In this document: positions 1 to 46,268 of the stretch, piece by piece
Layout: each line of letters starts with the position of its first letter
Position numbering within the stretch: the stretch's first letter is position 1
From: a virus
Direction: 5' to 3' (one strand)
Virus record (IMG/VR): IMGVR_UViG_3300042469_000176
Span: 1 to 46,268 of that record
Length of the DNA stretch: 46,268 bases
The notes under the pieces: model-generated
Seen by the model: the letters and a program-made list of their open reading frames with translations, nothing else
Databases searched by the model: none
Told to the model about the DNA's origin: nothing
Made by a program: the position numbers and the translations under genes

Positions 1-1
1 G

Positions 2-112
2 GTTGTGTCTTACGAAATTTTGGCAGATAACACTTACGATTTTGGGCAGTTTTCTAAACTTGTCCGGGATAGGTTTAGTATGAATGATAGTTTAAGGAGA
101 GAAAATGGTTAA
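2..112 (+). CDS. C-terminal part of small membrane protein that spans the window ends
   Basis: The frame is open from base 2 to a TAA at 110-112 and has no start codon of its own until an internal ATG. Joined to the right edge of the window (open frame 46177-46268, two leftover bases AA), base 1 completes an AAG codon and the frame continues. The joined product would be 67 aa: a hydrophobic N-terminal segment encoded at the right edge and this soluble, mixed-charge tail of 36 residues. Its stop overlaps the ATG of the next gene at 105. The function is unknown. The in-frame join is seen directly; circularity of the genome is the inference. Confidence 0.75.
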   Translation, partial: VVSYEILADNTYDFGQFSKLVRDRFSMNDSLRRENG

Positions 113-281
113 GGTTACTTTGGCCGATGTTGAACAAATGTCAGAGGGTCAGCGTATAATTTTTAAGGCAGGGGTGACGTTCGAACGTGAGCGTATCCTG
201 AAGTTGATTGAAAAGTCTTTCACATATAAAGATTTTGACTTGAAAGATTATCTGGTTAAAGAAATAAAGAAGGGTAAATAA
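105..281 (+). CDS. Small hypothetical protein (58 aa)
   Basis: An ATG start follows a good Shine-Dalgarno (AAGGAGA at 95-101) and overlaps the stop of the preceding frame, as expected inside a tightly packed early operon. The product is 58 aa, charged and probably helical, ending in a lysine-rich tail (EIKKGK). No family was recognised. It resembles the next gene product in length and in carrying a central FERERI-like segment (ERERIV in the next gene), so the two may be distant duplicates; this is a weak suggestion only. Confidence 0.65.
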   Translation: MVKVTLADVEQMSEGQRIIFKAGVTFERERILKLIEKSFTYKDFDLKDYLVKEIKKGK

Positions 282-283
282 CT

Positions 284-460
284 GTGGATCGTTTGCTGTA
301 TGAGAAGAACCTCATGGAGATTGTAAAGTTGCAGGAGCGTGAACGTATCGTGAACCTGTTGCAGAGTAATGATGCTTGGTGGTTGATTGATACTGAATCT
401 TCTATTGAGAAACAGAACACCGTAAATTCGTTGATTAACTTGATTAAGGGAGATGGATAA
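284..460 (+). CDS. Small hypothetical protein (58 aa), GTG start
   Basis: GTG start two bases after the preceding stop, with a weak purine stretch (AAGAAGGG) upstream. The frame ends in TAA at 458-460 and overlaps the ATG of the next gene (TAATG), which supports translational coupling. The 58-aa product is acidic and probably helical, with a WW pair near the middle and an ERERIV segment near residue 20. No domain was recognised and no function can be assigned. Confidence 0.6.
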   Translation: MDRLLYEKNLMEIVKLQERERIVNLLQSNDAWWLIDTESSIEKQNTVNSLINLIKGDG

Positions 461-762
461 TGACTGAAGATGAGATTAGAGACATGGAGACCATGTATCG
501 TGAGTTCGATGCTTTCGAGCGCATGTATAAGAGTAAGCCGGTAGACGGCGGTTCAGATCTTGAACTTAAGAACAAGTATTGGATTGAGTTGGGTGCTAGC
601 CGGGCTGAGGAGCGTATCCTTAACATGCTAGAACAGCGACGCAGTGATTTGAAGAGTGTTCTTGCTGGCACTCCAAGCGACAAACGTGACGGTGAATGGT
701 CTGCCATTTCTCATCAGGTTCGCGCCTTGGGTGACGCTATCGCTGTTCTTAAGGGGGAATAG
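460..762 (+). CDS. Hypothetical protein (100 aa)
   Basis: ATG start with AAGGGAG nine bases upstream, overlapping the previous stop by one base. The product is 100 aa, strongly charged and predicted helical, without cysteines or a membrane segment. The N-terminus is rich in Asp, Glu and Met; the C-terminal half contains RAEERILNMLEQRRSD, which looks like a coiled-coil or helix-bundle surface. Its place in a run of small early genes suggests a host-takeover or regulatory accessory role, but no family was recognised. Confidence 0.65.
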   Translation: MTEDEIRDMETMYREFDAFERMYKSKPVDGGSDLELKNKYWIELGASRAEERILNMLEQRRSDLKSVLAGTPSDKRDGEWSAISHQVRALGDAIAVLKGE

Positions 763-764
763 TG

Positions 765-1079
765 ATGAGTTACATTGCAGACATTTGGAGCGACACGCTC
801 GGTTCGGGTTGGGAATATTCGGAATGGTTCGTCGACATCGAGTATGATGGTGGCGATTGGGATAAGCCATCAAACGCTACGCTGATTCACTTCTCTGAAA
901 ATGATGAGTCTGTTATTGTGAAGACTGAGTTCACGCCGGAGATGCTTGTGGAAGCGCATGACAAACTTGTGCGTGAAAAATACACTCACTGCGGTGAGTG
1001 TGGCATGGACGACCCTGACTATTGCACGAGCGACGCAGTGTTGCAGTATATGGTTTATGGTGATCTAATTTATGGTTAA
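765..1079 (+). CDS. Hypothetical protein with Cys pair (104 aa)
   Basis: Two adjacent start codons exist, GTG at 762 and ATG at 765, behind the purine-rich AAGGGGGAA; the ATG is preferred. The product is 104 aa, rich in Asp, Glu and Trp in its first third. A CGEC motif near residue 75 and a Cys about eight residues later could form a partial metal site, but no complete zinc-binding set is present. The stop overlaps the region just before the DUF1599 gene. Function unknown. Confidence 0.65.
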   Translation: MSYIADIWSDTLGSGWEYSEWFVDIEYDGGDWDKPSNATLIHFSENDESVIVKTEFTPEMLVEAHDKLVREKYTHCGECGMDDPDYCTSDAVLQYMVYGDLIYG

Positions 1080-1089
1080 GGAGAATGTG

Positions 1090-1368
1090 GTGAGTTTTGA
1101 GAAAGATGTTGCAGAGAAGTTTAGCGAAGCTGAACTGCTACTGTTGAAGAAGCATCGTGATTATGGGCCTACAAACATTTCAGGTGCGCCGGGTGGTGCG
1201 TTGAACGGTTTGCGTGTTCGTATGCATGACAAGTTGGCACGTATCAATCATTTGATGGATAATGGTGCAACGCCAGAGAATGAAAGTCTACGTGATTCGT
1301 TTATCGATTTGGCAAACTATTCAATCATTGCGCTGATGGTTATTGATAAGCATTGGCCTGATAAGTAA
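1090..1368 (+). CDS. Nucleotide modification associated domain 1 (DUF1599/Nmad1) protein
   Basis: The sequence KHRDYGPTNI, then a GLRVRMHDKLARINHL segment and a LRDSFIDLANYSIIALM helix, is the hallmark of the small DUF1599 (Nmad1) family found in many actinophages and in gene clusters for hypermodified DNA bases. The biochemical activity of the family is not established. An ATG at 1072 is also in frame, but the only good Shine-Dalgarno (AAGGAG at 1078-1083) lies inside that longer version and is spaced for the GTG at 1090, so the shorter 92-aa form is chosen. No other base-modification enzyme was recognised nearby, so it may instead act on nucleotide pools. Confidence 0.8.
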   Translation: MSFEKDVAEKFSEAELLLLKKHRDYGPTNISGAPGGALNGLRVRMHDKLARINHLMDNGATPENESLRDSFIDLANYSIIALMVIDKHWPDK

Positions 1369-1538
1369 TGCCGGTGTATGATTTCAAATGTCCAGAGTGT
1401 GGACTGTTTGCGGAGATCGTTGCAAGCATTGATGAAACCCCGGCAGTTACCTGCCCGGACTGCGACTTGTTGATGAGTAAAGTTTTCTCTGCACCTGTTG
1501 TAACTTTTAAAGGAGAGGGTTGGGGTAAAGATGCCTGA
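1368..1538 (+). CDS. FmdB-type zinc ribbon protein (56 aa)
   Basis: ATG overlaps the TAA of the preceding gene. The 56-aa product begins MPVYDFKCPECG and has a second CPDC motif about 24 residues later, i.e. CxxC-x(n)-CxxC, which is the FmdB/CxxC_CxxC_SSSS family of small regulatory zinc ribbons common in actinobacteria and their phages. The C-terminus has the usual short hydrophobic strand followed by a Gly-rich end (FKGEGWGKDA). Its role, probably protein or nucleic acid binding, is not known. It overlaps the next gene by eight bases. Confidence 0.85.
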   Translation: MPVYDFKCPECGLFAEIVASIDETPAVTCPDCDLLMSKVFSAPVVTFKGEGWGKDA

Positions 1539-1812
1539 ATATGAGATGGTTAATTACGCTACGGGCGAAGTAGAAACTTTTGAAACAGGGCTTGACTTAT
1601 CTATCCTTAAAGCCTATAATGAATGGGTGGTGGGAAAAAAGTTATACCCACCAACTTTCTCACCTGAAGAGTTTGCTCGTGAGATGGAGGATCTTCAACT
1701 TCGTGAAAAAGTTAACGAGGTTGTTGAGTATTTGGAAACGTATGTTAAATCGCCTAGTGTGCCGGCGCAAATTGTTGAGCATGCTATTGAACTTTTGAGA
1801 GGAAAAGAATGA
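1531..1812 (+). CDS. Hypothetical protein (93 aa)
   Basis: ATG inside the end of the FmdB gene, with GGGGTAAAG directly upstream; a stronger AGGAGAGGG lies further away at about 1510-1518. The 93-aa product is acidic and mostly helical in its second half (FAREMEDLQLREKVNEVVEY). The first 20 residues resemble a beta hairpin (YEMVNYATGEVETFE). No known domain was recognised. Confidence 0.65.
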   Translation: MPEYEMVNYATGEVETFETGLDLSILKAYNEWVVGKKLYPPTFSPEEFAREMEDLQLREKVNEVVEYLETYVKSPSVPAQIVEHAIELLRGKE

Positions 1813-1934
1813 TGGAACTTTTGATATTGCTTGGAGTAATTGTTGTTGGAGGTTTTATTCTGATGGTTGGTTTGTCTATCGCCATGTCGGCGTTAAGCAA
1901 CCCTGACCATCTAGAATACATGGACGAGGAGTAA
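1812..1934 (+). CDS. Small single-pass membrane protein (40 aa)
   Basis: Two consecutive ATG codons (1809 and 1812) overlap the upstream stop; GAGAGGAAAAGA provides a Shine-Dalgarno. The product is 40-41 aa. Residues 2-26 are almost entirely hydrophobic (ELLILLGVIVVGGFILMVG and onward), followed by a short acidic cytoplasmic-type tail ending MDEE. It is most likely an inner-membrane peptide. Many phages carry such peptides among early genes, but no function can be deduced. Confidence 0.65.
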   Translation: MELLILLGVIVVGGFILMVGLSIAMSALSNPDHLEYMDEE

Positions 1935-1935
1935 C

Positions 1936-2253
1936 GTGTCTTCTTTTGTTCCAGCGTATTATGGGATTAAGCGTGAGGCCCGGGATGCTATGACCCGGCT
2001 GGTTGATGCTCAACGCAACGCTGTAGCGAGCGGTGAGTATTGGCCTTGTCTCAGCAACCCATACTTTTATCAGGACTATGACGCTTTAGGGTTTGATGGT
2101 CCACCTCGCAGTCTCACCGAGGATGAATGTGAGGCTTTATGTTATGGTTGCCCATTGTTGAAGCAGTGTTACGATTTTGCTGTAGCGAACGATGAGCAGC
2201 ATGGTATTTGGGGTGGTGTAGATTTTACACCTAAACTTGATACCCTTTTTTAG
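1936..2253 (+). CDS. WhiB-family Fe-S transcriptional regulator
   Basis: GTG start right after the preceding stop. The 105-aa product has the WhiB cysteine set: C38, then C69, C72 and C78 in C-x2-C-x5-C spacing, and the diagnostic G[IV]WGG turn at residues 90-94. An additional Cys sits at 65. WhiB-like proteins bind a 4Fe-4S cluster and act with the host primary sigma factor; they occur only in actinobacteria and their phages, so this is strong host evidence. The usual basic AT-hook-like tail is missing (it ends DFTPKLDTLF), so it may act by contacting sigma rather than DNA. In phages such genes can redirect host transcription. Confidence 0.93.
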   Translation: MSSFVPAYYGIKREARDAMTRLVDAQRNAVASGEYWPCLSNPYFYQDYDALGFDGPPRSLTEDECEALCYGCPLLKQCYDFAVANDEQHGIWGGVDFTPKLDTLF

Positions 2254-2262
2254 GAGAAAAAT

Positions 2263-2994
2263 ATGATTGATGATTCAAGGATTAAGGAACTTGCTTTAGG
2301 TTTGTTTAAGCAAGAGTCTGATCGTGACCGGCAGAAAAAGGTTGGTGCTTCAGACTTTAGCGACCCTTGTGAGTATCATCTTGCTAAGAAACTTTTGGGT
2401 GAACCTGCTGGTGAGTTCAAGTATTGGCTTGGTGCTAAGATTGGCACAGCAACTCACGAGTTTCTGGAGAAGCGTATCGAGTCTGCTGATCTTGAACAGT
2501 TCCCGGAATGGAAGTCTGCTATTGTTGAGCAGTCGATTGTGCTAGGTGAGCTGGAAAACTATGGTGTGATTAAGTCTAAGCCGGACCTTGTGTTGGTTGA
2601 TGGTAAGCATCTTGTTGACTGGAAAACTAGCAAGCGTGACAAGTCTCGCCATTTGCAAGAGGTTGTTTACGGTTTGGGCAAAACCACTAAGGTGTATGCT
2701 GAGGCTGAATACAGTTTAAAGAAGTATTACGCACAGGCACAGATTTACGCTTGGGGCCTGAACAGGTCTGGTGTCGAGATCGATGCATGTTCGCTTGTGT
2801 TCATCAATCGTGATGGCACGTATGACCCTGACGTGTGGACTTACACGTTCCCTTATAGTGAAGAGTTCGCTCAAGCCATGTGGGATCGTCTAGTGTCTAT
2901 CTGGTCTAGGTTGCAAGCCGGTGAAACGGCTGACGCTTTCGCTAAAGAGCCGGAGTGTTTCAACTGTAAAGTGTTCGAGGAGAACAATGCATAG
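2263..2994 (+). CDS. Cas4-like PD-(D/E)XK nuclease
   Basis: The 243-aa protein has the RecB/Cas4 nuclease layout: GTATHEF at 61-67 (His65, Glu66), KPDLVLVDG with Asp108, LVDWKTSK with Asp119 and Lys121, and a QxxxY motif at 158-162. Cysteines at 36, 232 and 235 sit where Cas4/AddB proteins ligand a 4Fe-4S cluster; a fourth Cys in the usual C-terminal spacing is missing, though Cys176 exists, so the cluster may be altered. It would act as an exonuclease creating single-stranded ends for the recombinase encoded just downstream. The start follows AGGAGAAAA. No CRISPR array or other cas genes are present; the role is recombination. Confidence 0.88.
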   Translation: MIDDSRIKELALGLFKQESDRDRQKKVGASDFSDPCEYHLAKKLLGEPAGEFKYWLGAKIGTATHEFLEKRIESADLEQFPEWKSAIVEQSIVLGELENYGVIKSKPDLVLVDGKHLVDWKTSKRDKSRHLQEVVYGLGKTTKVYAEAEYSLKKYYAQAQIYAWGLNRSGVEIDACSLVFINRDGTYDPDVWTYTFPYSEEFAQAMWDRLVSIWSRLQAGETADAFAKEPECFNCKVFEENNA

Positions 2995-3214
2995 AGATGT
3001 TAAGATGTTTAAGATAGCAATGATTGTTGCTACAACATTTAGGTTGCTGATTGCTGGAACGTTTTTCTTATTCGGTTTGGATTTGCAAACCGACTGGATT
3101 AAGTTTCTAGCATTTACCCTATCGGCTTTGTGGTTTGCGCATGCAGGCTACCGGGCTTCACAAACTTTTACGTTCTTGGCGGACATCCGCCGCGACACGC
3201 TAAAAGACCTGTAA
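2987..3214 (+). CDS. Two-helix membrane protein (75 aa)
   Basis: The ATG at 2987 follows GAGGAGAAC inside the end of the nuclease gene. The 75-aa product has two hydrophobic stretches, about residues 9-29 and 38-56, separated by a short loop with charged residues, and a basic/acidic C-terminus. It has no recognised family. Its stop codon is embedded in an inverted repeat (3211-3229) that precedes the recombinase gene. Confidence 0.65.
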   Translation: MHRDVKMFKIAMIVATTFRLLIAGTFFLFGLDLQTDWIKFLAFTLSALWFAHAGYRASQTFTFLADIRRDTLKDL

Positions 3215-3229
3215 CATTGAATATGTTAC
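3211..3229. promoter_or_regulatory. Inverted repeat with ATTGAATATGT site upstream of the recombinase gene
   Basis: GTAACAT-TGAAT-ATGTTAC is a perfect 7-bp inverted repeat around a 5-bp centre. It contains ATTGAATATGT (3216-3226), which recurs twice at 42932 and 42952 and nearly at 42771. A second palindromic stretch, GGATATCC (3233-3240), follows. The gap 3215-3259 is the only real intergenic space in this part of the early operon, so an operator or an internal promoter is likely; no textbook -35/-10 pair is evident. Confidence 0.5.
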
Positions 3230-3259
3230 AATGGATATCCAATATCAAGGAGAGATAAA

Positions 3260-3985
3260 GTGAGCGATTTCGCAAACTTGCCCTGGCTCAAACACGTGAC
3301 CAAGGCTTCACAACACCAAACACCTAAAACCATTCTTCTCTACGGAGACCCAAAGCGTGGTAAGTCATGGCTAGCAGCCTCAGCGTCAGAAGTTAAAGAA
3401 CTGTCGCCGGTGCTAGTAATCGACACCGAGGGCGGTTCATCCGCTATCGCACGAGACTGGAAAGACGTTGACGTTATGAGCGTTAATAGTCACGAACAGT
3501 TGGATGCCATTCTGGGTGACTTGGTTTCTAAGGAACACAAATACAAGACGGTTATTGTCGACACGCTAGGTGTCGCTATGGATCGTGCAGAAAAATTCTT
3601 TGGCGAAAAGCCAGAGAACCGCAACAACAAGTTCGGTAAATGGGGCGACTTGAAAGAGTGGGTAACTAGCATTACTCGCAAACTACATGCAGCACCGTTC
3701 CTTTCAATTCTTGTAGCACACGCTAAAGATGAAAAGGACGACCAGACTGGCGCAGTGAAAACTGTTCCAATGTTGCCCGGCTCGGCATCAAACACGTTGC
3801 CAGCCATCCCCGACATTATCGGTTACATGACAGCCGAGAGCGACACTGATGGAAACATCAACCGAGTTCTCTACCTGCAGTCTTCGGACCGCCTAGTAAC
3901 AGGTAATCGTTTCGGTCTGCCACCTAAAATGGTTGACCCAAGCATCAAAAAAATAATCAACGCTATTTCTAATGGAGGAAACTAA
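3260..3985 (+). CDS. Sak4-like RecA-fold ATPase (AAA_24), recombinase
   Basis: GTG start with AAGGAGA at the right distance. The 241-aa protein has a Walker A variant GDPKRGKS near residue 30, a Walker B-type strand VIVDTLG near residue 98, and a conserved AHAKDEKDD segment after a long helix. This is the AAA_24/Sak4 group of shortened RecA-like proteins used by phages for single-strand annealing or strand exchange. It lies between a Cas4-like nuclease and a ssDNA-binding protein gene, the usual phage recombination trio. It is separated from the upstream genes by a putative operator. Confidence 0.85.
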   Translation: MSDFANLPWLKHVTKASQHQTPKTILLYGDPKRGKSWLAASASEVKELSPVLVIDTEGGSSAIARDWKDVDVMSVNSHEQLDAILGDLVSKEHKYKTVIVDTLGVAMDRAEKFFGEKPENRNNKFGKWGDLKEWVTSITRKLHAAPFLSILVAHAKDEKDDQTGAVKTVPMLPGSASNTLPAIPDIIGYMTAESDTDGNINRVLYLQSSDRLVTGNRFGLPPKMVDPSIKKIINAISNGGN

Positions 3986-3987
3986 TC

Positions 3988-4455
3988 GTGAGTAGCATCA
4001 ATTTCGGCGCAGACGCATTCGGCAGTTCAGACTACGCACCACTACCAGAGGGCACTTACAACGCTAACGTGTTCGAGGTAGAGATCGTGCAGGTCAAGAA
4101 CGGTGAGAACGCAGGCAAGGACCAGTTCAAGGTTCAGTTCAAGGTTGCAGAGGGCGAGTTCTCGAACCGTCGCCTGTTCACCTACATCCCACTCTATCCG
4201 GGCAAGGCTTCATGGAAGACTGTAGGATTCTTTAAGGCACTAGGTTACGAACCTAAGCCGGGAGAACCTTTCACTATTCCAACGCCTAACGAGTTGGCTG
4301 GTAAGAGCCTAGGCATCAAGGTCAAGGTTGTGCCAAGCCAGGATGGTGGACAAGAGAACAACATCAACGGTTTCACCGCCACCTCAAATGTGGAGTCGCT
4401 TCTGTCGGCTGTCACTGCAAAGGCTCCAGCGTCGTCTGACGATCTCTGGGCCTAA
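3988..4455 (+). CDS. ssDNA-binding protein, DUF669-type
   Basis: GTG start two bases after the recombinase stop, behind GGAGGAAAC. The 155-aa product shows the pattern of phage DUF669 proteins: a YAPLPEGTY start, strands with KVQFKVAEG and NRRLFTYIPL, then a GFFKALGY helix. The C-terminus is Ala/Ser-rich and ends in acidic DDLWA, reminiscent of SSB tails that recruit partners. Its likely job is coating ssDNA for the Sak4 protein and the primase-helicase. A divergent relative is encoded on the other strand at 36935-37354. Confidence 0.75.
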   Translation: MSSINFGADAFGSSDYAPLPEGTYNANVFEVEIVQVKNGENAGKDQFKVQFKVAEGEFSNRRLFTYIPLYPGKASWKTVGFFKALGYEPKPGEPFTIPTPNELAGKSLGIKVKVVPSQDGGQENNINGFTATSNVESLLSAVTAKAPASSDDLWA

Positions 4456-4467
4456 ATCGGGCAGTCC

Positions 4468-4492
4468 TGAGTCATGACTTAAAACTGGCTCA
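4468..4492 (+). other. Stem-loop after the SSB gene
   Basis: TGAGTCA (4468-4474) pairs with TGGCTCA (4486-4492), seven pairs including one G-T, around an 11-base loop. There is no T-run after it, so it is not a standard intrinsic terminator. It lies between the SSB stop and the tRNA region and may be a processing site for the tRNA transcript. Confidence 0.3.
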
Positions 4493-4495
4493 CAC

Positions 4496-4562
4496 GCCCC
4501 AAATGGTTGACATATTTTATCTCCTTTCATGTGTTAGCGGAGTTCGATTCTTCGCTGGGGCA
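4496..4562 (+). tRNA. tRNA-like element, probably degenerate
   Basis: The 3' half looks like a tRNA: a T-arm CGGAG-TTCGATT-CTTCG and an acceptor CTGGGGC that pairs with GCCCCAA at 4496-4502 (six of seven pairs). The element is only 67 nt and the 35 nt between acceptor and T-arm do not fold into a normal D-arm plus a 5-bp anticodon stem; no anticodon can be assigned. It directly precedes two intact tRNA genes, so it is best read as a decayed third tRNA, or an unusual truncated one. Confidence 0.3.
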
Positions 4563-4566
4563 CAAC

Positions 4567-4639
4567 GCCTCAATAACTCAGTTGGTAGAGTGCCATACTT
4601 GTAATATGGATGTCGCGAGTTCGATTCTTGCTTGAGGCT
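4567..4639 (+). tRNA. tRNA-Thr (anticodon TGT)
   Basis: A full cloverleaf can be drawn: acceptor GCCTCAA/TTGAGGC with discriminator T, D-arm with CTCA-GTTGGTA-GAGT, anticodon stem CCATA/TATGG with loop CTTGTAA (anticodon TGT), and T-arm GCGAG-TTCGATT-CTTGC. The 3' CCA is not encoded. It is four bases upstream of the tRNA-Asn gene. Confidence 0.92.
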
Positions 4640-4643
4640 CAAT

Positions 4644-4715
4644 TGCCCCTTAGCTCAATGGCAGAGCAGAGAGCTGTTAACTCTAAGGTTGTTGGTTCGA
4701 ATCCAGCAGGGGCAG
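4644..4715 (+). tRNA. tRNA-Asn (anticodon GTT)
   Basis: Acceptor TGCCCCT pairs with AGGGGCA; the D-arm is GCTC-AATGGCA-GAGC; the anticodon loop CTGTTAA (anticodon GTT) is on a GAGAG/CTCTA stem with one mismatch at its base; the T-arm is GTTGG-TTCGAAT-CCAGC. CCA is not encoded. The gene ends 22 bases before the primase-helicase start. Confidence 0.9.
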
Positions 4716-4737
4716 CATAAGGAGAAAAGGAAAATAA

Positions 4738-6933
4738 ATGGAGATCAAAGACTTCCTAGATACAGTTCTAGGACAGGGCGCAGGATACGCAACTATCGTA
4801 ACTAAAGACGGTCGTGGCGTTCCAACTGTGCAAAAGTTTTTCAGCTACCCAGATGAGGTAGATGAAATGACCGACTATGCGCAGAAGCACCAAAACGAAG
4901 ACGTATACTTTTCGCCAATCCTGTATTACGAAGAGCGTCGCATTCGTGAGAACGCTAAAAGCGTTTCAACCGTTTACGCAGACGCTGACACTTGCAACCC
5001 GGCCAACTTTAGAGTCGCACCATCAATCGTGGTCGAAACATCTAAAGAACGCTGGCATGCCTATTGGCTGCTCGATGGAGAGCAAGAGCCACACCGGGTT
5101 GCCATTCTTGCCAAGCGTATCGCATACGCACACCGAGATCAAGGCTGTGACGTGTCGGGATGGAATCCAACAAAATTGTTGCGCATTCCCGGCACATCAA
5201 ACCTTAAGTATGGTGTAGCCCAGCCGGTCATTGGCGAAACTACAGGCCAAATCTACAGCATTGAAGAGCTGGAAGCCCTGTATGCCGATGTAGAGATTGA
5301 CAAGGTGCTTGATCTTGCGAGCGCACCAATGCCAGAGAACACTCCAGAAATTATTAAAGTGTTGGCTAAGGTGTCAAGCAATCGAGAAGTGCTGTCACTT
5401 TACATTGACGACCCAATGCCGGGTGCTGACCTGTCAAAAATGTTGTGGAAGTTAGAGCTAGAACTTTTCCGTCAGGGTCTCACCGCTGAGGAAGTGTTCG
5501 TTATTGCTAAGAACGCTAAATGCAACAAGTATCATTCACCTAACCGCCCAAAGCGTTCCGACGCTGACGGTGATCTGTGGCGTGAAGTGCAACGTGCTGC
5601 ACAAAGTTTTGCGCAACCAACAATGGTTATCGAACCACTTGAGGAAGACCCTCAAGATGTTGAAAAGTCTATCGACTTCTTGACATTTGAAGAGCGCAAA
5701 ATGTTGGCAGAGCAACGCACTTTTATTGATGACTATGTTACTTGGGCTTCACGCAAAACTGATGGCGCAGTGCAATATCAGGAAGCATCAGCGTTTACCA
5801 TCCTGTCGGCAGCATACTCAGACATTGGGTGTGCTGTGCCAAAGTATGGTCGCATGGGTTTGAACCTTTGGTTTATGCTATTAGGCGAAACGACTAGAAG
5901 CCGAAAGTCAACTAGTCGAAGCCTAATGTTGAAAGTGTTAACTGCTTACGAAAAGTTTGCAGGATACCAGATCGACATCGGTTCAAACGCTACAGGAGAA
6001 GCATTAGTCAAGCACCTATCGGGTCGTGACAAAATGACTTCACTTTTCCATCGTGACGAAGTGCAGGGTCTGTTCAAAGAGTTTGTAACTAAAACTTACA
6101 TGGCTGCTGCAGCTGACCAATACACTGAACTTTATGATGGTCGTGTTCCTGTGATGCTACGCTCTACAGGTGCTGCAAGCGGTGTTAAGGCTTTGCAAAC
6201 TGAACGTGCAGAAACAAACTTCATCATGTATTTGATGGGTATCACGTCGAAAGTTGCAGAGACTCTAACAATTGATTACTTCCGTTCCGGATTCTTGGCA
6301 CGTTTCATTTACGTTGTCGCTGATGCGCCGGGTCGCACTAAAGAAAGTGAAGACCTGCAACAGGCCGACGAAAATGAGGTTCGTGTTCGTGATGAAGAGA
6401 TGGAAGCATTAGTGCAATCTTTGCATGCTTCAGCGTTGCATTGGCAGAAACAGGGTGGAACTTTCCCTAAGCCAATGTTTATGACTGACGAAGCGTTGGC
6501 ACGTTTCAATAAATTCAAATGGGAGATGGGCGATTACACTACTGGCCATCACAACGAAGAATCTATTGAACCGTCACGTCAACGTCTCGCTCTATCTATC
6601 TGGAAATGTGCAGTGCTACTTTCAATGCATGACCGTTCAGAAAAGGTAGAAGAGAAACACATCCTGATCGCTATCAAGTATGGTGAACAATGGTTCGCTA
6701 ACCTTGTGCGTATGGCTGGTGCTATCTCCGCATCTGAGTGGCAGCGTGAAGTTGACAACCTTGAAACAGTTATCTTGGCTAAGGGTGGTCGCATGCGTTA
6801 CGAAGAAGCATACAAGAAGTTCGGTAACAAGCGTAAGCGTGAGTTTGACGAAATGGTGCAAGCCTTGCAATCGCAGGCCAGACTTCATAGTGTTGTTGAG
6901 GGAAGTAAAGTATTTTTGGAGCTAATAGGATGA
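4738..6933 (+). CDS. DNA primase-helicase (RepB/PrimPol-like N-terminus, P-loop helicase C-terminus)
   Basis: 731 aa. The N-terminal third resembles RepB-type archaeo-eukaryotic primases: YADAD at 80-84 gives the DxD metal-binding pair, followed by SIVVETSKERWHAYW with a conserved His, and GWNPTKLLRIPGTSN. The C-terminal part has a Walker A-like GETTRSRKS at about 383-391 and DUF3987-like helicase features. It would prime and unwind at the phage origin; since no DNA polymerase was found, it presumably loads the host replisome. The start ATG follows AAGGAGAAAAGG after the tRNA genes. It overlaps the next gene by four bases. Confidence 0.85.
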   Translation: MEIKDFLDTVLGQGAGYATIVTKDGRGVPTVQKFFSYPDEVDEMTDYAQKHQNEDVYFSPILYYEERRIRENAKSVSTVYADADTCNPANFRVAPSIVVETSKERWHAYWLLDGEQEPHRVAILAKRIAYAHRDQGCDVSGWNPTKLLRIPGTSNLKYGVAQPVIGETTGQIYSIEELEALYADVEIDKVLDLASAPMPENTPEIIKVLAKVSSNREVLSLYIDDPMPGADLSKMLWKLELELFRQGLTAEEVFVIAKNAKCNKYHSPNRPKRSDADGDLWREVQRAAQSFAQPTMVIEPLEEDPQDVEKSIDFLTFEERKMLAEQRTFIDDYVTWASRKTDGAVQYQEASAFTILSAAYSDIGCAVPKYGRMGLNLWFMLLGETTRSRKSTSRSLMLKVLTAYEKFAGYQIDIGSNATGEALVKHLSGRDKMTSLFHRDEVQGLFKEFVTKTYMAAAADQYTELYDGRVPVMLRSTGAASGVKALQTERAETNFIMYLMGITSKVAETLTIDYFRSGFLARFIYVVADAPGRTKESEDLQQADENEVRVRDEEMEALVQSLHASALHWQKQGGTFPKPMFMTDEALARFNKFKWEMGDYTTGHHNEESIEPSRQRLALSIWKCAVLLSMHDRSEKVEEKHILIAIKYGEQWFANLVRMAGAISASEWQREVDNLETVILAKGGRMRYEEAYKKFGNKRKREFDEMVQALQSQARLHSVVEGSKVFLELIG

Positions 6934-7328
6934 TTACACAAACAAATAGATTACAGGCCATAAACGAAGCCATTTGGATTAGAGAGAATGCTAGCAAGAT
7001 CAGCAGAGAACTGCTGATTGAGCGTTTGCAAGAACTATCAGAGTATACGTTGTTCTCTAACCGCCAGATGGCTAAGATTTGTGGCAACAAGATAAGTCAC
7101 AATGTTTTAGGAGTTTATATCCAAAAGAGCGACAAGTCGGGTGGCAACTTTAACCCGACAAGCCTTGAGGATATTCGTGAAGCATTGTTCAGTAAAGAAC
7201 GCAAACGCATCAACTATAATGCGATTCTGCGAGCGCTAGAAGCCGGCACAAGTCAGGGAGTTGTATCTAAACTTACTGGCATTAGCCAGTCAACCATTAG
7301 TAGAAAGTTTGGCGAAAATGGATTATAA
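6930..7328 (+). CDS. Helix-turn-helix DNA-binding protein (132 aa)
   Basis: ATG overlaps the primase-helicase stop, with TTGGAG upstream. The 132-aa protein has a C-terminal helix-turn-helix: ALEAGTSQGVVSKLTGISQS then TISRKFG, like resolvase or Trp-repressor-type HTH units. A second HTH-like segment, FSNRQMAKICGNKISHNVL, lies near residue 44. The linker KRINYNAILR is basic. It may bind the replication origin or control the operon; nothing more specific can be said. Confidence 0.7.
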   Translation: MITQTNRLQAINEAIWIRENASKISRELLIERLQELSEYTLFSNRQMAKICGNKISHNVLGVYIQKSDKSGGNFNPTSLEDIREALFSKERKRINYNAILRALEAGTSQGVVSKLTGISQSTISRKFGENGL

Positions 7329-7527
7329 CGAATGGATTAAGATTGGCATAGATGCCGGTTGGTGTGGACCTGCAGTGTGTTTCACACACGACGGTTTACC
7401 GATGAGCCTTGAAGAAGAAGCGTTGTGGGAAGAAGAGTCATGCATTCATGTCATTCGACTTTATGAAGATGATGAAATGAAGCAAGCAATTGAAGACAAC
7501 CATTCGCCAAGTCTTTGGAGGAGATAG
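7318..7527 (+). CDS. Conserved actinophage small protein (69 aa)
   Basis: ATG at 7318 inside the end of the HTH gene. The 69-aa sequence starts MDYNEWIKIGIDAGWCGPAV and continues with FTHDGLPMSLEEE, an arrangement that recurs in small hypothetical proteins of actinophages next to replication genes. Two cysteines lie at about residues 16 and 20, another near 41. The middle is highly acidic. Function unknown. Confidence 0.7.
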   Translation: MDYNEWIKIGIDAGWCGPAVCFTHDGLPMSLEEEALWEEESCIHVIRLYEDDEMKQAIEDNHSPSLWRR

Positions 7528-7688
7528 TGAAAAATTTGTATGCTAGAAACGCTAAGTTTGAAGAAGTGCTATCAGATCCTTTAGCGATACGTTTTCACTG
7601 TGACAGGTGGAACAGTGGTCAACGTGACGACCTTGCAAAAAAGTGTTGGCAATATTTGGAACACTTAAAAATGCAAGGCATCATTTGA
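7527..7688 (+). CDS. Small hypothetical protein (53 aa)
   Basis: GTG start overlapping the previous TAG, preceded by TTGGAGGAGA. The 53-aa product contains FHCDRWNSGQRDDLAKKCWQ, with Asp/Arg/Trp-rich character, and ends MQGII. The TGA overlaps the likely TTG start of the RuvC-like gene, so translation is probably coupled. No family recognised. Confidence 0.65.
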   Translation: MKNLYARNAKFEEVLSDPLAIRFHCDRWNSGQRDDLAKKCWQYLEHLKMQGII

Positions 7689-8125
7689 AGCAAATATTAG
7701 GCGTAGACCCTGGAGGCACTACAGGGTTCTGTGTTATTGAATACGGCCCAGACTCAAGGCCGGTCTTGAAAGAGGCGTGGCAAGAGGCTGGTGGCTTAGG
7801 CGGTGTGCTTGCGATACGTGACAAGATAATCAAACATGAGATTGTTGTTTGCGAATCATTCACACTCCGGCCTGGCGTTAAAATGCCAGACCTTTCACCT
7901 GTATACATTATTGGAGCATTAGAAGCATTAATGCCATACCAAGACAGTCTCGTTTATCAGCAACCGTCAGCTAAAGTTTTATGCCCTGATGAGAAGCTGA
8001 AAAAGATTGGAATGTATCAGGTTGCTAAACCACACGCTAACGATGCTATCCGACACGCTATAATTTACTTAGTGAAAATAAATCATCATAAAACTATAGA
8101 ATGGCTTTGGGATAAGGAAACTTAA
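7685..8125 (+). CDS. RuvC-like Holliday junction resolvase
   Basis: The catalytic pattern of RuvC-fold nucleases is visible: ILGVDPGGTTG with Asp8, VVCESF with Glu57, and HANDAIRHA with His117, Asp120 and His124. The protein is 146 aa from the TTG at 7685, which has AAGG upstream and overlaps the previous stop; a GTG at 7643 would add 14 residues that precede the first beta strand and look non-native. It would cut four-way junctions formed in recombination or in replicating DNA before packaging. Confidence 0.85.
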   Translation: MKQILGVDPGGTTGFCVIEYGPDSRPVLKEAWQEAGGLGGVLAIRDKIIKHEIVVCESFTLRPGVKMPDLSPVYIIGALEALMPYQDSLVYQQPSAKVLCPDEKLKKIGMYQVAKPHANDAIRHAIIYLVKINHHKTIEWLWDKET

Positions 8126-8127
8126 TC

Positions 8128-8790
8128 ATGAAAAAAAACCGAACGGATAAAAAAATGGCTAGACTTACAGAAATAAATATCGACCTATACAATCAGGTTG
8201 ATGGAGATGAAAAAGCTCTTGTTGATGCCATGCTCAATATTGTTGAAGAGTTTGGCAAGTTTCAGTCTCAAGGCAGTTCTGTAAATGCTGGGTATGACAA
8301 TGCGCAAAACAATCCAAACCTAGCGATAGGCGTAAAGTGTGGCAACTGCGTGTTCCACGTGGGTGAAGGCCAAGACATTGAATGCAGTGCCATCGAGCAA
8401 GACATTGAAGAAGATGGTGCTTGCCGATTTGCAGCAATACCACCTGGCCTGGTTACAGTCACAGAAGCTGCTGGAGACTCTTACAGCCCACCACAAGGTG
8501 TGCAAAATGCCGCTAAAAGAGCTTTGAAATGGATCTCTGACGGCAAAGCAGGCGACGGCTTCACCTCAGTGGGCCGGAGACGCGCATCACAGCTCGCCTC
8601 TGGTGTCTCGGTTAGTCGTGACACTGTGGCTCGAATGAAATCATATTTCGCTCGACACAACGTTGACAAGAAAGCCACTGGATTTAACTCCGGAGAAGAA
8701 GGCTACCCATCGGCAGGTAGAGTAGCATGGGATGCTTGGGGTGGAAGCGCCGGACAAGCATGGGTGAATAGAATTAATTTAGACAAATAA
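8128..8790 (+). CDS. Phage protein with Cys-rich N-terminal module and conserved C-terminal domain (220 aa)
   Basis: Two modules are visible. Residues about 70-110 have four cysteines (KCGNC, then IEC and GAC), a small Fe-S or zinc module seen in several phage head-related proteins. The last ~95 residues (from PPQGVQNAAKRAL through VARMKSYFARH to GYPSAGRVAWDAWGG) form a domain that recurs in tailed phages, often fused to prohead proteases or portal-locus proteins. Here it stands alone in the replication region. The start ATG 8128 has AAGGAAA upstream; ATG 8155 is an alternative. The activity is unknown. Confidence 0.65.
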   Translation: MKKNRTDKKMARLTEINIDLYNQVDGDEKALVDAMLNIVEEFGKFQSQGSSVNAGYDNAQNNPNLAIGVKCGNCVFHVGEGQDIECSAIEQDIEEDGACRFAAIPPGLVTVTEAAGDSYSPPQGVQNAAKRALKWISDGKAGDGFTSVGRRRASQLASGVSVSRDTVARMKSYFARHNVDKKATGFNSGEEGYPSAGRVAWDAWGGSAGQAWVNRINLDK

Positions 8791-8805
8791 CATAAAGGGG
8801 CAAAA

Positions 8806-10125
8806 ATGATTCAATGTAAACTATGCACAATGCTACCCAACGAAGAACTACAATCAATGCTGCTCACTAAATCGAGCAGATACATTGCAGACAGATTCGA
8901 CATTGGGCGCACAACAGTAAACAAACATCGCAAACAATGCATGGGCGTTTATGTACCTAAAAGCACAGACAAGAAAATGTTTGAAGACGAAAACCAATCT
9001 ATCGAATGGAACGGCAACACTGGCGTTTGGAACACTGGCCTAATCGCTAGCGGACTATCCGACATGTCGCCAGAAGCTATCCTCGAACAGTTCGGCCACG
9101 ACACAAACAAGGTAGCAATACGTGGAGTGATCCGGGAATCGCACAAAGAATATTGGAGCCGAGACTTGAACACTATGCTGTGGAAGCACAGCTACTCGTT
9201 CGCTATCGAACGCAAACAAGACAATGACGACACAGACTTTGATGCAGTGAAGTTTCTTAAAGAACTAAACGCTAATGACAAAAAGTTTATCGCCAACAGT
9301 AAAGCTGTAAAGTCTTCGTTCGTGCTTGACTGGGCCGACTGGCAACTTGGTAAAAAAGAGGGTGGAGGAACTCAAGCACTTATTGAGCGTCTCGATTCAG
9401 CTTTTGAACAAGCGGAGAAGCGTGTAACAGAACTGCGTTCCATTGGCCGAGAACTAGACGAACTAGTTATCTTGGGCGGTGGCGACATGATTGAGGGATG
9501 TGTAATTTATCCGCAACAGTCATTCGGCATCGACCGGAACAGGCGCGAACAGATACGTGGCACAGTCGCTGCAATCCTCGCTGGCATTACTAAACTTGCA
9601 CCACTATTTAAAACAGTGCGTGTAGTTGTTGTGCCGGGCAATCATGGCGAACACCGTATTACAGGTAACCGCACCGAGATTGGTGACAACGATGATCTGC
9701 TAGTGTTTGAAATGGCGCAGTTGGCTTGCGAGAATGACAAACGATTCCAGCATGTCTCATTCGAGATTGCTGAAAAAGAAGTGTCAATCTCAACAACCAT
9801 CAAAGGTTGGACATACGGGCTTACACATGGCGACGTTTACGGACGTGGCGGTGGCACAGGAGTTCGTAACAAAGTGTTCAACTGGTTTAAAACAATGGCA
9901 GCAAACCGACACCCTGTAGGTGCAGCTGATGTTCTAGTAACACACCATTTTCATCACGATGCACAGGAAGACTGGGGTAACACTCTATGGGTTCAATGTC
10001 CAACAATCGACGGAGGAAGTCACTATTTCAAAGAATTTTCGGGTCACGACACAAAGCCAGGAATGGCAAGTTGGGTCGTTACGGAAACTTCAAGATTCCA
10101 AGACAAGCAGATCCTGAATACGTAG
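8806..10125 (+). CDS. Metallophosphoesterase, Mre11-like, with N-terminal HTH
   Basis: 439 aa. The calcineurin-like phosphoesterase motifs are in order: DWADWQ (Asp175, Asp178), GGGDMIEG (Asp227), GNHGEH (Asn279, His280), THGD near 345, and THHFHH near 380. The N-terminus has Cys4/Cys7 and an HTH-like RYIADRFDIGRTTVNKHRKQ, suggesting DNA binding. Proteins of this design are common in actinophage replication modules and probably act as DNA exo/endonucleases. The start ATG follows AAAGGGGC. It sits after the RuvC-like gene. Confidence 0.82.
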   Translation: MIQCKLCTMLPNEELQSMLLTKSSRYIADRFDIGRTTVNKHRKQCMGVYVPKSTDKKMFEDENQSIEWNGNTGVWNTGLIASGLSDMSPEAILEQFGHDTNKVAIRGVIRESHKEYWSRDLNTMLWKHSYSFAIERKQDNDDTDFDAVKFLKELNANDKKFIANSKAVKSSFVLDWADWQLGKKEGGGTQALIERLDSAFEQAEKRVTELRSIGRELDELVILGGGDMIEGCVIYPQQSFGIDRNRREQIRGTVAAILAGITKLAPLFKTVRVVVVPGNHGEHRITGNRTEIGDNDDLLVFEMAQLACENDKRFQHVSFEIAEKEVSISTTIKGWTYGLTHGDVYGRGGGTGVRNKVFNWFKTMAANRHPVGAADVLVTHHFHHDAQEDWGNTLWVQCPTIDGGSHYFKEFSGHDTKPGMASWVVTETSRFQDKQILNT

Positions 10126-10310
10126 TAGTCTTTTACGACGAAGAGGCAGACGAAGAATACGCAGTAACATTAATTTGTAGTTGCGACAAAAACGTTACAG
10201 GCTTTCAAAATAACGATGAGTTCTTTTACTGCAAACACTGCGACCAGCCATGCCGGTTTAAAAAGTGTGAAACATGTGAGCGTTACAACGCTAACTTAGA
10301 AACAAGATAA
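10071..10310 (+). CDS. Small zinc-ribbon-like protein (79 aa)
   Basis: The frame overlaps the end of the phosphoesterase gene. A TTG at 10071 with AGGA upstream gives 79 aa; an ATG at 9987 is in frame but its extra N-terminus is very basic, entirely overlaps the other gene and has no Shine-Dalgarno. The protein has CSC, then CKHCDQPC and CETC, a set able to bind one or two zinc ions. It is the last gene of the plus-strand early operon, just ahead of a strong terminator. Function unknown. Confidence 0.55.
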   Translation: MGRYGNFKIPRQADPEYVVVFYDEEADEEYAVTLICSCDKNVTGFQNNDEFFYCKHCDQPCRFKKCETCERYNANLETR

Positions 10311-10317
10311 GTAAGCG

Positions 10318-10349
10318 AAAAACCCCCAGTCACCTCTGCTGGGGGTTTT
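10318..10349. terminator. Bidirectional intrinsic terminator between converging operons
   Basis: ACCCCCAG and CTGGGGGT form an eight-pair stem around an eight-base loop, flanked by an A-run on the left and TTTT on the right, so it can work for transcripts from either side. It separates the plus-strand early operon from the end of the minus-strand late operon. Confidence 0.9.
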
Positions 10350-10367
10350 CGCCTTGTCGGGCCCGAC

Positions 10368-10616
10368 CTACGGCAGTAGGAGGCTTACTGCGGAAATGAC
10401 AACCGCAACAACTGCAATAGCCAACGAAATGCTATTAGTCTTGTTAGTCCTTTGAGTTTTTAATTCCTTAACATCCAGCTCGATCTCGTTAATGCGAGTG
10501 TCTTGTGAATCGAGCTTCTTCTCCATGCGTTCTTGCGACTCGCGCATAAATCTCATGCCTTCCTCAATGCGCCCAATCGCTATTAAAATATTAACGTCTA
10601 CATTATCTTCAGGCAT
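10368..10616 (-). CDS. XhlA-like coiled-coil membrane protein, lysis-associated
   Basis: 82 aa from the ATG at 10616; a longer frame to 10652 would run into the upstream terminator hairpin. Residues 10-50 form an amphipathic coiled coil (IGRIEEGMRFMRESQERMEK and onward) and the C-terminus is one hydrophobic helix (ISLAIAVVAVVISAVSLLLP). This matches the architecture of XhlA-type proteins encoded beside holins and lysins. It is the last gene of the late operon, behind a terminator, so it may be expressed at a lower level by readthrough. Confidence 0.65.
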   Translation of the reverse strand: MPEDNVDVNILIAIGRIEEGMRFMRESQERMEKKLDSQDTRINEIELDVKELKTQRTNKTNSISLAIAVVAVVISAVSLLLP

Positions 10617-10640
10617 TACATTTTTCTCTTTCAAGTTAAA

Positions 10641-10674
10641 AATGGGCCACAACTACTTAAAGTTGCGGCCCATT
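10641..10674 (-). terminator. Intrinsic terminator after the holin gene
   Basis: On the minus strand AATGGGCC and GGCCCATT pair, extended inward by a CAACT/AGTTG helix after one mismatch, and the hairpin is followed by TTTTTAAC. It lies between the holin stop and the XhlA-like gene start. Confidence 0.75.
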
Positions 10675-10684
10675 ATATTTTTGT

Positions 10685-10978
10685 TTATAGTTTCTTTTTG
10701 TCGTCTTCCAACTTTTCGACATGCTTACGAATAGCATCGTTAGCTGCCTCATGGATTGTCTCCTGTGAAGCGCGTCCAGTAGTTGCAATAGCATAACCTA
10801 GAGCACCCACAACACCTAGCATCAAAGTCACCCAGGCGATAAGCACACCAGTCATAGGGTTGCCTGTAATAACAGCACCCGAACCGGCAGCTCCACCAAG
10901 GATGAACAGGAAGATGCCGAAGCCACGCCAAGCTAGCGCACCGACAACGGCCAAAACTTCATTCATACGCTCTCGCAT
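10685..10978 (-). CDS. Probable holin (97 aa)
   Basis: The start ATG at 10978 has AGGAT upstream; ATG 10966 is an internal alternative, and such dual starts are known in holins. Two hydrophobic segments, about residues 8-35 and 42-66, are joined by a short Gly/Asn-Pro loop, and the C-terminus is long, charged and helical (NDAIRHVEKLEDDKKKL-type). It is next to the M23 lysin gene, so a holin role is the best reading. A -10-like TATAAT (11016-11011) lies about 32 bases upstream inside the end of the lysin gene. Confidence 0.75.
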   Translation of the reverse strand: MRERMNEVLAVVGALAWRGFGIFLFILGGAAGSGAVITGNPMTGVLIAWVTLMLGVVGALGYAIATTGRASQETIHEAANDAIRKHVEKLEDDKKKL

Positions 10979-11008
10979 AATATCCTATTCTCGCCGTTTT
11001 ATCTTAAA

Positions 11009-11018
11009 CTATTATACC
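11009..11018 (-). promoter_or_regulatory. Late -10-like element GGTATAATAG before the holin gene
   Basis: The minus strand reads GGTATAATAG, containing a consensus TATAAT, 32 bases ahead of the holin ATG. No clear -35 is seen. Closely related sequences precede several other late genes. Confidence 0.45.
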
Positions 11019-11618
11019 TTATTCAGCTTTAGCTGTTGTTGCTGCAGAACCACCTGAGTGTGATGGGGCTGGAGCGATCGGAGCATCATCTGCTGTGGCC
11101 TTGTGAGCTGCAGCTGCTGCACGTTCCGACAAGATTAGAGCCTTGCAGAACTCGAATGGGTCAACGAAGCCTTTACCGTCAGCTGACCAGCCATGAGTTT
11201 TGCCCTGCCAGATTTCCCAGTGCAAGTGCTTGCCTGTAGAGTCACCGGTTGTGCCCATAACGCCTAGAACTGTTCCGGCAGTAACCTTCTGGCCCACCTT
11301 AACTTTTAGTGAACCTTCGCGCATGTGAGCGTAGCATGACGTGTAAAACTTGCCATTGATCTTGTGTGAAATGATTACGTGATAACCGAAGCCACCAACA
11401 GAGCCATCTTCTTTGCGTCGCTTTGATGGGCCAGCGAAAAGAACCTTGCCATCGTGGAATGCTTCGATGTAGATAGTGTTTGCGCCACCCCAAAGGTCTA
11501 CACCGTTGTGGTGCTTCTTAGGTGCGCGACCTAGTGGGTCTACTCGCCAACCAAACTCTGAAGTGGTTTTAAAGTCTGCCCCGAATTTGCCGTCAATCGG
11601 CCATTGTGTTTTTGCCAT
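11019..11618 (-). CDS. M23-family peptidase endolysin
   Basis: 199 aa. The zinc-site motifs of the LytM/M23 endopeptidases are present: HNGVD with His37 and Asp41, YAHM with His98, and HLH with His131 and His133. The domain fills residues ~15-155, beginning with a TSEFGWRVDPLGR strand. The last ~45 residues are Ala/Pro/Ser-rich and look like a flexible tail; no cell-wall-binding domain and no signal peptide are seen, which fits holin-dependent release. It lies directly upstream of the holin gene. ATG start behind AAGGAAAAAA. Confidence 0.88.
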   Translation of the reverse strand: MAKTQWPIDGKFGADFKTTSEFGWRVDPLGRAPKKHHNGVDLWGGANTIYIEAFHDGKVLFAGPSKRRKEDGSVGGFGYHVIISHKINGKFYTSCYAHMREGSLKVKVGQKVTAGTVLGVMGTTGDSTGKHLHWEIWQGKTHGWSADGKGFVDPFEFCKALILSERAAAAAHKATADDAPIAPAPSHSGGSAATTAKAE

Positions 11619-11639
11619 TATTTTTTCCTTATTTGTTTA

Positions 11640-12098
11640 TTAACCTGCTGCTGAACCGACAAGCATTTGCGTAGCAGTCCAATAGTAGGTGTATGAGGTT
11701 CCAGTTGCGCTAGTGTTGTTTCTAACGTTTAAAGTGAATCCAGTTGATGAAACTGCAGCTACAGATAAAGTATATCTTACTGATGAAGAAACGAGGGAAA
11801 GAATTGGGGCCTGGCTGAAACGCCCAACTGGAAATGTTATGTCGATTGTTTCAGAAGATCCGCTACCAAGTGTGCTTGAACTTGTGCCAGAACCTGCAGA
11901 CATCCTGAAAGGCACACCAAGCTCGCCAGCGGTAGCTTTAGCATCCACATCTGTGCGGAGATCAGCAATCTCACCATCGACAAGAGCTTCGATCGCTGTG
12001 TCAACGCTACTAGCCAGCCCAGAGAATACTGTCTCTAGTGGAGAAATGTTTGTTGCTGAATCTGGGTAGTAAATATTGTGGTTTGTTGTGTTAGGCAT
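11640..12098 (-). CDS. Tail fibre / receptor-binding protein with H-type lectin-like end (152 aa)
   Basis: The N-terminus (NIYYPDSATNISPLETVFSG) is a repeated opening for small actinophage tail proteins, followed by a helical stretch to about residue 60. The C-terminal ~90 residues have the alternating pattern of H-type-lectin-like fibre heads (ITFPVGRFSQAPILSLVS, then STGFTLNVRNN). It overlaps the small gene upstream by eight bases and lies next to the large fibre gene and the lysin gene. Receptor contact is inferred from family and position. Confidence 0.65.
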   Translation of the reverse strand: MPNTTNHNIYYPDSATNISPLETVFSGLASSVDTAIEALVDGEIADLRTDVDAKATAGELGVPFRMSAGSGTSSSTLGSGSSETIDITFPVGRFSQAPILSLVSSSVRYTLSVAAVSSTGFTLNVRNNTSATGTSYTYYWTATQMLVGSAAG

Positions 12099-12279
12099 TT
12101 AGTGCTCCAATCAATTCGTTTGATTCCTCAGCAGAGAAACCTAAAGACATTAAAGAATCCGCAAGATTGTCTGCAGAGAGAATGTAGGAAGTAATCGATC
12201 CATTATCCATTTTAACAGTATAATGGAAAGTTTCAAAACCGCTCATGGGGTCAATAATTTTAATTATTTCGTGATTCAT
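12091..12279 (-). CDS. Small protein between tail fibre genes (62 aa)
   Basis: ATG at 12279 shares one base with the TAA stop of the large fibre gene, and GGAGATATA precedes it. The product is 62 aa with an N-terminal beta-rich half (FETFHYTVKMDNGSITSYIL) and a helical acidic C-terminus. It may be a fibre chaperone or minor tail component by position, but no family was recognised. Confidence 0.6.
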   Translation of the reverse strand: MNHEIIKIIDPMSGFETFHYTVKMDNGSITSYILSADNLADSLMSLGFSAEESNELIGALNA

Positions 12280-13595
12280 TATATCTCCGCATTCAGTTCA
12301 ACGTAAGTGGAAGTTTGGTGTCTTAAAAAGTATGGCCTATGCGCTGTGTCATTAAGCACATGTGTAGCGTTTAGAACCACAGTGTTTGGTGTGCAAGTTC
12401 CTAAGGCTAAAGCGGTTACAGTTTGAGATGTGCCAGTTCCGTCAACCATGTCAGATCCGCTGTAACCAACTGATGCTGGGGTTATTCTGAAAGCAGTTCT
12501 TATTGGCAGGGTAAATGTAGTTACTGTCGTGCCTGAGCCTATCCCAGCTGCATAAATCGCTGTAGTTCCTTCAATGCGTTGGTAATATCTTTGGCATGAA
12601 GAAAGTTCTTCACCATAATTTTCTCCATTTCTTTTAAACGCACTTACAGTGCTTCCTATCTCAAGCTGCACACCGGCGACCTCAAACCAGTCGTCAGCTC
12701 CAGCAGTGCCAACAGGAGTGTATTGAAAATATACACCAACCTGGGTGGCGGCTGAAGGAACAGTTGCAGAAACACTGTATCTAACATATGAAGCTGTTGG
12801 TGTTATTGTTGATGAAAGAAAAGTGTTAGAGCCAGTGTAGGTTGAAGGGATGCGTTGATCTGTTCCAGTCCCGGAAACTGCTCTCATTAAAAGGTTTGCA
12901 CCGCTAAAGTCTGCCCCGACTTTAAGCCAGGCGCTCATTGTGACAGTCTTGCCGGCCAAAGGTATTGAGTTTACTGTCTCAAATCCAGTGGAAAAGAAAA
13001 TATTAGCGACTGAAGTGTTTCCTGCTGTTCTTTGAACCCTAGCACCATATTGCAACCCGGTAACTGAAGCAGAGATTGTCTGCCTGGAGCAAGTCGCGCC
13101 TGAAGCGTAACTGCCTCGCCAAAGTTGCCAACGGTCTGTCGTGTATCCGGTTAAGAAGCTTGTGGCTGTTGCTAGGCTTGTTGTGCCGCGCTGCCAAATA
13201 TCAAAACCGCCATTGATTACAAAGTTGCGCTTTTCAGCTGTGCCCAAAATAGTGTCTACATAATTTTTAGTTGCAGCTTGACTTAATGATGTTGGCTCAG
13301 AAACGTTAGTTAAAGTAAAACCCTGCATGTCATAATTGCCCAGGTTTGTGCCTAAACCGCTCAAAGGTGTGCCAACAGGAAGCGCCCCTGCAGCGCCTGT
13401 TTCAAGACTAATAACTCTAGCCCATAAAGCGCTCAAAGAGATTGAACTGACTCGGGAACTAGTGCCAGTGTTGTTTACAAAGTTTTTATTGCGAGCAGCA
13501 TCAAGTTCAATTTCTTTAATTCTTTTTTCAACTTCACGCGCCCAATAAGCTGAATCTGGACCTAAATTGTTTTTAGGGAAAATAACTTTTGCCAT
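12279..13595 (-). CDS. Tail fibre protein with carbohydrate-binding-like domain
   Basis: 438 aa. Residues 1-45 (VIFPKNNLGPDSAYWAREVE) form a short helical anchor shared with the collagen-like protein encoded at 28265-30505. A segment around 90-115 contains the linker EPTSLSQAATKNYVD often seen in fibre shafts. From about residue 125 (NFVINGGFDIWQRGTTS) the sequence matches the common phage fibre jelly-roll/carbohydrate-binding domain, ending near ELSSCQRYYQR; the remaining ~100 residues are probably the tip. It is a likely host-range determinant. Confidence 0.78.
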   Translation of the reverse strand: MAKVIFPKNNLGPDSAYWAREVEKRIKEIELDAARNKNFVNNTGTSSRVSSISLSALWARVISLETGAAGALPVGTPLSGLGTNLGNYDMQGFTLTNVSEPTSLSQAATKNYVDTILGTAEKRNFVINGGFDIWQRGTTSLATATSFLTGYTTDRWQLWRGSYASGATCSRQTISASVTGLQYGARVQRTAGNTSVANIFFSTGFETVNSIPLAGKTVTMSAWLKVGADFSGANLLMRAVSGTGTDQRIPSTYTGSNTFLSSTITPTASYVRYSVSATVPSAATQVGVYFQYTPVGTAGADDWFEVAGVQLEIGSTVSAFKRNGENYGEELSSCQRYYQRIEGTTAIYAAGIGSGTTVTTFTLPIRTAFRITPASVGYSGSDMVDGTGTSQTVTALALGTCTPNTVVLNATHVLNDTAHRPYFLRHQTSTYVELNAEI

Positions 13596-15193
13596 TAGAT
13601 CGCCTCCATTAATGGTATGATACTAAACTCGTTAAACTTTAAACCAGACCTTAAAGTGTTAAAGTTGCTAAAAGTTTTAGTTGACCAAATTGTGTTAAAT
13701 TCTGAGAATGTTGCAACACTTGCCGAAGCATTAATGTTCATGCCTTCGGGGTTGTAAGTTGCTGAAGTGACACGAAACTTGTTAGAAGCATCAGCAATCA
13801 TGCCGCCTATAGCGGCTCCAAAATCTGTCAAGTCAGATACAGTCATAGTCATTGTCAAATCCGGCCCACAAGCCACCTGTGCCGCCTTGATGCCAGCTCT
13901 GTAAGCAGTGTCAACGCTGTTAATGAAGATGTTATCAATCGTTGCAAGCGATTCTTCAACAGTGTAATAGTTTGAAGCGCCGGTAGGGATTTTAATCTTT
14001 TCAGTCTCATAAAAAATACCTGTGCCAACAATCCAAATAGCTGGATAAATATCTTCAATGCCTACGGCGTATGATGTTGTTTGAACCTCTTCACCATTCT
14101 CGTCGAGACGGCCAGTGAAATCCTCGGGTGGGCCAACAAGAGTGATTTCAACCTCGCCAGCATCAAGAGCTTCGCCGTTCTCGTCAAGCAAACTTACAGT
14201 CAGACTGCCACCAGCATCTAGCCATTGTTGCGGAACTACAGGTAAGCCATCGTCAGCCATAATGACGTATTGACCTGTGGTGCCGGTGTATGGTGCATCA
14301 GGCAACTTGTCAGTAATAGCATCAACAAGCACAGGCTGCTTAACTGAAGAAAGTGTTGCATTAATTTTGTAACGTTGGCGCACCGTCTCACCAGCGCTAA
14401 CCTGCAAGTTAGAAGCAAAAGTAGACTTGAAACGTTCCTTCTTAGGTAAACTACCGTCAATGTTAGTGATCTCGTAAAATACTTTATCAGCACCATGCTC
14501 GGTTTTGTAAAGATTTAATTCAATAGTTTGAGCATTCTTGTTAGAATCGACAGAGAAAGACTCAGAAGAAATGTTCTCAAAAGCTAAAGTAGTTTTATTT
14601 GCCAACCGCACATGCAACTCGTTATTGGTTACATAAAGTTCAATGTTTCGTTTAACTCCAGAAACGGTGATATAAGTTACTGCACACAGTTCTTTCAGCT
14701 TATTCCAGACGTTATCTTCCCATCCGAGAAAAGCCACAGAAACAGCAGCAAGCGTAGTTGATAAGCCATCGTCATAGTATAGGGGCTGACCTGTGTAAGG
14801 TCCGCCAAGCCCAGCATAGTAATACATTGCTGCAGCAAGATTACCATTGTAAGGGTCTGCGCGGCGCACAGCATTCAAATCGCGCTGACGAGTCTCACCG
14901 CTACCATTAACAACATCGCTATTGTTAATATTTGCTGTCTTGATTTTAAACTTTACAGAACCACGATCATCATCAGTTAAAGTCATGTCATTGTTAATGA
15001 GCAGCAAACTGTTTACGTAAGAAGAACCGGACTTGTTTTCTAAAGTGCCAATAGCTGAAAAGCTTACAGAACCAGAACCGCCATCAAGTGACAACGCATT
15101 AATAGAAGTAGCTTGCTCATCATAACTGTAAGAAAACAGTGTGCCATCAACAATAGAACCCGGAGTTCCATCATTAGTTAAATTAAAACCCAT
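13595..15193 (-). CDS. Minor tail protein, tail hub or tip (532 aa)
   Basis: ATG with GAGGTGTAG upstream, two bases after the Dit-like gene, and overlapping the fibre gene by one base. The sequence is beta-rich, with a region around residues 120-290 (LKELCAVTYITVSGVKRNIEL and following) like Gp37-type minor tail or baseplate hub proteins, and an Ig-like segment near 335-365 (LTVSLLDENGEALDAGEVEI). Its location just after the Dit-like gene suggests it closes the tail tip. The exact role cannot be given from sequence. Confidence 0.65.
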   Translation of the reverse strand: MGFNLTNDGTPGSIVDGTLFSYSYDEQATSINALSLDGGSGSVSFSAIGTLENKSGSSYVNSLLLINNDMTLTDDDRGSVKFKIKTANINNSDVVNGSGETRQRDLNAVRRADPYNGNLAAAMYYYAGLGGPYTGQPLYYDDGLSTTLAAVSVAFLGWEDNVWNKLKELCAVTYITVSGVKRNIELYVTNNELHVRLANKTTLAFENISSESFSVDSNKNAQTIELNLYKTEHGADKVFYEITNIDGSLPKKERFKSTFASNLQVSAGETVRQRYKINATLSSVKQPVLVDAITDKLPDAPYTGTTGQYVIMADDGLPVVPQQWLDAGGSLTVSLLDENGEALDAGEVEITLVGPPEDFTGRLDENGEEVQTTSYAVGIEDIYPAIWIVGTGIFYETEKIKIPTGASNYYTVEESLATIDNIFINSVDTAYRAGIKAAQVACGPDLTMTMTVSDLTDFGAAIGGMIADASNKFRVTSATYNPEGMNINASASVATFSEFNTIWSTKTFSNFNTLRSGLKFNEFSIIPLMEAI

Positions 15194-15194
15194 G

Positions 15195-16073
15195 CTACAC
15201 CTCGATAAACTTGGTGCTCATACCAACCTGGCCATTATTGATAGCAGCCGAATAGTATTCAATAGTTGGTGGATTTCCATACTCTAAACCAGTAGTTCCT
15301 CGACCAGCAAGGAAACTGCCAGACGCTACGCTAGTTCCAGTTGCCAAAACCTGACCCATCATTGCAACAATGTTTGCAGAAGCAGTAGTGCCACCACCGT
15401 TAGCAAGATAAATTTCAACCTTCGAATAACTTGAACCGGCAAAAGTTTGGTTAGTTCTAGTAGTTCCGCCAGCTAAAAGGCTTGCAGGGTTGACTGCGGT
15501 TTGTGCCACGCCAGATAAGTTGTAAGGCACGATTCGCACACCGGCAGAAGTAGCAGCTGAAACACCAGCAGCTGTTGCATGCCAACCAAAATGGAAAGTG
15601 TGAGTTGATGGAATGATGATAGTTAACTTGCGAGTGTCAGCATATCCGGAAGCCAGTGAATATGTTGCACGACGCTTAGGGTAACTATTATTGTAAGCCG
15701 CTGCCGCAAAGGTCGGAGTTACAGTTGCTGAAAGCTTCGACCAATCCTTCTCGGCAATACCTGGGGCAGCCCACTGTGGTGGCAGAATGTTGCTAGACAT
15801 GGCGTAAGGGTCAAGCCAGTAAAATGGGCCATCACCATACATGCCATCATAATAATCTTTAATAGTTTGCAAGCTTTGCTCAGTAGAATTCAGAGAACCA
15901 AGCCAGCTCATATTAAACTCTCGATGTGTTGCGCGAGAACGCTTAACAAAAGCGCTACCATTCAACAACTGTTGCGTCGACGACCAACCCACAGGCGAAG
16001 CGTTCAAACCACTTGACGGTGCTTTAATCCACTGCTGTGTTGTGCCATTACCAAAATATACTGAGCCAGCCAT
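15195..16073 (-). CDS. Distal tail (Dit-like) minor tail protein (292 aa)
   Basis: The gene directly follows the tape measure gene, the standard position of the distal tail protein. The start segment MAGSVYFGNGTTQQWIKAP, a TQQLLNGSAFVKRSRATHR strand pair and a YYDGMYGDGPFYWLDPY motif are typical of actinophage proteins at this position, which form the ring joining tail tube and tip. The C-terminal half resembles a carbohydrate-binding-module fold (KLTIIIPSTHTFHFGWHATA). ATG start with GAGGGG upstream. Confidence 0.7.
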   Translation of the reverse strand: MAGSVYFGNGTTQQWIKAPSSGLNASPVGWSSTQQLLNGSAFVKRSRATHREFNMSWLGSLNSTEQSLQTIKDYYDGMYGDGPFYWLDPYAMSSNILPPQWAAPGIAEKDWSKLSATVTPTFAAAAYNNSYPKRRATYSLASGYADTRKLTIIIPSTHTFHFGWHATAAGVSAATSAGVRIVPYNLSGVAQTAVNPASLLAGGTTRTNQTFAGSSYSKVEIYLANGGGTTASANIVAMMGQVLATGTSVASGSFLAGRGTTGLEYGNPPTIEYYSAAINNGQVGMSTKFIEV

Positions 16074-19000
16074 TAACGCATACCCCTCTGAGCTAGAATA
16101 ACATTGCCTGCATTTGCAGATTGTGCAATCTTCGTATTCTCAGTGTATAGTTCAACTGGACGTTCTACAGCAGCACGAAGAAGTGCACGATCCTCTGGAG
16201 ACAAGTATACCATTGTTGGGCTATTGTTAACATTCTGTGACATTGACTGCGGTTGTGCAAAAGTTACACGCTGCTGATTCAAGGCGTTCATAAAGTCTGC
16301 ACCATAGGCTGAAGTAGCTTTAGCGGTAATAACATATTCGCCGTTAGACAACATCGCCGGAATGGAGTCGCTTGTGCTAGAACCTGGACCAGTAACATAG
16401 CCACCAGCAGCGTAACCGGAATAAAGTTTACGTGCAGCAGCACCATAACCCCTAGAGTTCAAAGCAGTTTCAAGGGTGTTAATCTTTGCATCATAAGCGT
16501 TAAGCTTGCCCTGAGCTTTACCAAGCTCAGTTTTAATAGTTGAAAGCCTAGTAGTTTCAGTCGGAGACAAAACCTTAAGAGTAGCAAGCTCATCGCGATC
16601 ATCACGCAAATCTTGAACAATCTTCGAAAGGTTTTTACGTTCAGTCTGCATCTCTTTAAGCTTAGTGAAAGCAGCTTGAACCCATTCAGGCATCGCAGCA
16701 AAAGCATTACGACGCTGCTCATCGAGGCCGCCACCAGTCCACTTAGAAAGCTCTTGCGTAGCTGTGCGGATAATAAGATTAAGTTCACCCTCACGAAGCT
16801 TCTCTGATTCATCCCAGTCACCAGGTCTAGGATTAGCGTTCTGTAGAGCAACCAAATCTGTTTTAGCGGTATTAATTTTTTGAGAATTAACCCTGCGCAA
16901 AGTCTTGATTCGAGAAGAAGAGGCCGGGTCAAGGAGCTCACCGAACAAAGCGTTCTCTGTCCGACTAATCTTACCAACAGAAGACAAGCCCTTAACAATA
17001 TCAGCAACAGTAGCTTTAGCCGTTACTCCAGGATTAAGTGGGTCGCCAGTCTCTGCGTCAAGTTGAATGGTAGCCTTAGAGTTATTTGCCCTAGCCAAGA
17101 ACTCACGCAAAGCATTCTCAGCAGCAGACATTTCAGCAAAGAACTCGATAGTAACATTACGAGGTGTCTTCTTAACAGCAGTTAAGAAATCATCAAAAGT
17201 TTTAGCATACTTACCAAGCTCATCTTCAGAATAACCAGCAGCAACAGCGTTATCAATAAAGCTTTCCTTCTGCTTCTTTACAGCATCTTCAAGAGCTTTG
17301 CCCTTAACGCCGGCACGAACAAGAGCAAGCACATAGTTTTGGTAACTATCAACCATCCCATTAACGGTAGAACGGTTCTTGATAGCTGCTTTTGAGCTGC
17401 CAACAAGAGAAGTGCTAGCCTGGTCTTCAGCGTCAGCACGTTTCTGCTGTGCTGCTGCGATGTCTTCATCAGACTTTGCCAGCTTCGCCTTAAGAATAGC
17501 CATACGACGCTCATCGCCATAACGTTGAGCAACATCATACTGATACTGCAACATTGCTCGATCAGCTGAAAGGTCAGAAATTTCCTGGTTAGCTTCCTTA
17601 ATCGCTTCCTGAGCCGATTTTGCTGCGTCACGAATGTTACGCCAGCCAGTAATAATAGTGTCACGTGCGCTTAAACGTTCCATATTGATTTGTTGAATAC
17701 GTTCAAAGACGCTAGACAAATCATTAGCATAGTCAATAACTGTTCTAACAGTAGCGCCTAAGCTCTTAGCGCTTGCATCAGTTTCGTCAATAATGTTAAG
17801 CGCTTGACGCACAGCTTGAACAAGTTTGCTTTGAGTAAGTGCATCATCAACAGCAATTTTAGCGTCAGCAATTGCTTGCTTTAAAGCTTCAAGAGCTGCG
17901 TTGTATGCGCCAAAACTTTCGTCGCCAACCTTTTTAATACTGTTGATTCTTGCAAAAAGTTCATCCAAGCTAACATTAGGGTTAAGCATGTCTTCAAGAA
18001 TTTGAGAAACGTTAACGCCAGCATTTTCCATTTCGCTAAACAGTGTAGGATAGTTTTTGAAAACACCCTGCAACTCTTCATTCTCGTAAATAGCTTTAGC
18101 GAGAAGTTCTTTAGTGTTTTGACCGATCGCTAGCGTCTGGTATTCAATTTCTTTAGTTGTGCTCTTAACAGAATCACCAAGAGTGTCTTGACCTTTAGAT
18201 GCAGCAATAAGAGCGTTCTTGTATGCAGGTGTTTCTTTGCGAAGAGAAACAACCTTAGATTCTACAGTAGCAATTGCTTGACCGTTTTGCATCCAAGCTT
18301 GAGTGTCTTTGTAGATTGATTCACGAAGTGCAGCTGTGCCACCCTGGTCTTCAAACAGGTGCACAGTGTTTGCTTCTTCAATCGCAGTTGTGATTGCTTC
18401 AACAATGCCAACAAGTAGCGTGATTGCTGTAATAGCGATAGAGATAGGCCCCAGTAGTCCCGAGATTGTTCCCATAAAGCCTACAGCACCTTTAGAGGCC
18501 ATAGATTGCGCCCTGGTTTGAGTGTTGATTGCTGCCGCGCCGGCCTTGTTGGCTTGAGCATTGGCAATGTTTGCACGAGCAGCTGTGAGTTCAGCGCTAG
18601 CTTCAATCTCTGCAGCGGTAGCATTCTTCAACTTCATCTGCGTGTCAAGGTCTACAGCCTTAATACCTTCAGATGTTGTATAAATGTAAATTTGTTCAGC
18701 ACGTGCAGCAGCTAAAGTAGAAGCAGACTTAGAGGCATTAGCGGCATCCCAAGGTAGCTGATCTTCCATAACCTGCAGAAGCTTTTTACGTGCCTCAACA
18801 ACTTGAGCAACACCTTGAGCTTCTTTTCTGGCATAGGCAGTTCTATCGGCTGCACCTAAATCTTGGAAATTAGAAACACCGGAAGCGCCTGCAAGACCTT
18901 CACCAGTTGAAAGATAAACGTTTTGATTTTCAAGAATTGAAGAGAAAGCTTTAGCAGAGTTTCCTGCTAGCATAGCGAAAGAATCAGATGCTTTATATGT

Positions 19001-22000
19001 TAGTGTAGTAAGTTGACCCATCGCGCCATTAACTGCAGTTAACTTAGAGTGATCTTCAACAAGTGAATTACCAACGCCAGTTAGAGCTTTTATGTGGTCA
19101 ACAAAGCCATTAACAATATTAGGGTCATTAGCAGTATTAAACATTGCTGCCCTGAAAGCGTAAATCTGTGCAAGAACCTTAGTGGCAATAGCACCTACAC
19201 CAGTGAGAACTCCAGCTGCAGAACTTACACCGTAAACAAGGTTCATGATAGGGCCAAGAACGCTATCTTCTGCAATGTTTTTAAATACCTTTAGAATGTT
19301 AGAGCCAATATCAAGTATTGCTCCGAAACCAAGTGCTGCGCTTTGAGAGATTGACTGCATCGCAGACTTGAAGTTGTTTTGGAAAAGAATAATCTTTGAA
19401 TCAAGATTGTCAACAGTCTTCTCGAAAGAGTCACCCAAAAATGCTCCCTCTTCAAAAGCAGTATTAGCGTCCTGCATTGAAGAGTCAACAACGTTCAAGT
19501 TTTCAGCCAAACGAGTAAGCGTGTTAACTTCACGAGTTTCAGTGATGTTCAAATCGTCAAAAGCTTTAGTCATGTTGCCGGTAGTTTTTAGACCTGACAA
19601 CATTGCGCGGAAAGCGCGAGCAGCACCACCATCAGTGTCAGCCCAAGTTGAAGCAAACTCTGAAGAGCTCATACCTGAAACTTTAGCAAAGTTTTGAAGC
19701 TCCGCCCCACCCTTGCTAACTGCGCGGTTAATGTCAGCAAACACACGAGTAAACACACCGCGAGCCTGTTCAGGTGCAATACCCAAGGAAGCGATAGCGG
19801 TTGAGAGTCCAACAATTTCATCAGGCGCAAAACCGGCCTGCTCAGAAACGGCAGCGATAGATTCTGTAAGCGAAAGGATTTCAGCTTCAGTAGCGACAGC
19901 ATTTACGCCGGCGTAAGCGATAGCTGAACCTAGGTTTTCAAACTGTGCATAATCTACGTTTGCAAGTTCAGCAATACGACCAAACTTTTGCGCAGTAGTT
20001 TCAACACTGATTCCTGTTACGCTGGAGAATTTAGCAACAACTTCTGTAAAGTTTTTGATGCCGTCAGCAGTGACACCCATTTGTGCACCAAGTGTGCCGA
20101 TAGCGGTAAGCTGCTCAAAGCTAATAGGCATGGTTTCTGATAGCATGATAAACATGTTAGCCATGCCTTGAGTCTCATCATTAAGCAACTGCATGGCGCG
20201 ATCTACTGAAGTAAAAGCGCTTTCGTAATCTTTGTATGCGTTAGTGAACTGGAAAATGCTATTAGTGAAACGGAAAAGGTTTTGAGAAACATTTTGCAAA
20301 GCGTTACCTACGTCATACAGCGCGTAACGGCCAGTGACCCATGTGCTTACAAGCGCCTTGGTTGCTATCTGCGCTTCTTTTTCAGCTTGAACTTGATCTT
20401 TAAGCTGACGTTTAATTTGTTCGCTAGCGTCACGAGTAGCTTTAGGGTCTGGACCCAAGAACTCGCCACCACGCTCAGTAATGTAACCATCGCCACCAGG
20501 CGGACGACCTGCGCCACCAAAACCAGCACCAACACGACCGCTATCAACGTTACGCACAACAGAACCACCACCAGTGAGCTGCTGTGTGGCTAACGTATCA
20601 TAAGGTCCACGACGAAGCTCTTTAAGGTAGGCTTCATTAGTTGTAGCGTTTAATGCTTCGGATGTAAGCTTTTCAATCTTAGTCTTAGCATCATAAGCTT
20701 GGGCAGAAAGATTAGCCCTCTCTTTAAGTAGAGCGGCTTTTTCATCCCTGGAAAGATTTTCACCATTTTTAAGCGCGTTGTTAATCTTGTTTACTGCGTC
20801 AGTTGCAAGAAGAATAGTTTTAGCGTATTCCTTATAAACCTTTGTAGATTGAATAGCTCTAAGAGTTTGCTCTTCAATCGAAGCAGAAGTTTGCTCAGTT
20901 TGCACAGCCTGCTTTTCTTGAGCATCAGCAACAACGCTAGAAGCAGCAACAGACTCAGCAGCAGCTGCACGAGCACCAGCATCAAAAGTCAGCTCTGGCT
21001 GAATGTTACCAAAAGCGCTAGCATACTTGCTTCTAGTGTTTTTGCTGTAAGGCATAAGGCTAGCGCCATGACCATAAGAAGCTTCGCTAGCCCAGTTAGC
21101 CGGCCTCGAAGCCATGCTAGCGTATGCTGGCGAAAGGTCACGCAAGAAAGCATGCATAGCCATAGAGCCAGTAGCGTCAGCTGCAGCAAAGTGCGGTGGA
21201 AGTCCACCAATCTTAGAAACCCTGTTGCCATCCATTTCGATGCCTTGCAAAGCGCCAGGATAGTTTTCAACAATCTTAGCAAGGACCTCTGCAAGCTTCA
21301 GGCCTGTGCCTTGAACAGCCTTAGTAAGAATAGCTTGAAGCTCAGGACTATTTGAACCGCTTTTCTGAAGCTTCTCAAGAACCTTATAAACGTCAACAAT
21401 GTTTTGAATATCTTTAGTGATCTTAGTCGGCTCTAAGTCAAATTCGCCAGCAACCTTATTAAGGTTGTCAGCTGATTGCGCGAGCTTAGAGAAATCTGCG
21501 GGACCAACGTTGCTCCCAACAAGTGTAATACCAAGTTCATCAATTAGTGAAATAATAGCCAGTGTTGCTTTAATTTTCTTTTGGTAAAGTTCAAGGTTTG
21601 CTTTAGCTTCACCTTCAGCAATGCCTGAAGATCCAAGTTTAGACTGGTCGAAGCCTAGTTGTGCTGCACGAGCTGCAATGTCTTTAGTTGACTGCGGTCC
21701 TGCGCCTTGCCTTTCAAGCATTGCATCAATAACGGCACTGTCTATCGGCTTGCCTGTAGTGTCAAGGCCGGCAGGGATGTGGAAGAAATCTAGAAGGTCA
21801 ACAACTTTACCAAACTCATCCTGCACCTTGATGCTAAGTTCAGTGATTGGCGTAAGAAGGCCATTAGCGAACTCTGAGTCCAGGCCAGCAAGAAGTTTAG
21901 TTGCGTCTCCACCAGACTGTTTCAAAATTTCGCGCAGTTTTCCGATTGGAGTGGCAAGACCAAGGCCTTCATATTTTTTGAAGATTTCTTCAAAAGGATC

Positions 22001-23884
22001 AGTTGCCTCTACTTGCTGCACAGCCGCAGCTACAGCAGGTTGCGCCGCTTGCGCAATCTGGTCTGGAACTAGAGCCATGATTTGCATCATCAAATCTTGA
22101 ACGCCACTAGTGATTCTAGCTTGCTTCAAGAATTCTGGTCGGCTAAGAACTTGATAAGCAATAGTGTTTTCTTGCTGAGGTAATCCACCAGGAAGCAGGC
22201 TTGTTTCAGCGCCAGTTATATTGTCTCTATATGGTTTTTGCAAAAGACCACGAAGGCCAGAAGCTTCTAGTTTTTCTCTAAGTGCAGCGTCTCCGCCACC
22301 TAGCATCATGCTGTTTAGGATGCTGCCAGCATTCAAACCTAGTTGCATCTCGTAGTCAACAATAGCGTTTACGATTTCGTCAGCAATATAAACCATTCCA
22401 TGTTGGATGTCGTCGTCACTAAAGTCTTGTCCACCAATTTTTTCGATAGCGGCAGCTTCAGCATCGATTGCAAGCTCTAAAGCTCTTGATAGGATATCGT
22501 CTTGAACTTTTTGCATGAAAGCTTTTGTTTGTTCAGGATTCTGCTCAAAGAACTTGTCAAGTTTCCGAAGTGAATCAGCGCCATAAGGTTGAGGCCCCTG
22601 TTCAGCCCAGCCACCTGTAATCATGCCTTGCGACTGTGGCAAAGGATACTTCCCATTAGGCCCAGTTGGTCCTTGGTAAACTTTGGTGTCTACCCAACTT
22701 CCGCCAGGAGTGTAGATAGAAGATGGCGAACCCCAAATTCGACCACTATTAGCGTTGTCAACATTCTGTTCAAAAAGCTGCGCATTAACCTTATCAAGAA
22801 TAGGGGCAATACGGTTTAAAGCGTCAGCAACTTTCAACTGTGCAATTTGAGAACCTTCGGCAACTCCAGCCGGTGTCATGCGTTCAAGCGCTCGCTGATA
22901 AGCAATCTCAGCGAGAGCAGGAGAAATAGCAATTGAGCCATCCTTTGCTGGAACAAAGTCAGCGAAATCTTGTGCGTTAAACTTTAAGCCACCAATGATG
23001 CCAGTTTTGAGAGCTTCAGAAATTGAGCCAAGGCTGCTGGGATCAACAAGATCACCATACTCTACGGCATCTTTTGGTGTTGTGCGTGGATCAATCCTTG
23101 TTTGTAAAACTTTGAGACCAAGAACGCTTGCAATGTTTTTAGCGTTCTTGTTCATTTCTGAAATGACGTTACGTGTAGCATCGTCAAGGCCGTCAAGGTC
23201 GTCTTCTATATTATTTACTACAGCAACTAGACCTTTTTCGCTTTCCTCAATGCGAGTAATGCCGGCCTGGCTTGGTGACATGTATGGTGCAAGTCCAGCG
23301 ATTTTAACACCAGAACCGATAGAGCCGCCAACAATTTTTTCAATTTCCTGTATGAAAAGTTGACGGAGAGCTTCAATCTTCATGTTGCCGCGAGCAGAAG
23401 AGCCGAGGGTGGTGTAGCGGTCTTGTCCGCGAAGCTGCCTTACTTCTTTAATGAAAGCGTCAAAATCTGGTGACGCAACTTTCCTGCCGTTGTATGTGTC
23501 AAACTTTGTTGGCACAGTCTTGCCCAGTGGGGCTGTTACATATCTTGCAGAGCCTTTATCATACTTGAGCTGCATTCCAGCGTCACGCAACTGTTCTTTA
23601 ACATCCTTAAAAGTGTCAACCAATTCACCAGCAGCCTTTTTAAGCTCTTTAGTTGGTAGAAGGTCAATAAGCTGTTTTGTGGTAACTTTAGATTTTGAAT
23701 TGAAAAAGGATTCAAGAAGTTTTTGAGAAAAGTCTTCCGCATTTACAGGCTTGGAGCCGCCAGGCATTTTAATAGAGTCTTTAGATAGTGCAGCAATCTG
23801 GCGAGTAACCTCATCGACTGAGCGTTTGTTTAGCTCAACGTCGATACCAATTTTAATGTTTTTACTGAGATTATTGTCAGCCAA
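16073..23884 (-). CDS. Tape measure protein (2603 aa)
   Basis: The largest gene, about 17% of the window. TTG start with GGTGGA upstream. A TP901-type core is visible around residues 1180-1400 (AIGTLGAQMGVTADGIKNF and ETTAQKFGRIAEL). Hydrophobic segments follow at about 1510-1590 and at about 1804-1835 (MGTISGLLGPISIAITAI), the latter a good membrane-spanning candidate. Long coiled-coil stretches flank these. The end carries the frequent GGYVTGPGSSTSDSIPAMLS and GEYVI motif. Using ~1.5 Angstrom per residue it predicts a tail near 390 nm. No peptidase or lysozyme motif was noticed. Confidence 0.93.
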   Translation of the reverse strand: MADNNLSKNIKIGIDVELNKRSVDEVTRQIAALSKDSIKMPGGSKPVNAEDFSQKLLESFFNSKSKVTTKQLIDLLPTKELKKAAGELVDTFKDVKEQLRDAGMQLKYDKGSARYVTAPLGKTVPTKFDTYNGRKVASPDFDAFIKEVRQLRGQDRYTTLGSSARGNMKIEALRQLFIQEIEKIVGGSIGSGVKIAGLAPYMSPSQAGITRIEESEKGLVAVVNNIEDDLDGLDDATRNVISEMNKNAKNIASVLGLKVLQTRIDPRTTPKDAVEYGDLVDPSSLGSISEALKTGIIGGLKFNAQDFADFVPAKDGSIAISPALAEIAYQRALERMTPAGVAEGSQIAQLKVADALNRIAPILDKVNAQLFEQNVDNANSGRIWGSPSSIYTPGGSWVDTKVYQGPTGPNGKYPLPQSQGMITGGWAEQGPQPYGADSLRKLDKFFEQNPEQTKAFMQKVQDDILSRALELAIDAEAAAIEKIGGQDFSDDDIQHGMVYIADEIVNAIVDYEMQLGLNAGSILNSMMLGGGDAALREKLEASGLRGLLQKPYRDNITGAETSLLPGGLPQQENTIAYQVLSRPEFLKQARITSGVQDLMMQIMALVPDQIAQAAQPAVAAAVQQVEATDPFEEIFKKYEGLGLATPIGKLREILKQSGGDATKLLAGLDSEFANGLLTPITELSIKVQDEFGKVVDLLDFFHIPAGLDTTGKPIDSAVIDAMLERQGAGPQSTKDIAARAAQLGFDQSKLGSSGIAEGEAKANLELYQKKIKATLAIISLIDELGITLVGSNVGPADFSKLAQSADNLNKVAGEFDLEPTKITKDIQNIVDVYKVLEKLQKSGSNSPELQAILTKAVQGTGLKLAEVLAKIVENYPGALQGIEMDGNRVSKIGGLPPHFAAADATGSMAMHAFLRDLSPAYASMASRPANWASEASYGHGASLMPYSKNTRSKYASAFGNIQPELTFDAGARAAAAESVAASSVVADAQEKQAVQTEQTSASIEEQTLRAIQSTKVYKEYAKTILLATDAVNKINNALKNGENLSRDEKAALLKERANLSAQAYDAKTKIEKLTSEALNATTNEAYLKELRRGPYDTLATQQLTGGGSVVRNVDSGRVGAGFGGAGRPPGGDGYITERGGEFLGPDPKATRDASEQIKRQLKDQVQAEKEAQIATKALVSTWVTGRYALYDVGNALQNVSQNLFRFTNSIFQFTNAYKDYESAFTSVDRAMQLLNDETQGMANMFIMLSETMPISFEQLTAIGTLGAQMGVTADGIKNFTEVVAKFSSVTGISVETTAQKFGRIAELANVDYAQFENLGSAIAYAGVNAVATEAEILSLTESIAAVSEQAGFAPDEIVGLSTAIASLGIAPEQARGVFTRVFADINRAVSKGGAELQNFAKVSGMSSSEFASTWADTDGGAARAFRAMLSGLKTTGNMTKAFDDLNITETREVNTLTRLAENLNVVDSSMQDANTAFEEGAFLGDSFEKTVDNLDSKIILFQNNFKSAMQSISQSAALGFGAILDIGSNILKVFKNIAEDSVLGPIMNLVYGVSSAAGVLTGVGAIATKVLAQIYAFRAAMFNTANDPNIVNGFVDHIKALTGVGNSLVEDHSKLTAVNGAMGQLTTLTYKASDSFAMLAGNSAKAFSSILENQNVYLSTGEGLAGASGVSNFQDLGAADRTAYARKEAQGVAQVVEARKKLLQVMEDQLPWDAANASKSASTLAAARAEQIYIYTTSEGIKAVDLDTQMKLKNATAAEIEASAELTAARANIANAQANKAGAAAINTQTRAQSMASKGAVGFMGTISGLLGPISIAITAITLLVGIVEAITTAIEEANTVHLFEDQGGTAALRESIYKDTQAWMQNGQAIATVESKVVSLRKETPAYKNALIAASKGQDTLGDSVKSTTKEIEYQTLAIGQNTKELLAKAIYENEELQGVFKNYPTLFSEMENAGVNVSQILEDMLNPNVSLDELFARINSIKKVGDESFGAYNAALEALKQAIADAKIAVDDALTQSKLVQAVRQALNIIDETDASAKSLGATVRTVIDYANDLSSVFERIQQINMERLSARDTIITGWRNIRDAAKSAQEAIKEANQEISDLSADRAMLQYQYDVAQRYGDERRMAILKAKLAKSDEDIAAAQQKRADAEDQASTSLVGSSKAAIKNRSTVNGMVDSYQNYVLALVRAGVKGKALEDAVKKQKESFIDNAVAAGYSEDELGKYAKTFDDFLTAVKKTPRNVTIEFFAEMSAAENALREFLARANNSKATIQLDAETGDPLNPGVTAKATVADIVKGLSSVGKISRTENALFGELLDPASSSRIKTLRRVNSQKINTAKTDLVALQNANPRPGDWDESEKLREGELNLIIRTATQELSKWTGGGLDEQRRNAFAAMPEWVQAAFTKLKEMQTERKNLSKIVQDLRDDRDELATLKVLSPTETTRLSTIKTELGKAQGKLNAYDAKINTLETALNSRGYGAAARKLYSGYAAGGYVTGPGSSTSDSIPAMLSNGEYVITAKATSAYGADFMNALNQQRVTFAQPQSMSQNVNNSPTMVYLSPEDRALLRAAVERPVELYTENTKIAQSANAGNVILAQRGMR

Positions 23885-23913
23885 GACTATCCACCTAACT
23901 TAAGTATACATCC

Positions 23914-23919
23914 ATTATA
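23914..23919 (-). promoter_or_regulatory. -10-like TATAAT ahead of the tape measure gene
   Basis: The minus strand reads GTGTATAATGG in the short gap between the chaperone gene stop (23926) and the tape measure start (23884). A perfect TATAAT is present; the -35 region is not recognisable. A transcript would start about 20 bases before the TTG. Confidence 0.45.
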
Positions 23920-23925
23920 CACTAT

Positions 23926-24944
23926 TTATGATTCTTCTTCGGCCTTCATTTTCTCTGCAAGATAAGCAAAATAAGAACTTCGGGTAGGCATCTCGCCACC
24001 ATCATAAGTGTAAGCAACCACATAGTCACTCTCACCATAATTCTTTTTCTTAGACTTCCTCTTTTCCTTCATCTCATTGTGACGTTCAAGTTCGGCCTTA
24101 GCAAAGCAGACAGTGGTCTTTATTTTGAAACCAACATTAGTGGCATCTTCATTACGACAAATCCAGATAGGGTTGCCACACTGTGAACAGGTCTCGTCCT
24201 GCAAAGTTTGATAAGCCTCTAAAAGAAGAAAATCAAATTTAGTCCAGGGATCAAACGGCTGCTCATGAAAAAGTACAGCCGTAGGTCGAATCTTGTTCTC
24301 GATGGCAACCCTAATCTTGCTCACATAATGACGATTATGTGCCCAAGTTAGGACTTCGGTAAAAAACCTGCATCAGTCAATTCGTCAAAGTATCCACCGG
24401 CAAGAGTCAAAACTTGCATGGATTCTACAAGCTTGTTCCACTCGGTGAGGGATATGTTCAAACGCAGCTCTTCAGCTTTATCAAAATCAAATAGCGAATC
24501 GTCAGTATTACCTTCGGCATCTTGCACAGAAACAATATTTAGGCCGACAAGGATCGTGATGTAGTCGCGCATCCATCCAGGCGTGTCCGTTGGGTTATCT
24601 TCTTTGGCAATGTTGTGCATCTTGTTAGCCTGCTCAAGAACAAGCTCAACAGCTTTCTGGTTAACTCCACGCATAGTGAAAGTGATCGCACTAGACTTAA
24701 TGCGTTCTGCTAGCGCGTTAGCTTCAGCCTGCAGCTTGTCAAACAGCTCCGGCTCAACAACAAGTTTCATGCGCTCATCAAGTTCATGTAGCGCGTGGGC
24801 CGCTTCACCATCAAGATAAATGGTTACGTCACGCTGTGGATACGCGCGACCTTTAATCGCGTCGGTAAGGTTAAAAACCTTCTTCGACTGTGACTCCTTA
24901 ACAAGCTCAAGAGCCTCTTGTGCCTGTGTCATTTCTTCGCTCAT
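23926..24944 (-). CDS. Tail assembly chaperone fusion made by -1 frameshift
   Basis: The frame 23926-24324 has no good start of its own, and its reading frame stays open upstream across the stop of the first chaperone gene. In that overlap the first gene contains T TTT TTA in zero frame, and a -1 slip there joins 195 residues of the first protein to 144 residues (beginning TEVLTWAHNRHYV) of the second frame, giving about 339 aa. The second part has a CSQCGNPIWIC zinc-type motif and a lysine-rich helix. This is the gpG-gpT arrangement of siphoviruses; the fusion guides tail tube polymerisation around the tape measure protein. Confidence 0.85.
24348..24944 (-). CDS. Tail assembly chaperone, short form (198 aa)
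   Basis: Start ATG with AAAGG upstream. Its product is acidic and helical, typical of the gpG-type chaperone encoded between major tail and tape measure genes. Most ribosomes should stop at the TAA after LPKS; a minority shift -1 at the slippery site fourteen codons or fewer before the end to make the long form. It lies behind a terminator that follows the major tail gene, which would lower its expression relative to the tube protein. Confidence 0.85.
   Translation of the reverse strand: MSEEMTQAQEALELVKESQSKKVFNLTDAIKGRAYPQRDVTIYLDGEAAHALHELDERMKLVVEPELFDKLQAEANALAERIKSSAITFTMRGVNQKAVELVLEQANKMHNIAKEDNPTDTPGWMRDYITILVGLNIVSVQDAEGNTDDSLFDFDKAEELRLNISLTEWNKLVESMQVLTLAGGYFDELTDAGFLPKS
24360..24366 (-). 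other. Programmed -1 frameshift slippery site TTTTTTA
   Basis: On the minus strand the heptamer is T TTT TTA, with the first T the third base of a GGT codon of the chaperone gene (offset checked from the ATG at 24944). This is the X XXY YYZ form of -1 sites. It is located four codons before the zero-frame stop (ACC GAA GTC CTA in the shifted frame). Confidence 0.88.
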
Positions 24945-24990
24945 TTTAGCGCCTTTCTAAAACAGTATTTCACCCATTAGAGATTGAAGA

Positions 24991-25027
24991 AAGGGGGAGA
25001 GCAAATGGGCGCAAATCTCTCCCCCTT
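24991..25027 (-). terminator. Intrinsic terminator after the major tail gene
   Basis: AAGGGGGAGAG (24991-25001) and CTCTCCCCCTT (25017-25027) are perfectly complementary, an 11-bp stem with a 15-base loop, followed on the minus strand by TTTCTTC. It stands between the major tail and chaperone genes and should allow only partial readthrough. Confidence 0.85.
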
Positions 25028-25038
25028 CCAGTTTGTAA

Positions 25039-26148
25039 CTAAGCTACAAGTGCGTTGTTCGAGCCAACCTTACCCTGCTGGGTGAAGTTAACCATGAACT
25101 TAACGCTGTCTTCGCCTTCGGTGTTGTCCATGAAAGCGTCAGCGATAACCTTGAACACAGAAACAATCTGAGTCGCAGCAGCTGCAGTAGCCTTCGGGTA
25201 ACCTACACGCATAACAAGGTATCCTTCAGGACGCGAACCATCGGTTGCAGCCTTGAAAGCTTCGTAAGCGTTGTAGTATGCACCAGTGGTCTCCGAGGTG
25301 ATTCCGCGGAAGAAGGTCAGCGATGCGTTGTAGTTAGCAAATCCACGAGTCTGAACTAGACCCTCGTCGACGATGCCTCGGTCTTCGATCTTGTTCGAGT
25401 CAGTCGAACCAAGGTCAAAGCCGTCCCAAGCGATAGCGTCAGTTAGCTCAAGGCTTCCAGACTTCGAAAGGTCGGTAACGTCAGGTGCAGCAACCCAGGT
25501 GTCCTCAGCGGTGGTGAGGTTAGCGGTCGGAACCCACCAAACCTTGATCTTACCGTTTGAGGTGCTCTTGGTTCCGATTGACGATGCAAGAAGCGGGCCT
25601 GCGCCTGCGGTTCCTGCAGCAACATCGATGTTAACCTTAACTTCACCAGTGGTTAGGAAGCGAGCGCCAAGGCGAATCATCTGTCCGTCACCAATAATGT
25701 GAACTGGATAGTCGGTCTCAACACCAAAGATGCTGATCTCGTCACCGGCAGCGAAAGCTGCGTTGTGGGTCTTGCCGACGCGCTTGATTAGGAAGTATTT
25801 TACACCTTCGGCCTCAAACAGGTTGCGGAAGTGGTTGAACGAGTTTGTGTCTGTGCGGTTTTCGTGAACGAAACCATCCAGTGAAGCCTCGTAGCTGTGG
25901 TAGGTTGGGGTGTTAACGGTTGCGTTGTCTACGACAGATAGTGAGCTGTCAGACTGCGAAGCGGTCTGGTTTAGCGTGTAGTCGTCGGTGACAGCCTGCG
26001 AAATGTTAACAACACCAGCGGTTAGCACACCAGATGTGAAAACGCCTGCGGTGGTGATTTCAGCTAGTGTAGGAGCGGTCCAGTCAGCAAATGCGTCCTT
26101 GTGGGCCACATAAATACCAACATTAGGACGAAGCATCTTAGTTGCCAT
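25039..26148 (-). CDS. Major tail protein (369 aa)
   Basis: The gene sits between connector/tail-terminator genes and the chaperone pair, with a strong terminator just after it, as expected for a highly expressed tube protein. The 369-aa sequence starts MATKMLRPNVGIYVAH and has long beta-rich stretches (PVHIIGDGQMIRLGARFLT, then GEVKVNIDVAAGT). Codon choice is more G/C-ending than in its neighbours (many GTC, ACC, TCG-type codons), which fits high expression. ATG start with GGAATAGAAG upstream. Confidence 0.83.
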   Translation of the reverse strand: MATKMLRPNVGIYVAHKDAFADWTAPTLAEITTAGVFTSGVLTAGVVNISQAVTDDYTLNQTASQSDSSLSVVDNATVNTPTYHSYEASLDGFVHENRTDTNSFNHFRNLFEAEGVKYFLIKRVGKTHNAAFAAGDEISIFGVETDYPVHIIGDGQMIRLGARFLTTGEVKVNIDVAAGTAGAGPLLASSIGTKSTSNGKIKVWWVPTANLTTAEDTWVAAPDVTDLSKSGSLELTDAIAWDGFDLGSTDSNKIEDRGIVDEGLVQTRGFANYNASLTFFRGITSETTGAYYNAYEAFKAATDGSRPEGYLVMRVGYPKATAAAATQIVSVFKVIADAFMDNTEGEDSVKFMVNFTQQGKVGSNNALVA

Positions 26149-26151
26149 CTT

Positions 26152-26379
26152 CTATTCCTTATTCTCTTCAATTTCGGTTACAGGTTCAGGCAGGGTTGCC
26201 TTGTCCTTCGGAGCAAAAAGCTCCTTCTTGTTTTTCTTTGGAGCTTCAACTTCCTTTTCCTCAACAGCAGGAATGTAATCCTCTGCGAGAACAAGGTTTT
26301 CGCCCAAAACAGGGTGGCCTAGGTAGTGGCGTGGAACAGCCATGCTCTTGCCGGTTATTGTGTTAATTACAATAGGCAT
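26152..26379 (-). CDS. Small protein ahead of the major tail gene (75 aa)
   Basis: 75 aa: the first half (AVPRHYLGHPVLGENLVLAE) looks folded, the second is a Lys/Glu/Pro-rich tail (EEKEVEAPKKNKKELFAPK). Proteins of this length and design are common between tail terminator and tube genes of actinophages, without an assigned function. It has AGAGAGGATTCTT before the ATG. A -10-like sequence lies in the short gap upstream. Confidence 0.65.
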   Translation of the reverse strand: MPIVINTITGKSMAVPRHYLGHPVLGENLVLAEDYIPAVEEKEVEAPKKNKKELFAPKDKATLPEPVTEIEENKE

Positions 26380-26403
26380 AAGAATCCTCTCTTAATCTAT
26401 ACT

Positions 26404-26413
26404 CTATAATACC
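26404..26413 (-). promoter_or_regulatory. Late -10-like element GGTATTATAG
   Basis: Minus strand AAATGTGGTATTATAG overlaps the last codons of the tail terminator gene, 25 bases before the next ATG. The same AAATGTGGTATYATA string precedes the protease gene at 33143-33152, in unrelated coding context. Confidence 0.4.
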
Positions 26414-26835
26414 ACATTTGTATTTACAGGATATCTGAAAGAAACCTCTGCAATATACTTTACGGGTCTGGAACTAAAATCGGGTGTAACATACTTGCTA
26501 TTTGATACAGGAACTAGTTCTCCAGCGTCTGCAGGTATATATCCCATAAGTTTTGCTCGCACAAGATCAGCTACTTGACGTGCTGAACGTTCGGTCGGTC
26601 CGACACATTGAACGATAACAAAACTCTCACCAAGATCGTGCCGAGATGACACAATACCGTTTGAGTCTAAACTTGGCGACCAACCACCAAAAAATGGAAC
26701 GATGAAAGGCAGCATTGTGCCGTTAGAGTATTCGAGTGCCGAATCGTCAGGCACACCGTTCTCGTAAACTGTTTGAGAAAGTTCTTTCAGCTTTACAACA
26801 ATCTGGTCCTGGATGGGTATTAGTGATAGTCCCAT
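26404..26835 (-). CDS. Tail terminator-like protein (143 aa)
   Basis: Located between the gp10-like gene and the tail tube gene, the usual tail terminator position. The start ATG at 26835 overlaps the upstream TAA (TAATG) with AAGAGGAT before it; a longer frame to 26859 is less likely. The sequence has the helix-strand order of this family: PIQDQIVVKLKELSQTV, then ESFVIVQCVGPTERSARQVADLVRAKL, and a final VKYIAEVSFRYPV strand. It is thought to cap the tube and join it to the head. Confidence 0.7.
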   Translation of the reverse strand: MGLSLIPIQDQIVVKLKELSQTVYENGVPDDSALEYSNGTMLPFIVPFFGGWSPSLDSNGIVSSRHDLGESFVIVQCVGPTERSARQVADLVRAKLMGYIPADAGELVPVSNSKYVTPDFSSRPVKYIAEVSFRYPVNTNVVL

Positions 26836-27383
26836 TATTTGTATCCTCTTTTCTGCCAATATTCATCAAGTTTTTGTTTAAACGCATCAACACCGGCTTG
26901 TTGTGCGAACATACCAGGAACCCAGTCACCATCAAGATCGAAACCGTATTCTTGCATCATAAAATATTTAGGATCTGTTCGCCAGTCACCGTCAGGGTCT
27001 GCTTGTGAACGTCGACGTGGTGAAGCATCTTTAATGTTACCATTAGCGTCAGCAGGCCAACCAAAACCACCGATAACAGATGCTTGTCTGCGTCGGTCAG
27101 CGTTTTCTACAATCTTTGGTTCGAGCGAAGCTACAGCATCATACATTGTGCCGGTCTCTAAACGTGCGCCGTCAGGGTTGCCACGCATCGTGTTTACAGC
27201 AGTGTGCCACTTAGAGCCGGTGGGACTATCAAGGATTCTGTCCTTCATGGCTCTTGCAGCTGCGCGTGAAGCGAACCTTACAGCTTTACGCACATTCTGC
27301 GCCTCTTCCTCCAAGATAGCGTTCTTACGCCGGGCTACAGCGTTAGCGACGGCAATCTCAATAGGAAGGTTTCTATTAGCCAT
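26835..27383 (-). CDS. HK97 gp10-like neck/tail completion protein (182 aa)
   Basis: The start ATG at 27383 overlaps the previous gene by eight bases; the longer frame to 27473 lies wholly inside that gene. The N-terminal helix is Ala/Arg-rich (EAQNVRKAVRFASRAAARAM), followed by RILDSPTGSKWHTAVN and a GTMYDAV motif, the sequence style of HK97 gp10-like proteins encoded at this position. A C-terminal YFMMQEYGFDLDGDWVPGMF completes the family look. It is expected at the head-tail neck. Confidence 0.68.
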   Translation of the reverse strand: MANRNLPIEIAVANAVARRKNAILEEEAQNVRKAVRFASRAAARAMKDRILDSPTGSKWHTAVNTMRGNPDGARLETGTMYDAVASLEPKIVENADRRRQASVIGGFGWPADANGNIKDASPRRRSQADPDGDWRTDPKYFMMQEYGFDLDGDWVPGMFAQQAGVDAFKQKLDEYWQKRGYK

Positions 27384-27861
27384 TGTTCGGGTTAAGCTCC
27401 TGATTAACTTCGCATAGAAGCATTCTGTGCCAAGGGTTTGAGCTGTTGATAACTGAACGCACAACGAAGTCAAAGTTTACAAGGTTAGCGTCAAGCGGTG
27501 ATGCTGTAACCTTCATGCGGTGGCCTGGACGGATGTCAGCCATCTCGCCATTAGAACCAATCAGCTGATTCTCTCTCATGCCGATATGCACTTCAACAAT
27601 TTGTGAAGCACCTGGATCGATTGCTTTAACAACGCTTGAACCGTCAGACATGCGCACAGATGCAGAGCGTGGCTGGATACGTGCGCGTCCCTGCCATAGC
27701 ACTACTGTGTTGTTTGTCCAAGTATTTGTTGTAGCGTTATAGGTGCTATCTGCGCTCGCCGGATTATAGATCTCGACAGTGGCAAGATGTAACGCCTTCT
27801 CGGCTAAGTTGTTGTGTGTAAACCATCTAGGATCTACAGCTGGGCGAGTATTTAAAGCCAT
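27376..27861 (-). CDS. Head-tail stopper-like connector (161 aa)
   Basis: The second gene of the connector block. The sequence is beta-rich, with YNPASADSTYNATTNTWTNN, then VLWQGRARIQP and VEVHIGM, resembling DUF6093-type head-closure proteins of actinophages. It overlaps both neighbours by about eight to ten bases, which supports strict coupling. It would plug the portal-adaptor channel. Confidence 0.7.
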   Translation of the reverse strand: MALNTRPAVDPRWFTHNNLAEKALHLATVEIYNPASADSTYNATTNTWTNNTVVLWQGRARIQPRSASVRMSDGSSVVKAIDPGASQIVEVHIGMRENQLIGSNGEMADIRPGHRMKVTASPLDANLVNFDFVVRSVINSSNPWHRMLLCEVNQELNPNNG

Positions 27862-28244
27862 TCGTTATCCCACTTCTTCAGAGGCGCGACAATGAACGTT
27901 TCGTAAGAGTCGTACATTTCATCCTTGTCAGCTTCTTCCTGCAACTGTTTAGCTTGGGCGCGTAGCTCTGCGCCGAGCTTTGCACCGTCAGTTTTAAAGT
28001 CGTAAGTTGAAATAACTTTGTTAATCAAAGCTTCCGATGTGGCAAGCACAAGCTTTGCCTGGGCAGCGGCACGTTTAACATTGTCACTGTAAAGGGTTAG
28101 GAATGCTTGGATCTGTGCGTCATTAAAAATGTATGCGTCAGCTGCTGAAGGGTCGGCAGTGTTTTCCAGCTGTTCTGTGTCTGGAATTAGCAAGCGAACT
28201 TGACCTATGGTAGTGCTATAGTTTGGAGGCGTAATGTCTGGCAT
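27852..28244 (-). CDS. Head-tail adaptor-like connector (130 aa)
   Basis: First of the connector genes. The sequence TTIGQVRLLIPDTEQ, FNDAQIQAFLTLY and a long helix with AAAQAKLVLATSEALINK are characteristic of the all-helical gp6-type head-tail adaptor family. The ATG lies just 4 bases after a -10-like GGTAAAATAG, so a transcript from there would be leaderless; otherwise it is read from the operon. Confidence 0.75.
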   Translation of the reverse strand: MPDITPPNYSTTIGQVRLLIPDTEQLENTADPSAADAYIFNDAQIQAFLTLYSDNVKRAAAQAKLVLATSEALINKVISTYDFKTDGAKLGAELRAQAKQLQEEADKDEMYDSYETFIVAPLKKWDNEWL

Positions 28245-28248
28245 GTTA

Positions 28249-28258
28249 CTATTTTACC
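28249..28258 (-). promoter_or_regulatory. -10-like element GGTAAAATAG abutting the adaptor start
   Basis: On the minus strand TAAAAT ends six bases before the adaptor ATG, spacing that would place the transcript start at about the ATG itself. Leaderless mRNAs are common in actinobacteria. There is no recognisable -35. Confidence 0.35.
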
Positions 28259-28264
28259 TTATCT

Positions 28265-30505
28265 TTATTTATTTTCTAAATTTTCAATGCGTGTTGTTAA
28301 ATCTTTAATAATAGCATCTTGATGTTTCAACGCTGAGACCAGTGCAGAAACCATTTCTCCATAGTTAATACCGTCAGGTATTTTTGTGCCATCTTCTAGA
28401 GTCATATAGTTTACAAAAACTTTTAGACTCTCAATTTGATCAACTTCTTCAGCAATAAAACCGCCATAAGTTCTAGCATTTTCATCATCTTCAAGTTCTG
28501 ATTTAAGTTTATAAGCTTTTGGTTTCAAAGCAATTACGTCTTCATAAGTGAAATTTGCGTCTTGAATTTGATCTTTGTAACGCTCAGACGAGGCTGTTCT
28601 TACCAAGTTTCCAGAGTTATCAAAAGTTGCTGTAGTTGAACCCCCGCCAGAAAGCACAGATCTAGTTAAAGCTCCAGTTGAGGTTATACCTGCAGCCTGT
28701 AAGGCTGCGCTACTTGTAAGTGCCCCAGTTGTTCCGCTAATTGTCAAGTTTGAAACATATAAAGTTCCAGTAAGGGTTCCACCAGAAAGTGGAAGATAAG
28801 AGTGGGTGTGGCTTGCTGCCGCGTAGGCAGTAGACGCAGTATAAGCGGCGCTACCAAGACCAAAAATTGATACAGCCTGAGCAGTGCCACCAGACGGTGT
28901 TACAGAAAAAGCTCCATTAGTTGAACCAGAAGCAAAAGTGTATGTTGTGTTATTGTCTGGGGTTGTTACAGTTCCGCCAAGAGAAATTGGAGAACCATTA
29001 ATCGTAATAGAAGAGTTGGTTAGCTTATTGTTTGCGATAGAGCCAGCAAGCATTGCGTTTGTTACTGTGCCAGTATCCGAAGTGGTTACATAGCCAGCAT
29101 GAGTGTGATTACCTAAAGCTACAGTGCTTCCAGTCGTGCCTGTTGGAATTCTTGCAATATCGAAAGTTCCAGAAGTGACATCTGAAGCTGCATGAGCGTG
29201 GCCAACTGCTGAAATGCCAGCCTCGGCTAAAGTTTTATTCTCCCAAAGGTTGCTTGCTGTGCGTTGAATAACTTCACCAGCAGTTACACCATTAATCAAA
29301 ACATCGTGAATTTCATTAAGCTCAAAACCGTTTTGTGGCTTAACAAAAATCTCACCATTATTAGCATTCACACGAGTAACAACACCAATAGAAACAAGAT
29401 GAGCAGGTGCAACAGGTTTGTTTACTAAACCGTAAATTAAGTTTCCTGAAGTGCCCAACCATACAGGAACACCTGCCGTAATAGCAGCTGTAGTATCAAG
29501 CCCAGACAGGAGACCTTCTGTAATCACCTTAACTTTAGCGTTAGTCGAGCCACCAGTTTCAAGTAGACCCATAGTTTTAGAAGAGGTAGCCTCAGAAGCG
29601 TTAGATGCCTTAGACACAATCATGTTTGTGCCATCTGCCGACGAAACATAAACTGCTTGACCCTTGGCGATTGCTTCGCCAAGTTTAACTTCATGTTTTA
29701 GCTGCGAAGTCCAATTAGCGTAGTTGTCAATCCATTGAGTATTGTAGTCTGTTCCGTCAACCTTAGCGAGAATCTGTCCAGCAGTTCCGCCTTCAGCAAT
29801 GCCCGGCCCAGCAGGGCCAGTGGCCCCTGTCGCACCTGTAGCGCCAGTTTCACCCTGTGGCCCCGGTGCGCCTTGAGCGCCCTCCAAAGAAGCCAGCCAT
29901 TCAGCCTCTGTGCCAGTGAAGCCATTTATTTGAGCAACTTGATAAGCAGAAAAACCGTTTAAACCCTGATCGCCCTTATCGCCCTTAGCGCCTGTAGCTC
30001 CAGTGTTACCAGTATCACCCTTAACACCCTGAATACCTTGCTCGCCCTGAATGCCTTGCACACCAGTGTCACCAGTATCGCCCTTAGGCCCCTGAATACC
30101 TTGAATACCCTGATCTCCAGTGTCACCCTTAGGTCCAGCATCACCAGTGTCACCCTTAACACCTTGAATACCCTGAGCCCCTTGATCTCCAGTATCGCCC
30201 TTAACACCTTGAATACCCTGCTCACCTTGCGGCCCAGGCTCACCCTGAACGCCCTGAGCGCCATCAGCGCCGTCAACACCAGGCTCACCCTGTGCACCTT
30301 GCGGACCAGTCGGACCAGCAGGCCCAACCTCACCTTGAGGTCCCTGCGGACCGGCAGGGCCAACAGCCCCCTCGCCGCCAGACGCACCAGAAGACCCATC
30401 AACAAAAACAGAACGCCTTTTATCTAAACGTTTAATCTCATACTCAACCTTATCCGTCCAATCTTCAGATTCGCGCGGCAGGTTAGTGTCAGGAAAAATT
30501 ATCAT
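28265..30505 (-). CDS. Collagen-like fibre protein with C-terminal S74 chaperone domain (746 aa)
   Basis: Residues 1-35 (IIFPDTNLPRESEDWTDKVE) match the anchor of the tail fibre at 12279-13595. Gly-X-Y repeats run from about 40 to 175, with KGDTGDQGIQGIQG-like units, and a second short block from about 210 to 235. A beta-rich shaft follows with LSGGTLTGTLYVSNLTIS. The last ~110 residues (SSERYKDQI, then YGGFIAEEVDQI) are the peptidase S74 intramolecular chaperone, which trimerises and cuts itself off, normally before the conserved Ser of the SERYK motif. It stands between head and connector genes, so it could be a head fibre or a tail fibre placed out of order. Confidence 0.85.
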   Translation of the reverse strand: MIIFPDTNLPRESEDWTDKVEYEIKRLDKRRSVFVDGSSGASGGEGAVGPAGPQGPQGEVGPAGPTGPQGAQGEPGVDGADGAQGVQGEPGPQGEQGIQGVKGDTGDQGAQGIQGVKGDTGDAGPKGDTGDQGIQGIQGPKGDTGDTGVQGIQGEQGIQGVKGDTGNTGATGAKGDKGDQGLNGFSAYQVAQINGFTGTEAEWLASLEGAQGAPGPQGETGATGATGATGPAGPGIAEGGTAGQILAKVDGTDYNTQWIDNYANWTSQLKHEVKLGEAIAKGQAVYVSSADGTNMIVSKASNASEATSSKTMGLLETGGSTNAKVKVITEGLLSGLDTTAAITAGVPVWLGTSGNLIYGLVNKPVAPAHLVSIGVVTRVNANNGEIFVKPQNGFELNEIHDVLINGVTAGEVIQRTASNLWENKTLAEAGISAVGHAHAASDVTSGTFDIARIPTGTTGSTVALGNHTHAGYVTTSDTGTVTNAMLAGSIANNKLTNSSITINGSPISLGGTVTTPDNNTTYTFASGSTNGAFSVTPSGGTAQAVSIFGLGSAAYTASTAYAAASHTHSYLPLSGGTLTGTLYVSNLTISGTTGALTSSAALQAAGITSTGALTRSVLSGGGSTTATFDNSGNLVRTASSERYKDQIQDANFTYEDVIALKPKAYKLKSELEDDENARTYGGFIAEEVDQIESLKVFVNYMTLEDGTKIPDGINYGEMVSALVSALKHQDAIIKDLTTRIENLENK
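29800..30380 (-). repeat. Tandem collagen-coding repeats
   Basis: The DNA repeats short units such as GGTGATACTGG and GGTATTCAGGG in multiples of nine bases, coding Gly-X-Y triplets. Such tracts expand and contract easily, so this is a likely length-variable region. They are coding repeats and not a CRISPR array: units vary and there are no spacers. Confidence 0.8.
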
Positions 30506-30510
30506 AATAC

Positions 30511-30522
30511 CTAATTATAACC
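30511..30522 (-). promoter_or_regulatory. -10-like element TTATAAT before the collagen-like gene
   Basis: The minus strand reads GGTTATAATTAG, ending six bases before the ATG at 30505. With two terminators upstream the gene needs its own promoter; this spacing implies a leaderless or near-leaderless transcript. No Shine-Dalgarno is evident. Confidence 0.45.
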
Positions 30523-30530
30523 CATAAATT

Positions 30531-30567
30531 AAAAGCCCACCCCGGAGAAAAACTCAACAGGGTGGGC
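30531..30567 (-). terminator. Second terminator downstream of the major capsid gene
   Basis: GCCCACCC (30535-30542) pairs perfectly with GGGTGGGC (30560-30567), and the minus strand continues with TTTTAATTT. It is the second of two hairpins in the gap between capsid and fibre genes. Confidence 0.75.
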
Positions 30568-30611
30568 AGTCCCAAAGGAGGGGTGGGACAAAACAATTAT
30601 AGCAAACAAAA

Positions 30612-30635
30612 AACCCCCCACCGAAGTGGAGGGTT
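30612..30635 (-). terminator. First terminator downstream of the major capsid gene
   Basis: On the minus strand AACCC-T-CCAC and GTGG-G-GGGTT pair around a TTCG tetraloop-like turn with a single mismatch, followed by TTTTTTG. It begins 15 bases after the capsid stop and is a strong intrinsic terminator. Confidence 0.88.
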
Positions 30636-30650
30636 CTTTGAGAAGCGGTA

Positions 30651-31754
30651 TTAGCTACCAGCACCAGTCGAAGCAATTGTTCCAGCAGGAACAAAGAATC
30701 CACCAGTCGCAATGTGGCGGATTCGCATCTGCCAGTCGTCATTGTCAAACGAGCCATAAGCCTCAGGGATTGCTCCGCCACCTAGTGCAACACCAGATGC
30801 AGACTTAACGCGAAGCTCAGGAGCCTCGAATCCACGAAGGAATCCAAGAACAACGCTTGGGTTAAGTGATGCACTTGGAACTGGAATTAGGAACCAGTAA
30901 GCACCAGCGGTTGGGTTGATCTTAGTGATCCAGTCGTTAACAACGATCTCAATCTGTGAACCGATAGGGTTTCCAGTGATAGTCTTTGTAACAATCGAAC
31001 CAACAGTTGCCGAAGTTTCAACAGTCTGAACTGCAAGAATCTTACGAGCAGTAAGCTCAAGCGCACGTGGAATAACCAATGCGAAGCGGCTTACAGGCTG
31101 AATTAGTCTGCCGTTGTACTGCTGAAGGTTTGCTGCCTCAATAGCCTTCTCTAGGTTTTCTAGAGTTAGAGCACCGTTACCTGAGAACAGGTTGTTGTTG
31201 CCCGACTTGAAGTTAGCAGTGTTCAAACCAGTTGGCGAAACAAGCTGCTTAGTAACTTCTTCATCTTCCTTGCCAGCAGCCTTTAGGCCAAGCTCGATAG
31301 GTAGACGCTCAAGAAGCGAGATGTTTCCATCGTTTACAACAGCTTCCCATGAGAAACGAACGCGCTGACCAGCCTTCTTAACTGCGAAGTCGCTCTCAGT
31401 TACTGAGAACCAACCAGCAGTTGGGTACTCGTCGTACTCGCCAACGGTAGGAAGTGAACCATCGCGGAAAGTGTCGCCCTGGTTGTCCTTGCCGTCATCT
31501 TCGTAACGAAGGTTTAGGTACTGCTGCTTGCGGAAGTCATCAACAACTAGACGAGTTGCGAAACGGTCCCAAACCTTTGGCTGGGCCTGGTAGTTCTCAA
31601 GAAGAATCTTGTTGATGGTTGGAGCTAGCTGAATAGGTAGGTCCGAAGTCGAAATACCTTCCTGAAGTCTCAGCTTGTCCTGACGGTCGCCACGAAGGGC
31701 TCCTTCGAGAAGCTTTGCAGCCTCTAGTTGACGTGATGTAATGTTTTCAGTCAT
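30651..31754 (-). CDS. Major capsid protein, HK97 fold (367 aa)
   Basis: The gene follows the protease/scaffold and DUF2190 genes and ends in two tandem terminators, consistent with a very abundant product. The 367-aa sequence has an N-terminal helical region (SRQLEAAKLLEGALRGDRQD), then PTINKILLENYQAQPKVWDR and a spine-helix-like region KAAGKEDEEVTKQLVSP, and the A-domain segment ASLNPSVVLGFLRGFEAPEL. These are in the order expected for HK97-type capsid proteins. ATG with AAGGAAGG upstream. Confidence 0.85.
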   Translation of the reverse strand: MTENITSRQLEAAKLLEGALRGDRQDKLRLQEGISTSDLPIQLAPTINKILLENYQAQPKVWDRFATRLVVDDFRKQQYLNLRYEDDGKDNQGDTFRDGSLPTVGEYDEYPTAGWFSVTESDFAVKKAGQRVRFSWEAVVNDGNISLLERLPIELGLKAAGKEDEEVTKQLVSPTGLNTANFKSGNNNLFSGNGALTLENLEKAIEAANLQQYNGRLIQPVSRFALVIPRALELTARKILAVQTVETSATVGSIVTKTITGNPIGSQIEIVVNDWITKINPTAGAYWFLIPVPSASLNPSVVLGFLRGFEAPELRVKSASGVALGGGAIPEAYGSFDNDDWQMRIRHIATGGFFVPAGTIASTGAGS

Positions 31755-31765
31755 TTTAACCTTCC

Positions 31766-32110
31766 TTACGCAGCCGCTGGAACTAGACGAACGTAAACTT
31801 CGCCAGCCGAAGTGCCAGCCTTAGCTGTCACAGCGTGACCAATAAATTTGTTGCTGGTAGAAGTAACGTTAATCGTACCGCCCGATGTAACATACATCGA
31901 AGCACCAACAGTAACAGCTACCGAAGTAGTGAACTTGAAAACGCCATTCATCTTGAGGGTAGCGTAGTAGTTGCCATCCTCGCCAAGAACTGCGTCATTC
32001 TGTGCGACACCGATGATCTGACCAACCTGAACCAAGTCGCCTGAGTTAACAGTGCTGGCTACAGGAAGGACAAGCTCGTTGCCATCTTTGTAAATCTCAT
32101 TAAGAGCCAT
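31766..32110 (-). CDS. DUF2190-type capsid-associated protein (114 aa)
   Basis: The 114-aa product has the DUF2190 pattern: LVLPVASTVNSGDLVQVGQI near the N-terminus, a central MNGVFKFTTS strand, and a GHAVTAKAGTSAGEVYVRL end. Members are encoded between the protease and the capsid gene and several are capsid decoration or cement proteins. The ATG follows AGGAAAGG. The role as a decoration protein is inferred from family and place. Confidence 0.78.
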   Translation of the reverse strand: MALNEIYKDGNELVLPVASTVNSGDLVQVGQIIGVAQNDAVLGEDGNYYATLKMNGVFKFTTSVAVTVGASMYVTSGGTINVTSTSNKFIGHAVTAKAGTSAGEVYVRLVPAAA

Positions 32111-32122
32111 GATTTACCTTTC

Positions 32123-32560
32123 CTATTTTCTAATGCCACTAATACGAGCGATAATTTCGTCGTACTCGTTAGCTGGGTTAGAAGCTGACTTGCCAGCTTC
32201 GTGAACAACACCAACAACCTCAGTTGTTGGGGTGGCAATTGATTCGCGCAAAGAATCAGCATAAGCCTTCTCTGCCTCGATAAGCTCCTCAACACTCTTA
32301 GTGTTAGTCTCTGATTTTAGAGTCTCTGCGACACGCTGAAGCGCAATCTTAGGTAGACCCGACTCGTTGAACTTCTCAGCAACCTCAACAGGGTCAAGGG
32401 CCGGAGCCTCTTCACCATCAGTTTCGATCTCTTCACCCTCAACAGGGGCAGCCGCCTCGACAAGAACCGAAACCGACTCTACAAGCGGACTGATAGCCTC
32501 AACAAGGGTTGACTTAAGGTCTGCAACAGCAGCCTCTAGCTCTTCCTTAGTAATCGACAT
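32123..32560 (-). CDS. Nested scaffold protein from internal start (145 aa)
   Basis: Inside the protease gene, and in the same frame, GAAGGAAATAGTATG offers a strong Shine-Dalgarno six bases before an ATG at 32560 (codon 186). It lies exactly at the border between the protease domain and the coiled-coil scaffold domain. The nested product would be a free scaffold of 145 aa, the arrangement known from lambda C/Nu3. Starting point and expression are inferred from sequence only. Confidence 0.7.
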   Translation of the reverse strand: MSITKEELEAAVADLKSTLVEAISPLVESVSVLVEAAAPVEGEEIETDGEEAPALDPVEVAEKFNESGLPKIALQRVAETLKSETNTKSVEELIEAEKAYADSLRESIATPTTEVVGVVHEAGKSASNPANEYDEIIARISGIRK

Positions 32561-33115
32561 ACTATTTCCTTCTTCCGTAACGGATTCTGTAACCAGGTCG
32601 GCCACAAAACCTTTGCCAATATAGCTTTCATACAGGGAAATAAACTTTCCGCCTGCGCCAGCTACAGTCACAACATCAAGACTAGTCAAAGCATCTTCAA
32701 CCAAAGACTCAACAATGTAACCTTCACGACCCTCAGCTTCACCCATACGAGTGTTACCAAGAGCGCTAATCGACAAACCCACATCACCAGCCATCTCACG
32801 AATGATAGGCGCATAATGTGAGTAAAATTCAACATCTGCATACAAAGCGTTCTCCATGAAAATCGCGTCAGAAACCAGCTTACCGGCCAACTGATGAACG
32901 TCACGCTCAGGACGATCAGAAGTCTCTGAACGTGAAGGGTGATTCATAAACACTTTAGTTCCAGCTTTAAAAACTTTAGGACCAAAAGATTCCAACATTT
33001 GAGAACCATAATAGCCAGAAGAACCCCAGCCTGATTCAATAACTTTTACACGCCACTTATTGCCAGCAGACAAAGGCGCACTGAAATCGATGCTCTCATT
33101 AAGCGCAATAGTCAT
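32123..33115 (-). CDS. Capsid maturation protease fused to scaffold (330 aa)
   Basis: The first ~180 residues are protease-like: KVFMNHPSR gives a candidate catalytic His, GDVGLSISALG a candidate Ser, and SLDVVTVAGAGG a conserved end. From about 190 the sequence is long, acidic and helical (KEELEAAVADLKSTLVEAI and onward, ending in RISGIRK), as in scaffold domains. It lies between portal and capsid genes. An internal in-frame start at residue 186 has its own Shine-Dalgarno. The protease would remove the scaffold once the procapsid is complete. Confidence 0.8.
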   Translation of the reverse strand: MTIALNESIDFSAPLSAGNKWRVKVIESGWGSSGYYGSQMLESFGPKVFKAGTKVFMNHPSRSETSDRPERDVHQLAGKLVSDAIFMENALYADVEFYSHYAPIIREMAGDVGLSISALGNTRMGEAEGREGYIVESLVEDALTSLDVVTVAGAGGKFISLYESYIGKGFVADLVTESVTEEGNSMSITKEELEAAVADLKSTLVEAISPLVESVSVLVEAAAPVEGEEIETDGEEAPALDPVEVAEKFNESGLPKIALQRVAETLKSETNTKSVEELIEAEKAYADSLRESIATPTTEVVGVVHEAGKSASNPANEYDEIIARISGIRK

Positions 33116-33142
33116 TCAAACTCCATCCAAATATCCTATATG

Positions 33143-33152
33143 TTATGATACC
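33143..33152 (-). promoter_or_regulatory. Late -10-like element GGTATCATAA before the protease gene
   Basis: The minus strand AAATGTGGTATCATAAC lies in the short gap after the portal stop, about 28 bases before the protease ATG. The same AAATGTGGTATYATA string occurs at 26404. No -35 is obvious. Confidence 0.45.
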
Positions 33153-33159
33153 ACATTTA

Positions 33160-34539
33160 TTAAACAGAAGGAGTGTCGTCATTCATGTCACGCAGATCAT
33201 TCGAATTATCTTGCATCGAACCAACAGCACCACTGTTGCCTTGAGAAGGCACAACGCTAGAAGAGCTATCCTGAGACATATCATCAGGCACACCCTCGCG
33301 CATCGCCATCACATCCAACTCATCCAAAACAGCATTACGATACTCATCAGGCCAAATCGCGTTAGACTCCTTAGCCAAGGCCAAAGACTGCAACTGGCGG
33401 AACGAAGACTCATTCTCCATCTTAGGCCACTTAATAGTAGCTCTGCGCTCACCAAAAAACTTCAACACACGCATCAAATACAGTTCCCACAACTTTTGAC
33501 GAGCCTGCATAGCCTTAGTAGTTGGCACATCCAAAGTCTGTGCAACACCATAAGCGCCAGACGTGCCAGGATCAGACAGCAAAGCCACAACCGACAACTC
33601 CAAAGCAGAAGCAACCATAGCAGCCAAAGGTTTACCATTACCCAAATCAACACTGTTAGAAGTACGAGGCAAAGCCGACAACTCCATGTCCGCACCCATA
33701 ATAGCCATCGAACCAGCCTGAGAAGGAGTAGCAATAGTAGCTGCAGCAGCCTGTGCACCACCCTTAGTTTTAGCCTTCAACTGCCAAGCAAACATTGACA
33801 AAGCCTTCAAAATGCGAGACCCATCCTTCAAATACTCATTATAAGCATTAGCCCAAGGGAAAGCAGCCAAACAGTCAGGAACACCCCAAACAGTACCAAC
33901 ACGCTTATTAACAACAAAAGGAAACATAGTCTTAGAAAAATCGACAGGCTGATTCTGAATCAAACGAACCATCATAGGATTCTCATAAACATCAACCGGA
34001 TACCAAACATGCATCGCCTTAGACGAACCATCCAACTCGACACGAGACCAAGAACGGCGAATAAAACGCAAAGACTCAGAATCGTCAGGATCAGTCACCC
34101 AACCAGTAATCTCCTTAAAAGGAACACGCTGCAAACGCTTCGAAGAATTATCACCCAAAATAAAAAACTGACCAGAAGTAAAATTGGCCCGCTCATTAAT
34201 AACCATAGCCTCATTAGAAAACAAAGCACCCTGATTATAAGCATCATCAATCAAAGACTGAACACGACGCGAAGAAACATTCTGAATCTGCACACCACGA
34301 CCAAAAATGTAAGACGTGCGCAAACCCAAACCGCGCTTCAACAACGGATTACCATCAGTCTTCTCAGACAGCCTAGCAGAAACCGAATGCAACTGCTCCA
34401 AAGTAAAAGCATCAGGCAAAGAATCAGCCGTACCCAACAAAGACCAACCATCAGCCTCAATACTCAACAAAGAACGATACATGTCACCATAAGACTCGCT
34501 CAAGTTAGCAGACTGCTCAAAATCATCAAAATTGTTCAC
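33160..34539 (-). CDS. Portal protein (459 aa)
   Basis: It lies between the large terminase and the protease gene. The GTG at 34539 has GGGAG five bases upstream and is preferred over a TTG at 34551. The sequence has portal features: LKRGLGLRTSYIFGRGVQI in the wing, a Pro-rich MFPFVVNKRVGTVWGVPD strand region, a KDGSRILKALSMFAWQLKAK stem helix and a long Ala-rich helix before DPGTSGAYG. The C-terminus is Ser/Asn/Asp-rich and unstructured. It forms the dodecameric DNA channel of the head. Confidence 0.85.
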   Translation of the reverse strand: MNNFDDFEQSANLSESYGDMYRSLLSIEADGWSLLGTADSLPDAFTLEQLHSVSARLSEKTDGNPLLKRGLGLRTSYIFGRGVQIQNVSSRRVQSLIDDAYNQGALFSNEAMVINERANFTSGQFFILGDNSSKRLQRVPFKEITGWVTDPDDSESLRFIRRSWSRVELDGSSKAMHVWYPVDVYENPMMVRLIQNQPVDFSKTMFPFVVNKRVGTVWGVPDCLAAFPWANAYNEYLKDGSRILKALSMFAWQLKAKTKGGAQAAAATIATPSQAGSMAIMGADMELSALPRTSNSVDLGNGKPLAAMVASALELSVVALLSDPGTSGAYGVAQTLDVPTTKAMQARQKLWELYLMRVLKFFGERRATIKWPKMENESSFRQLQSLALAKESNAIWPDEYRNAVLDELDVMAMREGVPDDMSQDSSSSVVPSQGNSGAVGSMQDNSNDLRDMNDDTPSV

Positions 34540-34564
34540 AAAAACTCCCAAAAATATGTTAAAA

Positions 34565-34574
34565 CTATTCTACC
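34565..34574 (-). promoter_or_regulatory. -10-like element GGTAGAATAG before the portal gene
   Basis: Minus strand GTGGTAGAATAG overlaps the last codons of the terminase gene, 25 bases before the portal GTG. It resembles the other GGTA-t-aATAG elements of the late region. Confidence 0.35.
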
Positions 34575-36081
34575 ACGACCAAGAACTATAGAAAGGAAAC
34601 ACCCCATCCACATCCTCAACATCAACCCAAACCTTATCACCAGGCCGAGACCCATTAAAAGGCCCATTCAACAAACGCGACATATCCAACACCGCATACA
34701 TAGCAGCATCCAAACGGTCCGGAGACTTCATACCGCGAGCGCGCATATCATCCTTCGACTCAATCTGAATAGAACCCTTAGCCGAAAACTTATACTTAAT
34801 CGCCATCATCTCATCCAACAAATCCTTATCATACAAATCAAGATCCAACTGGCCCAAAACCATAGCCTCCCTAAAAGAATCATAACCAGCAGCACGAGCA
34901 TTCAACCAACGCGTATTATCAGGAGAAGCAGCAGCACCCACAACAGAAATCACCACATACTTACCCTCACACATCGCCGCCAACATATCCACAATCGGCG
35001 CACCCAAACCAGTGCCATCCACACGAACCTCAGACGCAGACAAACCAACAGCCAACTCATGAATCCTATTCGCAGACTCCACAGCATTCGCCTTCGACCA
35101 AGTAGCAACATGCCTCAACCGGCCACCACGATTCGAATAAACAACCGAATCATCCCCACCAAAACGAGCCACATCCACACCCAACACAACAGGCACAGCC
35201 AAATCCTCAACAATATCACAATCCACAGCCGAATCAATCGCAACCTGCGAAAAGAACGTCGTATCATCCTCATCAGGAAACTCAGCCAAAATCTTAGACT
35301 TATAACGCGCCGAATCCACACCCCAAGCAACCGACTGCCTCTCAACCCAAGTAGGCTGAATCAACAACGGCTTCAACTCCTCCGGAACCCACTCACCAGT
35401 AAAATTCGGCGTATCAAACGCAGAAATCTTAATCTTATTCCAAGTATCATCCTCACGAAAAATCCTATGAAACTCAGTACCACGCCTATCCGGATTACCA
35501 ATCGCCAAAACCCTAGAGTCAGCAGTAGTCGTAACAGCCTCAGCAGCAGTATACAAATCAACAGGAATACCACCAGCCTCATCCAACACCACAAAAACAA
35601 AACGACGGTGAATACCCTGAAACGCAGAAACAATATCAGTATCAGCCGGACGACGACCAAAACCAATCAACGTCCCATACTCATCATCCAACTTCCACTC
35701 CTCAGACTGATTAATATGCCCAGGCAAACTAAACCCACGCACAGCAGCAGCCTTATGATTATCCTTCAACTCACGAAACAACACACGAGCAATCTGAGGA
35801 TAAGTAGGAGCAGACGCAATCAACGCCACCTCATACGGATCATGCACAGCAATCCACCACGCACCCAAAATACCAGCCACAGCAGACTTACCAGCACCAT
35901 TACACGACACAACAGCAGTATGAGTATGATCAACCAAAGAACGACCAATCTCAGCCTGCTTAGACCACAACGTCTTACCCAAAACATCAGAAGCCCAAGC
36001 CACAGGATCAGTCAAATAAACAGAATTCTTAGACCGCTTACGCAAATCCGCAATCACACCATCAATCACACCATCAATCAT
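34570..36081 (-). CDS. Terminase large subunit (503 aa)
   Basis: ATPase motifs: Walker A SCNGAGKS at 59-66, Walker B FVFVVLDEAGG at 161-171 with Asp167 and Glu168, and coupling motif LAIGNPDR near 192. Nuclease domain: GVDVAR with Asp303, RVDGTGLG near 352 and DAAMYAVLD near 462. It packages DNA into the procapsid and cuts the concatemer. The first codons contain ATTGATGGTGTG in tandem, which gives in-frame starts at ATG 36081, GTG 36069 and GTG 36057. The gene overlaps the small subunit gene by eight bases. Sense-strand composition is strongly G+T-rich. Confidence 0.95.
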   Translation of the reverse strand: MIDGVIDGVIADLRKRSKNSVYLTDPVAWASDVLGKTLWSKQAEIGRSLVDHTHTAVVSCNGAGKSAVAGILGAWWIAVHDPYEVALIASAPTYPQIARVLFRELKDNHKAAAVRGFSLPGHINQSEEWKLDDEYGTLIGFGRRPADTDIVSAFQGIHRRFVFVVLDEAGGIPVDLYTAAEAVTTTADSRVLAIGNPDRRGTEFHRIFREDDTWNKIKISAFDTPNFTGEWVPEELKPLLIQPTWVERQSVAWGVDSARYKSKILAEFPDEDDTTFFSQVAIDSAVDCDIVEDLAVPVVLGVDVARFGGDDSVVYSNRGGRLRHVATWSKANAVESANRIHELAVGLSASEVRVDGTGLGAPIVDMLAAMCEGKYVVISVVGAAASPDNTRWLNARAAGYDSFREAMVLGQLDLDLYDKDLLDEMMAIKYKFSAKGSIQIESKDDMRARGMKSPDRLDAAMYAVLDMSRLLNGPFNGSRPGDKVWVDVEDVDGVFPFYSSWSW

Positions 36082-36568
36082 TCAACAACTCAGCCTTCGC
36101 CCTAAACAAACCCTCAGCCACCAACTCATCCAACTCATCACCAGACACCATCGGAAAACGCTCCTTCAACTCCCCCTTCGCAAAACCCAAAGCAGCATCC
36201 ATAGCCCTCAACAAAACACCCTGCTGAAACTCCGACAAACGCAAAACCTCAACATCCAACTCCACACGCTGAGAATCCAAACGACGACCAATCAACTCCA
36301 AAGTCTTCAACAACAAACGAGCCGAATCAGGATCCCTCAAACGCAACGCAGCATCCGACAAAGACTCCTTCAACTCCATCAACTCAAACAACAACAACTG
36401 ACGCTGCTCAACCTCAGACCAAACATCACGACGAGCCAACAAACCCTTAACATGCGCCAAAGCCTGAGCCGCAGGAATACCAGTCTTCCGCTCCATCTCC
36501 TCACCAGACTTACCAGAAGCAGCCAAACTAATCAAAGTCTCATCCAACAAAGACAACTCACCACTCAC
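36074..36568 (-). CDS. Terminase small subunit-like protein (164 aa)
   Basis: It lies directly before the large subunit. The N-terminus has a helix-turn-helix-like region (ISLAASGKSGEEMERKTGIP), followed by long helices (RQLLLFELMELKESLSD and ARLLLKTLELIGRRL) suitable for oligomerisation. The GTG start overlaps the upstream stop (GTGA) with GAGGG before it. It is expected to recognise the packaging site, which may be close by at about 36.78 kb. Confidence 0.75.
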   Translation of the reverse strand: MSGELSLLDETLISLAASGKSGEEMERKTGIPAAQALAHVKGLLARRDVWSEVEQRQLLLFELMELKESLSDAALRLRDPDSARLLLKTLELIGRRLDSQRVELDVEVLRLSEFQQGVLLRAMDAALGFAKGELKERFPMVSGDELDELVAEGLFRAKAELLND

Positions 36569-36720
36569 AGGCCAGTCACCCTCTTCAAACCATCCACCTT
36601 AACCTCCAACTCCTTAACAGCCAAAAACACCAAATAAACCATATCAGCAACCTCCCTCAAAGAAGGCTCCTTAACCTCATCCTCAACAACAGGCTCATCA
36701 TCACCAATAGACCTAGACAC
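36565..36720 (-). CDS. Small protein heading the late operon (51 aa)
   Basis: The GTG at 36720 has a perfect GGAGG seven bases upstream, so it is favoured over the GTG at 36765. The 51-aa product is acidic near the start (DDEPVVEDEVKEP) and ends in an amphipathic helix (MVYLVFLAVKELEVKVDGLK). It is the first gene of the late operon and is coupled to the small terminase gene. Function unknown. Confidence 0.65.
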   Translation of the reverse strand: MSRSIGDDEPVVEDEVKEPSLREVADMVYLVFLAVKELEVKVDGLKRVTGL

Positions 36721-36769
36721 CCAAAAACCTCCAAAAAATACACGAAAAATTTTTTTCAACAACACACCA

Positions 36770-36775
36770 ATAATA
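36770..36775 (-). promoter_or_regulatory. -10-like TATTAT ahead of the late operon
   Basis: Minus strand TGTGTTATTATTGG lies about 50 bases before the first late gene, placing a transcript start at about 36763. No -35 is clear. It is at the border where strand composition flips. Confidence 0.4.
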
Positions 36776-36881
36776 ACACAAAAAACCCAAAAACCTTTAA
36801 AAAACGCATACGTAGGGAGAGAGGGGGTGCTGATGTTGTGTGTGCTAATAAAATGATTTCTTTGGGTTGGCCGTCTTGGGC
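36776..36881. other. Composition switch region, candidate packaging site or origin
   Basis: About 100 bases without a gene. The plus strand changes from A/C-rich (AACACAAAAAACCCAAAAAC) to G/T-rich (GTAGGGAGAGAGGGGGTG, then GTTGTGTGTGC) around GCATACGTAGGG. It lies between the small terminase end of the late operon and the terminator of the accessory operon, the normal place of cos or pac. No iteron set or known cos sequence was recognised. Confidence 0.4.
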
Positions 36882-36915
36882 AAAAAAAATCCCCGAGCTT
36901 TTTACGGCCCGGGGA
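36882..36915 (-). terminator. Terminator of the accessory minus-strand operon
   Basis: TCCCCGAGC (36890-36898) and GCCCGGGGA (36907-36915) pair with a single mismatch; the minus strand continues with TTTTTTTTG. It follows the stop of the second DUF669-type gene by about 20 bases. Confidence 0.9.
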
Positions 36916-36934
36916 CTTTGTTTTGGTGCGGTTG

Positions 36935-37354
36935 TTACTTGACGAAGTTGGCGATTTGGTTTTGCTTTGTGCCTGGCATGTCGCGTCGTTCTTGGACTGT
37001 CACGTTTGCTCGAACGGTCTTGCCTACCAACTTTTCGTGGTCTTTGATGAGCACAGCATTGGTGATGTTTAGCGCCTGCACTAGGCTGACTCTGGACATC
37101 TGCACGAACTGGATTGCACCTTTGGGTGAGGTTTCGTCGACTGCGAAGAGTGGCACGAGCTTGTAGAGGCGACGGTTTGTTACGGTCTTGAACTGAAAGT
37201 TCAGACCGGGTTCGCCTGCGAACTTCGATGAGTCTCCGAAGGTCTTGAATTCCACACTCACAATTTCTAGGTCATACACGCCAGCTTTGAGTGGTTCGTA
37301 GTTTGTGGCTACGATTGCTGAGTCGTCTGGAATTACGATGTTGCTCTTGGTCAT
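36935..37354 (-). CDS. Second DUF669-like ssDNA-binding protein (139 aa)
   Basis: Start ATG with AAGGAG upstream; the longer frame to 37399 enters the leader hairpin. The sequence YEPLKAGVYDLEIVSVE, then LNFQFKTVTNRRLYKLVPLF, parallels YAPLPEGTYNANVFEVEI and NRRLFTYIPLYP in the protein encoded at 3988-4455, so both look like DUF669-type OB-fold proteins, diverged. It lacks the acidic DDLWA tail. It is preceded by leader element A and ends at a strong terminator, so it is separately controlled from the replication operon. Confidence 0.65.
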   Translation of the reverse strand: MTKSNIVIPDDSAIVATNYEPLKAGVYDLEIVSVEFKTFGDSSKFAGEPGLNFQFKTVTNRRLYKLVPLFAVDETSPKGAIQFVQMSRVSLVQALNITNAVLIKDHEKLVGKTVRANVTVQERRDMPGTKQNQIANFVK

Positions 37355-37376
37355 TTCTTTACTCCTTGTTTGGTTT

Positions 37377-37440
37377 GGGGTCCGAGCGCGCTTGCTCAAC
37401 CCTCATAAGATACTACTGAGAGACAGCGGCGAAGGACCCC
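37377..37440 (-). ncRNA. Structured leader element A (5' leader of the second DUF669-like gene)
   Basis: On the minus strand GGGGTCC (37440-37434) pairs perfectly with GGACCCC (37383-37377). Inside are the core TTCGCCGCTGTCTCT, a helix CTCTC/GAGGG and a hairpin GAGC/GCTC. An A/C-rich, G-free linker (AAACCAAAC) leads to AAGGAG and the ATG at 37354. Two homologous copies lie at 38180 and 41237. TAAACT followed by TTCCACAAAA lies 5' of it. Confidence 0.7.
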
Positions 37441-37463
37441 TGCTTTTGACTTTTGTGGAAAGT

Positions 37464-37688
37464 TTAGCGGTTCCACTGTTTTACTAATACAGCGATTCCA
37501 ATGCCTGATGTTGCCAGGATTGCTACGCTGTAGAACCCTACCATGATTAGTTGGTAGTGTTGGTAGGTTGGGCCGCCCCATTGTAACTGTTGGGTTACGA
37601 TGATGTCGGCGTTGTTTACTAGGTCGGTTTGGATGCTGGATGCTAGCCACCATGAGAATAGTGCTAGTGTTGCGAGTGCTGTTTTCAT
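37464..37688 (-). CDS. Small membrane protein (74 aa)
   Basis: ATG overlaps the previous gene (ATGA). The N-terminus KTALATLALFSWWLASS resembles a signal sequence or membrane anchor, residues ~20-45 are polar, and residues ~49-70 form a second hydrophobic segment (MVGFYSVAILATSGIGIAV), with a short basic end. Most likely a two-pass or secreted-then-anchored membrane protein. Function unknown. Confidence 0.65.
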   Translation of the reverse strand: MKTALATLALFSWWLASSIQTDLVNNADIIVTQQLQWGGPTYQHYQLIMVGFYSVAILATSGIGIAVLVKQWNR

Positions 37689-37981
37689 TGGTTGTTTACC
37701 CATTTCTGCCAGTCGGCTTTCTTGATTCCCCAGTATTCCCAGGGGTTTAGTGTTTCGTATTCCCACATCATTGAGTTGCTGTATGATAGGAATCTTTTTG
37801 GCGTGTTGCGTTCGCCTGTGATTCGTATACATTTTGGAAATATTTCTGATTCGCGTAGGTCCCAAATGCGTACGACTCGTGTCTTGTAACTGGCTTGTCG
37901 CTTGTATACGTATTCTTTTTTTCTACGCATGATGACATAATCGCCTTCGCGTATGTCTTCTGCATTGATTAGCGCACCCAT
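37685..37981 (-). CDS. Hypothetical protein (98 aa)
   Basis: ATG with AAAGGATAAA upstream, overlapping the gene before by about a dozen bases. The product is basic and aromatic-rich (DYVIMRRKKEYVYKRQASYK, then WEYWGIKKADWQKW). The N-terminal EDIREGDYVIMR and the preceding gene's IDIGDWVKFI suggest related small SH3-like beta barrels. No known family. Confidence 0.65.
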   Translation of the reverse strand: MGALINAEDIREGDYVIMRRKKEYVYKRQASYKTRVVRIWDLRESEIFPKCIRITGERNTPKRFLSYSNSMMWEYETLNPWEYWGIKKADWQKWVNNQ

Positions 37982-38163
37982 TTTATCCTTTCAAGTGGGG
38001 TCCAGTATTTGCGGCTTGCGCTCGCAAAGATTAGTGCTTTACTGCCGTCGTGCGTGAATTGCACGATTCTGAAGATGGTTCCGTATGGTCCATCGTTTAT
38101 GAACTTTACCCAATCTCCTATGTCGATTGGTTGTCCAATTGCGTCCTTGTGTGGACTTGGCAT
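37969..38163 (-). CDS. Hypothetical small beta-barrel protein (64 aa)
   Basis: ATG with AAAGGAG upstream. The 64-aa sequence has GQPIDIGDWVKFINDGPYGT, then FRIVQFTHDGSKALIF, an alternating pattern typical of KOW/SH3-like small barrels. It is the first gene after leader element B and so heads a three-gene operon. No function can be named. Confidence 0.65.
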   Translation of the reverse strand: MPSPHKDAIGQPIDIGDWVKFINDGPYGTIFRIVQFTHDGSKALIFASASRKYWTPLERIKWVR

Positions 38164-38179
38164 TGGTTCTCCTTTGGTT

Positions 38180-38241
38180 GGGGGCGAGCAGGCTTACCCA
38201 CCCTTCGAAAGGTTCCAGTAAGAGACAGCCGCGAAGCCCCC
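38180..38241 (-). ncRNA. Structured leader element B
   Basis: GGGGGC (38241-38236) pairs with GCCCCC (38185-38180). The core TTCGCGGCTGTCTCT, helix CTCTT/AAGGG and hairpin GGGT/GCTC keep the pairing of element A with changed bases (C-G to U-A in one helix, A-U to G-U and C-G to U-G in the other). A G-free linker and AAAGGAG lead to the ATG at 38163. Upstream TAAAAT followed by TTTCCACAAAA is a likely promoter part. Confidence 0.7.
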
Positions 38242-38335
38242 TTGCGCTACCTGGACTTGACCTGTATTGTGCGGTAGGTGGTTTTTGTGGAAAATTTTAG
38301 GGTTTTGTTTGTGCCTTGTTAGGGGCGTTGTTGGG

Positions 38336-38368
38336 TAAAAAAAGTGGGCGGTTTTTACGCGCCCACTT
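38336..38368 (-). terminator. Terminator between accessory operons
   Basis: AAGTGGGCG (38342-38350) and CGCCCACTT (38360-38368) are perfectly complementary with a nine-base loop, and the minus strand continues with TTTTTTTACCC. It ends the operon that starts at the amidoligase gene and isolates leader B. Confidence 0.92.
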
Positions 38369-38372
38369 GTTT

Positions 38373-38558
38373 TTATTCGGTTAGTCCGTCGATGATTGCG
38401 ATTGCCATTGTTAGGCCGTCTACATACCCTGACGAGTATTCATCTATTGCTGTTCTCTCTGCCTCGTTGCGTTCGTCAATGAGGTTTTGAATGTTTGCTT
38501 GTAATTCTTTGAGATATTCTAGTTTTATCTCTGTGCTGTTGTAGATATTTTTGATCAT
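38373..38558 (-). CDS. Hypothetical protein (61 aa)
   Basis: 61 aa, helical: IKLEYLKELQANIQNLIDER could form a coiled coil, and the C-terminus has SSGYVDGLTMAIAIID. The ATG overlaps the stop of the gene before it. Last gene ahead of the terminator at 38336. No recognised family. Confidence 0.65.
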   Translation of the reverse strand: MIKNIYNSTEIKLEYLKELQANIQNLIDERNEAERTAIDEYSSGYVDGLTMAIAIIDGLTE

Positions 38559-38725
38559 TCAACACCTGTTTCGTCGATTGAGTATTCGATTGCGTATTTG
38601 ACATTTTTGGAGTTTGCTATTTCTCCGTCGTTGTCAAGATATTCACGTAGAAGCTGTTCGGCTTCTTCGCTGTTGTTTGCTAACACTTTGTGTAGTGTTG
38701 TTTCTGTGAAGTAGAAGTATTTCAT
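38555..38725 (-). CDS. Hypothetical acidic protein (56 aa)
   Basis: The ATG at 38725 has GGAGGAAAC upstream, a strong signal; a much longer in-frame extension to 38971 lies over another gene and is rejected. The product is 56 aa, acidic, with HKVLANNSEEAEQLLREYLD and an end DETGVE. Small acidic proteins of this operon might be substrates or inhibitors, but this is speculative. Confidence 0.65.
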   Translation of the reverse strand: MKYFYFTETTLHKVLANNSEEAEQLLREYLDNDGEIANSKNVKYAIEYSIDETGVE

Positions 38726-38925
38726 TCTGTTTCCTCCCAGTAGGCTAAGTTTTCGCCACGTAGGATTGCTAGCACGTAACCGATTCTTTCGTAGTCTGGC
38801 AGGACTCCGAGCACTTCCCATTGATGAGCTGTTAATGCTCGATGGTTGAATGTTACGATGTCGGATTGTTGTGACCAGTGGCCTTCGTCTGTGACGAAGG
38901 CTGTTGGTTGAATGTTTACTGGCAT
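38722..38925 (-). CDS. Hypothetical protein (67 aa)
   Basis: 67 aa from an ATG with GAGGAACTC upstream, overlapping the previous gene by one base. It contains QPTAFVTDEGHWSQQSDIV, then LTAHQWEVLGVLPDYERIGY, with several Trp residues, and ends in acidic EETE. No family recognised. Confidence 0.65.
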   Translation of the reverse strand: MPVNIQPTAFVTDEGHWSQQSDIVTFNHRALTAHQWEVLGVLPDYERIGYVLAILRGENLAYWEETE

Positions 38926-39230
38926 TAGATGAGTTCCTCTTCATCGATTGTTGCTTCGCTGTCTGGCACATAGCGGATGTAGACTGTCCAGGATTTTTTG
39001 TCTGGATGGTTTACTGCTAGGTTGTTGCCGCCTCGTAGCGCGACTTCAATGTTGTCGAATCGTTCTTTCATTCGATACATTGTGGTTGAGTTGTTGATTA
39101 CTTCTGGATACTCTGCCCATTGGTTTGGGTGTTTGTAGAGTTCCTCAATGAATTCGGTGAATTTGTTGAGGTGGTTGCGTCTGCCATCTCTGGCTTGCAC
39201 TTCGTTGTCTGGTACGAATTTGAGTTTCAT
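38925..39230 (-). CDS. Hypothetical protein (101 aa)
   Basis: 101 aa with CGAGGACTC upstream of the ATG and one-base overlaps on both sides. The N-terminal part is basic (ARDGRRNHLNKF), the C-terminus strand-rich and acidic (SWTVYIRYVP, then IDEEELI). No known domain. Confidence 0.65.
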   Translation of the reverse strand: MKLKFVPDNEVQARDGRRNHLNKFTEFIEELYKHPNQWAEYPEVINNSTTMYRMKERFDNIEVALRGGNNLAVNHPDKKSWTVYIRYVPDSEATIDEEELI

Positions 39231-39448
39231 TAGAATGAGTCCTCGTCTAGTTCTAGTAGGTTTGGTGTTTCGTATAGTTCTTCACACCAGTCGATTAGTT
39301 CGTCGTGTGTGATGATGTCTTGCGCATATCTTATGATGTGTGAAAACAGTTCTTCGTTTTTGGTGAAGCTGATTTCGTCTGTATCGTACCAGTCGCAGAG
39401 GTCTGCAATTACTGTATCGATTTTGATTTGGAGTTCTAATGCGTCCAT
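39230..39448 (-). CDS. Hypothetical acidic protein (72 aa)
   Basis: 72 aa, very acidic (LCDWYDTDEISFTKNEELF and LIDWCEELYETPNLLELDED), all helical by pattern. AAGGAATGATACAAA precedes the ATG, and a GC-clamped hairpin (39477-39502) lies 30 bases upstream. It comes immediately after the amidoligase gene. Acidic DNA mimic or enzyme partner roles are possible but unsupported. Confidence 0.65.
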   Translation of the reverse strand: MDALELQIKIDTVIADLCDWYDTDEISFTKNEELFSHIIRYAQDIITHDELIDWCEELYETPNLLELDEDSF

Positions 39449-39476
39449 TTTGTATCATTCCTTAGGGTTGGGTTGT

Positions 39477-39502
39477 GGGGGGCCACAGTGTTGTGACCCC
39501 CC
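39477..39502 (-). ncRNA. GC-clamped leader hairpin D
   Basis: On the minus strand GGGGGG-T-CACA pairs with TGTG-G-CCCCCC around a four-base loop, one mismatch. No T-run follows on the minus strand, so it is not a usual terminator. Like leader elements A and B it is followed by a G-poor A/C linker (ACAACCCAACCC) and a Shine-Dalgarno. It lacks their conserved core. Confidence 0.5.
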
Positions 39503-39508
39503 GTTTTG

Positions 39509-41080
39509 TTAACTGTTGTATACGTATTCGTTTTTGAGTTCTAGCGCGATGTGTGCTTTGTCAACTTTTGATCCGTATACGTGTCCGTCTACTTGCTCGA
39601 AGCCGAGTTTGTAGTTGAACTTTTTGAACACTTCGAAAATTCCTGCGATTGTGTTAATGTTTTTGTAATCGTAGAATTTTGCTCCGCGTTTTGCGCAGGT
39701 TACGATGCCGCGCACGATGGCTGCCCAGATGGTGATTTCTCGCCAATCGAAGTTGCATGCCATTTGACGGAACTCGATGGTGCCTCTGCTTTCGTTTTTG
39801 AGGTGCATCAGGTTCACTGCGTATGCTTTGTCGCCGTATAGTGTTGGCTGGTTTTTGCGCATAGCGTTTCCTAGCATTTCGCTAGTGATTGTTTGCGCAT
39901 ATCCGGTGCCTTCACGTCCTGCAATTTTTGTTAGCACATTTGTTAGTAGTGCATATGTTGCAACGACTTGACATACTTGTGACATGTTTAGGTCTCTAGC
40001 GAATACGTGAATGTGAACGCCTGCAGTGTCGTTGTTTTCGGCTTCTGCAGCTATCAGGTCTTCTGATAGTTTGACTAGGCCTGTGTGTATGCCTCGTGAG
40101 ATTCCGCCTTGTGAACGGAATTCTGCACTGTCACAGCTTGCGCAGTATGATGCTCCACAGTGGTCTGGGCTGTCGTTTTGTGATTCGCAATAGTCACAGT
40201 CACATTCGTGGTATGTGCAGTCATCGCAGTCGCATTCGCATTCATTGGTTGACTCGTATGATCTTAGTGAACCATCTTCGCCTTTCTCAATGCCTGAGCT
40301 TGATGCTACGTCGACACCTTTAGCGTCTGGGACTTCTACTTCGAAGCCCCATGTTCTTGATGTTAGCCAGTTTCCTGGCATCTCGATGTCTTCGAGTTCG
40401 CTACGAATATCTGCATAGCTTGCTTCGTGGTTTTCGCCACGCAGCTTTTTCATGATGTTCCATGCGCCTACGCTTGATTTTACTTCTTCGTTTGCATACT
40501 TGCGAATGTGTGAGAAGTATTCTTCGTAAATGCTGATTGCTTTTACGTAATCTTCTTTAGTGATTACTCGGTCAATTAGAACATCTAGGACGTTAATTGT
40601 TTTGTATACGTTTTCAGCTTCACCTGTGTCAATGTTTGTTCTTGCGAACACAGGGAATGAATGGTCAGTGTTGAGCCTAATCATTTGCTGGTTTACTCCC
40701 CATCCGGTGGTGTCGCGTCCGAATGTGTCATCGAATCTGTTTACTGCTTGGAAGTAAGCTAACCAGACAATGACTTCTGGTCGCTTACCTTCGAGCTGTT
40801 TTAGTCTTTCTTGAGCTTCGTCTGCGTCCATTCGTCGCCAGATTGGGCTTGACATCAGTATTGATACTGCTTTGTTTTTGATGTCGAATGCGGTGCTGCC
40901 TGCTGATTCGCCGTATTCTCCGAGTGCTGTTTCTAGTTGGAGTTTTATTAGGCGTTCTTTGCTGTTGCGCACTTCATATGTTTCAGTTGTTGGTTCTGTT
41001 TTGTAACTGTCATCTGCAAGGATTAGCTTTTTAGCTTCTTGTAACGCTTCGCGTAATCCTTTTAGTGTTTGATTTCCCAT
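39509..41080 (-). CDS. Predicted amidoligase (COOH-NH2 ligase) with Cys-rich insert (523 aa)
   Basis: The C-terminal half has amidoligase-family motifs: WGFEVEVPD (ExE metal/ATP site) near 245, EDGSLRS near 268, DTAGVHIHVF near 350, NLMHLKNESRGTIEFRQ near 430, then a WAAIVRGIV helix. These glutamine-synthetase-like enzymes join carboxylates to amines using ATP. Between the DGS motif and the next helix a 40-residue insert carries a dozen or so cysteines (CECDCDDC, CDCDYC, CASC), probably a zinc or Fe-S knuckle. The first ~230 residues are an all-helical extra domain. Divergently transcribed from a glutamine amidotransferase gene, a recurrent pairing in this superfamily. AAAGGAG precedes the ATG. 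Confidence 0.8.
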   Translation of the reverse strand: MGNQTLKGLREALQEAKKLILADDSYKTEPTTETYEVRNSKERLIKLQLETALGEYGESAGSTAFDIKNKAVSILMSSPIWRRMDADEAQERLKQLEGKRPEVIVWLAYFQAVNRFDDTFGRDTTGWGVNQQMIRLNTDHSFPVFARTNIDTGEAENVYKTINVLDVLIDRVITKEDYVKAISIYEEYFSHIRKYANEEVKSSVGAWNIMKKLRGENHEASYADIRSELEDIEMPGNWLTSRTWGFEVEVPDAKGVDVASSSGIEKGEDGSLRSYESTNECECDCDDCTYHECDCDYCESQNDSPDHCGASYCASCDSAEFRSQGGISRGIHTGLVKLSEDLIAAEAENNDTAGVHIHVFARDLNMSQVCQVVATYALLTNVLTKIAGREGTGYAQTITSEMLGNAMRKNQPTLYGDKAYAVNLMHLKNESRGTIEFRQMACNFDWREITIWAAIVRGIVTCAKRGAKFYDYKNINTIAGIFEVFKKFNYKLGFEQVDGHVYGSKVDKAHIALELKNEYVYNS

Positions 41081-41236
41081 TTTGGTTTTCTGCTCCTTTA
41101 ATTGCAGGTTATGGTGTTTGTGCAGCTGGATGCTGCGATTGTTGGGATGATGACAAATGTCATCATGAATATTACTGATATTAATGTTATGAATGTTGCT
41201 GTTGATTTATTTCGGCCAAATACTCCTAATATGTTT
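41081..41236 (-). other. Untranslated or short-ORF region between leader C and the amidoligase gene
   Basis: No convincing gene. On the minus strand AGGAG (41227-41223) follows leader C but only a ten-codon TTG frame (41219-41187) begins near it. Another frame encodes a membrane-like stretch (ATFITLISVIFMMTFVIIPT) ending at 41098 without a suitable start; one missing base would join the two. The region also contains the 20-bp palindrome at 41147-41166. Confidence 0.4.
41147..41166. promoter_or_regulatory. Perfect 20-bp palindrome, candidate operator
   Basis: ATGATGACA-AA-TGTCATCAT has nine-base arms around two bases, 67-86 bases upstream of the amidoligase ATG. The half site TGACA/TGTCA recurs at 41330-41334 and 41351-41355 further upstream, in inverted orientation. 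Confidence 0.5.
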
Positions 41237-41299
41237 GGGGGGCCGAGCTGTTCTCGACCCCTGCAAGAATACCAAGAGAGAGACAACGGCGAGAGCCCC
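41237..41299 (-). ncRNA. Structured leader element C (5' region of the amidoligase operon)
   Basis: GGGGC (41299-41295) pairs with GCCCC (41243-41239), with a further CATAT/ATATG pairing outside after a small bulge. The core TCTCGCCGTTGTCTCT matches elements A and B, and a hairpin CGAG/CTCG takes the position of their 3' hairpin. The linker AAACATATT and AGGAG follow as in A and B. The start codon served by that AGGAG is unclear. Confidence 0.65.
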
Positions 41300-41440
41300 A
41301 TATGTTTTTTTTCTTTTTATTACATTTTGTGACAGCAGCCGGCATAATAGTGTCATATAGGTGGCGTTTTTTTTGAATTTTTGCCGGGGTTTTTACATCT
41401 ATTTCGTGGAGAACGAACATAAAGCCCCCGATCTTTCGAC
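41300..41440. other. Divergent regulatory gap, no gene seen
   Basis: T-rich on the plus strand, with inverted half sites TGACA and TGTCA (41330-41355), and TTTCGTGGAGA (41403-41413 region), similar to TTTTGTGGAAA found upstream of leaders A and B. On the minus strand TATGTT followed by CTCCACGAAA may be the promoter of the amidoligase operon. No reading frame here looks coding. Confidence 0.4.
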
Positions 41441-41470
41441 TTGACAAACCCCACCGGCATCCACTAAACT
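41441..41470 (+). promoter_or_regulatory. Sigma70-type promoter for the glutamine amidotransferase gene (distal)
   Basis: TTGACA (41441-41446), 18-base spacer, TAAACT (41465-41470). The -35 is perfect and the -10 fits the actinobacterial TAnnnT. It points to the amidotransferase gene with a leader of about 140 bases. Confidence 0.65.
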
Positions 41471-41537
41471 AGACATAACGAAATAGGAAAACCCCCACAA
41501 GGGCAAAAAAAAAGTTGAAAAAGTTTCACCCAAATGC

Positions 41538-41566
41538 TTGCGCCGACGGAGTTTTTCCTGTAAACT
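41538..41566 (+). promoter_or_regulatory. Second sigma70-type promoter (proximal)
   Basis: TTGCGC (41538-41543), 17-base spacer, TAAACT (41561-41566), the same -10 as the distal promoter. It would start transcription around 41573. A small GC hairpin GGCCC-GGAT-GGGCC (41588-41601) follows just before the ATG region. Confidence 0.5.
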
Positions 41567-41618
41567 GTAGTTACAAGTTCTTTTAGTGGCCCGGATGGGC
41601 CGGATTGGTTTTGATATT

Positions 41619-42683
41619 ATGTGTGGAATTTCTGGTTTTAGTTTGTCTTATGGTTCTAAGATTAATGCTCGTAAGTTGGCGCATGCGCTTCTGTGTGAGA
41701 TCGAGTCTCGTGGTTCGCAGGCTTCTGGTGTTGCGTGGCAGTCTGAGCATGCTTCTGGTGTGTTTAAGGATGCTGTTCGTGGTTCTCAGTTGTCGTTACG
41801 TGCGTTGCCTAAGCGGGCTTCGTCTGTGATTTTGCACACTCGTTATGCGACGCATGGTGCTACGTCTGTGTCTGCGAATAATCATCCTGTGTCGTCGCCG
41901 GATGGCAATATTGCTTTGGTGCATAATGGTGTGATTTATAATCATGAGTTGGTGCGTAAGCAGTTTAGTTTTAAGTTGCCGGAGGTGGATACTTCTGTTA
42001 TTCCTGCTATTTTGCAGAAGTTTGGTTCTGAGCGTTTTGATATGTTGGATGGTGATGCGTCTGTTGCGTGGTTGGATGAGTCTGATCGTGGTGTGTTGCG
42101 TGTTGGTCGTGTGTCTCATTCTCCGTTGGTTGTTGCGCAGTTGGTTGATGGTTCGTTTGTGTTTGCGTCGACTGAGCCTTTGTTGCGTGATGCTTTGAAG
42201 CGTGTTGGTTTGAAGCCTGTGTGGGTTGAGGTGGCTCCGGAGTATCGTTTGTATACGGTGCGTTTGGGTCGTATTGATTCTGTTGGTGATTTGCCGGCGA
42301 CTTCTGAGGAGTTTTTTACTCCTATGGATGCGTATTCGTATAAGAAGTATCGTGGTATGACTGCTGGTGGTGTTAAGTCTGCTGGTTATTGGTATGATGA
42401 TGCTGTTTCGGGTGTGATGTCTTATTCTCCTGTTGAGGAGGAGTTGGAGGAGGACTTTGAGCAGTTCTTGTGTCAGTTTGTTGAGTATGATGGTATGTTC
42501 TATGATATGCGTGGTGTCCCGGTGGGTAATGCTTATCAGGTGCGTGAGCAGTTTGAGGATTACCGCTATAACGAGTATTGGGCGACTAGGAAGTATGGGT
42601 ATAATCCGTATTCGTTTACTGAGGGTTCGTTTGATCCTGAGACGTTTGATGGGTCTTATGATGAGTGGGCTGGTTTGAAGTAG
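41619..42683 (+). CDS. Class II glutamine amidotransferase (354 aa)
   Basis: The ATG at 41619 is chosen because it yields MCGISGF with Cys2 as the N-terminal nucleophile of Ntn-type glutaminases; the longer frame from 41586 would bury it. Other family motifs are HTRYATHG at 73-80, NNHP near 88 and VHNGVIYN at 101-108. It should release ammonia from glutamine for a partner ligase. No synthase or sugar isomerase domain follows; residues ~215-354 are Tyr- and acid-rich and unrecognised. The gene is extremely G+T-rich on its coding strand (GGT, GTT, TTG codons). It is divergent from the amidoligase gene, its likely partner. Confidence 0.85.
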   Translation: MCGISGFSLSYGSKINARKLAHALLCEIESRGSQASGVAWQSEHASGVFKDAVRGSQLSLRALPKRASSVILHTRYATHGATSVSANNHPVSSPDGNIALVHNGVIYNHELVRKQFSFKLPEVDTSVIPAILQKFGSERFDMLDGDASVAWLDESDRGVLRVGRVSHSPLVVAQLVDGSFVFASTEPLLRDALKRVGLKPVWVEVAPEYRLYTVRLGRIDSVGDLPATSEEFFTPMDAYSYKKYRGMTAGGVKSAGYWYDDAVSGVMSYSPVEEELEEDFEQFLCQFVEYDGMFYDMRGVPVGNAYQVREQFEDYRYNEYWATRKYGYNPYSFTEGSFDPETFDGSYDEWAGLK

Positions 42684-42700
42684 CAGTCGCTCTCCGTATT

Positions 42701-42744
42701 ATCTATATATATATTATTATTATATATAATATTAAGATATAGAT
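42701..42744. repeat. AT-only palindromic stretch
   Basis: ATCTATAT (42701-42708) and ATATAGAT (42737-42744) are inverted repeats flanking a run made almost only of A and T (TATATATTATTATTATATAT-like). It starts 18 bases after the amidotransferase stop. It may be an unwinding element or a transcription end region. Confidence 0.5.
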
Positions 42745-42756
42745 GGTATTGGTTTT

Positions 42757-42817
42757 CCACCCTGTTTGCTATTGAATATGGTCAGTTCCCATACATATTT
42801 GATGCAAACCGGGGTGG
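42757..42817. repeat. Nested inverted repeat 1
   Basis: CCACCCTGTTTGC (42757-42769) pairs with GCAAACCGGGGTGG (42804-42817) with one bulge and a mismatch; inside, AATATG (42775-42780) pairs with CATATT (42794-42799). The inner arm contains ATTGAATATG, related to the sites at 42932 and 42952. A short hairpin TTGGG-TTT-CCCAA follows at 42819-42831. Confidence 0.6.
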
Positions 42818-42840
42818 GTTGGGTTTCCCAAAAACAAAAA

Positions 42841-42908
42841 CATTACATTTTTTATTGAAAAAAATACTATTTCTGCAGTGTTTCAAAATAGTGTTTCGGG
42901 ATGTAATG
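42841..42908. repeat. Nested inverted repeat 2
   Basis: CATTACAT (42841-42848) is the perfect inverse of ATGTAATG (42901-42908), and inside ACTATTT (42866-42872) is the inverse of AAATAGT (42886-42892). The two-layer design repeats that of the neighbouring element. No coding sequence is present here. Confidence 0.6.
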
Positions 42909-42931
42909 TCCATTTTGATCCCATAGCATTC

Positions 42932-42962
42932 ATTGAATATGTTTTGGGTGGATTGAATATGT
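42932..42962. promoter_or_regulatory. Two direct copies of ATTGAATATGT, 20 bp apart
   Basis: ATTGAATATGT occurs at 42932-42942 and 42952-42962; start-to-start distance is exactly 20 bp, about two helical turns, so a protein could bind both on one face. The second copy abuts AAGGAG of the first gene of the early operon. A third exact copy is at 3216-3226. Confidence 0.6.
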
Positions 42963-42972
42963 AAGGAGTATT

Positions 42973-43197
42973 ATGCGTAAGAGACTTAAAGGTGTAGCCT
43001 TTTTTGACAAGCAAACAGGGATGATGGTTGGTTGGAGTGACCGGCTAGTAGCCCCCGGGCGTGGCCAGCATGGCAGTCTGTTCTATTGGTTAACAAAAAG
43101 CCAGATACAGATGCTATCGTTCGACCAAGCAAAAAGTATGGAAATGACATTTGAGCAAGAGTTCTTGGAAAAGTATTGGAGAGATAGAAATGGATAA
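42973..43197 (+). CDS. First gene of the early operon, hypothetical (74 aa)
   Basis: ATG with AAGGAG upstream, right after the repeated ATTGAATATGT sites. The 74-aa basic protein contains GVAFFDKQTGMMVGWSDRLV and RGQHGSLFYWLTKSQIQML. No family recognised. Its place at the head of the rightward early operon suggests early, strong expression. Confidence 0.68.
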   Translation: MRKRLKGVAFFDKQTGMMVGWSDRLVAPGRGQHGSLFYWLTKSQIQMLSFDQAKSMEMTFEQEFLEKYWRDRNG

Positions 43198-43438
43198 CAA
43201 CAACATTAACGCTATAAAGCACAGCATATATTTCAGCACAGAAGAGTTGATGCTGTTGGAGAAGATCCTTTACCGGCATGCAACAGTTTGCACAATGGTT
43301 GCAGACGCATACATGCGTAAAGGTGACCAGCAAATGATGGTGGCTATGGATAAGAAAACTAGAGACATCGAAGACCTTGCATCACGTGTAGGTTATCCGT
43401 TAGATGCTCAATGGATTGAGGGTAAGAAAAGTGCGTAA
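43190..43438 (+). CDS. Hypothetical protein (82 aa)
   Basis: The ATG at 43190 overlaps the previous stop by eight bases with GGAGAGA upstream; an extension to 43151 is unlikely. The product is 82 aa and helical, with STEELMLLEKILYRHATVC and a Met-rich middle. No domain recognised. Confidence 0.65.
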   Translation: MDNNNINAIKHSIYFSTEELMLLEKILYRHATVCTMVADAYMRKGDQQMMVAMDKKTRDIEDLASRVGYPLDAQWIEGKKSA

Positions 43439-43610
43439 AGTTTTAGTAAGATTCGATGCAAGTTACAGTAATGTGACAATCTTTGTGTCAGTAAGCTTTG
43501 ACGTGTCTAAAGACATGCCGGAGGATGAAATTGTTGCACAAGCACAAATGTTGCTTAGTGCAGAAGAAGCAATACAGCCAGCAATACTAGATGAGGTGAT
43601 CTATTTATGA
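43431..43610 (+). CDS. Hypothetical protein (59 aa)
   Basis: GTG at 43431 behind GAGGGTAAGAA, overlapping the previous gene. The 59-aa product starts with two beta strands (KVLVRFDASYSNVTIFVSVS) and ends in an acidic helix. Overlaps the next ATG by four bases. Unknown. Confidence 0.6.
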   Translation: MRKVLVRFDASYSNVTIFVSVSFDVSKDMPEDEIVAQAQMLLSAEEAIQPAILDEVIYL

Positions 43611-43840
43611 AATATCGAGTAGCAGTAGGACACGTGTTACGTGTCGAACGCACAAACCAAAACAAGTCACTACGTGAAGTGTGTCAAAACAAAATGTCTA
43701 TCGCACATTTGAGCGACGTTGAGAGGGGACGACAAGAAATGTCTAGCGAGTTCCTGAGCCTTGTTTGCGACAGTCTAGGTGTCAAAGTATCCGAGGTGAT
43801 GCTACGCACCGCTGACGTGCTTGTGAGGGCCGATTCATGA
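43607..43840 (+). CDS. ClgR-like XRE-family regulator (77 aa)
   Basis: Residues 8-65 match the XRE helix-turn-helix of actinobacterial ClgR/PopR proteins: GHVLRVERTNQNKSLREV, then AHLSDVERGRQEMSSE and LVCDSLGVKVSEV. ClgR activates clp protease and related stress genes in the host. The phage copy is short and lacks the C-terminal degradation tail of host ClgR. It may copy or block the host regulator, or control the early operon. Start ATG with GAGGTGATC upstream. Confidence 0.85.
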   Translation: MKYRVAVGHVLRVERTNQNKSLREVCQNKMSIAHLSDVERGRQEMSSEFLSLVCDSLGVKVSEVMLRTADVLVRADS

Positions 43841-44064
43841 CCCAAGCAGACCTGCGAGACGACCTGTTTGATGCACTCCTAGATGCTTTAGATGATCTGG
43901 GTATGCGTCGACTTGCAGAATCGCTCGATACCGGCTACACTAGCGACAAGGGCTTAACGATTGCAGTCAAAGACGCTACTACACAACTCGATGTAGCGTT
44001 ACGCAAGATAAGCCGGATAGCGACCCGGATGGGTTACATTGACAAGGAGAAAAATAATGCTTGA
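43837..44064 (+). CDS. Hypothetical protein (75 aa)
   Basis: ATG overlaps the ClgR-like stop (ATGA), GAGGG upstream. The N-terminal 30 residues are acidic and helical (ADLRDDLFDALLDALDDLG), the C-terminus more basic (LRKISRIATRMGYIDKEK). No known family; coupling to the regulator gene suggests a linked role. Confidence 0.65.
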   Translation: MTQADLRDDLFDALLDALDDLGMRRLAESLDTGYTSDKGLTIAVKDATTQLDVALRKISRIATRMGYIDKEKNNA

Positions 44065-44200
44065 CAATTGCACATGTCTTGACCTAGAATGGATTACATG
44101 CGATGGATGCAATTTGCTAGACGAACCTCACTCGTTCTTGATTTGTCAAGAGTGTGGCGAAACAGTGAACAGCATCATCCCAACTAAAGGAGAAAAATAG
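44057..44200 (+). CDS. Small Cys-rich zinc-ribbon-like protein (47 aa)
   Basis: ATG at 44057 behind AAGGAGAAAA. The 47-aa sequence has cysteines at 5, 7, 15, 18, 30 and 33, with CDGC and CQEC as likely zinc knuckles. It ends in KGEK and its TAG overlaps the GTG of the next gene. Function unknown. Confidence 0.65.
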   Translation: MLDNCTCLDLEWITCDGCNLLDEPHSFLICQECGETVNSIIPTKGEK

Positions 44201-44400
44201 TGAACAACAAATACACTGCATCAATATGGATCACTTACGATTTCGAGAACCCATACTTTAGAAACGAGTATGACGAATGGCGTGACGACCATGAAGACAC
44301 CGACGCTATGCGTCGAGAGTTTGTTTGGGATCGTTTCGCACCGGCAGACATCATGTCGGTTGTTGACCCGAATGCTCAAAAGTTTCTCGAGGCTGGATAG
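44200..44400 (+). CDS. Hypothetical protein (66 aa)
   Basis: GTG start behind AAAGGAGAAAAA, overlapping the previous TAG. The product starts with a strand YTASIWITYDF and continues with an acidic, Arg-containing helix (YDEWRDDHEDTDAMRREF). No recognised family. Confidence 0.65.
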   Translation: MNNKYTASIWITYDFENPYFRNEYDEWRDDHEDTDAMRREFVWDRFAPADIMSVVDPNAQKFLEAG

Positions 44401-44401
44401 G

Positions 44402-44566
44402 GTGCCGGACTTGACTGTAAAAGTTTTTGACGACTTCATCAAATGGTCACAGTTGGACCCGGAGAAGCATGCTACACTAATCACCATTCAAGATTGGCGT
44501 GATGAATGGGCTGAGTTTACTTGCGCCTACACTGATTGGCTGGATAGCCAGAAAGGCAATATTTAA
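44402..44566 (+). CDS. Hypothetical protein (54 aa)
   Basis: GTG at 44402 just after the previous stop; GAGGCTGGAT lies upstream. A longer ATG frame (44270) runs over the previous gene and is rejected. The 54-aa product contains VFDDFIKWSQLDPEKHATLI, then WRDEWAEFTCAYTDW. No family recognised. Confidence 0.55.
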   Translation: MPDLTVKVFDDFIKWSQLDPEKHATLITIQDWRDEWAEFTCAYTDWLDSQKGNI

Positions 44567-45055
44567 ATGCAAACATTTCTACCCTACACAGACTTTAAAG
44601 CGTCTGCCCGGGCGTTAGACAACAAGCGTCTCAACAAGCAAATACTAGAATGCTACCAGATCCTCAAGGTGCTATCTAGCGACGACCCTCACGCTGGTTG
44701 GCGTAACCATCCAGCAGTTAAAATGTGGCGTGGCTACGAGCGTGGCTTGTGGGACTATGTGACCGCTATGGTTGCTGAAGGTGAGAAGCGTGGCATCAGG
44801 GTTGAAAAGAACGTCAACAACCTTGTAGCCCTCGCTCAAGCCAACGCAAGCAGGTGGGGTGATGGCCTCCCGGCATGGTTCAACGACACGCCCACAGTTG
44901 CTAAAGTATTAGCAACCCACAAAGCGAACCTGTATCTTAAAGACCCAATCTTTTATTGGTTCTTTGCGGATGCAATCAACGACGACGACAACAAGCCATG
45001 TTGTGAACGTTGCAACTACTTCTGGGTCACACATGTTAAGGAGAACACTAAGTGA
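44567..45055 (+). CDS. MSMEG_6728-like protein, pyrimidine-dimer glycosylase family
   Basis: The N-terminus MQTFLPYTDFKASARALDNK and the following RLNKQILECYQILKVL, GWRNHPAVKMWRGYE are characteristic of the MSMEG_6728 / T4 endonuclease V-like family common in actinobacteria and their phages. In endonuclease V the mature N-terminal residue forms the Schiff base; here that would be Gln2, unlike the Thr of T4, so glycosylase activity is uncertain. A C-terminal CCERCNY motif may bind metal. It may protect or modify DNA. Confidence 0.8.
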   Translation: MQTFLPYTDFKASARALDNKRLNKQILECYQILKVLSSDDPHAGWRNHPAVKMWRGYERGLWDYVTAMVAEGEKRGIRVEKNVNNLVALAQANASRWGDGLPAWFNDTPTVAKVLATHKANLYLKDPIFYWFFADAINDDDNKPCCERCNYFWVTHVKENTK

Positions 45056-45411
45056 GCAGTCTAAAGATCACTAGAACGCCGGGCGTATATTATCAAGGAA
45101 TGTATACCGGCAAAGATGGCAAATCTCTACATATGTCTCGCATGGTGCGAACATATGCTAAAGACGTTGTAAGCGGTGAAGAGTTTTGCATCGACTACAG
45201 TTTTAAAGAACCACATCCAATTCTGTTTGCTAAAAAAGGTGCAATGATTTCTGTTGACGGCATACAGGATGGGACTGTTCGGCTCGGTGGTGGTAGCATT
45301 GCACGTATTATCAAACGTATCAAGGCTACTAATGTCGAGGTAGAAAACAGCGACACAATGTCGCTAACTCATGACTGTTACTGTAGTAACTGTCTGAGAC
45401 ACACACAATAA
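45052..45411 (+). CDS. Hypothetical protein with C-terminal Cys trio (119 aa)
   Basis: GTG overlaps the previous TGA (GTGA), AAGGAGAAC upstream. The 119-aa product is beta-rich (GVYYQGMYTGKDGKSLHMSR, then GTVRLGGGSIARIIKRI) and ends with HDCYCSNCLRH, a possible zinc knuckle. No family recognised. Confidence 0.65.
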   Translation: MSSLKITRTPGVYYQGMYTGKDGKSLHMSRMVRTYAKDVVSGEEFCIDYSFKEPHPILFAKKGAMISVDGIQDGTVRLGGGSIARIIKRIKATNVEVENSDTMSLTHDCYCSNCLRHTQ

Positions 45412-45424
45412 GGAGTTACACAAA

Positions 45425-45712
45425 ATGGAATATTTAATTGCAGGAGACCCGGAACAGGTCGGCGCAGTGCTACAGATCGTTCGAGATGAAGAACGTTTCC
45501 TCTCGGATGCTAAGAATGTTACCGGCTGGGATATCAAGCCACTAACTGAGGGTATCGTGTATGGTCAGGTTTCAACAAGTAAACCTGTTGACCTATCAGA
45601 CCTTGAACTATTGACTAGTGAATACACTTCACTAACTATCGGTATCGCAGATGCGGATGGCTTTGTTGAATCGGTAGTTGCTGAGGGAGTTACAGAGGTG
45701 ATTAGTGACTAG
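45425..45712 (+). CDS. Hypothetical acidic protein (95 aa)
   Basis: ATG with AAGGAGTTAC upstream. The product is acidic, with ferredoxin-like alternation (EQVGAVLQIVRDEERF helix, GIVYGQVSTS strand, SLTIGIADADGFVESVV strand). Overlaps the next gene by eight bases. Unknown. Confidence 0.65.
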   Translation: MEYLIAGDPEQVGAVLQIVRDEERFLSDAKNVTGWDIKPLTEGIVYGQVSTSKPVDLSDLELLTSEYTSLTIGIADADGFVESVVAEGVTEVISD

Positions 45713-46187
45713 GTTAAACAATCATGCTAGGCAGGCCTATGAGACGCTCGTTGAGCGTCACAAGGCTTACGCCATCGCTAAAGCCACTATTGAAGCAGAA
45801 CTTAAGCAGGAATTAGCTGAACGGTTAGCAAGTTTCCGCACAGATCGAGACATTGCTATGCGTCTCGCTGCACAAGCCGGTGTGCCACGCACACAGTTGG
45901 GTAAAGCCATTGGCACATCCAACTATCGCACAGTGCAAGAGATTCTGGCAGAGACCGAATCGTTGAGTGTCCGAGATGAAGGATCTGACGGCAAATGGTC
46001 GCTCACTGCTTTACCTGACGGAACATACAGTCTATCTATTAACGGTATGGGTGTAGGTTTGGTGAACGGTGAAGCAACAGTGAACATTGTTAACAGCGAG
46101 TTGGAGTATGTTGCCGGTGATGAGTTTGTGATTCCACAAATTTACCGCAACGGATACGCTGACAAAGTGGTTAACAGTGCTAGTTGA
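45705..46187 (+). CDS. HTH-containing protein (160 aa)
   Basis: GTG start with GAGGTGATTA upstream. Residues ~30-80 are helical; RDIAMRLAAQAGVPRTQLGKAI and TSNYRTVQEIL read as a helix-turn-helix. The C-terminal half is beta-rich (WSLTALPDGTYSLSINGMGVG). It may be a DNA-binding regulator. It overlaps the frame that crosses the end of the window. Confidence 0.65.
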   Translation: MTRLNNHARQAYETLVERHKAYAIAKATIEAELKQELAERLASFRTDRDIAMRLAAQAGVPRTQLGKAIGTSNYRTVQEILAETESLSVRDEGSDGKWSLTALPDGTYSLSINGMGVGLVNGEATVNIVNSELEYVAGDEFVIPQIYRNGYADKVVNSAS

Positions 46188-46268
46188 GTTTCTTGTATAC
46201 TTGACTATAGGATTGGCGGTGCTCACACCCATCATAGTTATTACTGTTGATGCTGTAGAGTCTAAAAA
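46177..46268 (+). CDS. N-terminal part of small membrane protein that continues at base 1
   Basis: GTG at 46177 inside the end of the HTH gene, open to the last base. The 30 codons seen encode LVEFLVYLTIGLAVLTPIIV and a short polar end, a single membrane helix. Two leftover bases (AA) plus base 1 (G) form AAG and the frame continues to 112, giving 67 aa in total. There is no stop at the join. Confidence 0.7.
   Translation, partial: MLVEFLVYLTIGLAVLTPIIVITVDAVESK

Follow-up and report, generated by a model that had tools for sequence, protein, structure and literature searches.

The pairing of an amidoligase with a class II glutamine amidotransferase (GATase) is not in itself new and is already annotated in cultured phages. 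Iyer et al. (2009) reportedly interpreted this pairing and described the phiEco32-type clusters. In LUZ24-like Pseudomonas phages (PaP3, tf and UFV-P2), a PF12224 amidoligase is adjacent to a class II GATase or lies in its vicinity (PMC3890496). PF12224 and PF13522 genes are also present in the OM43 phages MEP401 and MEP402 and in more than 30 marine viral genomes, with mycobacteriophage Marvin cited alongside (PMC10580990); the hosts of MEP401, MEP402 and Marvin differ from that of the virus analyzed here. Among actinophages, the Arthrobacter phages Laroye and Salgado (cluster AL) and Ottawa likewise have an annotated amidoligase adjacent to a class II GATase, and amidoligase and gamma-glutamylcyclotransferase genes are named for AL phages of the Laroye/Salgado type (PMC5513430).

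The amidoligase-GATase locus of an uncultured virus

The window, the whole stretch of 46,268 nt analyzed here, comes from an uncultured virus (IMG/VR virus record IMGVR_UViG_3300042469_000176). It encodes an amidoligase of 523 aa on the minus strand (39509..41080) and, divergently, a GATase of 354 aa on the plus strand (41619..42683), both open reading frames being present where the original prediction had placed them. WhiB genes, present in the window as well as 14 of 15 related records, suggest that the host is an actinobacterium, and the nearest relatives of the terminase are those of Arthrobacter phages. No relative of the amidoligase or GATase gene was found in the bacterial genomes searched, which therefore provide no host or prophage link. 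A nucleotide search of positions 20000-42700 against cultured phages and a Padloc search of the window returned no match, and Rfam identified only two tRNAs in the window.

The GATase of the window is 38-39% identical to those of Laroye/Salgado and Ottawa over about 210-225 residues. Unlike the window genes, the pair in the Arthrobacter phages is co-directional, with gamma-glutamylcyclotransferase upstream; the Arthrobacter phage amidoligase has neither the Cys-rich insert nor the long N-terminal extension described below, and the tree assigns it to a distinct group with good support. LUZ24-like and phiEco32-type clusters carry a COOH-NH2 ligase (PF14395), ATP-grasp and gamma-glutamylcyclotransferase, none of which was found in the window. 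Specifically, phmmer searches with the ATP-grasp and COOH-NH2 ligase proteins of PaP3 and MW202615 recovered nothing related from either the window or loci L002-L062, and the R2K_3 profile had no match in the window, in a search with a weak control. Gamma-glutamylcyclotransferase was found neither in the window nor in any of 13 related records, whereas the same search recovered it in both Arthrobacter controls. On these searches, the window system appears to be a new, reduced set that dispenses with all three enzymes.

Catalytic domains, fold and proposed chemistry

The class II GATase assignment made in the original prediction is borne out by matches to PF13522 (2.2e-20) and PF13537 (1.5e-12) and by the presence of all expected active-site residues. 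The protein contains a GlmS-like glutaminase domain (residues 1-200) followed by a variable C-terminal part, and its profile matches the glutaminase structures of GlmS, the nearest solved structure, at 8.9e-24. The sequence starts with MC; C2, the N-terminal Cys nucleophile directly after Met, is invariant in 43 sequences, as are the glutamine-site residues R75, N103, G104 and D124. Because in-frame stop codons lie 15-24 nt ahead of the ATG in related leaders (loci L003 and L009), the GATase start is ATG 41619 and not the in-frame GTG 41586.

The amidoligase contains a helical N-terminal extension (residues 1-236) and a catalytic domain (about residues 240-497). It matches PF12224 (Amidoligase_2) over residues 338-457 (E 9.4e-6, 26.1 bits), above the curated cut-off of 22 bits, and is also matched by PHROG amidoligase families, in agreement with the family originally proposed. 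Individually, 32 of 37 aligned amidoligase sequences match PF12224 (E up to 0.1; best 8.5e-16). The motifs singled out earlier are invariant or nearly so in these 37 sequences: E247, E249, G354, H356, E436 and R438 are invariant, H358 is kept in at least 90%, and D269/S271, T434 and F437 are invariant or nearly so. The ExE, GxHxH and ExR active-site motifs are thus all present, their equivalence to residues of glutamine synthetase (GS) being drawn by motif order, not by residue superposition. The full amidoligase gave only remote partial matches in tblastn, and scanning viral contigs with this single protein recovered no relatives, whereas the GATase query did; the 37-sequence alignment was too diverse to serve as a scan query.

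Because the amidoligase profile gave no meaningful match among solved structures searched by sequence, folds were compared. The AlphaFold2 model has pLDDT mostly above 90 at residues 221-270 and 321-490. In VIA-align, the best match of the model is YbdK (Z 11.4, rmsd 3.8 over 195 residues), effectively tied with GS (Z 11.0), and Dop is matched with Z 10.3; the GS-type match spans 180-195 residues. The catalytic domain is predicted from this model to have a GS/YbdK-type fold, shared with YbdK, GS and Dop-PafA at about 11% identity.

A Cys-rich insert (residues 281-313, CECDCDDCTYHECDCDYCESQNDSPDHCGASYC; 40142..40240, minus strand) lies inside the catalytic domain, between two catalytic motifs and between the DGS strand and the E320 strand. 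CxCxCxxC is present in the insert of all complete close relatives except L030 and L036, in which the first Cys alone is missing. The insert belongs to this phage clade, and is absent from L051-L062 and from the cultured-phage amidoligases compared; a similar motif, CTCDCAPC, occurs in Salgado gp96, a separate small protein encoded upstream. Because its pLDDT is below 50, the insert is not placed in the model. As a clade-wide feature of this phage lineage, it appears to be new. The helical N-terminal extension, for which no convincing family was found, is an addition seen in the subclade of the window.

We propose that the two proteins probably constitute a phage-encoded glutamine-dependent amidating enzyme acting in the actinobacterial host, as supported by the intact catalytic sites, the modeled GS/carboxylate-amine-ligase fold and the constant genetic linkage. 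Specifically, the GATase would use its N-terminal Cys nucleophile to free ammonia from glutamine, the ammonia would be passed between the two proteins, and the amidoligase would activate a carboxylate with ATP as an acyl-phosphate and join it to the ammonia, yielding an amide. The Cys-rich insert may bind metal and aid substrate or partner binding at the active site. The sequence itself does not indicate the acceptor. The most likely one, a speculative choice to which we give appreciably less than even weight, is the free carboxylate on the stem peptide of peptidoglycan or on its precursor, whose amidation would change the wall of the infected cell. The literature searched yielded no biochemical work on a phage amidoligase-GATase pair.

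YbdK, the best match by however narrow a score, is a carboxylate-amine ligase whose substrates are amino acids, not ammonia, and Dop removes Pup, so the amine may not be ammonia: the amidoligase could join an amino acid or amine to a carboxylate, like gamma-glutamate-cysteine ligase or YbdK, while the GATase acts on the gamma-glutamyl product or supplies glutamate. Gamma-glutamyl chemistry is further suggested by the PaP3- and Laroye-type pairs, since these sit with gamma-glutamylcyclotransferase and, in PaP3, with ATP-grasp genes as well. We nevertheless regard this reading as rather unlikely here, because the cyclotransferase that the control searches recovered was not found in the window or its 13 related records, and because ammonia supply explains the conserved glutaminase more simply.

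Partner genes and linkage of the pair

Two small proteins are encoded on the minus strand downstream of the amidoligase. The 101-aa partner protein s101 (38925..39230) belongs to the amidoligase operon; in 17 of 18 loci it follows the amidoligase gene in the same orientation, and it was found in all 14 amidoligase-anchored loci. Together with the N-terminal extension, this tightly linked gene is a new addition in the subclade of the window. The model of s101 (pLDDT 76) has a weak R3H/KhpB-like match (Z 6.6), giving a predicted fold weakly like nucleic-acid-binding domains; Pfam searches of the family gave chance-level matches only. The 72-aa protein s72 (39230..39448) is patchy, occurring in 7 loci only, and neither family was detected beside short-form amidoligases. 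The earlier mention of small acidic proteins behind the amidoligase holds for s72 (21 D/E versus 3 K/R, counted by eye), whereas s101 is only mildly acidic.

These small proteins had been suggested as possible substrates, which would imply pupylation-like protein tagging with the amidoligase as a PafA-like ligase. Dop-type folds are indeed among the structural matches, and s101 closely accompanies the long-form amidoligase. However, the C-termini of s101 vary (ELI, ETF, KK and K), with no conserved Glu/Gln acceptor in the family; this, the nucleic-acid-binding-like model of s101 and the patchy occurrence of s72 make tagging very unlikely, and the substrate claim is not sustained. Modification of phage DNA or nucleotides by the pair, for example in a deazaguanine or hypermodified pyrimidine pathway with a class II GATase, is a marginal prospect. 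The window encodes a DUF1599 'nucleotide modification associated' protein (1072-1368), but DUF1599 is found in only 3 of 15 related records, and searches found neither QueC in the window nor, in the window and 13 related records, any enzyme resembling thymidylate synthase, the window probably lacking a small part of the genome.

Both genes of the pair are present in 56 of 56 GATase-anchored viral contigs with enough flank. In the reverse search, 13 of 14 amidoligase-anchored loci have the pair, the remaining one being truncated by the end of its contig. Because all 56 testable contigs carry both genes, the relatives surveyed give no instance of the two occurring independently, and the predicted association stands. 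Gene order varies while the pairing stays, with four arrangements: divergent, ami-s101-GAT operon, ami-GAT and GAT-x-ami. The operon form (L016/L017) is nested inside the divergent clade in the tree (starred support 97/87), indicating that the genes moved yet stayed together. Amidoligase and GATase distances correlate (r 0.75, n=55), with a partial r of 0.42 (n=31) after removal of terminase distance. Part of this coevolution is shared phage ancestry, because amidoligase and terL distances still correlate (0.37) once GATase distance is removed. Mere synteny of two unrelated accessory genes in one conserved spot of one phage lineage would fit the wider genome layout, which is common to most close relatives, but is the least likely reading of all, since the linkage survives changes of gene order and extends to distant phages (Pseudomonas, Arthrobacter and a spring-water contig).

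The GATase leader and its implications

Promoters and a structured leader had been predicted in the gap between the two genes, and each claim holds in part. A sigma-70-like GATase promoter, TTGACA-18-TAAACT (41441..41470, plus strand), is conserved in position in relatives. Its TTGACA is invariant across 8 aligned intergenic regions, and in each of the 18 leaders examined a promoter of the TTGACA type begins 61-85 and/or 158-179 nt ahead of the ATG. Support for this promoter comes from conservation, because the count of promoter-like matches in this stretch (9 versus 6.7 +/- 2.8) is not above chance. Taken over its full length, the 144-nt GATase leader shows no unusual stability (z -0.27), but a short hairpin, GGCCC-GGAT-GGGCC followed by GGA (41588..41601, plus strand), covaries; it starts 31 nt before the ATG. 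The hairpin is 100% paired in 11 distinct sequences, with four of five pairs changed on both sides; none of 500 shuffles reached its pairing or covariation score, and slid controls were 18-46% paired. Elsewhere in the window the hairpin with its GGA tail recurs just once, inside the terminase gene. This leader, with its conserved promoter and 5-bp covarying hairpin, appears to be a new feature. The hairpin may tune GATase synthesis, or the element may instead be a DNA operator palindrome.

A leader peptide in place of the hairpin was considered because the window, L002, L005, L006 and L010 allow in-frame reading from a GTG/TTG farther upstream. It was rejected: L003 and L009 have in-frame stops between hairpin and ATG, L007 lacks a start codon at the corresponding position, and compensatory changes preserve the pairing. 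Folding energy identifies two further GC-rich hairpins on the minus strand, one in the amidoligase 5' leader RNA (approximately 41238..41261; -17.6 kcal/mol, z -3.2), with a similar hairpin in L002, and one between the amidoligase stop and s72 (approximately 39477..39502; -23.3 kcal/mol, z -3.8).

A more elaborate scheme, which we consider improbable, would make the Cys-rich insert a metal- or redox-responsive module of a two-protein, ATP-grasp-free enzyme whose specificity is for a carboxylate of an actinobacterial wall or protein, with glutaminase supply under RNA control by the covarying leader hairpin, perhaps read by the weakly R3H-like s101.

Phage amidoligase-GATase pairs have been annotated for more than 15 years, with no experimentally known substrate found in the literature searched. 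This lineage, represented in dozens of uncultured actinophages, pares the system down to a minimal core of two enzymes plus one small partner, and therefore makes the amidation question easier to test. Its Cys-rich insert and covarying leader hairpin offer concrete features that are new. Should the cell wall be the target, the system would show how phages protect the infected cell or alter their own lysis; if the metal-module reading is true, phage amidation would here be self-regulated and metal-gated.

Two intact active sites

An amidoligase gene (39509-41080, minus strand; 523 aa) and a class II glutamine amidotransferase (GATase) gene (41619-42683, plus strand; 354 aa) are found where the original prediction placed them, and the motifs that it quoted are genuine and conserved (37 amidoligase and 43 GATase sequences). 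The amidoligase structure was modelled with AlphaFold2 from the 37-sequence alignment, with pLDDT mostly >90 in the catalytic part. The top structural match of the model is YbdK (Z 11.4, RMSD of 3.8 over 195 residues), followed by glutamine synthetases (Z ~11) and the depupylase Dop (Z ~10.3). E247, E249, D269, G354, H356, E436, and R438 are invariant among the 37 sequences, while H358, S271, D363, N423, T434, and F437 are nearly invariant. Judged by motif order, not by residue superposition, these presumably match the GS superfamily's metal and substrate residues. Only long-form amidoligases have the helical N-terminal extension, which spans ~236 residues. The GATase is closest to GlmS glutaminase domains, with C2, R75, N103, G104, and D124 invariant in all 43 sequences.

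The amidoligases of the window and its close relatives carry a Cys-rich insert of ~33 residues (CxCxCxxC-x-YH-x-CxCxxC...HC...C) between two catalytic strands, which the model does not place (pLDDT <50). Among complete close amidoligases, only those of L030 and L036 depart from the CxCxCxxC core, and they do so only by lacking its first Cys. The insert is absent from the amidoligases of the outlying group L051-L062, and those of Arthrobacter phages (Salgado, Ottawa), the LUZ24-like Pseudomonas phage PaP3, GP100, and a Bacillus phage differ from the window lineage in lacking it. Salgado gp96 (L063 3785-4315), a small separate protein encoded two genes upstream of the insert-free Salgado amidoligase, has a similar CTCDCAPC...HC motif. 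This likeness suggests, rather than shows, that the Cys-rich module may be mobile.

Association of the genes and their partners

Scanning IMG/VR with GATase as the anchor gave 61 relatives. The amidoligase adjoins GATase in 56/56 whose contig extends upstream; in the other five (L018, L037, L038, L044, L045) GATase lies within 360 bases of the contig end. Anchoring the scan on the amidoligase instead yielded 14 loci. GATase is present in 13, and the exception, L072, begins beside a contig end. Because these 13 are the same contigs, the second scan checks search direction and is not an independent sample.

Four arrangements are seen: divergent, as in the window; amidoligase-s101-GATase in one direction (L016, L017, L031), s101 being a 101-aa partner protein; amidoligase-GATase (L041-L043, L047-L050, L061, L062); and GATase-x-amidoligase (L051-L060). 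L053 and L054 contain two amidoligase-like genes, one on each side of GATase. The operon form of L016/L017 falls inside the divergent clade (starred support 97/87), indicating that gene order changed while the pairing stayed. Between the protein distances of the two enzymes r is 0.75 (n 55), and the partial r with terminase distance taken into account is 0.42 (n 31); shared ancestry accounts for part of this correlation.

The s101 gene (window 38925-39230, minus strand) was detected in all 14 amidoligase-anchored loci, and is on the same strand as and 3' of the amidoligase gene in 17 of the 18 loci possessing it. Protein tagging of s101 is disfavoured by its variable C-termini, which share no conserved Glu/Gln end, and by its model (pLDDT 76), which weakly resembles KhpB/R3H (Z 6.6) and PARN (Z 6.3) domains, at Z values that unrelated folds can reach. 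In PaP3-type phages the pair is accompanied by ATP-grasp, COOH-NH2 ligase, and gamma-glutamylcyclotransferase genes, whereas none of these was found in the window lineage.

Regulatory region

Every one of the 18 GATase leaders examined has a TTGACA-N17/18-TANNNT-type promoter, whose start lies 61-85 nt and/or 158-179 nt upstream of the ATG. Leaders of the window-type subclade also carry a 5-bp hairpin (window 41588-41601) that begins ~30 nt ahead of the ATG and has GGAY as its loop and GGA as its tail. All pairs are kept in 11/11 distinct sequences, with both sides changed at 4/5 pairs and compensatory changes in 12 cells; when the partner is slid as a control, pairing drops to 18-46%. Because relatives do not keep the hairpin and the ATG in a constant reading frame, the hairpin looks like a nucleic-acid element, not a leader peptide, and may act either as RNA or as a DNA operator. 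Two more stable GC-rich hairpins occur in the minus-strand transcript of the amidoligase. Similar intergenic elements precede GATase in L016 (~7925-8000, plus strand) and the gene for s72, a 72-aa acidic protein, in the window (39440-39502, minus strand), each with a GC-rich hairpin (GGGGGTC...GGCCCCC), then ACAACC, then AAGGA before the next start codon.

Host and proposed reaction

The 46,268-base window encodes terminase, portal, head protease, tail, primase, and M23 endopeptidase proteins. It is probably slightly incomplete, since a gene of ~467 aa that 33 relatives have 3' of the GATase region is absent between the window's ends (1 and 46268). A WhiB transcription factor gene (1936-2253, plus strand; PF02467, 3.3e-10) recurs in 14/15 related records, with Corynebacterium alone matching among 14 control genomes. 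Together with a terminase closest to Arthrobacter phages (43-44%), this makes an actinobacterial host very probable. Neither enzyme gene was found in any bacterial genome of the collection searched. The window also encodes a long, collagen-like tail fibre protein (28265-30505, minus strand) with many PHROG tail-fibre matches, and a pyrimidine dimer DNA glycosylase (44567-45055, plus strand; PF03013, 7e-20) with relatives in ~9 other loci.

With both active sites intact and the genes linked, the simplest reading of the pair is a glutamine-dependent amidating enzyme. GATase would release ammonia from glutamine, and the amidoligase would use ATP to activate a carboxylate and then amidate it. We infer the joint action of the two enzymes, the amine, and the acceptor. 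DNA modification by the pair is disfavoured: no QueC was found in the window, no thymidylate synthase-like enzyme in the window or 13 related records, and the window's DUF1599 "nucleotide modification associated domain 1" protein (1072-1368, plus strand) is present in only 3/15 related records. For related pairs, guesses cited in PMC10580990 are anti-superinfection cell-wall modification and secondary-metabolite synthesis. The pair itself is already known from cultured phages (PMC5513430, PMC3890496, PMC10580990); new here are the smaller gene set, the amidoligase's Cys-rich insert, the close tie to s101, and the leader hairpin with its covariation.
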